From NCBI GenBank assembly GCA_947623175.1, contig CANQGK010000025.1:1-33325 (forward strand): a DNA stretch of 33,325 nt, written 5' to 3'. The notes below the pieces were generated by a model. The model was not told the DNA's origin and made no database searches. It saw only the letters and a program-made list of their open reading frames with translations. Origin of the DNA: an uncultured Clostridia bacterium (GTDB lineage: Bacteria > Bacillota > Clostridia > Oscillospirales > Acutalibacteraceae). Made by a program: the position numbers and the translations under genes. This document shows, piece by piece, positions 1 to 33,325 of the stretch (position 1 is the stretch's first letter; every line of letters starts with the position of its first letter).

Positions 1-231
1 CGTTTTGGAGAATTGAAAAAATCCATAGGCAGCGTCAGTCAAAAGGTTTTAACCGCACAACTGCGGGATATGGAAGAAAACGGCCTCGTCAGTCGCAAAG
101 TATATGCGGAGGTACCGCCGAGAGTGGAGTATTCGCTCACGGAATTGGGGCAAAGTCTAAAACCGATTCTTGACTCTATGTGGAATTGGGGAGAAGAGTA
201 TAAGGCTTCCATGTCTCAAATGACAAATTAA
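1..231 (+). CDS. HxlR-family transcriptional regulator (5' truncated by window)
   Basis: The reading frame is open from the first base and ends at a TAA at 229-231, so only the C-terminal ~76 residues are present. They match the HxlR winged-helix signature: an RFGELKK start, a recognition helix region SVSQKVLTAQLRDMEENGLV, then the wing with VPPRVEYSLTELGQSL and a terminal WNWGEEY helix. HxlR proteins are small dimeric regulators, often sensing electrophiles or redox state, and usually control an adjacent oxidoreductase. Here the flavin reductase follows on the same strand after 30 bases, which fits that pattern. The true start and any upstream operator lie outside the window. Confidence 0.9.
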   Translation, partial: RFGELKKSIGSVSQKVLTAQLRDMEENGLVSRKVYAEVPPRVEYSLTELGQSLKPILDSMWNWGEEYKASMSQMTN

Positions 232-261
232 ACTAAAAAACATTTATTAGGAGGATTTACT

Positions 262-825
262 ATGAGACAGAAACTGAACATTACCGAAGGAATTTTCCCG
301 ATGCCGGTGCTGATGGTCGCGACTTATAACGACGACGGCAGTGTAAACGTGATGAACGCCGCGTGGGGCACCATGCAGGAGCGTAACGTCGTGGCGCTCA
401 ACCTTACCGAGACGCACAAAACCGTGCAGAATATCAAAAAGCGGGGCGCCTTTACCGTGAGCATCGCCGACGCCGCGCACGTAAAGGAAGCGGATTATTT
501 CGGAGTGGAATCCGGCAACAAAGTTACGGATAAGCTTGCCAAAGCGGGACTGACCGCAAGCAAAGCCGAAACGGTCGACGCGCCGGTTATCAATGAATTT
601 CCGCTGTGTCTCGAGTGCGAATTTATCGAGTACCAGCAAAACGAATACGGTTGCGGCGTCATAGGCAAGGTTGTAAACGTCACAGCCGACGAGCGGGTTA
701 TGCGCGACGGCGAGGTGGACATGTCGCTCGTGGACGCCATCGCCTTTGATCCTTATACCCACGGGTATTATCGCGTATCCGAACGGGTGGGAGAAGCGTT
801 TAAAGACGGGCTTTCGCTTAAATAA
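262..825 (+). CDS. Flavin reductase family protein (flavoredoxin-like, FMN-binding)
   Basis: This 187-residue protein has the flavin-reductase-like split-barrel layout. The N-terminal FPMPVLMVATYNDDGSVNV strand pair is followed by NAAWGTMQ and a NLTETHKT stretch typical of the FMN-binding pocket. It ends with a DPYTHGYYRVSE segment. Such proteins bind FMN and pass electrons from NAD(P)H or a partner protein in the cytosol; the physiological partner is not shown here. The ATG at 262 has a consensus AGGAGG at 249-254. It lies 30 bases after the HxlR gene on the same strand, so the two are probably co-transcribed and the regulator may control it in response to redox or electrophile stress (inference). 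Length is normal for the family. Confidence 0.88.
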   Translation: MRQKLNITEGIFPMPVLMVATYNDDGSVNVMNAAWGTMQERNVVALNLTETHKTVQNIKKRGAFTVSIADAAHVKEADYFGVESGNKVTDKLAKAGLTASKAETVDAPVINEFPLCLECEFIEYQQNEYGCGVIGKVVNVTADERVMRDGEVDMSLVDAIAFDPYTHGYYRVSERVGEAFKDGLSLK

Positions 826-851
826 CCTTATAAAAATCCGATATAAAAAAC

Positions 852-884
852 GCGGCGGGCATCCTGTTTTGAGATACCCGCCGC
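852..884. terminator. Bidirectional intrinsic terminator between flavin reductase and rplL
   Basis: A 12-bp stem (852-863 with 873-884, one G-T pair) encloses a 9-base loop. Read leftward it is followed by a clean T run (GTTTTTTAT), so it suits the minus-strand rplJ-rplL transcript best. Read rightward the run is weaker (ATTTTATC) but can still serve the flavin reductase gene. Confidence 0.8.
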
Positions 885-900
885 ATTTTATCGCTGCCGC

Positions 901-932
901 GCTTCGGGGAAAATTTTATCGCCCCCCGAAGT
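901..932. terminator. Second hairpin downstream of rplL
   Basis: GCTTCGGGG at 901-909 pairs with CCCCGAAGT at 924-932 around an AT-rich loop. It lies between rplL and the stronger hairpin at 852-884. Rightward it is followed after a few bases by a T-rich stretch (941-957). It may act as a tandem terminator or an mRNA 3'-end stabiliser. Confidence 0.45.
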
Positions 933-966
933 ACGGCAATATTTATTTTTGTTTTTGTAAAACCGA

Positions 967-1344
967 TTACTGAAGCTCTACAGTAGCGCCAACCTCGGCA
1001 AGCTTAGCCTTGATTTCCTCGGCTTCTTCCTTGGGAGCGGCTTCCTTAAGAGTTTTGGGAGCGCCGTCAACCAAAGCCTTAGCTTCCGCAAGACCGAGAC
1101 CGGTGATTTCGCGAACAGCCTTAATAACCTTGATCTTTTCTGCGCCGACCTCTTTGAGAACTACGTCAAACTCGGTCTTTTCCTCAACGGCAGCTGCGCC
1201 GCCTGCTGCGGGAGCGGCTACTGCTACGGCTGCCGCCGCGGATACGCCGAACTCCTCTTCTACTGCTTTAACAAGCTCCGAAAGCTCAAGAACGGTAAGA
1301 GTCTTAAGCTCTTCGATCATAGCTGTGATTTTTTCTGATGCCAT
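967..1344 (-). CDS. rplL: 50S ribosomal protein L7/L12
   Basis: This is a full-length L7/L12 of 125 residues. The N-terminal dimerisation helices ([27 protein letters not shown]) come first. An alanine-rich hinge occupies about residues 35-55. The C-terminal domain carries the conserved [25 protein letters not shown] and [10 protein letters not shown] elements that contact translation factors. L7/L12 forms the mobile stalk of the large ribosomal subunit on L10. The ATG at 1344 has a GGAGGA Shine-Dalgarno and lies about 40 bases after rplJ. It ends with two hairpins downstream and no rpoB follows, unlike the common rplKAJL-rpoBC order. Confidence 0.99.
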
Positions 1345-1385
1345 TTTATATTCCTCCGTAAATTTGTTTTTTTGTAAAGTTAATA

Positions 1386-1895
1386 TTATTCTGCTGCTGC
1401 GGAATCGTCCTTATCGACGATAGCCTGAACAGCACGGGCAAAAGCCGCGATAGGCGCCTGGAAGACGCTGCAAACCGTCGCAAGAAGAACCTCCTTTGAG
1501 GGCAGCTTCGCGAGCGATTCGATTGTTGCAAGATCTACAACCTTGCCGTCGAGAAAACCGGATTTGATCTTGAAGTTTTCATGGTTCTCGGCATATTTGC
1601 AGAGTATTCTTGCGGCTGCGGTATAATCATTATCGGAAAGTGCGACGGCGGTGTTACCCTCGAGTACGGAAGACATCTCTTCAACCGGAGTGCCCTCGAT
1701 AGCTCTTTTGATAATGGAGTTTTTAATAACGTTATATTGAACTCCGTTTTCGCGCAATTCCTTACGAAGAGCGGTATCGTCGGCAACGTTAATACCGGTG
1801 TAATCAACGAGTACGCCCGTAACTGCCTCGGAAAGCTTTTCGGATAAAGCCTGTACCTGCGCTTGTTTCATTTCTAAAACCGATGCGTTTGGCAA
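1386..1895 (-). CDS. rplJ: 50S ribosomal protein L10
   Basis: L10 anchors the L7/L12 stalk to 23S rRNA and autoregulates its operon. The protein shows the family's [21 protein letters not shown] region, [20 protein letters not shown] and a C-terminal helix for L12 dimers ([18 protein letters not shown]). A longer frame runs to a GTG at 1904, but that codon overlaps the GGAGGT ribosome site. The TTG at 1895 sits 7 bases after the site and gives an N-terminus [11 protein letters not shown] like other clostridial L10 proteins, so I choose TTG, 169 residues. It is preceded by an L10 leader with an attenuator and is followed by rplL. Confidence 0.96.
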
Positions 1896-1904
1896 TGTAT
1901 TCAC

Positions 1905-2044
1905 CTCCGAAAAAACAATAATGCCTATCCCGAAACGGAGATAGGCATAAATATATTGACAAACTCAATCAAATATTTAAAGCGTACCTCGGCAGGCGAT
2001 AAGCTTTACGACCTTACGGTCACCTGCTGTCTCAGGAATACAAC
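1905..2044 (-). ncRNA. Ribosomal protein L10 leader (autoregulatory 5' UTR)
   Basis: Read on the minus strand, the transcript carries the L10-leader core. GCAGGTG (complement of 2021-2027) pairs with CGCCTGC (complement of 1992-1998) around an inner hairpin GACC-GTAA-GGTC, flanked by CCTGAGACA and CCGAGGTACG. A terminator-like hairpin follows just before the rplJ ribosome site. By family knowledge, excess L10(L12)4 binds the kink-turn core and lowers rplJL expression. The promoter at 2051-2079 sets the 5' end near 2044. Confidence 0.9.
1911..1948 (-). terminator. Attenuator hairpin of the L10 leader
   Basis: TGCCTATC (minus) pairs with GATAGGCA around a short CCGTTTCG-type loop at 1922-1947, followed on the minus strand by TTATTGTTTTTT. 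This is an intrinsic terminator placed between the L10-binding fold and the ribosome site of rplJ, so regulation probably works by premature termination. Confidence 0.85.
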
Positions 2045-2050
2045 AAGGTG

Positions 2051-2079
2051 ATTATATAACAAAAACCGCCGCTTGTCAA
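2051..2079 (-). promoter_or_regulatory. Sigma-A promoter of rplJ-rplL
   Basis: On the minus strand a perfect TTGACA (complement of 2074-2079) and a perfect TATAAT (complement of 2051-2056) are separated by 17 bases. Transcription should begin near 2044, which produces the L10 leader. Confidence 0.93.
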
Positions 2080-2133
2080 GCTTTTTATTTTCAAATTTTA
2101 TTTTTAAAATAACAACATATTATTTATCGTTTC

Positions 2134-2164
2134 TTAACAATTGAAGATTTTAACGGTATATAAT
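2134..2164 (+). promoter_or_regulatory. Possible promoter of the zinc-ribbon membrane protein
   Basis: A perfect TATAAT lies at 2159-2164. The best -35 is TTAACA at 2134-2139 with a 19-base spacer. The stretch is very AT-rich and diverges from the rplJ promoter. Confidence 0.45.
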
Positions 2165-2193
2165 TAAAATACCGAAATTTAAAGAGGGTCAAT

Positions 2194-2619
2194 ATGAATT
2201 TCAGATATAAACTAATGCAATTTATGAGCGGACGGTACGGTCCGGATAAGCTTATGTACGCGACGCTCGGGATATCCGTGTGTCTTGCGTTCGTCAATTT
2301 GTTTGTCCGCGCTTTCGGCGGGTTTAAGGCGTATTTGATTATTCAATTGTTCGTGTACGCTTTTTTGGCTTTGACGCTTTTTCGCTTCTTTTCCCGTAAT
2401 ATAAGCAAACGCGCCCGCGAAAACGAAAAATTCCGAAATGCCCTCGCATTTGCCAAACGCAGACGGGAGCTTTATAATCAAAGAAAAGCGGACGAATGCC
2501 ACGTATACCGTAAATGTCCGCGCTGTAAGGCGACGCTCAGGCTTCCGCACAGGCTCGGCAAGCACAAGACCGTTTGCCCGCGCTGTAATACCGAATTTAC
2601 CGTAAAAGTAAAAAAATAA
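2194..2619 (+). CDS. Small membrane protein with C-terminal zinc ribbon, function unknown
   Basis: This protein has 141 residues. Two hydrophobic segments at about residues 22-40 and 45-65 predict an N-terminal two-helix membrane anchor. A strongly basic stretch follows (KRRRELYNQRK). The C-terminal zinc ribbon has CPRC at 110-113 and CPRC near 129-132, spaced by LPHRLGKHKTV-type residues. The architecture is common in Clostridia as an uncharacterised family; no enzymatic motif is seen. The ATG at 2194 has AAAGAGGG upstream. It is monocistronic, divergent from rplJ and followed by the tRNA promoter. A role in nucleic-acid or ribosome contact at the membrane is only a guess. Confidence 0.8.
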   Translation: MNFRYKLMQFMSGRYGPDKLMYATLGISVCLAFVNLFVRAFGGFKAYLIIQLFVYAFLALTLFRFFSRNISKRARENEKFRNALAFAKRRRELYNQRKADECHVYRKCPRCKATLRLPHRLGKHKTVCPRCNTEFTVKVKK

Positions 2620-2661
2620 GGCGAAAATAAGGCAAAAATTTAAATTTGGAAAAAATAATAG

Positions 2662-2690
2662 TTGACAAATGCCGTTTTGTTGGATATAAT
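2662..2690 (+). promoter_or_regulatory. Sigma-A promoter of the tRNA pair
   Basis: Perfect TTGACA at 2662-2667 and perfect TATAAT at 2685-2690 with a 17-base spacer. It lies 20 bases before the first tRNA. Confidence 0.93.
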
Positions 2691-2710
2691 GTTTAAGTCG
2701 CTTTAATTAT

Positions 2711-2787
2711 GGCTGTATAGCTCAGTTGGCTAGAGCATGCGGTTCATACCCGCAGTGTCATTGGTTCAAATCCAATTACAGCCACCA
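2711..2787 (+). tRNA. tRNA-Met (CAT), elongator
   Basis: A 77-base cloverleaf with encoded CCA. The acceptor GGCTGTA pairs with TACAGCC, and the D-arm contains AGCTCAGTTGGCTAGAGC. The anticodon stem TGCGG/CCGCA holds the loop TTCATAC, anticodon CAT, and the T-arm carries GGTTCAAATCC. A paired first position (G1-C72) argues against the initiator tRNA. The anticodon stem is that of clostridial elongator tRNA-Met rather than the tRNA-Ile read by lysidine. Confidence 0.95.
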
Positions 2788-2789
2788 AC

Positions 2790-2865
2790 GGCCCGGTGGT
2801 CAAGAGGCCTAAGACACCGCCCTTTCACGGCGGTAACACGAGTTCGAATCTCGTCCGGGTCACCA
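2790..2865 (+). tRNA. tRNA-Glu (TTC)
   Basis: A 76-base cloverleaf with encoded CCA, two bases after tRNA-Met. The acceptor GGCCCGG pairs with CCGGGTC, the anticodon stem CCGCC/GGCGG holds CTTTCAC with anticodon TTC, and the T-arm carries GAGTTCGAATCTC. It shares the promoter at 2662-2690 with tRNA-Met. Confidence 0.96.
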
Positions 2866-2870
2866 AAAAT

Positions 2871-2903
2871 GACGATTTCCGCAGAGGGGATCGTCTTTTT
2901 TTG
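2871..2903 (+). terminator. Intrinsic terminator of the tRNA operon
   Basis: GACGATTTCC at 2871-2880 pairs with GGGGATCGTC at 2886-2895 (two G-T pairs), loop of 5 bases, followed by seven T residues. Confidence 0.9.
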
Positions 2904-2934
2904 CGCTTTTTTCGCAATAAAGTCAAATTCGCTA

Positions 2935-2964
2935 TTTACACGGCGCGCCGTTTTGTGGTAAAAT
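2935..2964 (+). promoter_or_regulatory. Probable promoter of lepA
   Basis: TTTACA at 2935-2940 and TAAAAT at 2959-2964 with an 18-base spacer, about 50 bases before the lepA start and just after the tRNA terminator. Confidence 0.7.
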
Positions 2965-3015
2965 ATATTTAAGTTTATATATTTATTTAAGTTTACGTAT
3001 TGTAAGGAGCAAAGC

Positions 3016-4821
3016 ATGTCTTTTCCGCTTGAAAGAATAAGAAATTTTTGCATTGTGGCACATATAGATCACGGAAAATCCACCCTCGCCGACCGTCTTT
3101 TGGAGCTTACTCGGTCGGTGGCAGAGCGGGATATGGAGGATCAGATACTCGACAGCATGGAGCTTGAACGCGAGCGCGGCATTACCATAAAGGCGCACGC
3201 GGTCACTCTTTACTACAAGGCGGGCGACGGGCTCGAGTATGAGCTTAATCTTATTGATACTCCGGGCCACGTCGACTTTAATTACGAGGTTTCCCGTTCG
3301 CTTGCCGCATGCGAAGGGGCGGTGCTTATAGTAGACGCCTCGCAGGGTATCGAAGCGCAAACCCTCGCCAACACATATCTTGCGGTAGATCACGGACTTG
3401 AGATACTGCCCGTAATAAACAAAATCGACCTGCCCTCCGCCGATCCCGAGCGGGTCAAGGCGGAAATTGAGGATATTATAGGTATTCCCGCAGATAACGC
3501 GCCCCTCGTCTCGGCAAAAACGGGCGAAAACGTGGAGGCGGTATTGGAAAGCATCGTAACCGATATTCCCGCGCCGAAGGGCGAGAGAGACGCGGCGCTT
3601 TCGGCGCTTATATTCGATTCTTATTACGATCCCTATAAGGGCGTAGTGGTATATTTCAGGGTGATGAGCGGGAAAATAAGGACCGGCGAGCGTATTCGTA
3701 TGATGGCTACCGGCGCCGAGTTCGATATCGTGGAAATCGGCAGAAAAAGAGCTACCCTGCTCGAACCGTGCGACTGTCTGGAGGCGGGCGAGGTAGGATA
3801 TCTTTCGGCGTCTATAAAAACCGTAAGCGAAGCGCGCGTGGGCGATACCATAACCCTGGCGTCAAATCCCGTATCCGAGCCGCTTGCCGGGTATAAAAAG
3901 GTAAATCCCGTGGTTTTTTGCGGTATTTATCCGGCGGACGGCGCAAAGTATCCGGATCTTCGCGACGCGCTCGATAAATTACAGCTTAACGACGCCTCGC
4001 TTTTATTTGAGGCGGAGAGCTCGACCGCTTTGGGATTCGGCTTCAGATGCGGCTTTTTGGGGCTTTTGCATATGGAAATTATCCAGGAACGCTTAGAGCG
4101 CGAGTACAATCTCGATCTTGTAACCACCGCACCGAGCGTCGAATACAAATTTGTGCTTACAAACGGCGAAACCGTCACGGTGGACAATCCCACAAATTAT
4201 CCCGATCCCGCGGTTATCTCTGAGGCTTTGGAGCCTGTGGCGGACGTGCATATTTACAGCCCGAGCGATTACGTGGGTACTATCATGCAGCTTTGCGAAG
4301 AGCGGCGCGGCGTTTATACCGATATGAAGTATATGGGCGACCGTGTCGACATTCATTATATAATGCCTATGGGCGAGATAGTTTACGACTTTTTCGACGC
4401 CTTAAAATCGCGCACAAAGGGCTACGCCAGCTATGATTACGAGCCCAAGGGATACGAAAAATCAAAGCTTTGCAAGCTTGACGTTATGCTTGCGGGCGAG
4501 GTTGTGGACGCCCTTTCATTTATAGTTCACAGCGATAACGCCTATGCGCGCGCGCGCAAAATCACCGAAAAATTAAAGGAATTTATACCGCGCCAGCTGT
4601 TTGAAATACCCATCCAAGCCGCGGTTTCGGGCAAAATAATCGCGCGGGAAACGGTCAAGGCACTGCGCAAGGACGTTTTGGCAAAGTGCTACGGCGGCGA
4701 TATCACCCGTAAGAAAAAGCTGCTCGAAAAGCAAAAAGAGGGTAAAAAGCGTATGCGAAAGTTAGGCAGTGTGGAAGTGCCGCAGGAAGCGTTTATGGCG
4801 GTATTGAAGCTTGACGAATAA
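3016..4821 (+). CDS. lepA: Elongation factor 4 (LepA), ribosomal GTPase
   Basis: This is a full-length LepA of 601 residues. The N-terminal G domain has G1 AHIDHGKST at residues 15-23, switch region [18 protein letters not shown] and NKID motifs. Domain II and the EF-G-like domains III and V follow ([26 protein letters not shown]). The LepA-specific C-terminal domain ends [18 protein letters not shown], which reaches into the peptidyl-transferase region. The factor binds stalled or back-translocated ribosomes and remobilises them, especially under ionic stress. The ATG at 3016 has AAGGAGC upstream. It starts an operon with the VanY-like gene 11 bases downstream; hemW, often next to lepA in Firmicutes, is here about 6 kb away on the other strand. 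Confidence 0.98.
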
Positions 4822-4832
4822 GGAGGAGCATT

Positions 4833-5681
4833 ATGACCGAAAGACGGCGAAAAGCCATAATTAAAAGAAGACTAACTATTATTTTGCTTTTGGCGGTATT
4901 GGCGGCGGCGGTACTGCTGGCGGGATTTTTAATTTCAAAGGCGGTACGAAAGGACGCCGGCGACAGTAAAACCGACGGCTCGGATATATCCCCGACTTCT
5001 TCGCAGGAGTCCGAGAAAAGCGAAAACAATACGGCTTCCGCGCCTCGAGACGAAAGCCTACCCGATACGGTAACGATAGGCGAATTTACCTTAGATGCGA
5101 ATTACAGTAATCTTTTTCTTGTCAACGGCGAAAACCCGCTGCCGGAGGATTACGATTATGAGGGCAATCTCTTGACGATGGACGAAAAGTATATTAACGG
5201 CTCGCTTCGGCAAATAGACAAGGATATCTGGCCCTATATGCGGGCTATGATAGAAACCGCTTGGAAGGACGGGGTAAAGCTTTACATGTGGTCGCCCTAC
5301 CGCTCCTACGATACGCAGAATATGCTTTACCAAAATCAGGTGAAGCGCTGTATGGACAAGGGGTTAGACCGCGCCGCCGCGGAAGCGGAAGCGGCTACCG
5401 TCGTGGCGCGCCCCGGAACCAGCGAGCACCATACCGGACTTGCCTGCGACTTTAATATGGCAAGCGACGAATTTGAAAATACCGAAATGTACCGCTGGAT
5501 GACCGAAAATGCCGAGAAGTTCGGATTTATAATGCGTTATTCAAAGGAAAAACAGCCTATAACGGGGGTTATTCACGAGTCATGGCATTGGCGGTTTGTG
5601 GGTATAAACGTCGCAAAGGAAATAAACAGTCTTGACATGTGCTTAGAAGAATATCTCGAATATAAAAACAGCGGAAAATAA
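4833..5681 (+). CDS. Membrane-anchored D-alanyl-D-alanine carboxypeptidase, VanY/M15B family
   Basis: This protein has 282 residues. A basic start ([12 protein letters not shown]) precedes one hydrophobic helix at about residues 14-36, giving a type II anchor. A Ser/Asp/Glu-rich linker follows to about residue 75. The rest is the M15B peptidase domain with the zinc site [11 protein letters not shown] around residue 197 and HESWHWRF around residue 248; YRSYDTQ is a typical substrate-pocket element. These enzymes trim the terminal D-alanine from peptidoglycan stem peptides outside the membrane. The start has AAGGAGG at 4821-4827. It is probably co-transcribed with lepA and the DUF1846 gene. No van resistance genes are adjacent, so a housekeeping wall role is more likely. 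Confidence 0.92.
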
Positions 5682-5701
5682 GGAAAACGGTTGGGAATAA
5701 A

Positions 5702-7183
5702 ATGAAAATAGGATTTGACAATGCAAAGTATATCAAATTACAGTCGCAAAACATACGCGACCGTATATCGCAGTTCGGAGGCAAGCTTTATTTGGAATTC
5801 GGCGGCAAGCTGTTTGACGATTATCACGCCTCGCGCGTCCTTCCGGGATTTGAACCCGACGCCAAGGTAAAAATGCTTTTGGAGCTTAAGGACGAAGCGG
5901 AAATCGTAATAGTTATAAACGCCGACGATATCGAAAAAAACAAGCGCCGCGGTGATCTGGGAATTACATACGATTTGGATACCTTGCGCCTTATCGACGC
6001 TTTCAGGGGGATAGGCTTATACGTCGGCAGCGTTGTGATTACGCGATACACCGGTCAGCCCTCCGCCAAGGCTTTTGAAAAGCGGCTCAATTCGCTGGGG
6101 CTTAAAACCTACAGACATTATCCTATCAAGGATTATCCCGCAAATATTCCCTTTATTATAAGCGAAGATGGCTTCGGCAGCAACGATTACATAGAAACCT
6201 CCCGCGAGCTTGTGGTAATTACCGCGCCGGGCCCCGGGAGCGGAAAAATGGCTACCTGTCTTTCCCAGCTTTATCACGAAAACAAGCGCGGCATAAAAGC
6301 CGGATACGCCAAATTCGAAACCTTCCCGATATGGAACCTTCCGCTTAAGCATCCGGTAAACCTCGCTTACGAGGCCGCCACCGCCGACCTTAACGACGTT
6401 AATATGATAGATCCATTCCATTTGGAGGCTTATAACGAAACCGCGGTAAACTACAACCGCGATATCGAGATTTTTCCGGTGCTTAACGCCATGCTCGAGG
6501 GCATTTTGGGCGAGTCTCCATACAAAAGTCCTACCGATATGGGGGTAAATACGGCGGGGCTTGCCATATTCGACGACGACGCCGTAAGAGACGCGTCAAA
6601 GCAGGAAATCATACGAAGATACTACACCGCCATTGTCGACGTAAGGCAGGGCATGAGCGCGCAGTCGGAAGCGGCTAAAATCGAGCTTCTTATGAATCAG
6701 GCGGGCGTAAGCGTCGAGGATCGACCGGTTATAGCCGCCGCCGTTAATAAAGCCGACGAAACCGGTACCCCCGCCGTGGCGCTGGAGCTTGCGGACGGTA
6801 AAATAATAACCGGTAAAACCTCCAGCCTTTTGGGCGCGTCCTCTTCACTGCTGCTTAATTGTCTAAAGGTTTTAGCGGGTATCCCGGATGAAATAAATCT
6901 GATTTCACCCACGATAATAGGCCCTATCCAAGATCTTAAAACGGGGGTTATGGGCAACCGCAACCCGCGGCTTCATACGGATGAAATTTTAATCGCGCTT
7001 GCGATCTGCGCCGCGACAAGCGACGTCGCAAAATTGGCGCTGGAGCAGATACCGAAGCTTAAAGGTTTGGAGGCGCATTCGAGCGTGATCCTCTCCCGCG
7101 TAGACGAAAACGTTTTCAGAAAGCTCGGCATCAATATCACCTTTGAGCCGAATTACCAGACCAAAAAACTGTATCATAATTAA
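5702..7183 (+). CDS. DUF1846 domain-containing protein
   Basis: This protein of 493 residues matches the DUF1846 family over its full length. Recognisable segments are [28 protein letters not shown] at the N-terminus, split here by my memory of the family, and [14 protein letters not shown] glycine-rich nucleotide-loop-like segment [20 protein letters not shown] lies near residues 195-214, and [20 protein letters not shown] follows. Structures exist for the family but its cellular reaction is not established; the GPGSGK loop suggests nucleotide or phosphate binding (inference). It starts 20 bases after the carboxypeptidase gene and probably closes the lepA operon. No signal peptide or membrane segment is seen, so it should be cytosolic. 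Confidence 0.9.
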
Positions 7184-7190
7184 TATAAAA

Positions 7191-7225
7191 ACGGTGAACC
7201 TACTTTTAAAAGAAAGGTTCGCCGT
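7191..7225. terminator. Hairpin after the DUF1846 gene
   Basis: ACGGTGAACCT at 7191-7201 pairs with AGGTTCGCCGT at 7215-7225 (one G-T pair). There is no T run on the plus side (GCAGACTG follows), whereas on the minus side the stem is followed by TTTTTAT. It may still end or stabilise the lepA transcript, but as a plus-strand terminator it is imperfect. Confidence 0.5.
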
Positions 7226-7295
7226 GCAGACTGTGCGGAGGAATGAGTGTATTTTACGCTTCCGTGCAAAAACGAAAACTGCATGAGGTGATACA

Positions 7296-7976
7296 ATGAG
7301 CGAGCTTTTGTTTCAAATCCGATCTGCGGACGATGTGATCCGACTCGTAGAGGACATAGGCTTCCTTCCTTTTTTTAAAAATCACATCCCCGGCTTTTCC
7401 ATTGAAGAATGCTGTCCGAGAGAGCTGTGGTTTGCCGAAGGGATAGACGGCCCGTGGGAATGGAAGGGCCCTATTGCCGGAAGCGGGCGGTGTATATATG
7501 GCAAGTTTTTTGGGAATAAGGCGGGCTTTATCAGCCGAAAATGGCTCCCGGATTTTGCAAATTACAGACGTGACGGATATGATTTTGACGCCCGGTATGA
7601 TGACGATCTCGCCTCCCTTAAAGATAAAGGCGTCTTTGATACGGTTTCGGAGCATGGCGCGCTTTTATCCAAGGAGCTTAAGGACATCTGTAACTATCGC
7701 AAGGGCGGAAACAAGGGCTTCGATACGGTCATCACACGGCTTCAAATGCAGACCTATATCTGCATCGCCGATTTTGTCTACATGAAAGATAAATTCGGCA
7801 AGACCTATGGATGGGGCGTTGCGAAATATTCCACGCCCGAAAACCAATTCGGATACGAATATGTAACCAGCGCATATCAAAGAGAACCGAAGCAATCAAA
7901 GGAAAAAATTATCGAGCATTTGCATAGGGTACTGCCGGATGTGGGAAAAGAACAAATTTTGAAATTAATCAAGTGA
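7296..7976 (+). CDS. AlkZ-related protein (putative DNA glycosylase-like, function unproven)
   Basis: This 226-residue cytosolic protein resembles the family named AlkZ-related in databases. I recognise it by IGFLPFFKN, the segment GFSIEECCPRELWF, EWKGPI, KFFGNKAGF and the block YRRDGYDFDARYDD. A helical part NYRKGGNKGFDTVITRLQMQ with YGWGVAKYSTPE follows. AlkZ proteins are HTH_42 glycosylases that unhook DNA crosslinks; this shorter relative lacks a clear QxQ catalytic motif apart from RLQMQT, so activity is uncertain. The ATG has GAGGTG 6 bases upstream. The gene stands alone between hairpins at 7191-7225 and 7994-8035. Confidence 0.65.
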   Translation: MSELLFQIRSADDVIRLVEDIGFLPFFKNHIPGFSIEECCPRELWFAEGIDGPWEWKGPIAGSGRCIYGKFFGNKAGFISRKWLPDFANYRRDGYDFDARYDDDLASLKDKGVFDTVSEHGALLSKELKDICNYRKGGNKGFDTVITRLQMQTYICIADFVYMKDKFGKTYGWGVAKYSTPENQFGYEYVTSAYQREPKQSKEKIIEHLHRVLPDVGKEQILKLIK

Positions 7977-7990
7977 GGAATATAAAAAGG

Positions 7991-8035
7991 AACCCCTTAC
8001 CTTCCGTGTGAAAGTAAGGGATTTCTGTTTTTTTG
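7991..8035. terminator. Bidirectional terminator between convergent AlkZ-related gene and serS
   Basis: AACCCCTTAC at 7991-8000 pairs with GTAAGGGATT at 8014-8023 around a 13-base loop. T-rich runs follow on both strands (CTGTTTTTTT rightward, CCTTTTTATA leftward). It is placed exactly between two converging genes. Confidence 0.88.
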
Positions 8036-8044
8036 AAAAAAGCT

Positions 8045-9343
8045 TTATTTTTCGGTCGTGATAACTTCTTTGCCGCCCATATACGGTCTTAAAGCCTCGG
8101 GGATCGCTACGCTGTAGCTTTCACCGTCAAATCTCAAGTTGTTTTCGAGTAAAGCGATAAGCATTCTCGGCGGCGCCACAACGGTATTGTTAAGGGTGTG
8201 CGCCAGGTATTTTTTGCCGTCCTCGCCCTTAATGCGAATACCCAGCCGGCGGGCTTGCGCGTCGCCCAAATTAGAGCAGGAGCAAACCTCAAAGTATTTT
8301 TGCTGTTTCGGGCTCCAGGCTTCTACGTCATAGGATTTGACCTTAAGGTCCGCAAGATCGCCCGTACAGCACTCCAAGGTGCGTACCGGTATATCGAGAC
8401 TGCGGAAAAGCTCGACCGAATAGCTCCACATTTTATTGAACCAATCCATGCTCTCTTCCGGCTTGCAGATCACTATCATTTCCTGCTTTTCAAATTGGTG
8501 AATACGGTAAATGCCGCGCTCCTCTATGCCATGGGCGCCCTTTTCCTTTCGGAAGCAGGGCGAATAGCTCGTAAGGGTAAGCGGAAGCTTTTCCTCGGGA
8601 GTGATGGTATCGATAAACTTGCCTATCATGGAATGCTCCGAGGTGCCTATAAGGTAAAGGTCTTCGCCCTCGATTTTGTACATCATGGCGTCCATTTCCT
8701 CAAAGCTCATAACGCCGGTGACGACGTTGCTTCTTATCATAAAAGGCGGTATGCAATAGGTAAAGCCCTTGTCTATCATAAAGTCGCGCGCGTAAGCGGT
8801 AACGGCGGAGTGCAGTCTTGCAATATCGCCCATAAGGTAATAAAAGCCTTCGCCAGCAACCCTGCCTGCCGACTCCTTGTCGATACCGTCAAACATAGCC
8901 ATAATATCGGTATGGTAGGGGATTTCAAAATCGGGAACGCTCTTTTCGCCGAATTGCTCTACCTCAACGTTTTCGCTGTCGTCGCGGCCTACCGGTACGC
9001 TTTTGTCGACGATGTTGGGGATCTTCATCTGGATTTCGGTAACCTTTTTGGTAAGCTCGGTTTCCTTTTCCTCCAAAGCCTTAAGCTCCGCCGCCTGCTC
9101 GTTTACAAGCTTTTTCATATCCTCCGCTTCGTCGCGCTTGCCCTGCCCCATAAGGACGCCTATTTGCTTGCTTATTTTGTTGCGGTTGGCGCGAAGCTCG
9201 CTCGCCCGATTTACGGCGGCGCATTTTTCGGTATAAAGGGCTATTACCTCGTCTACCAAAGGCAGCTTATACTCCTTAAACTTGCGCTTTATATTATCCT
9301 TTACAAGCTCGGGATTATCGCAAATAAATTTAATATCTAACAT
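8045..9343 (-). CDS. serS: Seryl-tRNA synthetase
   Basis: This 432-residue class II synthetase charges tRNA-Ser with serine. Residues about 28-110 form the long antiparallel coiled-coil arm that grips the tRNA variable loop (NRNKISKQIGVLMGQGKRDEAE region). The catalytic core follows, with FYYLMGDIARLH, motif 2 in FRKEKGAHGIEERGIYRIHQ, the EVCSCSNLGDAQARRLGIRI segment, and motif 3 in HTLNNTVVAPPRMLIALLEN. The ATG at 9343 has GGGAGGAATT upstream. A strong promoter of its own lies 40 bases away. No T-box is visible in the short leader, although many clostridial serS genes have one. Confidence 0.98.
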   Translation of the reverse strand: MLDIKFICDNPELVKDNIKRKFKEYKLPLVDEVIALYTEKCAAVNRASELRANRNKISKQIGVLMGQGKRDEAEDMKKLVNEQAAELKALEEKETELTKKVTEIQMKIPNIVDKSVPVGRDDSENVEVEQFGEKSVPDFEIPYHTDIMAMFDGIDKESAGRVAGEGFYYLMGDIARLHSAVTAYARDFMIDKGFTYCIPPFMIRSNVVTGVMSFEEMDAMMYKIEGEDLYLIGTSEHSMIGKFIDTITPEEKLPLTLTSYSPCFRKEKGAHGIEERGIYRIHQFEKQEMIVICKPEESMDWFNKMWSYSVELFRSLDIPVRTLECCTGDLADLKVKSYDVEAWSPKQQKYFEVCSCSNLGDAQARRLGIRIKGEDGKKYLAHTLNNTVVAPPRMLIALLENNLRFDGESYSVAIPEALRPYMGGKEVITTEK

Positions 9344-9383
9344 TTTAATTCCTCCCGGAAAAATCTCTCAATAAGTTTAGAGT

Positions 9384-9412
9384 ATTATAACATACGCGTC
9401 TTGCTTTGTCAA
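9384..9412 (-). promoter_or_regulatory. Sigma-A promoter of serS
   Basis: On the minus strand TTGACA (complement of 9407-9412) and TATAAT (complement of 9384-9389) are both perfect, with a 17-base spacer. The predicted leader is only about 33 bases, too short for a riboswitch. Confidence 0.93.
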
Positions 9413-9459
9413 AGATTAAAACCGTTAGTCATTGTAATCTGTTTGCATTGACTGCGCAT

Positions 9460-10122
9460 TTACTCACTTATTCTGTAATGCCCCGTAATATCGTTTCTTT
9501 TTTCCAAAATATCCTCTTCATAGTATTTTTGATAGGGGTTGGCGTGATGAATAACAAAGGGTACGCCGTTTTTATTTCGCTTATCTGAAATTACTCCTAT
9601 ATGCTTTTCGAATATAACTATGTCTCCGCCCTGCCATTCCTTAATATCGTAAACGTCCGTCGTAAGCGAGAGGGCATGATTTTCAAAAAAGACCTTCAGG
9701 TTCTTAACCCGCCTGAAATCGATATTTTCGTCGGGCGAATCGATATCGTAGAGCGATTTGTTGCTTTTTATATCGTCGTTTACAAGCGTTTTTAAATCAT
9801 AGCCCGCGTTTAATAAACCAAACGCAACCACGTCGGTGCAGACGCCGTATTCGTCGTCGGGATAGCCGTTTGCGTAGTATTTGCTTTTGTACTTCGGCTT
9901 TTTTGCGATATATGCACGTACTCCGTTTAAAATATCGGTCTGGTCGTCGATGCCGTCGCCGTCTTTGTCAACCGAGCTTTTGTACGGTTTTATATCAAAA
10001 TCCTCGTTGCCGTATTTTTTATGCGGAATGTAATTGAACCGGTATAAAATATATACCGCCGTCAATGCCGTCAATACCGACAGTAAAGCTATTGCGGATA
10101 TTATCGGTGCTTTTTTTCGCAT
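9460..10122 (-). CDS. DUF1287 domain-containing membrane-anchored protein
   Basis: This protein has 220 residues. A basic N-terminus and one hydrophobic helix at about residues 6-27 anchor the protein outside the membrane. A short calcium-loop-like segment VDKDGDGIDDQTDI precedes the DUF1287 domain. That domain has GVCTDVVAFGLLNAGYDL, with the Cys expected in an NlpC/P60-like fold, GDIVIFEKHIGVISD with a His, and VIHHANPYQ. The arrangement Cys-His-His suggests a cysteine peptidase or amidase acting on cell wall (inference; no activity is established for the family). It is the last gene of the pduL-hemW-phosphatase run, 21 bases after the phosphatase. No clear terminator follows before serS. 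Confidence 0.88.
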   Translation of the reverse strand: MRKKAPIISAIALLSVLTALTAVYILYRFNYIPHKKYGNEDFDIKPYKSSVDKDGDGIDDQTDILNGVRAYIAKKPKYKSKYYANGYPDDEYGVCTDVVAFGLLNAGYDLKTLVNDDIKSNKSLYDIDSPDENIDFRRVKNLKVFFENHALSLTTDVYDIKEWQGGDIVIFEKHIGVISDKRNKNGVPFVIHHANPYQKYYEEDILEKRNDITGHYRISE

Positions 10123-10143
10123 GTCGTTACTCCCATGAGCCGA

Positions 10144-10749
10144 TTATACAATATCATAAACCTCCGCTACGCCGCTTTTGAGGTAAAGCGACGGGGTTAT
10201 GAGTAGGGAATAGCCTCTGCCGTTGTCGGTAAGCCATTCTATAGGCTTGCGTCTCGGTACGGCAATAGAGGCAAGCAGCATCATTATGACGCCGCCGTGC
10301 ATAATAATCGCGGAGCTGTCGTATCCCTTTTCGAGCATATCGGTTACCGCTTCGCCGAATCCCGTGCAGATGCGCTTTACAAAGCCTGAATTTTCCTCGC
10401 CATCGGGAGGGGCGGATATTTTGCCCGACGTCCAGGGCGCAAAATCCGGGTCGCCCTCGAGCTCGTAGGCGTTTTTACCCTCAAATGAGCCGAAATCGTA
10501 TTCCTTTAGATTGTCTATCGGGATAACGTCATGATCCGGATAAAGCACCGCGGCGGTCTGCCTGCAGCGCATTAAGGGGCTCGAATATACGACGTCTACG
10601 TTCGGGTAATCGTTATTTTCCTTTAAAAAACGCAGCTCGTAAAGCCCCTCGGGCGCCAAGGGCAGATCGGTTTTGCTGCCGACGTACAGCCCGCCGAAAT
10701 TCGCGTCGGTGGCGCCGTGCCTTATAAGATGAATTTTAAGAGTTTTCAT
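10144..10749 (-). CDS. Histidine phosphatase family protein (phosphoglycerate-mutase-like)
   Basis: The protein begins MKTLKIHLIRHGATDAN, with the phospho-acceptor His11 in the RHG motif, and continues with YSSPLMRCRQTAAVL and the second catalytic His in SAIIMHGGVIMML. Family members dephosphorylate small metabolites such as alpha-ribazole phosphate or sugar phosphates; the substrate here cannot be told. A start three codons upstream is possible, but the ATG at 10749 overlaps the hemW stop codon as ATGA, the usual sign of translational coupling, so I use it (201 residues). No cobalamin genes are nearby, so a CobC role is not supported. Confidence 0.9.
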   Translation of the reverse strand: MKTLKIHLIRHGATDANFGGLYVGSKTDLPLAPEGLYELRFLKENNDYPNVDVVYSSPLMRCRQTAAVLYPDHDVIPIDNLKEYDFGSFEGKNAYELEGDPDFAPWTSGKISAPPDGEENSGFVKRICTGFGEAVTDMLEKGYDSSAIIMHGGVIMMLLASIAVPRRKPIEWLTDNGRGYSLLITPSLYLKSGVAEVYDIV

Positions 10750-11885
10750 TCCACACACTCCAAAAGTTCGCCGATAACGGTATTTGAAACCAACATGCCG
10801 CGGTCGGTAAGGCTTATCGCTTCGCCGCTTATTTCGGCAAGACCGGCTTTTTCAAAATTTTCGCATTTAAAAATAAAGCTTTTTGGCAATTCTTCGCCGA
10901 AAAGCGAAAAATATTCTTTAAAATTTACGCCGCTTTTAAGGCGGAGCCTCAGCATTATAAATTCTTCTCTTAAATCCGCGTCGGAGTCGAAAACCGGCTC
11001 GTCTCCCGAGATAAAGCCCTTGAGATCGCACGGATAATAAAAGCGCTTGCCGCCTATATACGAATGCGCGGCGGCGCCTATACCCAAATATTCCGCGCCG
11101 CGCCAATATTTAAGGTTATGGCGGCTGCTAAAATCGGGTTTGCAAAAATTGGATATTTCATAATGCTCATATCCCGCTTTTTCCAAGGTCTCGCAGATAA
11201 AAAGATACTGTTCCGCCGCCGAGTCGTCGTCGGGCAGAGCCAAATTATCTTTCTCGCGGAAAAAGACGGTGTTTTTTTCGACCGACAGCATATATGCCGA
11301 AACATGCTCGGGCGAAAGCTCGGTTATAAAATCGAGGCTTACCCTTAAGGTATCGTTATTTGAAAAGGGCAGAGCCGACATCAAATCGAGTGAAATATTC
11401 GAAAATCCCAAATTACGGGCAAGCGAAAAGGTTTTTTCGATATCCTTTACGGTATGGGTTCTGCCGAGAATTTTAAGCTCCTTGTCGGAAGCGCTTTGCA
11501 TACCTATCGAAAGTCGGTTAACCCCCGCCGCTTTTGCGGCGCTTAAAATATATTCGGCATTTCCCGCGGGGTTTATTTCCAAAGTGATTTCCGCGCCCGG
11601 CGCTATATGAAAGCTTTCGTTTACGGCGTTCATTACGCAGATTAGCCGCTCTCCCAAAAGAGAGGGCGTACCGCCGCCGAAATATACAGTATCAATGGGG
11701 CGGTTATATTTGCCGCCCCATTCTTTTATTCGTTCGGTCAGCGCTTTTGTGTAACGGTTTAAAAGCTCGTCTGTAGTACAAGCGGAATAAAAGTCGCAAT
11801 AGCGGCACTTTTTTTCGCAGAAGGGGATATGCAAATACAGCCCCGCGGCGAGCCTTTGCGTGTTAAACAGAGCTTTTTCAGTCAA
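10746..11885 (-). CDS. hemW: Radical SAM heme chaperone HemW
   Basis: HemW is a radical SAM protein that binds heme and an Fe-S cluster, related to coproporphyrinogen dehydrogenase HemN. The cluster motif is C23-EKK-C27-RY-C30 in LYLHIPFCEKKCRYCDFY. Further marks are TVYFGGGTPSLL, TLEINPAGN, VNRLSIGMQS and YEISNFCKPDFSSRHNLKYW, typical of HemW. The open frame extends far into pduL, so the start is uncertain. A TTG at 11885 lies 6 bases after GGTGAG, overlaps the pduL end and gives 379 residues, the usual size; a GTG at 11894 is the alternative. The 3' end overlaps the phosphatase start. Confidence 0.93.
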   Translation of the reverse strand: MTEKALFNTQRLAAGLYLHIPFCEKKCRYCDFYSACTTDELLNRYTKALTERIKEWGGKYNRPIDTVYFGGGTPSLLGERLICVMNAVNESFHIAPGAEITLEINPAGNAEYILSAAKAAGVNRLSIGMQSASDKELKILGRTHTVKDIEKTFSLARNLGFSNISLDLMSALPFSNNDTLRVSLDFITELSPEHVSAYMLSVEKNTVFFREKDNLALPDDDSAAEQYLFICETLEKAGYEHYEISNFCKPDFSSRHNLKYWRGAEYLGIGAAAHSYIGGKRFYYPCDLKGFISGDEPVFDSDADLREEFIMLRLRLKSGVNFKEYFSLFGEELPKSFIFKCENFEKAGLAEISGEAISLTDRGMLVSNTVIGELLECVE

Positions 11886-12450
11886 TAATCTCACCGATGC
11901 AGCTGCCCGGAACGCAGGCGGCGTTGGCTTCGTCGGTATCGATGTGCATGGCAAGCGCGTAATTGTCGCTTACCCGGGCGATAACGTCGCCGAAAATAAG
12001 CGCTCTGCCCTCGGTGGGTATTTTAACGTTTACTGTCTGCTTGTCGGTAATGCCGTATTTCGCGGCGTCGGCAACGGTCATATGTATGTGGCGCTTTGCG
12101 GCGATAACCCCCTCGGCAATTTCAATCTCGCCCTTGGGGCCGGTGATCTTACAGCCGCCCGAGCCCTTGATATCGCCCGACTCTCTTATGGGAGCGGTAA
12201 CGCCTATGGAGCGTGCGTCGGTAAGCGAAAGCTCAACCTGAGTATCGGGGCGAACGGGACCTAAAATAGAGGCTTTAAGCGAGCCCTTGGCGCCGGTAAC
12301 GGTAACCTTTTCTTCGCAGGCGAACTGCCCCGGCTGGGACAGATCCTTTTTGTTGGTAAGCTCATAACCCTCGCCGAAAAGAATATCGAGGTCATGCCGT
12401 GAGAGATGTACATGACGCGCCGAGATTTCAACCAAAACTTCCTTTTTCAT
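11878..12450 (-). CDS. pduL: Phosphate propanoyltransferase / PduL-type phosphotransacylase
   Basis: PduL exchanges CoA and phosphate on short acyl groups, replacing the unrelated Pta enzyme. The two zinc-binding histidine motifs are present: ARHVHLS (His13, His15) and KRHIHM (His121, His123). ITGPKGEI and the HIDTDEANAA end are also typical. The protein is 190 residues and starts directly at the catalytic domain without an N-terminal encapsulation peptide. No microcompartment shell genes are nearby. It is therefore probably a cytosolic phosphotransacetylase for acetate fermentation (inference). It heads a minus-strand run with hemW overlapping its last codons. The ATG at 12450 has AAGGAG upstream. 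Confidence 0.94.
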   Translation of the reverse strand: MKKEVLVEISARHVHLSRHDLDILFGEGYELTNKKDLSQPGQFACEEKVTVTGAKGSLKASILGPVRPDTQVELSLTDARSIGVTAPIRESGDIKGSGGCKITGPKGEIEIAEGVIAAKRHIHMTVADAAKYGITDKQTVNVKIPTEGRALIFGDVIARVSDNYALAMHIDTDEANAACVPGSCIGEIID

Positions 12451-12484
12451 AATAAAAAACTCCTTAAATAATTTTACTTTATTA

Positions 12485-12512
12485 ATTTTATCACAAATTT
12501 GCCGTATTTCAA
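12485..12512 (-). promoter_or_regulatory. Probable promoter of pduL-hemW operon
   Basis: On the minus strand TTGAAA (complement of 12507-12512) and TAAAAT (complement of 12485-12490) are 16 bases apart, about 35 bases before the pduL start. Confidence 0.65.
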
Positions 12513-12531
12513 TAGAAAACGGATAAAAATG

Positions 12532-13515
12532 TTATTTTTTTTGCCGCATGCCCGCCAGCGGGTTGGAATCGACGGCGTTTTTTATCTGTTTATCCGAAAC
12601 GTGGGTGTAAATTTGGGTGGTTCCGAGGTTCGAATGCCCCAAAATATCCTTTAAAACGCGGATGTCGACGTTGCCGTGCTGATACATAAGCGTGGCGGCG
12701 GTGTGCCGCAGCTTGTGGGTGGAATAGCCCATATCCCCGAGCCCCGATTTTTCAAGATAGGTTTTAACTATATGCTGTACGGTTTTAGGACTTATGCGAC
12801 GGTGGTTGCGGCTTATAAAAAGCGCTTTTCTGTCCGCGGCGGGAAGGTTGTCTTTGGGGCGAACCTTCAGGTAATCGTTTATCGCGTCAAGACATGCGGA
12901 GTTTAAATATATGATCCGCTCCTTATTGCCTTTACCGGTGACGGTAAGGGTATTTTCACTCGAAATATCGTTAAGGTCAAGCGAGCAAAGCTCGGAAAGC
13001 CGCAGTCCGCAATTTAAAAACAGGGTTAAAATACAGTAGTCGCGCGCTTTGTTTTCGCCCTCGACGGAGTTGAGCAATTCTATGGAATCCTCAAGCGTCA
13101 GGTGCTTCGGCAGGCTTTGCTTTATTTTCGGCGCTTCGAGCATCGCCGCGGGATCGGTATCTATCTGGTGAGTCTGCGCGCACAGGTATTTAAAAAATAT
13201 GCGAAGGGTGGAGGTTTTGCGCGCGCGGGTGGCGGTGTTGTTGTTTCGTTCGTTTTTGCAAAAAACCAAAAAAGCGTAAAGGTCGGAGATGGTGACGGTT
13301 TTGATAAGCTCTATATCGACCGACGAAATATCTATTTTTTCAAATTCGGCATCGTCCGGCGCTATCCCTCTAATTGAGAGCAAATAGCGGAAAAAGGTTT
13401 GCAGGTCGAGATAATACCCCTCGACCGAACGGGAGGATTTACCGCGGATCGCTTCGTTATAGGTGAGAAAATCCCTTATGACCGGCGGACAGCTTTGCAA
13501 AATTTCTTTCTTCAT
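12532..13515 (-). CDS. Xer-type tyrosine recombinase
   Basis: This is a 327-residue tyrosine recombinase with a core-binding SAM-like N-domain (residues about 10-115). The catalytic domain is complete: Arg172 in NCGLRLSEL, Lys195 in VTGKGNKER, His267 and Arg270 in HKLRHTAA, His294 in ILGHSNLGTT and nucleophile Tyr303 in QIYTHV. Size and motifs fit the chromosomal XerC/XerD class that resolves chromosome dimers at dif. XerC and XerD cannot be separated by eye, and a mobile-element integrase is less likely because no excisionase, att repeat or phage gene is adjacent. It has its own promoter and faces away from the response regulator. Confidence 0.9.
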   Translation of the reverse strand: MKKEILQSCPPVIRDFLTYNEAIRGKSSRSVEGYYLDLQTFFRYLLSIRGIAPDDAEFEKIDISSVDIELIKTVTISDLYAFLVFCKNERNNNTATRARKTSTLRIFFKYLCAQTHQIDTDPAAMLEAPKIKQSLPKHLTLEDSIELLNSVEGENKARDYCILTLFLNCGLRLSELCSLDLNDISSENTLTVTGKGNKERIIYLNSACLDAINDYLKVRPKDNLPAADRKALFISRNHRRISPKTVQHIVKTYLEKSGLGDMGYSTHKLRHTAATLMYQHGNVDIRVLKDILGHSNLGTTQIYTHVSDKQIKNAVDSNPLAGMRQKK

Positions 13516-13541
13516 AATTGCAACTCCGTAGATTTTATTGT

Positions 13542-13571
13542 ATTATAATAAATATAGCACTGTTTTTACAA
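13542..13571 (-). promoter_or_regulatory. Probable promoter of the Xer recombinase gene
   Basis: On the minus strand TTGTAA (complement of 13566-13571) and a perfect TATAAT (complement of 13542-13547) are 18 bases apart. The start codon follows about 26 bases later. Confidence 0.6.
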
Positions 13572-13579
13572 AAAATCAA

Positions 13580-13657
13580 TCTTAAGCTCTCTTTCATTTT
13601 CTTAAAAAATTCTTAAATGTTTGGACACTTTTTTCTTAATGTGAGATCGTATATAAT
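13580..13657 (+). promoter_or_regulatory. Promoter region of the two-component system with repeated TCTTAA elements
   Basis: A TATAAT at 13652-13657 lies 24 bases before the response regulator start. No good -35 is present at 17 bases (only a T run). Upstream the hexamer TCTTAA recurs at 13580, 13600, 13611 and 13634, three times as TTCTTAA; the intervals are 20, 11 and 23 bases, close to multiples of a helical turn. A weak -35 with phased direct repeats is the usual look of an activator site for an OmpR-family regulator, so autoactivation is plausible (inference). Confidence 0.5.
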
Positions 13658-13681
13658 CAAATCAAAGGGCGGGGAAGCAAA

Positions 13682-14374
13682 ATGTATAATATTTTAATTT
13701 GCGACGACGAAGAGGATATTGTAAAGGCTTTGAAAATTTATCTCGAAGCGGAAGGCTACGGCACGGTTTGCACCTATAACGGCAACGAAGCTTTAAAGGC
13801 GCTTCGGGAAAACGATCTGCAGCTTGTGCTGATGGATATTATGATGCCCGAATGCGACGGCATCACCGCGATGGTGAAATTGAGAGAAACCTCAAATATT
13901 CCCGTGATACTGCTGACGGCAAAGGGCGAGGATACCGATAAAATATTGGGGCTTAACGTCGGAGCGGACGATTATATCACAAAGCCCTTTAACCCGGTAG
14001 AGGTTATCGCAAGAGTTCGCTCACAGCTGAGACGGTATATGCAATTGGGCGGCTCGGATAAATCGGAGGAAAATCTCGTAATAGGCGGCATAGAGCTTAA
14101 CGACGCCGCCAAGCGCGTCAAAGTAGACGGCGAGGAAATAAACCTTACTCCTACCGAGTTTGAAATTTTAAAGCTTTTAATGCAGAACGAGGGCAAGGTG
14201 CTCTCTCCCAAAGAAATATACCGCAGAGTCTGGAACGACACCGCCTACGCGGCGGAGGGCACGGTTGCGGTACATATAAGACATTTAAGAGAAAAAATAG
14301 AGATAAACCCCAACGAACCGAGATACTTAAAGGTAGTTTGGGCGCACGGGTACAAGATAGAAAAGGGAGTGTAA
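13682..14374 (+). CDS. OmpR/PhoB-family response regulator
   Basis: This 230-residue cytosolic regulator has a receiver domain with Asp8/Asp9, the phosphorylation site Asp52 in LVLMDIMMP, Thr79 and Lys101 (ITKPF). The C-terminal winged helix carries INLTPTEFEILKLLMQN and a recognition region AVHIRHLREKIE, ending RYLKVVWAHGYKIE. The sequence is close to VanR-like regulators of cell-envelope genes. It is followed after 3 bases by its histidine kinase. The start follows GGCGGGGAAGC, a weak ribosome site, with TATAAT 24 bases before. Targets probably include its own operon, which encodes an amidase and a MacB-like transporter. Confidence 0.94.
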   Translation: MYNILICDDEEDIVKALKIYLEAEGYGTVCTYNGNEALKALRENDLQLVLMDIMMPECDGITAMVKLRETSNIPVILLTAKGEDTDKILGLNVGADDYITKPFNPVEVIARVRSQLRRYMQLGGSDKSEENLVIGGIELNDAAKRVKVDGEEINLTPTEFEILKLLMQNEGKVLSPKEIYRRVWNDTAYAAEGTVAVHIRHLREKIEINPNEPRYLKVVWAHGYKIEKGV

Positions 14375-14377
14375 TAT

Positions 14378-16276
14378 ATGCTCGAAAAACTATGGCTCAA
14401 AATGACGGCGATCTTTCTTTCTTACGTGACGGTTGCGGTTTTTGTCCTGAGCACCTTTGCCACGGCGGTAATGGGATATTATAAATTCTATTTTTCAAGC
14501 AAGGATACCGTCAAAGCGGAAGTGCTTGAGGATCTGGCTGCGGATGAGGCGTTATACGCGGCGGATCTTTTTGAGAGCGACGTAAATCTTACAAAATACT
14601 ACCGCGACAAAAACGTGCGTTACGAAGCGGAAGATATCGAGACGGGCGAGATCATCGAGTCGAATTACAATAACGAGGAGTATATCGCCTTTTCCGAAAT
14701 GACCGACTACGAATGGATAGCACGGGAGCAAACGGACGATTTCGGTAATGTCTATCAGGTATCCGAGCCGGTACCGAAAGCTACAGTGAAAATATATATA
14801 CCGCAAAAAATGGAAAAAAGCGATATATTTTCGGTCACGGCAAGCCTTGTGGAGTTCGGTTATCCGCTTAAATACGGCATGATTTTCATAGCCGTGATAT
14901 CGCTTGCGCTGTCGATCGTATTGTTATGCTATCTTTTCTGCGCGGCGGGGCATGTTAAAGGCGGTGAGATAAAATGCAACGCTTTCGACAAGCTGCCCTT
15001 CGATATATTGTTCGCGACTGTGGCGGTATGCATTATGCTGGGGCTTATAGGCGTATACGAAATGCGGTTTAATGATCCCCTTACGATAATATTGCTGTTT
15101 ATCGTCGGCTCGGTGGGGTATTTTTTAGGTCTCGGCACCATGCTGAGCTTCGCGACACGGATAAAAACGGGTACGCTGCTTAAAAATACTTTAATATACA
15201 AAATTTTAAAGTTTTTATTCGGCTGTATAAAAAAATTATGGAAATTTGCAAAAAACGTAATTTCGGGAATACCATTTGTAATTAAATGGATATTATTATT
15301 CGCGGCATTTTTGGTATTTTGTTTATTTTCCGCCTTTTTCGTATTTTTCATATTCGAGTATATGTCGGAATTTTTGGGCGGATTGCTGATATGCGGCGCC
15401 GTCGCGGCTTTGATTGCCGCCGTCGTTTACGTCTTGGTTATTTTAGGCAGAATAAAGGCGGGCAGCGAGAAAATAAGCTCGGGCGATTTGGAATATAAGA
15501 TAAATACCGATTATATGTTCGGCGATTTTAAGAGCTTTGCCGAAAGTCTCAACAACATAAGCAACGGCTTGCAGTCCAACATAAACGAGCGCATGAAAAG
15601 CGAACGCTTTAAAACCGTGCTTATTACCAACGTTTCGCACGATATCAAAACCCCGCTTACCTCGATTATAAATTACGTCGATTTAATAAAAAGAGAAAAA
15701 ACCGATAACGAAACGATAAGCAATTACGTCGACGTGCTCTACCGTCAATCTTCGCGGCTTAAGAAGCTTGTGGAGGACCTCGTGGAGGCGTCGAAGGCTT
15801 CTACCGGAAATTTGCCGGTCAATCTGACCGAATGCGACATAACCGTTTTGCTTTCACAGACAATAGCCGAGTTTGAGGAAAATCTTCAAAAATCCGAGCT
15901 TATCCCCGTCCTTAACGTCTGCGACGGCGGCGTAAAGGTTCTGGCGGACGGCAGACATTTGTGGCGGGTTTTCGATAATCTTATGAATAACGTCTGCAAA
16001 TACGCGTTGCCCGGAACCCGTGTTTATATCGACGTCAAAAAGGAAAACGGCAAGGCGACGGTGACGTTTCGCAATATTTCGAAATATCAGCTTAATATTT
16101 CGGCAGACGAGCTTATGGAAAGGTTTGTGCGCGGCGACTCCTCGCGCAATACCGAGGGCAGCGGGCTCGGGCTTTCGATAGCAAGAAGTCTTGCCGAGCT
16201 TCAGGGCGGACGGCTCGACCTTGCGGTTGACGGCGATTTGTTTAAGGCTGCGGTCATCTTTGACGCCATAAAGTAA
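14378..16276 (+). CDS. Polytopic sensor histidine kinase
   Basis: This protein has 632 residues. One N-terminal membrane helix (about 10-33) and an acidic extracellular loop to about 160 are followed by some five more hydrophobic helices (about 165-190, 208-228, 233-255, 300-322, 330-357). A HAMP-like linker RIKAGSEKISSGDLEYKI leads to the HisKA domain with phospho-acceptor His421 in VSHDIKTPLTSI. The HATPase domain has the N box MNNVCKYA and a G box EGSGLGLSIA. The many membrane helices distinguish it from simple two-helix kinases and suggest sensing within the membrane or through the ABC transporter encoded downstream. It sits 3 bases after the regulator gene, with GGGAGTG as ribosome site. 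Confidence 0.93.
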   Translation: MLEKLWLKMTAIFLSYVTVAVFVLSTFATAVMGYYKFYFSSKDTVKAEVLEDLAADEALYAADLFESDVNLTKYYRDKNVRYEAEDIETGEIIESNYNNEEYIAFSEMTDYEWIAREQTDDFGNVYQVSEPVPKATVKIYIPQKMEKSDIFSVTASLVEFGYPLKYGMIFIAVISLALSIVLLCYLFCAAGHVKGGEIKCNAFDKLPFDILFATVAVCIMLGLIGVYEMRFNDPLTIILLFIVGSVGYFLGLGTMLSFATRIKTGTLLKNTLIYKILKFLFGCIKKLWKFAKNVISGIPFVIKWILLFAAFLVFCLFSAFFVFFIFEYMSEFLGGLLICGAVAALIAAVVYVLVILGRIKAGSEKISSGDLEYKINTDYMFGDFKSFAESLNNISNGLQSNINERMKSERFKTVLITNVSHDIKTPLTSIINYVDLIKREKTDNETISNYVDVLYRQSSRLKKLVEDLVEASKASTGNLPVNLTECDITVLLSQTIAEFEENLQKSELIPVLNVCDGGVKVLADGRHLWRVFDNLMNNVCKYALPGTRVYIDVKKENGKATVTFRNISKYQLNISADELMERFVRGDSSRNTEGSGLGLSIARSLAELQGGRLDLAVDGDLFKAAVIFDAIK

Positions 16277-16296
16277 AATAAAAAGCAGGGAAAGAA

Positions 16297-17013
16297 TTGA
16301 AAAGGAATAATTACAAATACTCGGGACGCGGCTACCGCAGACGGAAAACTCCGGCGCGCAGATGGGCGGCGGCATGGCTTACGGCTGTAATTACCGCGCT
16401 TACGGTTTTCGGCTTGGTATACTGTATACGCTTCTTTGTAAAAATAAAAGGCAACAACGGCTTTATTCCGTCGCCCTACAGCAGCAGCTACTCAAAAAAG
16501 GTCTTAAAAGCCGAGGAAACGGAAATTCCCGATTTTGTGGACGTTCAGCTTATAAATAAGCATTCCACGGCGAGAACCGGCGCAAAGCTCAGCGATATAA
16601 GCTACATAGTCGTGCATTACGTCGGCAATCCCGGCACGACCGCGCAAAACAACCGCGATTATTTCAATAAGCGCGATACCGAGGTGAGCTCTCACTTTGT
16701 GGTGGGGCTCGACGGCGAAATAATACAGTGCGTGCCGCTATACGAAAAATCCGCCGCGAGCAACGAGCGCAACAAGGATTCGATTTCGATTGAGGTATGC
16801 CACCCCGACGAATCGGGGGAGTTTAACGAAAAAACCTATAATTCGCTGATAAAGCTTATAGCTTGGCTTGCGGATGAATTTTCTCTTGACGAATCACAAA
16901 TTATAAGGCATTATGATATTACAGGAAAAATTTGCCCCAAATACTACGTTGAAAACGAGGACAAATGGGAAAAATTAAAAAGCGATGTGAAAGAGAAATT
17001 AAATGAAAAATAA
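16297..17013 (+). CDS. Membrane-anchored N-acetylmuramoyl-L-alanine amidase (amidase_2/PGRP fold)
   Basis: This 238-residue protein has a basic N-terminus (RRRKTPARR) and one hydrophobic helix at about residues 24-50, so the enzyme domain lies outside. The amidase_2 fold shows YIVVHYVGNPGT with the first zinc His, SSHFVVGLDGEI, SISIEVCHPDE and RHYDITGKICPKYY with the second His and the Cys of the usual His-His-Cys zinc site. It cleaves the lactyl-amide bond of peptidoglycan. The start is a TTG at 16297 with GCAGGGA upstream; no ATG is available in frame before the membrane helix. It lies 20 bases after the kinase gene and its end overlaps the next gene by 11 bases, so it belongs to the same operon. 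Confidence 0.9.
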   Translation: MKRNNYKYSGRGYRRRKTPARRWAAAWLTAVITALTVFGLVYCIRFFVKIKGNNGFIPSPYSSSYSKKVLKAEETEIPDFVDVQLINKHSTARTGAKLSDISYIVVHYVGNPGTTAQNNRDYFNKRDTEVSSHFVVGLDGEIIQCVPLYEKSAASNERNKDSISIEVCHPDESGEFNEKTYNSLIKLIAWLADEFSLDESQIIRHYDITGKICPKYYVENEDKWEKLKSDVKEKLNEK

Positions 17014-17731
17014 GCTTAAAGAAGAGTATTTGACCGAAAAACAGCGCAAAATCGCCGCCGCAGTCGCCTTTACGGCATTCTTGATATTCTGCGGCGCGGT
17101 GGGTTGGGCTGTCGGAAAGCCTATGATAAAGTTTGTATCCGAGCCCGAAAAGTTTCGGGTATGGGTAAACTCGCACGGCATTTTCGCCGAAATAGCCTTC
17201 GTTCTGATGATGGTATTTCAGGTGGTTATCGCCTTTGTTCCGGGCGAGCCGCTCGAGATAGGAGCGGGGTATGCCTTCGGCGCTATTGAGGGCACCCTGC
17301 TTTGCGAGGCGGGGATAGCGCTTGGCAGCGTTCTCGTGTTTGTGCTGGTAAGAAAGTTCGGAATACGGCTTGTCGAGATATTTTTCAGCCGCGAAAAAAT
17401 AATGTCCTTAAAATTTATGCGTGACAAAAAGCGCCGCAACGCGATAACCTTTATCGTTTTCTTTCTGCCGGGAACCCCCAAGGATTTGCTTACCTATTTC
17501 GTGGGGCTCACCGATATAAAATTATCCCACTTTATATTGCTTACCACCGTCGCGCGCCTGCCTTCGGTAATAACCTCCATTTTATGCGGAGACGCTTTGG
17601 GCGTGGCGCAATACAAGCAGGCGATTGTCGTTTTCGGCATAACCTTTGCTTTGAGCGCTTTGGGCTGGATAATTTACAAAATTATAATTACCGTCTCCCA
17701 CCGAAACGAAAAGCCGCAAGACAAACCGTAA
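17003..17731 (+). CDS. TVP38/TMEM64 (DedA-like, VTT domain) membrane protein
   Basis: This 242-residue protein has about five hydrophobic segments, at about residues 17-40, 62-85, 90-115, 150-175 and 205-232. The VTT domain signature is visible as FVPGEPLEIGAGYAFG, GSVLVFVLVRKFG and VFFLPGTPKDLLTYFVG, including the re-entrant loop motif with GTPKD. Family members move lipids or lipid carriers across the membrane; relatives recycle undecaprenyl phosphate or phosphatidylethanolamine. In an operon with a wall amidase and an envelope-type ABC transporter, lipid-carrier handling fits (inference). The ATG is inside the amidase gene, indicating translational coupling. Confidence 0.9.
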   Translation: MKNKLKEEYLTEKQRKIAAAVAFTAFLIFCGAVGWAVGKPMIKFVSEPEKFRVWVNSHGIFAEIAFVLMMVFQVVIAFVPGEPLEIGAGYAFGAIEGTLLCEAGIALGSVLVFVLVRKFGIRLVEIFFSREKIMSLKFMRDKKRRNAITFIVFFLPGTPKDLLTYFVGLTDIKLSHFILLTTVARLPSVITSILCGDALGVAQYKQAIVVFGITFALSALGWIIYKIIITVSHRNEKPQDKP

Positions 17732-17773
17732 GCTTTATAACTTATAAAAATTCAATGAAATCGAGGAGAAATT

Positions 17774-20536
17774 ATGTTAGTAACAAAGGATCTCGTAAAA
17801 ATTTACAAGCCTAAAAAGGGAGTTCCGGTAACGGCGCTCAATAAAGTAAATCTTACCTTTCCCGAAAAGGGCATGGTCTTTTTGCTCGGAAAATCCGGCA
17901 GCGGTAAATCCACCCTGCTTAACGTTCTGGGCGGACTTGACAGCTATGACAGCGGCGAAATCATAATAAAGGGCGTATCTTCCAAGGAATTTCGCCAAAA
18001 GCATTTTGATTCTTACCGCAATACCTATATCGGCTTTATTTTTCAGGAATACAACGTGCTCGACGAATTTACCGTAGGCGCCAACATAGCCCTTGCTATA
18101 GAATTGCAGAACCGCAAGGCGAGCGACCGAGAGATAAACGATATTTTAAAAACGGTAGATCTCGAGGGCTTCGGCTCAAGGAAACCGAACGAGCTGTCCG
18201 GCGGTCAAAAGCAAAGGGTGGCAATTGCCAGAGCGCTGGTTAAAAATCCGCAGATAATTATGGCGGATGAGCCTACCGGCGCGCTTGATTCCAATACCGG
18301 AAAACAGGTTTTCGACACCCTTAAAAGCCTTTCGAAGGATAAGCTTGTTATCGTCGTTTCGCACGACCGCGAGTTTGCGGAAAAATATGCCGACCGTATT
18401 ATAGAGCTTTCGGACGGCGTTGTGGTAAGCGACGTCGAGTTAAGCGATGCTTTCGCAGAGTCTCCGGAAAACGAAGGCATTACCTATAACGGAAATACTA
18501 TCGAGCTGCCCGAGTATTATCACCTTACCGAGCAGGATCGCATCGATATAAACAGTTATATCGACGCGCTTAAGGGGGGTAAAGTGAGCCTTTCGCTTTC
18601 AAAGGGCGCCAATTTGTCCTCACGCTTTACCGAAACCGACGAATCCAAAATCCGTTTTTCGGACGCTTCGCCCTTTAAGCTCATACAGTCGAAGCTTCCT
18701 ATGAAAAGTTCCTTTAAAATCGGCGCGAGCGGACTTAAATTCAAAAAGATACGACTTATAGTTACGATATTGCTTTCCTGTATTTCCTTCGGGCTTTTCG
18801 GACTTGCCGACACCTTCGGCGCCTACAACCATATCGACGCCTGCACAAATTCCCTTATGGATACCGGCGTGAAATACATCGCAACCTGTAAATCCAAAAA
18901 AACGGGCGAGGGATCAAGGACTTTTTGGCGCGATTACGGCTACAGGCTGTCCGAGACGGATTTGGAAAAGATGCAAAAGGAAGCCGGTATTAACATGCAC
19001 GGCGTTTATATACCGCTCAATACCGACCTTACTTACCTTGATCAGGTAGATTCCGAAGCGAAGTTCAGCGAAACAGACATGAACATTTACGACACCACTT
19101 TTTCGGGATTCGCCGAAATGGACGATAAGATAGCCGCCGATATGGGCTTTAAGCTGATTGCGGGAAAGATGCCCGACGGCAATAAAAACGAAATAGCCGT
19201 AAGCAATTACGTTTACGAAGTCTTTAAAATCGGAAAATATACCGACGGCAGCACAAGCAAAGATAAAGACGGCAACGAAATCGTAAATTACGAAACGATT
19301 TCAACGCCAAGCGACCTCTTGGGCAAGGTTTTGTTTTTAAACGATACAAAATATACGATAAGCGGGGTTATCGATACCGGTTTTGACCTCGAACGGTATA
19401 AGCCGGTCACCAAAGCAGACGAGCATCCGTCAAACCTGCAAAATCTTGTGAATTATGCGCTTTACGACGAATTCAGCACCTCGCATTATTATTCCTTTAC
19501 GAGCGCTATAATGGTGGGTAAGGAAAATATGGAGAAGCTTTTGAACGAACGCGTAAAAGCCTCGCCCACCACCGAAGGCTACGTTTATATGCTCTCCGAC
19601 GCCGATAACGGCAATATCGACCCGCAGTACGTGAGCACTCTTCCCAACGTGCAGGACGAAAAAATCGTCTGGGTTGACGGGGAGAAAACGACTCTTGCCG
19701 AAAACGAAGTGATCGTTACCACGGACGTCATAATGCCGTATGAGGGAGAATTTAAGGTTAACAGTCAGGCGGGCGTCGAAAAGCTCAAGGAATTTTTGAA
19801 AAAGAACACATTTACGACGACTATTTATGATTTCACGAACGAAAAAGATCAAAATTTCAAAAAGTGCAAGGTAGTAGGCTTTATAAACACGGAGGATGAA
19901 AAAAACAAGACGAAATTTGCGCAAACCTTGATTTGCAGCGAAAAAATGTTTTCATTACTCTCCGAAGGCGTAGACAACTATTACGATTTTTGCGTGGGCG
20001 CGGCTCCGCAGGGAAAGAAAGAACTGCACGACCTTGTGGCATACTGCTACAGGGAGGACAGCAATATAAGATACCAAATTCAAAATTCGGTAACCTTTGA
20101 GCTCGATACGATAAACGAGCTGCTGCAGCAGCTTTCAAAGGTATTCCTTTACGTCGGTATAGGCTTCGCTTTGTTCGCGGCGCTGATGCTTTCCAACTTT
20201 ATAGGCACGAGCATTTCCTATAAAAAGCAGGAGATAGGCATATTAAGGGCTATAGGTGCGCGCAGTAACGACGTTTTCAGAATTTTCTTCTCGGAAAGCT
20301 TCATTATCGCTATGATCAACTTTGTACTCTCGTCGCTCGGCGTGTTTGCGGTTACGGTGATATTAAACCATCTTACGCGTTACGACGTGGGCATACTCAT
20401 AACAATACTTCATTTCGGAGCAAGACAGCTTATATTGCTGTTTGCGGTAAGTCTGTTGGTGGCTTTCGCGGCAAGCTTTATACCAGTAAAGCAAATCGCC
20501 TCCAAAAAGCCGATAGACGCAATTCGCGACAGGTAA
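17774..20536 (+). CDS. ABC transporter ATPase-permease fusion (MacB/FtsX type)
   Basis: This protein has 920 residues. The N-terminal ATPase has Walker A GKSGSGKST (39-47), Q91, signature LSGGQ (141-145), Walker B IIMADE (161-166) and the switch His197. After a linker comes one membrane helix (about 326-350), then about 440 extracellular residues. Three C-terminal helices (about 788-812, 842-865, 885-908) form the FtsX domain with ISYKKQEIGILRAIGARS. This is the mechanotransmission topology of MacB: it does not carry substrate through the membrane but drives extracellular work or sensing. The large extracellular part suggests handling of antimicrobial peptides or lipoproteins. It follows the DedA-like gene by 42 bases with GAGGAG as ribosome site. 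Confidence 0.94.
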   Translation: MLVTKDLVKIYKPKKGVPVTALNKVNLTFPEKGMVFLLGKSGSGKSTLLNVLGGLDSYDSGEIIIKGVSSKEFRQKHFDSYRNTYIGFIFQEYNVLDEFTVGANIALAIELQNRKASDREINDILKTVDLEGFGSRKPNELSGGQKQRVAIARALVKNPQIIMADEPTGALDSNTGKQVFDTLKSLSKDKLVIVVSHDREFAEKYADRIIELSDGVVVSDVELSDAFAESPENEGITYNGNTIELPEYYHLTEQDRIDINSYIDALKGGKVSLSLSKGANLSSRFTETDESKIRFSDASPFKLIQSKLPMKSSFKIGASGLKFKKIRLIVTILLSCISFGLFGLADTFGAYNHIDACTNSLMDTGVKYIATCKSKKTGEGSRTFWRDYGYRLSETDLEKMQKEAGINMHGVYIPLNTDLTYLDQVDSEAKFSETDMNIYDTTFSGFAEMDDKIAADMGFKLIAGKMPDGNKNEIAVSNYVYEVFKIGKYTDGSTSKDKDGNEIVNYETISTPSDLLGKVLFLNDTKYTISGVIDTGFDLERYKPVTKADEHPSNLQNLVNYALYDEFSTSHYYSFTSAIMVGKENMEKLLNERVKASPTTEGYVYMLSDADNGNIDPQYVSTLPNVQDEKIVWVDGEKTTLAENEVIVTTDVIMPYEGEFKVNSQAGVEKLKEFLKKNTFTTTIYDFTNEKDQNFKKCKVVGFINTEDEKNKTKFAQTLICSEKMFSLLSEGVDNYYDFCVGAAPQGKKELHDLVAYCYREDSNIRYQIQNSVTFELDTINELLQQLSKVFLYVGIGFALFAALMLSNFIGTSISYKKQEIGILRAIGARSNDVFRIFFSESFIIAMINFVLSSLGVFAVTVILNHLTRYDVGILITILHFGARQLILLFAVSLLVAFAASFIPVKQIASKKPIDAIRDR

Positions 20537-20560
20537 TTCGCACAGGTAAATAAAAAAGTC

Positions 20561-20589
20561 TTGACAAGTGTGAAAAAGCGTGGTATAAT
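20561..20589 (+). promoter_or_regulatory. Sigma-A promoter of the T-box operon
   Basis: Perfect TTGACA at 20561-20566 and perfect TATAAT at 20584-20589 with a 17-base spacer; transcription should start near 20596. It begins only 24 bases after the ABC transporter gene, with no terminator between. Confidence 0.94.
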
Positions 20590-20596
20590 CCTTAAA

Positions 20597-20860
20597 AATG
20601 CGTTGAAGGAATTATTGCTTACATTTTCTTATTACAGCGAGTCGGCGTTCGGTGCAAGCCGATATAAGGGTGTTAAGTCAAGTCTCATTCCGGAGCAGAA
20701 CGGCAGAATCAGAGTAAGCCGTTACGGCATGCCCCGTTATCATGGCATAAAGCTTGTTGGAGCTTTACAGAGTGACCGTTTTATACGGTAATCAGGGTGG
20801 TACCGCGAATAATTATTCGTCCCTGAGATTGCTTTCGGCAATCTCGGGGATTTTTTTATT
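20597..20860 (+). ncRNA. T-box riboswitch, probable leucine (CUC) specifier
   Basis: The canonical T-box AGGGTGGTACCGCG is at 20794-20807, followed by a terminator (20821-20857: GAGATTGC/GCAATCTC stem extended by CCCT/GGGG, then seven T). Stem I is visible: AGCGAG, the distal hairpin TCGGC...GCCGA near 20642-20662, and base pairing of GGAAT near 20609 with ATTCC at 20687-20691. The bases on the 3' side just above that base helix read AAGTCTCA, so CTC at 20684-20686 is the likely specifier, a leucine codon. By family knowledge uncharged tRNA binds and prevents termination. The leucine call rests on hand alignment and on the LeuA-like first gene. Confidence 0.9.
20821..20857 (+). terminator. 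T-box regulated terminator
   Basis: CCCTGAGATTGC pairs with GCAATCTCGGGG around a TTTCG loop, followed by seven T. In the antiterminator the 5' strand pairs with the T-box region instead. It can also stop read-through from the upstream ABC transporter operon. Confidence 0.92.
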
Positions 20861-20876
20861 GAAAGGAATTGAAGTT

Positions 20877-22262
20877 ATGAAAAAGGTTAAAATCAGCGAT
20901 ATGACACTTTGCCGCAATACCGCGCTCAGCTTTAAAGAGCGCATCGAAATTGCGCGACTGCTCGAAAGACTGAACGTAGATTCGGTCGAGCTGCCGGCGG
21001 TAGACAATGTTAAGACCGATACCCTGCTTATACGCACCGTATCGTCGTTTGTAAAGACGAGCCGCCTTTCGGTTTGCGGCGGATACAATAAGGAGACGGT
21101 GGCGCTGGCCGCCGCGGCGCTTAATTCCGCCGTTTACCCCGAAATACGCATAGAAATCCCCGTAAGCCCCGTAGGTATGGAGTATACCCTTCATAAAAAA
21201 ACGCCCGCGGTAATAGAGCTTATAAAGGAATTGGTAAGCGAAGCCAAACAAAGCGGCGCCGCCGTTCAGTTCTGCGCCGTAGACGCCACCCGCGCCGAGG
21301 AACAGGTCTTGATTGACGCCGTTAACGCCGCCGTGGAGGCGGGAGCCACCGCTGTTACCGTTTGCGATACGGCGGCAAATATGCTTCCCGACGCCTTTGC
21401 AAAGCTCGTATCCGATATAAAAACGAGCGCTCTTGAAGGTAAGGACGTAGATTTGGCGGTATGTGTGGAAAATAAGAACGGGCTTTCGACGGCGTCCTGC
21501 ATCTTGGCGGTAAACGCCGGAGCTAATACCGTTAAGACCGCCGTATCCGGCGGGGTTGCGGATCTTGAAACCTTTGCCAATCTCATAAAGAACTGCGGCA
21601 ATACCTGCGGCTTCGAAACCGCGATAAAGCACACCGAAACCGGCAGAACGGTAAAGCAGATAACCCGTATGACCGACTCGACCTCACCCGCCGTGACCAC
21701 CTTAAAGAGCGACGACGAGGGCGAAATTCAGCTCGACTCAAAAGACGACCGCGAAACGGTTGCCGCCGCGGTGGAATCCCTCGGCTACGATTTGACCGAA
21801 GAGGATATTACCAAGGTTTACGAGGAATTTACCCGCATAGCCTCCAAAAAGCGGGTAGGCACCAAGGAGCTTGACGCTATCATAGCAAGCACCGCCTTAC
21901 AGGTTCCGCCCACCTACAAGCTTGTGAATTACGTTATAAACAACGGAAATATAATCTCCTCGTCGGCGCAGATACGCCTTTCCAAGGACGATGAGGAGCA
22001 AGTGGGAATTTGCATAGGCGACGGTCCGGTTGACGCCGCGTTCAAAGCCGTAGAGCAGATAATCGGCAGGCATTACGAGCTTGACGATTTCCAAATCCGC
22101 ACCGTCACCGAGGGCAGGGATTCTATGGGCTCCGCTTTGGTAAGGCTCAGAGAAAACGGCAAGCTTTATTCCGGCACGGGTATTTCAACCGATATCATAG
22201 GCGCAAGCATAAGGGCGTATATAAACGCGCTCAACAAAATAGTTTACGAGGAGGAAAACTGA
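20877..22262 (+). CDS. Isopropylmalate-synthase-like protein with LeuA regulatory domain but degenerate catalytic site
   Basis: This protein has 461 residues from the ATG at 20877 (AAAGGAATT upstream, after the T-box terminator); a longer open frame into the leader is not used. Residues 1-275 form an HMGL/IPMS-like TIM barrel (ISDMTL at the first strand, AVDATRAEEQ, VTVCDTAANMLPDAF, GLSTASCILAVNAGAN). Residues about 347-458 match the LeuA allosteric domain (YKLVNYVINNGN, GDGPVDAAFKAVEQI, RDSMGSALVRL, STDIIGASIRAYI). The catalytic TLRDGEQ motif is replaced by TLCRNTA, and the metal-binding HxH of HCHNDLG is replaced by C196-V-E198. Condensing activity of the usual kind is doubtful. A leucine-sensing or altered-function role is an inference. 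Confidence 0.85.
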   Translation: MKKVKISDMTLCRNTALSFKERIEIARLLERLNVDSVELPAVDNVKTDTLLIRTVSSFVKTSRLSVCGGYNKETVALAAAALNSAVYPEIRIEIPVSPVGMEYTLHKKTPAVIELIKELVSEAKQSGAAVQFCAVDATRAEEQVLIDAVNAAVEAGATAVTVCDTAANMLPDAFAKLVSDIKTSALEGKDVDLAVCVENKNGLSTASCILAVNAGANTVKTAVSGGVADLETFANLIKNCGNTCGFETAIKHTETGRTVKQITRMTDSTSPAVTTLKSDDEGEIQLDSKDDRETVAAAVESLGYDLTEEDITKVYEEFTRIASKKRVGTKELDAIIASTALQVPPTYKLVNYVINNGNIISSSAQIRLSKDDEEQVGICIGDGPVDAAFKAVEQIIGRHYELDDFQIRTVTEGRDSMGSALVRLRENGKLYSGTGISTDIIGASIRAYINALNKIVYEEEN

Positions 22263-22263
22263 T

Positions 22264-24771
22264 ATGAAACTCTCCTTTTCCACCAAGGGGTGGCATAACA
22301 GCTCTTTTGAGGATTTTTGCAATATCGCAAAGGATTTAAAGTTCGAGGGTATCGAGCTTCACAACATACACAACCGACTTTTCACCGATAAGGACGGCGC
22401 TTTCCACGATTACGCCGCCGCGGCTACCGTAAGACGGCTTTACGAATTAAAGCTGTCTATTCCCTGTATCGATTCGATCTGCGACTGCGGAATCGAGGGG
22501 GATAAGGACGCCTCCGTCAAAGAAATTCACGACTGTATAGACGTAGCTAAAAATCTTAAGATCCCGAACATCAGAATACGCGCCATAGGCGACGGCGACG
22601 TCGATAAAGCCTTCGCCTGCGCCGAGGATATCATCCGCACGGTACTTAGCGAAGCGGAAAACGCCGGCATCACCCTTTTGGTTGAGACCTCGGGTATATT
22701 CTGCGACACGGCAAGGCTTTTGGAGCTTCTCAATACCTTCGCCTGCGATAATCTGGCGGCTTTGTGGGATATGTATTCGACCTTCTTTAAGGGGGGAGAG
22801 GACGCCGAGACCACCATTAAAAATCTGGGCGCTTACGTTCGTCACGTTCACATAAAGGACGCCGTTTCGAACGACGGCGTTACGGAATTTTGCCTTATGG
22901 GCGAAGGCAAGCTTCCGCTTAAAAGTATGATGCTCGCCCTGCGTTCGGTAAACTTCGACGGATTTATTTCGTTGGAATGGGATCCCGAATGGTGCGAAGA
23001 GCTGGACGACATGGAGATCATATTCGCGCAGTTCGTAAACTATATGAAGCAGTTCGGCGATACCTCCAAAAACGAAAAAGCGCTCATATACAACCGCGCG
23101 CACACCGGCAAGTACGTATGGGAAAAGGATCTGCTTATAGACGCCACCTTTTCGGACGTTTTGGACCGTATGGTAGAGGAATTTCCCGACCAATACGCCT
23201 TTAAGTACACAACGCTCGACTATACGAGAACCTACAGCGAATTTCGCGACGACGTGGATAACTTTGCCCGCGCGCTTATAGCACTCGGAGTAAAGGCGGG
23301 AACCCATGTGGCGGTCTGGGCTTCGAACGTTCCGCAGTGGTATATCTCGTTTTGGGCTACCGTTAAAATAGGCGCGGTGCTCGTAACCGTAAATACCGCT
23401 TATAAAATTCACGAGATCGAGTATCTGCTCAAGCAGTCGGATACTCATACCCTTATTATGACCGAGGGGGCAAAGGATATAGCTTACGGCGAAATCGTGG
23501 CGGAGCTTTGCCCCGAGCTTGCTTCCTTGAAGCCCGGAAATCCCCTGCATGCAAAGCGTTTGCCCTTTTTGCGCAATTGTATCACCGTAGGCTTTAAGCA
23601 GGCGGGCTGTCTTACCTGGAACGACGCGCTCGACCGCGCGGCGCGGGTGCCCTTGCGCGAGGTTTACCGTATGGCAGCCGCCGTGGATAAGGACGACGTC
23701 TGCAATATGCAGTACACCTCCGGCACCACGGGCTTCCCCAAAGGGGTTATGCTTACCCATTACAACGTTGTCAACAACGGTAAATATATAGGCGACCATA
23801 TGGAATTATCCACGGCGGACCGCATGATGATCCAGGTGCCGATGTTCCATTGCTTCGGAATGGTGCTTTCCATGACCGCTTCCATGACGCACGGTACCAC
23901 CATGTATCCGCTGCCCTATTTTTCACCCAAGCCCGCGCTTGCCTGTATCAATAACGAGCATATCACGACCTTTAACGGCGTTCCGACAATGTTTATCGCC
24001 ATGATGCAGCATTCGGATTTTAAAAAGACCGATTTTTCGTATATGCGCGTCGGAATTATGGCGGGCGCCAACTGCCCGGCGGACCTTATGAAAAAGGCTA
24101 CCGAGGTTATGAATATGAAGGAAATCGTTTCGGTTTACGGTCAGACGGAGGCGTCGCCCGGATGTACTATGAGCAGTTATTACGATTCGCTCGAGGTGCG
24201 TACCGAAACGGTAGGCTCTAAGTTTGCAAACGTCGAATGTAAAATCGTAGACCCCGAGACGGGCCTTGACTGCGAGGACGGTGTAAACGGTGAATTTGTG
24301 GCAAGAGGCTACAATATTATGAAGGGCTATTACAAAATGCCGACCGAAACGGCGGAGACGATAGACGCCGACGGCTGGCTCCACACGGGCGATATCGCCT
24401 GCCGCGACGCCGACGGCAACTACCGTATAACGGGCAGACTTAAGGACATGATAATACGCGGCGGCGAAAATATTTATCCCAAAGAAATCGAAGAATTTAT
24501 TTATACTTGTCCCAAGGTAAGCGACGTTCAGGTAATAGGCGTTCCGGACGAGCGGTACGGCGAAGAAATTATGGCGTGCATTATACTTAAAAAGGGCGAA
24601 AAGATGACCGAAGAAGAAATGAAGTCCTTTATAGCCGCCAGCATGGCGCGCCATAAGGTTCCGCGCTATATAGATTTTGTCGACAGCTTTCCTATGAACG
24701 CGGCGGGTAAGATCCTTAAGTATAAAATGCGTGAGGACGCCGCGAAAAGATTGGGGATCGACAGTAAATGA
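22264..24771 (+). CDS. Fusion: xylose-isomerase-like TIM barrel + acyl-CoA synthetase (AMP-binding)
   Basis: This protein has 835 residues. Residues 1-270 are a sugar phosphate isomerase/epimerase (AP endonuclease 2) barrel with likely metal ligands in LLVETSG, ALWDMYS, HVHIKD and SLEWDPEW. From about residue 290 a complete acyl-CoA synthetase follows: YTSGTTGFPKG (from residue 484), VYGQTEASP, GWLHTGD, ITGRLKDMIIRGGENIYP and the catalytic Lys in AAGKILKYKMRE. The frame is uninterrupted, and both halves keep their key residues, so it is a true fusion and not a sequencing artefact. The enzyme should activate a carboxylic acid as acyl-AMP and then acyl-CoA; the acid is unknown. It follows the LeuA-like gene by one base and overlaps the next gene. 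Confidence 0.9.
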   Translation: MKLSFSTKGWHNSSFEDFCNIAKDLKFEGIELHNIHNRLFTDKDGAFHDYAAAATVRRLYELKLSIPCIDSICDCGIEGDKDASVKEIHDCIDVAKNLKIPNIRIRAIGDGDVDKAFACAEDIIRTVLSEAENAGITLLVETSGIFCDTARLLELLNTFACDNLAALWDMYSTFFKGGEDAETTIKNLGAYVRHVHIKDAVSNDGVTEFCLMGEGKLPLKSMMLALRSVNFDGFISLEWDPEWCEELDDMEIIFAQFVNYMKQFGDTSKNEKALIYNRAHTGKYVWEKDLLIDATFSDVLDRMVEEFPDQYAFKYTTLDYTRTYSEFRDDVDNFARALIALGVKAGTHVAVWASNVPQWYISFWATVKIGAVLVTVNTAYKIHEIEYLLKQSDTHTLIMTEGAKDIAYGEIVAELCPELASLKPGNPLHAKRLPFLRNCITVGFKQAGCLTWNDALDRAARVPLREVYRMAAAVDKDDVCNMQYTSGTTGFPKGVMLTHYNVVNNGKYIGDHMELSTADRMMIQVPMFHCFGMVLSMTASMTHGTTMYPLPYFSPKPALACINNEHITTFNGVPTMFIAMMQHSDFKKTDFSYMRVGIMAGANCPADLMKKATEVMNMKEIVSVYGQTEASPGCTMSSYYDSLEVRTETVGSKFANVECKIVDPETGLDCEDGVNGEFVARGYNIMKGYYKMPTETAETIDADGWLHTGDIACRDADGNYRITGRLKDMIIRGGENIYPKEIEEFIYTCPKVSDVQVIGVPDERYGEEIMACIILKKGEKMTEEEMKSFIAASMARHKVPRYIDFVDSFPMNAAGKILKYKMREDAAKRLGIDSK

Positions 24772-25577
24772 TAAACGGAATTTACACAATTGACGCGCAT
24801 TGCCATATATATCCCGATAAAATAGCTTTGCGCGCGGTCGAGGGAACCAAAAATTTTTATTCGCTTAAAATGGCATATGCCGGCACGGTTTCCGACCTTG
24901 TGTCGCGAGGGGAAAGAGCGGGCATAGATCATTACGTGGTGCAGTCGGTAGCCACTACTCCGAGTCAGGTAAAGAGCATCAACGAATTTATAGCCGAAAG
25001 CGTAAAAAATTCTAACGGCAGATTTACGGGGCTCGGAACCATGCACCCCGACAGCTCCGATATCGAGGGCGACTTCAATCATCTTCTGGAATTGGGGCTT
25101 AAGGGAGTAAAGCTTCACCCCGACATACAGGCGTTTAAAATCGACGATTACCGCTGTTTGAAAATATACGAGCTTTGCGAAAAAAAAGGACTGCCGATAC
25201 TTATGCATACGGGCGATTACCGCTACGATTACTCCAACCCCAACCGTATGCTCCCCGTTCTTGATATTTATACCGATCTTACCGTAGTGGGGGCGCATTT
25301 GGGCGGCTGGTCGGTCTGGGATGAAGCGGCAGAGAAGCTTGCGCATCATGATAATTTTTACGTGGACTGCTCCTCTTCTTTTCAATTTATGGATAAGGAG
25401 CACACCAAAAAAATCATACGCCGCTACGGAGCGGACAGGGTGCTTTTCGGAACCGATTACCCCATGTGGTCGTATGACGATGAAATTGATTATTTTTTGT
25501 CTCTCGGACTTGACGAAAACGAAATTATGAGTATACTAAATATAAATGCAAAAAAAGTATACGGTATAACGGAGTGA
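24768..25577 (+). CDS. Amidohydrolase family protein (amidohydrolase_2)
   Basis: This 269-residue cytosolic metal-dependent hydrolase has the amidohydrolase_2 layout. The HxH on strand 1 is His11 and His13 in TIDAHCHIYP; further on are GVKLHPD, LPILMHTGDYRY, VVGAHLGGWSVWDEA and the strand 8 Asp in VLFGTDYPMWS. The family includes decarboxylases (ACMSD, gamma-resorcylate) and lactone or amide hydrolases, so the reaction cannot be fixed. The ATG overlaps the stop of the acyl-CoA synthetase fusion as ATGA, which indicates coupled translation and suggests that the two act on the same compound. A normal length and intact ligands argue that it is active. Confidence 0.9.
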   Translation: MINGIYTIDAHCHIYPDKIALRAVEGTKNFYSLKMAYAGTVSDLVSRGERAGIDHYVVQSVATTPSQVKSINEFIAESVKNSNGRFTGLGTMHPDSSDIEGDFNHLLELGLKGVKLHPDIQAFKIDDYRCLKIYELCEKKGLPILMHTGDYRYDYSNPNRMLPVLDIYTDLTVVGAHLGGWSVWDEAAEKLAHHDNFYVDCSSSFQFMDKEHTKKIIRRYGADRVLFGTDYPMWSYDDEIDYFLSLGLDENEIMSILNINAKKVYGITE

Positions 25578-25583
25578 GTTTTA

Positions 25584-26867
25584 ATGAGCAGTTACAAAAA
25601 CGGCACGATATGCGTCCAGGGCGGCTACACGCCCGGAAACGGCGAACCGCGGCAAATTCCGATAATCCAGAGCACTACCTTTAAATATGCCACGAGCGAG
25701 GAAATGGGCAAGCTTTTTGATTTGGAGGCGAGCGGATATTTTTATTCCCGCCTTCAAAATCCTACCTGCGATACCGTAGCGGCGAAGATTTGCGAGCTCG
25801 AGGGCGGTACCGCCGCCATGCTTACCTCATCCGGTCAGGCGGCGTCCTTCTTTTCGATATTCAATATCGCTTCCGCCGGAGATCATATCGTATCTTCCTC
25901 TACCATTTACGGCGGCACCTACAACCTTTTCGCCGTCACGATGAAGAAAATGGGCATCGAGTTTACCTTTATAGACCCCGACTGCTCGAAAGAAGAGCTG
26001 GACGCGGCGTTTAAGCCCAATACGAAGGCGGTTTTCGGCGAGACTATCGCAAACCCCGCGCTCACGGTATTGGATATTGAAAAATTCGCAAACGCCGCAC
26101 ATTCGCATGGCGTTCCGCTTATTGTCGACAATACCTTTGCCACACCGGTTAATTGCAGACCGTTTGAATGGGGAGCGGATATCGTAACGCACTCCACCAC
26201 CAAGTATATGGACGGTCACGCTTCGGCTGTGGGCGGCTGTATAGTCGATTCGGGTAATTTCGATTGGACGCGTTATCCCAAGAAATTCCCCGGTCTTTGC
26301 ACGCCGGACGACAGCTATCACGGGGTAACCTATACCGAGCGTTTCGGCATAGCCGGAGCTTATATTACAAAGGCTACCGTTCAGTTAATGCGCGACCTCG
26401 GCTGTGTGCAGAGTCCGCAGAGCGCTTATTTGCTTAATTTGGGGCTCGAAAGTCTGCATGTGAGAATGCAGCGCCATTGCGAAAACGGACTTGCCGTCGC
26501 AAAAGCGCTGGAGGCTGACGACAGAGTGGCTTGGGTAAACTACCCGGGGCTCGAATCGAATAAATATTACGCGCTTGCGAAAAAATATATGCCTTCGGGC
26601 AGCTGCGGCGTGGTAAGCTTCGGCGTAAAGGGCGGCAGAAAAGCGGCGGAAGCCTTTATGAAAGGGCTTAAAATCGCCGCTATCGAAACCCATGTCGCCG
26701 ACGCGCGGACCTGTTGTCTGCATCCGGCAAGCTCGACTCACAGACAGATGAACGACGCCGAGCTTAAGGAAGCAGGCGTGTATCCAGACCTTGTCCGCTT
26801 TTCCTGCGGAATAGAGGACGCCGAGGATCTGATAGCCGACATTAAGCAGGCTTTAGATAATATTTAA
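25584..26867 (+). CDS. metY: O-acetylhomoserine aminocarboxypropyltransferase (sulfhydrylase)
   Basis: This 427-residue PLP enzyme of the Cys/Met metabolism family makes homocysteine from O-acetylhomoserine and sulfide. The PLP Lys207 is in VTHSTTKYMDGH, the PLP-ring Asp182 in LIVDNTFATP, and the N-terminal YSRLQNPT segment supplies the phosphate contact from the neighbouring subunit. Its length, with the inserted FDWTRYPKKFPGLCTPDDSYHG stretch shortened here, is that of MetY and not of the ~390-residue MetB/MetC. It starts 6 bases after the amidohydrolase with GGAGTGAG and is followed after 18 bases by metA, which makes its substrate. No SAM riboswitch is seen before it. Confidence 0.95.
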   Translation: MSSYKNGTICVQGGYTPGNGEPRQIPIIQSTTFKYATSEEMGKLFDLEASGYFYSRLQNPTCDTVAAKICELEGGTAAMLTSSGQAASFFSIFNIASAGDHIVSSSTIYGGTYNLFAVTMKKMGIEFTFIDPDCSKEELDAAFKPNTKAVFGETIANPALTVLDIEKFANAAHSHGVPLIVDNTFATPVNCRPFEWGADIVTHSTTKYMDGHASAVGGCIVDSGNFDWTRYPKKFPGLCTPDDSYHGVTYTERFGIAGAYITKATVQLMRDLGCVQSPQSAYLLNLGLESLHVRMQRHCENGLAVAKALEADDRVAWVNYPGLESNKYYALAKKYMPSGSCGVVSFGVKGGRKAAEAFMKGLKIAAIETHVADARTCCLHPASSTHRQMNDAELKEAGVYPDLVRFSCGIEDAEDLIADIKQALDNI

Positions 26868-26885
26868 AAGGAAAGATATAGACAA

Positions 26886-27803
26886 ATGCCTATTAAAATT
26901 CCAAACGATTTACCTGCCGTAAAGACGCTTAATGACGAAAATATCTTTGTTATGACCGAGCTTCGCGCCATAACGCAGGATATTCGTCCGCTTAAAATAC
27001 TGCTTTTGAATTTAATGCCGAAAAAGATCGAAACCGAAACGCAGTTATCGCGCTTGCTCGGCAACTCGCCTTTGCAGGTGGATCTTGAATTTATACACAC
27101 CAAAAGCCATAAATCCAAAAACACCTCGGCGGAGCATCTTTTTACCTTTTACAAGACCTTTGACGATGTAAAGCAGCGTACCTTTGACGGTATGATAATA
27201 ACCGGCGCGCCGGTGGAACAGCTTGAATTTGAAGAGGTCGGATATTGGGAAGAGCTTTGCGAAATTATGGAATGGACAAAGACCCACGTTCACAGCACCT
27301 TCCACATTTGCTGGGGTGCGCAGGCGGGGCTTTATTACCATTACGGCATAAAAAAGCACCCTCTGCAAAAAAAGCTTTTCGGTGTTTTCGAGCATCGGGT
27401 AGACTATAAAAATTCCATTCTTTTCAGGGGATTTGACGACGTATTTATGGTGCCTCATTCGAGACATACCACCGTATCCCCGGAGGATATCGAAAAGACG
27501 GACGCGCTTAAAATACTCGCATCCTCCGACGAAGCCGGAGTTTACGCCGTTTCCACAAACGGCGGCAGGCAGATTTTTATCACCGGACATTCGGAGTATG
27601 ACCGCGACAGCCTGGCAAACGAGTATTTCAGGGATTTAAAGGAAGGCAAGCCTATAGAAATACCCAAAAACTATTTCCCAGACGACGACCCGAATAAGCT
27701 GCCCGTGGTTACCTGGCGTTCGCACGCCAATCTGCTTTATTCGAATTGGCTTAATTATTTCGTATATCAAACCACCCCTTACGATATAGAACAAATAAAA
27801 TGA
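26886..27803 (+). CDS. metA: Homoserine O-acetyltransferase, MetA family
   Basis: This 305-residue enzyme acylates homoserine in the cytosol, the first committed step to methionine. The nucleophile Cys142 is in [11 protein letters not shown], and the catalytic His235 and Glu237 are in ITGHSEYD. Position 111 is Glu ([10 protein letters not shown]), the residue reported to select acetyl-CoA over succinyl-CoA in MetA proteins, so the product should be O-acetylhomoserine. That matches the adjacent metY. The gene follows metY by 18 bases with AAAGGAAAG upstream and belongs to the T-box operon. The historical family name is homoserine O-succinyltransferase. Confidence 0.95.
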
Positions 27804-27826
27804 TTATATAATATGAGGTGATGCTT

Positions 27827-28543
27827 ATGATCAAGGTTACGATTTTTAACGAATTTGTTCACGAAAAAAAGGAGGAATCCGTGAAAAAGGTTTATCCCGA
27901 GGGGATACATATCGCGCTTAAGAACGCTTTGCAGTCCGACGATATTACCGTCAGAACCGCTACGACGGAAACTATAAAAGAGGATTTAAGCGCAGAAGTG
28001 CTTGCCGATACCGACGTACTTATCTGGTGGGGGCATATGGCGCATGAATCCGTGCCGGACGAGGTGGCGACGGCGGTCATGAGAGAAGTGCAAAAGGGTA
28101 TGGGAGCGATATTCCTGCATTCGGCGCATCATTCAAAGCCCTTTAAGCTGCTTATGGGCACTCCCTGTAATCTCACCTGGCGGGAGGACGGCGACAGCGA
28201 GCTTGTTTGGGTATGCAATCCTTCGCACCCCATAGCCGAGGGTATAGGCCGTTTTATTCATCTTGAGCATGAGGAAACCTACGGTGAACCCTTTTCAATT
28301 CCCGAGCCCGACGAGCTTGTCTTTATAGGTTCTTTTTCGGGCGGCGAGGTTATGAGAGCGGGCTGCTGTTATAAGCGCGGCAACGGTAAAATTTTCTATT
28401 TTCAACCGGGCCACGAAACCTTCCCCACCTTTAAAGACGAGAAAATAATAAAGGTAATAAAAAACGCCGTATATTGGGCAAAGCCGACTTACAGGGCGGA
28501 GCTTATCTGTCCGCAGGTCAAAAAACCGTTAGAAGATCTATAA
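27827..28543 (+). CDS. ThuA domain protein (trehalose-utilisation-like)
   Basis: This protein has 238 residues from the ATG at 27827. An upstream GTG overlaps the GAGGTG ribosome site and is not used. The class-I glutamine-amidotransferase-like ThuA fold is recognised by DVLIWWGHMAHESVPDE, AIFLHSAHHSKPFKLLMG, LTWREDGDSELVWVCNPSHPIAEGI and FYFQPGHETFPTF. The elbow residue typical of true amidotransferases is not evident. ThuA proteins occur with sugar oxidation or isomerisation genes; biochemical data are sparse. It lies 23 bases after metA and before another sugar-isomerase-like gene, a frequent pairing. Confidence 0.9.
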   Translation: MIKVTIFNEFVHEKKEESVKKVYPEGIHIALKNALQSDDITVRTATTETIKEDLSAEVLADTDVLIWWGHMAHESVPDEVATAVMREVQKGMGAIFLHSAHHSKPFKLLMGTPCNLTWREDGDSELVWVCNPSHPIAEGIGRFIHLEHEETYGEPFSIPEPDELVFIGSFSGGEVMRAGCCYKRGNGKIFYFQPGHETFPTFKDEKIIKVIKNAVYWAKPTYRAELICPQVKKPLEDL

Positions 28544-28563
28544 AAACTACAATCATAATTCAT

Positions 28564-28592
28564 ATCGAACGGAGATTTTGCTCCGATCGATT
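28564..28592 (+). terminator. Hairpin between thuA-like gene and the last isomerase gene
   Basis: CGAACGGAG pairs with CTCCGATCG (one mismatch) around ATTTTG, followed by ATTTTAAG. It is a weak terminator and may reduce rather than stop transcription into the last gene. Confidence 0.5.
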
Positions 28593-28611
28593 TTAAGAAA
28601 GGATGTTTACA

Positions 28612-29337
28612 ATGAAAAATTTATCCGCGGGTATTCAGCTTTATTCCGTGCGAGACAGCATGAAAAATGATTTTGAGGGAACTTTGAAAGCTTTAAGCGA
28701 GCTCGGTTACACAAGCGTTGAGTTTGCGGGCTTCTACGGCCGCACGGCGACGCAGATCAACGAGCTTTTGGACAAATATGATTTAAAGCTTTCGGGTACT
28801 CATTCGCCGATAGACGATCTCGTTAACAATTTCGAGGAAACGTTAGCCTTCCATAAGGCGATAGGCAATAAATATTATATTATTCCTCATTACGCATTTT
28901 CTTCGCAAAAGGATATTGACGAGCTTGTAAAAAAGATAAACGCCGTTTCGGGCAAGCTCGAAAAAGAGGGAATAACCCTTGCGTTTCATAATCACTCCGC
29001 CGAGTTTAAGCCTCTGTCCGACGGGGCGGTCGTTTACGAACAGCTGCTTTACAGGACCGATATTAAGCTGGAGCTTGATACCTATTGGGCGTTTATCGGT
29101 ATGAAGGATCCCATAGCCTTGCTCGAAAGACTCGGCGACAGGGTGATTTTCACTCATATCAAGGACGGTACGGCAGAGGGCTTCGGCAAACCGCTCGGAA
29201 TGGGCGAGGCTCCCGTCGCACAGGTCGTCTCAATGGTTAAAAAAGCGGGTATACCGATGGTAGTGGAAAGCGAGACCTGCGACCCCTCCGGACTTAGCGA
29301 AGCAAAAATTTGTATAGATTATCTTAAAAAATTATAA
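28612..29337 (+). CDS. Sugar phosphate isomerase/epimerase (xylose-isomerase-like TIM barrel)
   Basis: This 241-residue TIM barrel starts at the ATG at 28612; AAGAAAGG at 28595-28602 is the ribosome site and an ATG at 28603 lies too close to it. Metal-ligand segments are present: TLAFHNHSAEF, IKLELDTYW, VIFTHIKDG and PMVVESET. Family members isomerise or epimerise keto-sugars or inositol derivatives; the substrate is unknown. It is a separate stand-alone relative of the N-terminal half of the fusion at 22264-24771. It ends the operon, with a terminator 20 bases downstream. Confidence 0.9.
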   Translation: MKNLSAGIQLYSVRDSMKNDFEGTLKALSELGYTSVEFAGFYGRTATQINELLDKYDLKLSGTHSPIDDLVNNFEETLAFHKAIGNKYYIIPHYAFSSQKDIDELVKKINAVSGKLEKEGITLAFHNHSAEFKPLSDGAVVYEQLLYRTDIKLELDTYWAFIGMKDPIALLERLGDRVIFTHIKDGTAEGFGKPLGMGEAPVAQVVSMVKKAGIPMVVESETCDPSGLSEAKICIDYLKKL

Positions 29338-29356
29338 CGGTAAAAATATTTGTTTT

Positions 29357-29393
29357 ATCCGCCGGATTTTCACAATTCGGCGGATTTTCGCAT
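29357..29393 (+). terminator. Terminator of the T-box operon
   Basis: ATCCGCCG at 29357-29364 pairs perfectly with CGGCGGAT at 29378-29385, followed by TTTCGCATATTT. The stem is GC-rich and the T run is short. Confidence 0.72.
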
Positions 29394-29538
29394 ATTTGCG
29401 CCTTTTCGCGCGCCGCCCTTTTTCACACCCCGTATTTTACTTTCATAATATATTGTAAAAGAAGTATCAAAGCTGATTATTTTTTAAAAAAGCAGGCAAA
29501 AATATAATTACAATATAATTTGAGAGCGTGAAATAATA

Positions 29539-29883
29539 ATGAATATAAAACGGGGAGAAATTTATTATGCCGATTTAAGTCCGGTGGTGGGCTCCGAGCA
29601 GGGCGGAATACGTCCCGTACTTATAATCCAAAACGACGTCGGGAACCGCTACAGCCCCACCGTGATCGCGGCGGCTATTACGAGCCAGCGTGAAAAAAAC
29701 AAGCTGCCCACCCATATTTCGGTCGAAGCGAGCGACTGCGGACTTGCAAAGGATTCGATAGTATTGCTCGAACAGGTGAGAACCATAGACAAAAAACGGC
29801 TCAAAGAAAAGATGGGTATGCTCGACGGCGCTTCCATGGGTATGGTCGATAAGGCGCTCAGCGTAAGCTTCGGACTCGGATAA
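29539..29883 (+). CDS. mazF: MazF/PemK-family endoribonuclease toxin without visible antitoxin
   Basis: This 114-residue protein has the classic MazF/EndoA sequence: [19 protein letters not shown] at the N-terminus, [31 protein letters not shown] and [16 protein letters not shown]. It cleaves single-stranded mRNA at short sequences in the cytosol. The Arg in IRPVLII and the Thr/Ser in AAITSQ are the usual catalytic residues. In Bacillus an antitoxin gene lies directly upstream; here the preceding 200 bases hold only the operon terminator and AT-rich DNA with two TATAAT-like boxes (29503, 29514). The antitoxin may be elsewhere, or the gene may have been captured alone. Confidence 0.94.
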
Positions 29884-29904
29884 TAAAACCTGATAAAAAC
29901 AAAA

Positions 29905-29940
29905 AGGGCAGAGCAAAGCTTTTTTCGCTTTCTCTGCCTT
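29905..29940. terminator. Bidirectional terminator between mazF and the SOS-box gene
   Basis: AGGGCAGAG and the inner AAAGC pair with GCTTT and CTCTGCCT. The T run is strong leftward (CCCTTTTTGTTTTT) and weak rightward (TTAAATT). It lies between two convergent genes. Confidence 0.85.
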
Positions 29941-29979
29941 AAATTCAACCTATTTTACTATTTTAATTAAACGGTTTTT

Positions 29980-30168
29980 TTAACGGGTATAAATCCTGTC
30001 GGTGTGTAAAGCGGGCGATGACTTTACAACCCTTAAGCGGCGGCGCCGTACGCTTGCGGCAATCCGTCTCTCAAAGGCAATAAGCTTGTTTTCGTTAAAA
30101 ACAGCCCAAATCACCAAAGCCACCAATAAAAATTCGAAAACCGTTCTGAATCCTAAAGCCGATAACAT
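29980..30168 (-). CDS. Small single-pass membrane protein under LexA operator (putative SOS-induced)
   Basis: This protein of 62 residues has one hydrophobic helix at residues about 10-25 (TVFEFLLVALVIWAVF) and a strongly basic tail (RRIAASVRRRRLRVVK). Positive-inside rules place the tail in the cytoplasm. The ATG at 30168 has a strong GGGAGGT at 30176-30182, and a consensus promoter plus a perfect LexA box lie just upstream, so this short frame is well supported as a gene. I do not recognise a named family. Small SOS-induced membrane proteins in other bacteria (SidA, YneA) stop cell division; by analogy only, this could be such a checkpoint protein. No lexA gene is next to it. Confidence 0.82.
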   Translation of the reverse strand: MLSALGFRTVFEFLLVALVIWAVFNENKLIAFERRIAASVRRRRLRVVKSSPALHTDRIYTR

Positions 30169-30181
30169 AATTTTTACCTCC

Positions 30182-30195
30182 CGAACATTTGTTCG
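30182..30195. promoter_or_regulatory. LexA operator (SOS box)
   Basis: CGAACATTTGTTCG (minus strand CGAACAAATGTTCG) fits the Gram-positive consensus CGAACRNRYGTTYG with a perfect 5-base inverted repeat. It covers about +2 to +15 of the predicted transcript of the small membrane protein gene, so bound LexA would block initiation or clearance. Confidence 0.9.
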
Positions 30196-30203
30196 TTATC
30201 TGT

Positions 30204-30232
30204 ATTATAAAGCAAAAGTATACCTTTGTCAA
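30204..30232 (-). promoter_or_regulatory. Sigma-A promoter of the LexA-controlled gene
   Basis: On the minus strand perfect TTGACA (complement of 30227-30232) and TATAAT (complement of 30204-30209) with a 17-base spacer. Such a strong promoter next to an operator indicates tight repression with high induced output. Confidence 0.92.
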
Positions 30233-30252
30233 GCATTTTTTTGAATTTTTTA

Positions 30253-30275
30253 ATTAAATTTGATTAAATTTGATT
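30253..30275. repeat. Short AT-rich tandem repeat
   Basis: ATTAAATTTG is repeated twice in tandem with a third partial copy. It sits between the SOS gene promoter and the IS30 transposase. No function is evident. Confidence 0.6.
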
Positions 30276-30369
30276 TTAAACCGCGATTATCCCGCCAAAA
30301 AACGGAAAAAATTTGAAAAGTCAAGAGGTAAATGCGAAAAAGTGCGAAAGTTTACAAACTGTTCATAAA

Positions 30370-31413
30370 TTACGCGACAAAGAGGCTATTTAAGCAAGCC
30401 TCGTAGAGCTCGGAGGAGCTATAATAGTTAAAAATTCCCCTCGGATAATCGTTAATCCATTTTTCGAGCTTTCGTATGTCGGCGGGCGTTACGGCTGTAA
30501 AGTCGTAGCCTTTCGGGTAGTGGCGGCGTATCATTTTGTTTTGGTTTTCGTTTGAGCCGCGCTCGTAAGAACTGTACGGGTGGCAAAAATAGAGCGTTGT
30601 TCGCTTTCCCTCTCCCGTAGAGCTGCGCTCTATGCCCTCATAGTCGGAAAACTCGGAGCCGTTGTCTACTGTGATTGATTGAAAAATCAAGGCGAACCGT
30701 TCCGCTCCCATTTCCGCCTCGATAGCGTCGAGCTCTTTTAATACGCTTGCCGCTGTTTTGTCTTTCATAAGCCGTATTATCTCGTTGCGGGTTTTTCGCT
30801 CCGTGAGCACAAGCAAGGTTTTCTTTGTTCCTTTTTTGCCCTCTACCGAGTCCATTTCCCAATTACCGAAAGTTTCGCGTGCTTCGATTTCCTCGGGGCG
30901 TTTTTCTATGCTCGTTCCTTTTGGAGCTCTTGCCGGTTTTACGCGGTCGTACTTTTGTTTATCCTTATTACGCTTTACGGGCAAGTCCTTATTTGTAATC
31001 GTAAGGAATACTCCATCGTCAATATATCGGTAAAAGGTCGTTTTTGATATAGAAGTGTGAAAAATTATGCCTTTTTTCTTTATTTCTCCAAGAATAGCTC
31101 CGGGTGCATATTTTTCAACCGATACTTTGTATTCAAGATATGCTGCGTATTCGCTATCGTTCCCTATTTTCAGACCCGGCCCCTTTGCACGTAGATTATC
31201 TTGGTATTTTTTCTCCGCAATATCCGGGCTGTATCTGTTTATCGTGATAAGTTCTGAATTGAGCCGCTCGTACCTCCCGCGCTTTAGCTCTCGGTAGATC
31301 GTGCTAATGTGTACGCCGAGCTCATCCGCCATAATGCGCGGCGAGGTTCCTACTCGCTCCCACGCTTCTATTTTTAATCTGTCTGTAAATGTTAGGTGCT
31401 TATAATTTCTCAT
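30370..31413 (-). CDS. IS30-family transposase
   Basis: This protein has 347 residues from the ATG at 31413, which follows GGAGTG; an ATG 27 bases upstream has no ribosome site. The N-terminus is an IS30 HTH (HLTFTDRLKIEAWERVG, ADELGVHISTIYRELKRG). The DDE catalytic core shows the first Asp in GNWEMDSVEG, the second in ITVDNGSEFSD and the Glu in ERGSNENQNKMIRR, so all three are present. Convincing terminal inverted repeats were not found on either side, so the limits of the element are not drawn. It lies between the SOS-box gene and the HicAB pair at the left end of the phage-like region. Confidence 0.93.
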   Translation of the reverse strand: MRNYKHLTFTDRLKIEAWERVGTSPRIMADELGVHISTIYRELKRGRYERLNSELITINRYSPDIAEKKYQDNLRAKGPGLKIGNDSEYAAYLEYKVSVEKYAPGAILGEIKKKGIIFHTSISKTTFYRYIDDGVFLTITNKDLPVKRNKDKQKYDRVKPARAPKGTSIEKRPEEIEARETFGNWEMDSVEGKKGTKKTLLVLTERKTRNEIIRLMKDKTAASVLKELDAIEAEMGAERFALIFQSITVDNGSEFSDYEGIERSSTGEGKRTTLYFCHPYSSYERGSNENQNKMIRRHYPKGYDFTAVTPADIRKLEKWINDYPRGIFNYYSSSELYEACLNSLFVA

Positions 31414-31440
31414 AAAATCACTCCGTTTTATAGAAAGCAA

Positions 31441-31466
31441 GCCCGCTCCGTTTCGGTGGAGCGGGC
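31441..31466. terminator. Strong GC hairpin between hicB and the IS30 transposase
   Basis: GCCCGCTCC at 31441-31449 pairs with GGAGCGGGC at 31458-31466. The following T runs are poor on both strands (TTGCTTTC leftward). It probably ends the hicAB transcript and insulates the transposase. Confidence 0.6.
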
Positions 31467-31479
31467 AAGGGTTGGTTTT

Positions 31480-31875
31480 TTATCGGTCTGTAATATGGAG
31501 CTCGCGTTTTAGTGCAGCTTGCAACGCCTGGGAAAAGTTAATATTTGCTTTTTCCGCCTCGTAGCAAAGCCAACTCGGGAGAGTACAATTTTTCTTAACT
31601 GCTCTCATTTCGTTTTTGCGGCGGTATTCCGCAAAGTCAACATCTACGAGAGAAATAATAGCGCCCTCTGCTGCCGATACGTTTTTAAGCGTTCGCGGAT
31701 TAGGCAATGCTTTTCCGTCGTCCTCCATATCAATACCCATTAAGCCGATTGCGTCCCGCGCCATTTCAATAGCCTCCGTCATATCGTCGCCCTCTGTGTT
31801 AATATCAAAATCGGGTATATAAACGGTAAAGCCTTTTTCCTCGGGTGTTAAAACAATAGGATATGAATTTTTCAT
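31480..31875 (-). CDS. hicB: HicB-family antitoxin
   Basis: This 131-residue protein has an N-terminal HicB partial RNase-H-like fold (YPIVLTPEEKGFTVYIPDFDINTEGDD, then EAIEMARDAIGL). A C-terminal DNA-binding part has a ribbon-helix-helix or helix-turn-helix-like look (CTLPSWLCYEAEKANINFSQALQAAL). HicB binds and neutralises HicA and represses its own operon. The ATG at 31875 has GGAGGTAACTG upstream. It lies about 48 bases downstream of the putative HicA gene on the same strand, the normal toxin-first order. A hairpin at the junction (31914-31940) may affect the ratio of the two proteins. Confidence 0.9.
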   Translation of the reverse strand: MKNSYPIVLTPEEKGFTVYIPDFDINTEGDDMTEAIEMARDAIGLMGIDMEDDGKALPNPRTLKNVSAAEGAIISLVDVDFAEYRRKNEMRAVKKNCTLPSWLCYEAEKANINFSQALQAALKRELHITDR

Positions 31876-31913
31876 ACAGTTACCTCCATAAAATTATATG
31901 TTAATGCGAGGGA

Positions 31914-31946
31914 GGAGCGGGGCTTATTTCAGCCCCCTCCTTTTTA
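31914..31946. terminator. Hairpin at the hicA-hicB junction
   Basis: GGAG and GGGGCT (31914-31924, one bulged C) pair with AGCCCCCTCC (31931-31940), followed rightward by TTTTTATTATT. It is a good plus-strand terminator although no plus-strand gene ends here. On the minus strand it overlaps the hicA stop codon. Confidence 0.6.
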
Positions 31947-32106
31947 TTATTGCCCTTGCAAGGTTTTCTTTTACCTCTTTGTGTCGTGGTATCGTTTCTG
32001 TTTCCGTTCCGTTTGTATATATGTCGTGCCCGCCTCCATTTCTTTTTAAGTACCAACCGTTTTTCTCGAGTAGCTTTACGAGGTCTGCTCTTTTCGTTTC
32101 CCTCAC
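31924..32106 (-). CDS. hicA: HicA-family toxin
   Basis: This small basic protein of about 57-60 residues has the double-stranded-RNA-binding-like HicA fold: LVKLLEKNGWYLKRNGGGHDIYTNG, with the conserved catalytic His in GGGHDIY, and IPRHKEVKENLARAI. HicA is an mRNA-cleaving toxin that HicB inhibits. The start is odd: the only standard codon is a GTG at 32106 that overlaps the AAGGAGGTG ribosome site. Comparison with the family would place the first residue three codons later, at an ACG, with better spacing from the ribosome site. Inefficient initiation could keep toxin levels low (inference). Confidence 0.9.
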   Translation of the reverse strand: MRETKRADLVKLLEKNGWYLKRNGGGHDIYTNGTETETIPRHKEVKENLARAIIKRRGLK

Positions 32107-32121
32107 CTCCTTACATTTATT

Positions 32122-32150
32122 ATTATACGCCTTTTATGCGCATTTATCAA
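32122..32150 (-). promoter_or_regulatory. Promoter of hicAB
   Basis: On the minus strand TTGATA (complement of 32145-32150) and a perfect TATAAT (complement of 32122-32127) with a 17-base spacer; the hicA ribosome site begins about 8 bases later. Confidence 0.82.
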
Positions 32151-32190
32151 GCCCCTTTTGTAAATTTTTTTGCACATTTTCGCGGGAATA

Positions 32191-32219
32191 TTGAAAAACC
32201 CGCTCAACCGTGCTATAAT
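32191..32219 (+). promoter_or_regulatory. Promoter of the structured RNA / HIRAN gene
   Basis: TTGAAA at 32191-32196 and perfect TATAAT at 32214-32219 with a 17-base spacer. Transcription should start near 32226, at the first bases of a long inverted repeat. Confidence 0.85.
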
Positions 32220-32224
32220 AGAAG

Positions 32225-32402
32225 TACCACACAAAACTTAATATTTTTTCTATGTTGTCTTAAAGTGCACATTTTTACTTTTCGGTAAAAATGTGGGCTC
32301 ATTTTCCGCATTTTGAGATAATGTAGAAAAAGTTTTGTGTGGTAGCAAAGTCGAGTCTGCGTTTTTCGGTGGGTGTAGGCGAGACTTGCGCCCACTTTTT
32401 TA
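32225..32402 (+). ncRNA. Structured ~175-nt leader or small RNA with terminator, unassigned class
   Basis: TACCACACAAAACTT (32225-32239) pairs perfectly with 32330-32344. Inside, TTTCTATGT (32247-32255) pairs with 32321-32329, TCTTAAA (32258-32264) with TTTGAGA (32312-32318), and ACATTTTTAC (32269-32278) with 32285-32294. The whole makes a rod of about 120 bases. An intrinsic terminator (32369-32379 with 32385-32395, then TTTTTTATTTT) follows, and the ribosome site of the HIRAN gene comes directly after. AGTCT near 32355 could pair with AGACT in the terminator loop side as an antiterminator. It could be a cis attenuator, an independent small RNA or a small inverted-repeat element; I match it to no known family. 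Confidence 0.65.
32369..32402 (+). terminator. Intrinsic terminator upstream of the HIRAN gene
   Basis: An 11-bp stem GTGGGTGTAGG/CTTGCGCCCAC with two or three G-T pairs and a CGAGA loop is followed by six T. It lies between promoter and start codon, so gene expression needs read-through. Confidence 0.85.
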
Positions 32403-32418
32403 TTTTGGAGGTTATCTT

Positions 32419-32862
32419 ATGAAAAAACTTAAACCGTGGCAAATTGTTTTACTCGTAATTTTTTATCCTGTCGGCATTATTTATTTAATCGTATGGCTTT
32501 GCAACCGCGATAAAAAAACCGCCGTTCCTCCCGCTATGCCGTCCGTTGTTTTGCGTGAATTTAATACAAAAGTTGTCGGTGTTACTTTCGGAAACAGCGA
32601 CGGCACAAGTCGCCAGGATATTGTAAAGGCTTGTAAACCGGGCGACGACATTATTTTCAAGCCCGTTCCCACTGCCGAATATCCCGACGCGGTCGGAGTT
32701 TTTAATAAGAGAGGGCAACAACTCGGACACCTCGGAGCCGATCTCGCCGCCGAGCTTAAAAGTAAATATCCCAATAATCCTATGAGCGTAACCGTAAACA
32801 ACATTACGGGCGGTGGAGATAAAAATTACGGGTGTAACTTACATATAACCATTTACCAATAA
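32419..32862 (+). CDS. Membrane-anchored HIRAN domain protein
   Basis: This protein of 147 residues starts at the ATG at 32419, with GGAGGT at 32407-32412; a longer frame upstream would translate through the terminator and is rejected. Residues about 6-28 (WQIVLLVIFYPVGIIYLIVW) form one membrane helix. Residues about 46-147 match a HIRAN domain (FNTKVVGVTFGNSDG, RQDIVKACKPGDDIIFKP, YPDAVGVFNKRGQQLGHL, and the end NYGCNLHITIY). HIRAN domains bind DNA 3' ends in SNF2-type repair proteins; alone and tethered to a membrane the role is unknown. The gene is preceded by the structured RNA and is convergent with the phage tail gene. Confidence 0.82.
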   Translation: MKKLKPWQIVLLVIFYPVGIIYLIVWLCNRDKKTAVPPAMPSVVLREFNTKVVGVTFGNSDGTSRQDIVKACKPGDDIIFKPVPTAEYPDAVGVFNKRGQQLGHLGADLAAELKSKYPNNPMSVTVNNITGGGDKNYGCNLHITIYQ

Positions 32863-32872
32863 ATAAAGCAAA

Positions 32873-32903
32873 AAGCGGGAGCATATAAGCCCCCGCTTTT
32901 TTA
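32873..32903. terminator. Bidirectional terminator between HIRAN and phage gene
   Basis: AAAAAGCGGG pairs with CCCGCTTTTTT around AGCATATAAGCCC; T runs lie on both strands. It separates two convergent genes and overlaps the stop codon region of the phage gene. Confidence 0.88.
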
Positions 32904-33325
32904 GTCGTCGTCCTCGAACTCGTCGCCCTTGTCTACTTTTATTTCCGCCGCCTCAAGCGTTTTTGAGATTTCGGCGAGGTATTCCTCTTGCGCCGCTCTT
33001 ATGTCCGAAATATGGTTTTGCACCGTGTCGCGCAAAACATTTGTAGCTCTTGTTCCCGGGTGTTTAACTATAAGCCCGTACATAGTGTCGTCATACGCGA
33101 GCACTTTTGCGTTTTTAGGCTTGATAATGTGCGGAGCCGTTCCAAACTCCACCCAATGCGGGCTCGCGTGAGAAGGTAGCTTTCCTTTCTTCTTTACACG
33201 CTGCCACGAATAAAAACCCACTTGTAAGGTGGGTTGCCCCGTCGAGCGGTTTATCATAACCCACGTTCCTATATGGTTTTTGAAACGCTTTGATCGCACG
33301 GGGATATTTTCGCGCAAGTATTTTC
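32901..33325 (-). CDS. HK97-gp10-like phage tail/neck protein (5' truncated by window)
   Basis: The frame is open to the right edge, so the start is probably outside; a TTG at 33317 is the first possible in-window start. The visible part has SPHWVEFGTAPHIIKPKNAKVLAY and VKHPGTRATNVLRDTV, which are hallmarks of the HK97-gp10/minor tail completion family (shown here in shortened form). An acidic tail GDEFEDDD ends the protein. Such proteins help to join head and tail. Its presence indicates a prophage or remnant. The genes that normally follow in a phage tail module are not found on its downstream side. Confidence 0.82.
   Translation of the reverse strand, partial: KYLRENIPVRSKRFKNHIGTWVMINRSTGQPTLQVGFYSWQRVKKKGKLPSHASPHWVEFGTAPHIIKPKNAKVLAYDDTMYGLIVKHPGTRATNVLRDTVQNHISDIRAAQEEYLAEISKTLEAAEIKVDKGDEFEDDD

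Follow-up and report, generated by a model that had tools for sequence, protein, structure and literature searches.

The window, by which we mean the whole 33,325-nucleotide stretch of DNA analysed here, carries seven open reading frames in a row on one strand behind a sigma-70-type promoter and a T-box leader (Table 1), and it derives from a bacterium whose relatives dwell in animal guts and whose genome seemingly lacks the usual leucine pathway. Profile matches agree with the families given for the seven genes in the initial annotation, and both the close packing of the run, with gaps of 1, -4, 6, 18, 14 and 59 nt between the ORFs as called, and the strong promoter ahead of it are borne out. 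Terminator-like sites across the region are no more frequent than chance would give (14 against 15.2 ± 4.1 expected), and the reading of the genes as one unsplit run mostly passes with respect to internal promoters as well, a single weak promoter-like site (25510-25537, 10/12 matches) remaining just upstream of MetY in a scan whose total of 19 sites against 13.9 ± 3.5 expected is weak evidence. This site may provide a second transcription start for MetY and MetA. As judged by eye, translation of the ThuA gene more likely starts at an ATG near 27827, where the ribosome site is better.

Table 1. Features of the leucine T-box operon, in window coordinates.
Feature	Position	Strand	Basis
Sigma-70-type promoter, TTGACA-17-TATAAT	20561..20589	+	12/12 matches
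T-box leader, leucine class	20594..20827	+	RF00230, 126 bits
Specifier CUC (Leu), followed by A	20684..20686	+	leader alignment, conserved in homologues
UGGU of antiterminator bulge, pairing with tRNA ACCA end	20798..20801	+	tRNA-Leu(GAG) gene ends in ACCA
Intrinsic terminator, overlapping 3' arm of antiterminator	20819..20851	+	hairpin with T run
LeuAx, catalytically degenerate isopropylmalate-synthase-like protein with LeuA_dimer (leucine-binding) domain	20877..22262	+	profiles, alignment
TIM-ACS, fusion of xylose-isomerase-like TIM barrel and acyl-CoA synthetase; proposed isovalerate-CoA ligase (substrate inferred)	22264..24771	+	
AmdH, Amidohydro_2 metal hydrolase, likely ligand residues conserved	24768..25577	+	
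MetY, O-acetylhomoserine sulfhydrylase family, lineage-specific tail	25584..26867	+	TIGR01326 over cut-off
MetA, homoserine O-acetyltransferase	26886..27803	+	NF047918 over cut-off
ThuA-family protein	27818..28543	+	profile match
IolE-like TIM-barrel protein (AP_endonuc_2)	28603..29337	+	profile match

T-boxes raise expression upon shortage of an amino acid, uncharged tRNA leading to readthrough, and the suggestion that the present leader answers to leucine through a CUC specifier is borne out by the Rfam covariance match (E 7.8e-28, gathering score 93), by the conserved leucine codon and by a cognate tRNA with the fitting discriminator. Indeed the genome holds a tRNA-Leu(GAG) gene that ends in A-CCA, as demanded by the CUC specifier together with the UGGU bulge, and among the readable leaders of the window and 80 LeuAx loci the specifier is CUC in 68 of 69 and CUG, likewise a leucine codon, in the remaining one. 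Four distant LeuAx leaders, read by eye, gave CUC three times and CUG once, and no T-box was seen in 7 of 77 LeuAx leaders. The leader has its structure, specifier, UGGN and terminator switch in common with the leucine-class T-boxes of RF00230, but whereas these usually control leucine synthesis or leucyl-tRNA synthetase genes, the target here is an acyl-CoA synthetase operon. From T-box biology at large, uncharged tRNA-Leu(GAG) would be expected to bind the CUC specifier and the UGGU bulge and thereby permit readthrough.

The first gene had been described as encoding a LeuA-like protein, and the relation to LeuA stands, whereas the catalytic motifs of LeuA are missing. LeuAx combines an HMGL-like barrel and a LeuA_dimer domain in the same order as LeuA (PF00682 and PF08502), and LeuA gives its best profile matches, but the best score against an NCBIfam LeuA equivalog, 262.5 bits, is far below the cut-off of 532. 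At the level of sequence it is shown to be a relative of isopropylmalate synthase that has lost the catalytic motifs, LRDG, HxHND and GERxGN among them, and it is without the normal character of that enzyme, the motifs being deleted or degenerate. In 109 aligned rows HxHND, TLRD and GIHQ are found in none and GERxGN in one, as compared to HxHND and GERxGN in 14 of 14 control loci picked for canonical LeuA, and across the family the Arg loop, the metal His pair and the stretches GERAGN and HESGIHQHG have been deleted or are not conserved. The leucine-binding domain is the best conserved part of LeuAx, with a mean identity of 0.71 against 0.51 for the barrel over 97 non-redundant sequences, the opposite of the trend in canonical LeuA, where the barrel exceeds the leucine domain in all 6 pairs of four sequences. 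The motif tests and the missing partner genes, neither LeuB nor LeuC having been found in the window genome (94% complete), rule out that LeuAx is an ordinary LeuA, and it may persist solely as a leucine sensor. Its barrel has conserved residues, some shared with LeuA (M101, Y103 and DA.R) and some absent from it (H106 and K108), hence it is not drifting freely and may still bind or act. Alternatively, LeuAx might be a working enzyme whose residues have changed, and open a new de novo route to leucine that begins at 2-ketoisovalerate and in which the TIM barrel, AmdH and ACS replace LeuBCD. The LeuAx-specific H106 and K108, the conserved likely ligand residues of AmdH, the lack of LeuB in most LeuAx genomes and of both LeuB and LeuC here, and the presence of IlvBCD in the window genome, by which 2-ketoisovalerate can be made, would agree with such a route; it is nonetheless made unlikely by the family-wide loss of the catalytic elements, by the failure to find IlvC in 26 of the 28 genomes that carry LeuAx within the genus, by the decay of the TIM ligands, all four of which are kept in 28 of 82 LeuAx loci, and by the loci in which AmdH is not found.

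Gene order in relatives is kept for the first two genes, but it rules out a conserved unit of all seven. The conserved unit is LeuAx, TIM-ACS and less strictly AmdH, TIM-ACS following LeuAx in all 70 loci with room and AmdH coming after them in 47 of 62 and not found in 15. That LeuAx and TIM-ACS always go together is likewise ruled out, since TIM-ACS alone is common. Indeed it occurs without LeuAx in 55 genomes, 35 of them LeuB-positive, which weakens a first reading of the operon as a pure pathway swap and implies that TIM-ACS does not strictly belong to a replacement pathway. In LeuAx-less loci a CUC T-box precedes TIM-ACS in 14 of 20 cases and was not seen in the other 6, one of which has a short leader. 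In the present operon the proposed isovalerate-activating enzyme has an acyl-CoA synthetase fold and a leucine T-box ahead of it. None of the plasmid records searched for a named TIM-ACS carrier covers 80% of the query, and a sequence search of the PDB with AmdH returned an uncharacterised protein as nearest relative, followed mostly by decarboxylases of the same superfamily.

The LeuAx operon often adjoins genes for VOR (2-ketoisovalerate:ferredoxin oxidoreductase), a branched-chain aminotransferase and further acyl-CoA synthetases, VOR or IlvE genes being present at 43 of 80 LeuAx loci. With specifiers partly read by eye, as also for LeuAx, the leaders of the sister synthetase ACS_A carry AUC (Ile) in 13 of 13 readable cases, and those of ACS_B carry valine codons (21 GUA and 3 GUC) among 24 distinct readable ones. 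Both VOR and the aminotransferase of an isovalerate-to-leucine route are found in the window genome, at a locus (L119) where an AUC T-box is followed by ACS_A, a MinD-like ATPase, VorB (NF005507, 533 bits against a cut-off of 399), beta and gamma VOR subunits that are assigned by Pfam and lie below the NCBIfam equivalog cut-offs, and IlvE (TIGR01123, 397 bits against 250). In three further loci (L046, L049 and L081) LeuAx lies within about 35 nt after ilvE and has no T-box of its own, and in another family (L147) AmdH-LeuAx-TIM-ACS-ACS_A-ACS_B-IlvE-MinD-VOR are found on one strand, with VorB reading in two frames. Across 295 genomes of the order LeuAx occurs in 65 and LeuB in 165, with both in 4 (Fisher p 1e-21), leuB being missing from 61 of the 65 LeuAx genomes, and VorB is found in 106 of 118 TIM-ACS genomes against 65 of 177 TIM-ACS-less ones (p 3e-21), in tests that ignore phylogeny and include many incomplete genomes, the window's among them. 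Within 37 genomes of the genus ACS_B (Val) is found in 26 and IlvC in 8, and a single genome has both; IlvC is present in the window genome and ACS_B is not. Among the exceptions, G009 carries both sets, G050, which is not a member of the genus, combines LeuAx with IlvC and an ACS_B-like gene, and VorB is below cut-off in 9 of 65 LeuAx genomes, three of which are at least 93% complete (G096, G270 and G281).

The operon is thus probably the branch for leucine in a system by which branched-chain fatty acids, and not de novo synthesis, supply the branched-chain amino acids, and the initial guess of an unusual branched-chain metabolism is supported. The ACS part of TIM-ACS would convert isovalerate to isovaleryl-CoA, VOR, encoded elsewhere in the genome behind the Ile T-box, would add CO2 to give 4-methyl-2-oxopentanoate, and IlvE would aminate this to leucine, each T-box driving activation of the acid that matches its amino acid, here isovalerate. 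LeuAx is most likely a leucine-binding protein that holds TIM-ACS in check, and expression and activity would in that case be under dual control by the level of charged tRNA and by free leucine; both the substrate assignments and the function of LeuAx are inferred. ACS chemistry alone would also suffice if isovaleryl-CoA were made for another use, for instance as starter of iso-branched membrane fatty acids, for which leucine is the usual source, with the Leu T-box reporting precursor shortage. This is however improbable, as amino acid synthesis is indicated by the linkage to VOR and IlvE, by the junction with the ilvE operon and by the sister synthetases having Ile and Val T-boxes of their own. 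The simple scheme leaves AmdH, ThuA, the last isomerase and the TIM barrel without a role, and these unexplained proteins, together with the occurrence of TIM-ACS in leuB-positive genomes, could be taken to suggest that the genes serve the catabolism or secondary metabolism of leucine-derived acids, with an incidental Leu T-box, but induction on leucine shortage has the wrong sign for catabolism, LeuAx anticorrelates with LeuB and TIM-ACS correlates with VorB, and we regard such a pathway as very unlikely too.

Returning to leucine synthesis from isovalerate, the statement that no described pathway has this gene set needs qualification, since the chemistry need not be undescribed. It fits the classical carboxylation of isovalerate to leucine in rumen bacteria, known for about 60 years, since the 1960s (Allison and co-workers 1962, 1966), and accompanied by parallel conversions of 2-methylbutyrate to Ile and of isobutyrate to Val, as cited in PMC7356843. 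The classical route and the one proposed here have their chemistry in common, isovalerate being carboxylated and then aminated, whereas the present proposal assigns genes to it, among them a TIM-ACS fusion and a LeuA-like pseudoenzyme, under T-boxes specific for individual amino acids. No paper in the literature library searched links isovalerate carboxylation with this gene set and T-box code. Matching a synthetase to its acid is hard from sequence similarity, but the T-box specifiers name an amino acid for each synthetase, and the assignment of acids is therefore directly testable. In a wider formulation, whose chances we hold to be evenly balanced, lineages without leuBCD, which they have lost, have retained a catalysis-stripped isopropylmalate synthase as a free-standing leucine sensor that controls another first enzyme, isovalerate-CoA ligase, and this would with the Ile and Val T-boxes on the two sister ligases form a three-channel, tRNA-read programme that underlies, at the genetic level, the need of gut bacteria for branched-chain fatty acids. 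If LeuAx is indeed a leucine sensor, it illustrates how a pathway may be lost while one of its enzymes lives on to regulate the pathway that replaced it. Calls of auxotrophy from genomes would change as well, since scored leucine auxotrophs may be isovalerate-dependent prototrophs.

The earlier interpretation of the operon is right in part, and among the points that need correction is the inclusion of methionine genes in the set, MetY-MetA being a lineage-specific tail outside the core, with MetY at the locus in 9 of 56 cases and MetA in 8 of 56. ThuA and the last isomerase are likewise hardly conserved across relatives, a ThuA match occurring at one of 80 loci (L039) and a separate match to the IolE-like isomerase at none of them. 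No methionine or SAM riboswitch was found at MetY-MetA pairs in the 16 loci examined out of 30 with MetA. In some lineages MetY-MetA has probably been added to the operon and would be co-induced, and the MetA of the present locus is the sole MetA match in the window genome.

The placement of the leader, promoter and terminator proposed in the initial annotation is borne out by an Rfam match together with a promoter and terminator scan, and the specifier CUC claimed there agrees with the covariance-model alignment.

Features of the leader region in the window
Feature	Position	Strand	Basis
T-box leader	20594-20827	+	Rfam T-box model, 126 bits vs gathering cut-off 93
Promoter	20561-20589	+	perfect match, 5' of the T-box leader
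Terminator	20819-20851	+	sequence scan
Specifier CUC	20684-20686	+	alignment to the Rfam T-box model
Antiterminator bulge UGGU	20798-20801	+	window sequence

Seven operon reading frames follow the leader with gaps of 1, -4, 6, 18, 14 and 59 nt, and a tRNA-Leu(GAG) gene with an ACCA end is found in the same genome, the assembly of which comprises 2.38 Mb in 54 contigs and is 94% complete. It holds eight T-box matches at E <=0.001, five of them over the cut-off; T-boxes other than the operon's precede a trp gene run (L121) and a periplasmic-binding-type protein (L005), both named by eye. The window furthermore has, in the regions 1907-2054 (-) and 2711-2862 (+), an L10 ribosomal protein leader along with two tRNA genes.

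The product of the first gene, LeuAx, consists of an HMGL-like and a LeuA_dimer domain and falls far under the LeuA equivalog cut-offs (best 262.5 vs 532 bits). Compared with four canonical LeuA of the order, the DTTLRDGEQ loop of the window's LeuAx is short by five residues including the Arg, and HxHND and GERAGN are missing, as are some 31 residues around HESGIHQHG. Among 109 rows of LeuAx (97 non-redundant) HxHND, TLRD and GIHQ are never found and GERxGN just once, while 14 of 14 loci chosen for canonical LeuA have HxHND and GERxGN together in one long frame. The Arg of the loop is presumably R80 of the Mycobacterium tuberculosis enzyme. In a table of PMC10464499, read with its columns merged, R80A, R80K, K79A and N83A are given with destroyed activity, and binding of leucine is in the same paper, as in PMC1919377, ascribed to the C-terminal domain. 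This leucine domain has a mean pairwise identity of 0.71 among the 97 LeuAx sequences vs 0.51 for the barrel, the barrel being the less conserved in >99.9% of 4,656 pairs, which is the reverse of the pattern in the four canonical LeuA, where the barrel is better conserved in 6/6 pairs. With GDGPxDAxF and STDI..A...Y.NA.NK near invariant in the leucine domain, LeuAx looks, at the level of sequence, as a leucine-binding pseudoenzyme should. The barrel is not freely drifting, since MEY..HKK and DA.R are conserved, and these residues likely point to a binding role or a protein interface.

The leucine specifier is widely kept. Our scan of named genome contigs gave at least 598 pattern matches, which include at least 566 relatives of gene 1, and the best 80 loci were kept; their record titles name uncultured Clostridia, many from the guts of ruminants or other herbivores. 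Together with the window they provide 81 LeuAx leaders, 77 having at least 250 nt upstream, and 68 of the leaders show CUC in register, 63 of them called by pattern and five more by eye; L080 reads CUG, also leucine, and L088 is cut by the contig end. A T-box is absent from seven of the 77: in L046, L049 and L081 no more than about 35 nt separate LeuAx from ilvE, in L045, L053 and L082 LeuAx lies about 120 nt behind ilvE, and the seventh is L052. By eye, a G+C-rich inverted repeat takes the place of the T-box in the ilvE-LeuAx gap of L045, L053 and L082. Even the distant loci L145-L148, with LeuAx about 40% identical, read CUC, CUG, CUC and CUC by eye. The sister acyl-CoA synthetases ACS_A and ACS_B have a T-box of their own wherever the leader is readable, and by eye the specifier is AUC in all 13 readable of 16 ACS_A leaders (L071, L109 and L114 being unreadable), and GUA in 21 and GUC in three of 24 distinct readable ACS_B leaders out of 26 (L103 is unreadable and L124 repeats L043). 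As the changes GUA/GUC (Val) and CUC/CUG (Leu) are synonymous, it is the amino acid that is kept and not the codon. The specifier of the LeuAx leaders is under selection. A helix-turn-helix and a cupin domain, searched in the own-genome copy, are fused to the Ile/Val T-box synthetases (L119:800-3067, L071:2887-5175), which suggests that each synthetase carries its own sensor.

Downstream of LeuAx, still among the best 80 loci, the TIM barrel/acyl-CoA-synthetase fusion (TIM-ACS) follows in 70/70 loci with >2,600 nt downstream, the Amidohydro_2 hydrolase AmdH in 47/62 with >3,600 nt, and MetY and MetA in 9/56 and 8/56, respectively, with >6,000 nt. Subunits of 2-ketoisovalerate:ferredoxin oxidoreductase (VOR) or the aminotransferase IlvE lie on the same stretch in 43/80 loci and an ACS_A/ACS_B-type synthetase in 31/80. 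In another family of the order, L147 has AmdH, LeuAx, TIM-ACS, ACS_A, ACS_B, IlvE, a MinD-like ATPase and the VOR subunits, and thus all parts, in a single run on one strand; as VorB is matched here in two frames, this gene may be broken or misassembled. In many loci the genes for the acyl-CoA synthetase and VOR have a MinD/ParA-like ATPase gene between them (L119:3074-3736, L071:5180-5845).

The window's genome has the corresponding genes at L119 (G000:C11), where an AUC T-box is found with ACS_A, a MinD-like ATPase, VorB, beta and gamma subunits and IlvE. VorB exceeds the NF005507 cut-off (3-methyl-2-oxobutanoate dehydrogenase VorB; 533 vs 399 bits) and IlvE that of TIGR01123, while the beta and gamma subunits match Pfam families, neither over an equivalog cut-off; no ACS_B-type match is listed for this genome. 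At 94% completeness it lacks a LeuC-sized match, having only a 650-aa aconitase-type frame, and LeuB, its only match being isocitrate-dehydrogenase-like at 226 bits vs >440 bits for LeuB in other genomes. IlvB, IlvC and IlvD are found at L122 (named by eye; IlvC over cut-off), behind a weak, degenerate T-box-like leader of 36 bits (L008:1501-1763 (-)), the UGGN core of which looks lost by eye.

Among 37 genomes of the genus, the window's included, LeuAx is found in 28 (a 137-aa fragment in G012) and a LeuC-sized frame in eight (a fragment in G036), both only in G009; likewise, IlvC in eight and ACS_B, called at >=68% identity to the L071 copy, in 26 meet only in G009, and four genomes, all incomplete, miss both. 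G009, with leuB, leuC and ilvC plus LeuAx, ACS_A and ACS_B, may be a transition state or a mixed bin. Beyond the genus, G050 combines LeuAx and an ACS_B-like gene with IlvC. Across the order (295 genomes), 65 genomes carry LeuAx, 165 LeuB and four both (p 1e-21, phylogeny ignored), and the two alternate inside several families (f17, f19, f20, f21). VorB is present in 56/65 LeuAx genomes vs 115/230 others (p 7e-8, phylogeny ignored). TIM-ACS is found in 118 (126 matches minus eight covering the ACS part only), including 63/65 with LeuAx, and VorB accompanies it in 106/118 vs 65/177 others (p 3e-21, phylogeny ignored); the 55 TIM-ACS genomes without LeuAx have VorB in 51 and LeuB in 35.

In a chosen set of 20 TIM-ACS loci without LeuAx, a T-box precedes TIM-ACS in 14 (12 by core pattern, L188 and L196 by Rfam), all reading CUC by eye, and none was found in six, among them L182 with only 280 nt upstream; the leucine T-box thus accompanies TIM-ACS with or without LeuAx between. 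Such loci (L183-L198) also occur in leuB-bearing genomes. The barrel residues E141, D169, H196 and E238 (window numbering), which we take from the fold family to be the likely metal ligands, are present in 20/20 of the loci without LeuAx vs 28/82 LeuAx loci, the window's included, D169/E238 being N/V in 39. Barrel activity thus seems to become dispensable where LeuAx is present; as the likely ligands are kept in loci without LeuAx, an isomerase-type activity may belong to TIM-ACS there.

AMP-forming synthetases spend ATP and a T-box acts upon shortage, and the direction of the pathway would therefore be biosynthetic. Uncharged tRNA-Leu would switch on TIM-ACS, which would convert isovalerate, its probable substrate, to isovaleryl-CoA, VOR would run in the carboxylating direction on this product, and IlvE would aminate the result; the substrate of each sister synthetase, as well as the leucine binding and the target of LeuAx, are likewise putative. 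For rumen fermentation, PMC7356843 describes leucine formation via isovalerate carboxylation, Ile and Val being made from the precursors 2-methylbutyrate and isobutyrate. A literature search covering few subscription papers returned no paper joining T-boxes to the isovalerate route and no LeuA pseudoenzyme sensor.

The MetY-MetA pair we treat as a lineage-specific addition. MetA has a single match in the window's genome, and in the genus MetY is present in 20/21 MetA loci, of which six, among them the window's, have AmdH directly 5' of MetY; in G002 AmdH is 3' of MetA and on a different contig from LeuAx. Rfam gave no SAM riboswitch or T-box in the 16 of 30 MetA loci searched, most of which cover some 200 nt upstream of MetY. 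AmdH has links both to MetY-MetA (L176, L168) and to TIM-ACS without LeuAx (L182), and its substrate may therefore concern both. Just 3' of the operon lie a PemK/MazF-like toxin gene at 29539-29883 (+) and a reading frame at 30370-31440 (-) that by eye resembles an IS30-type transposase.
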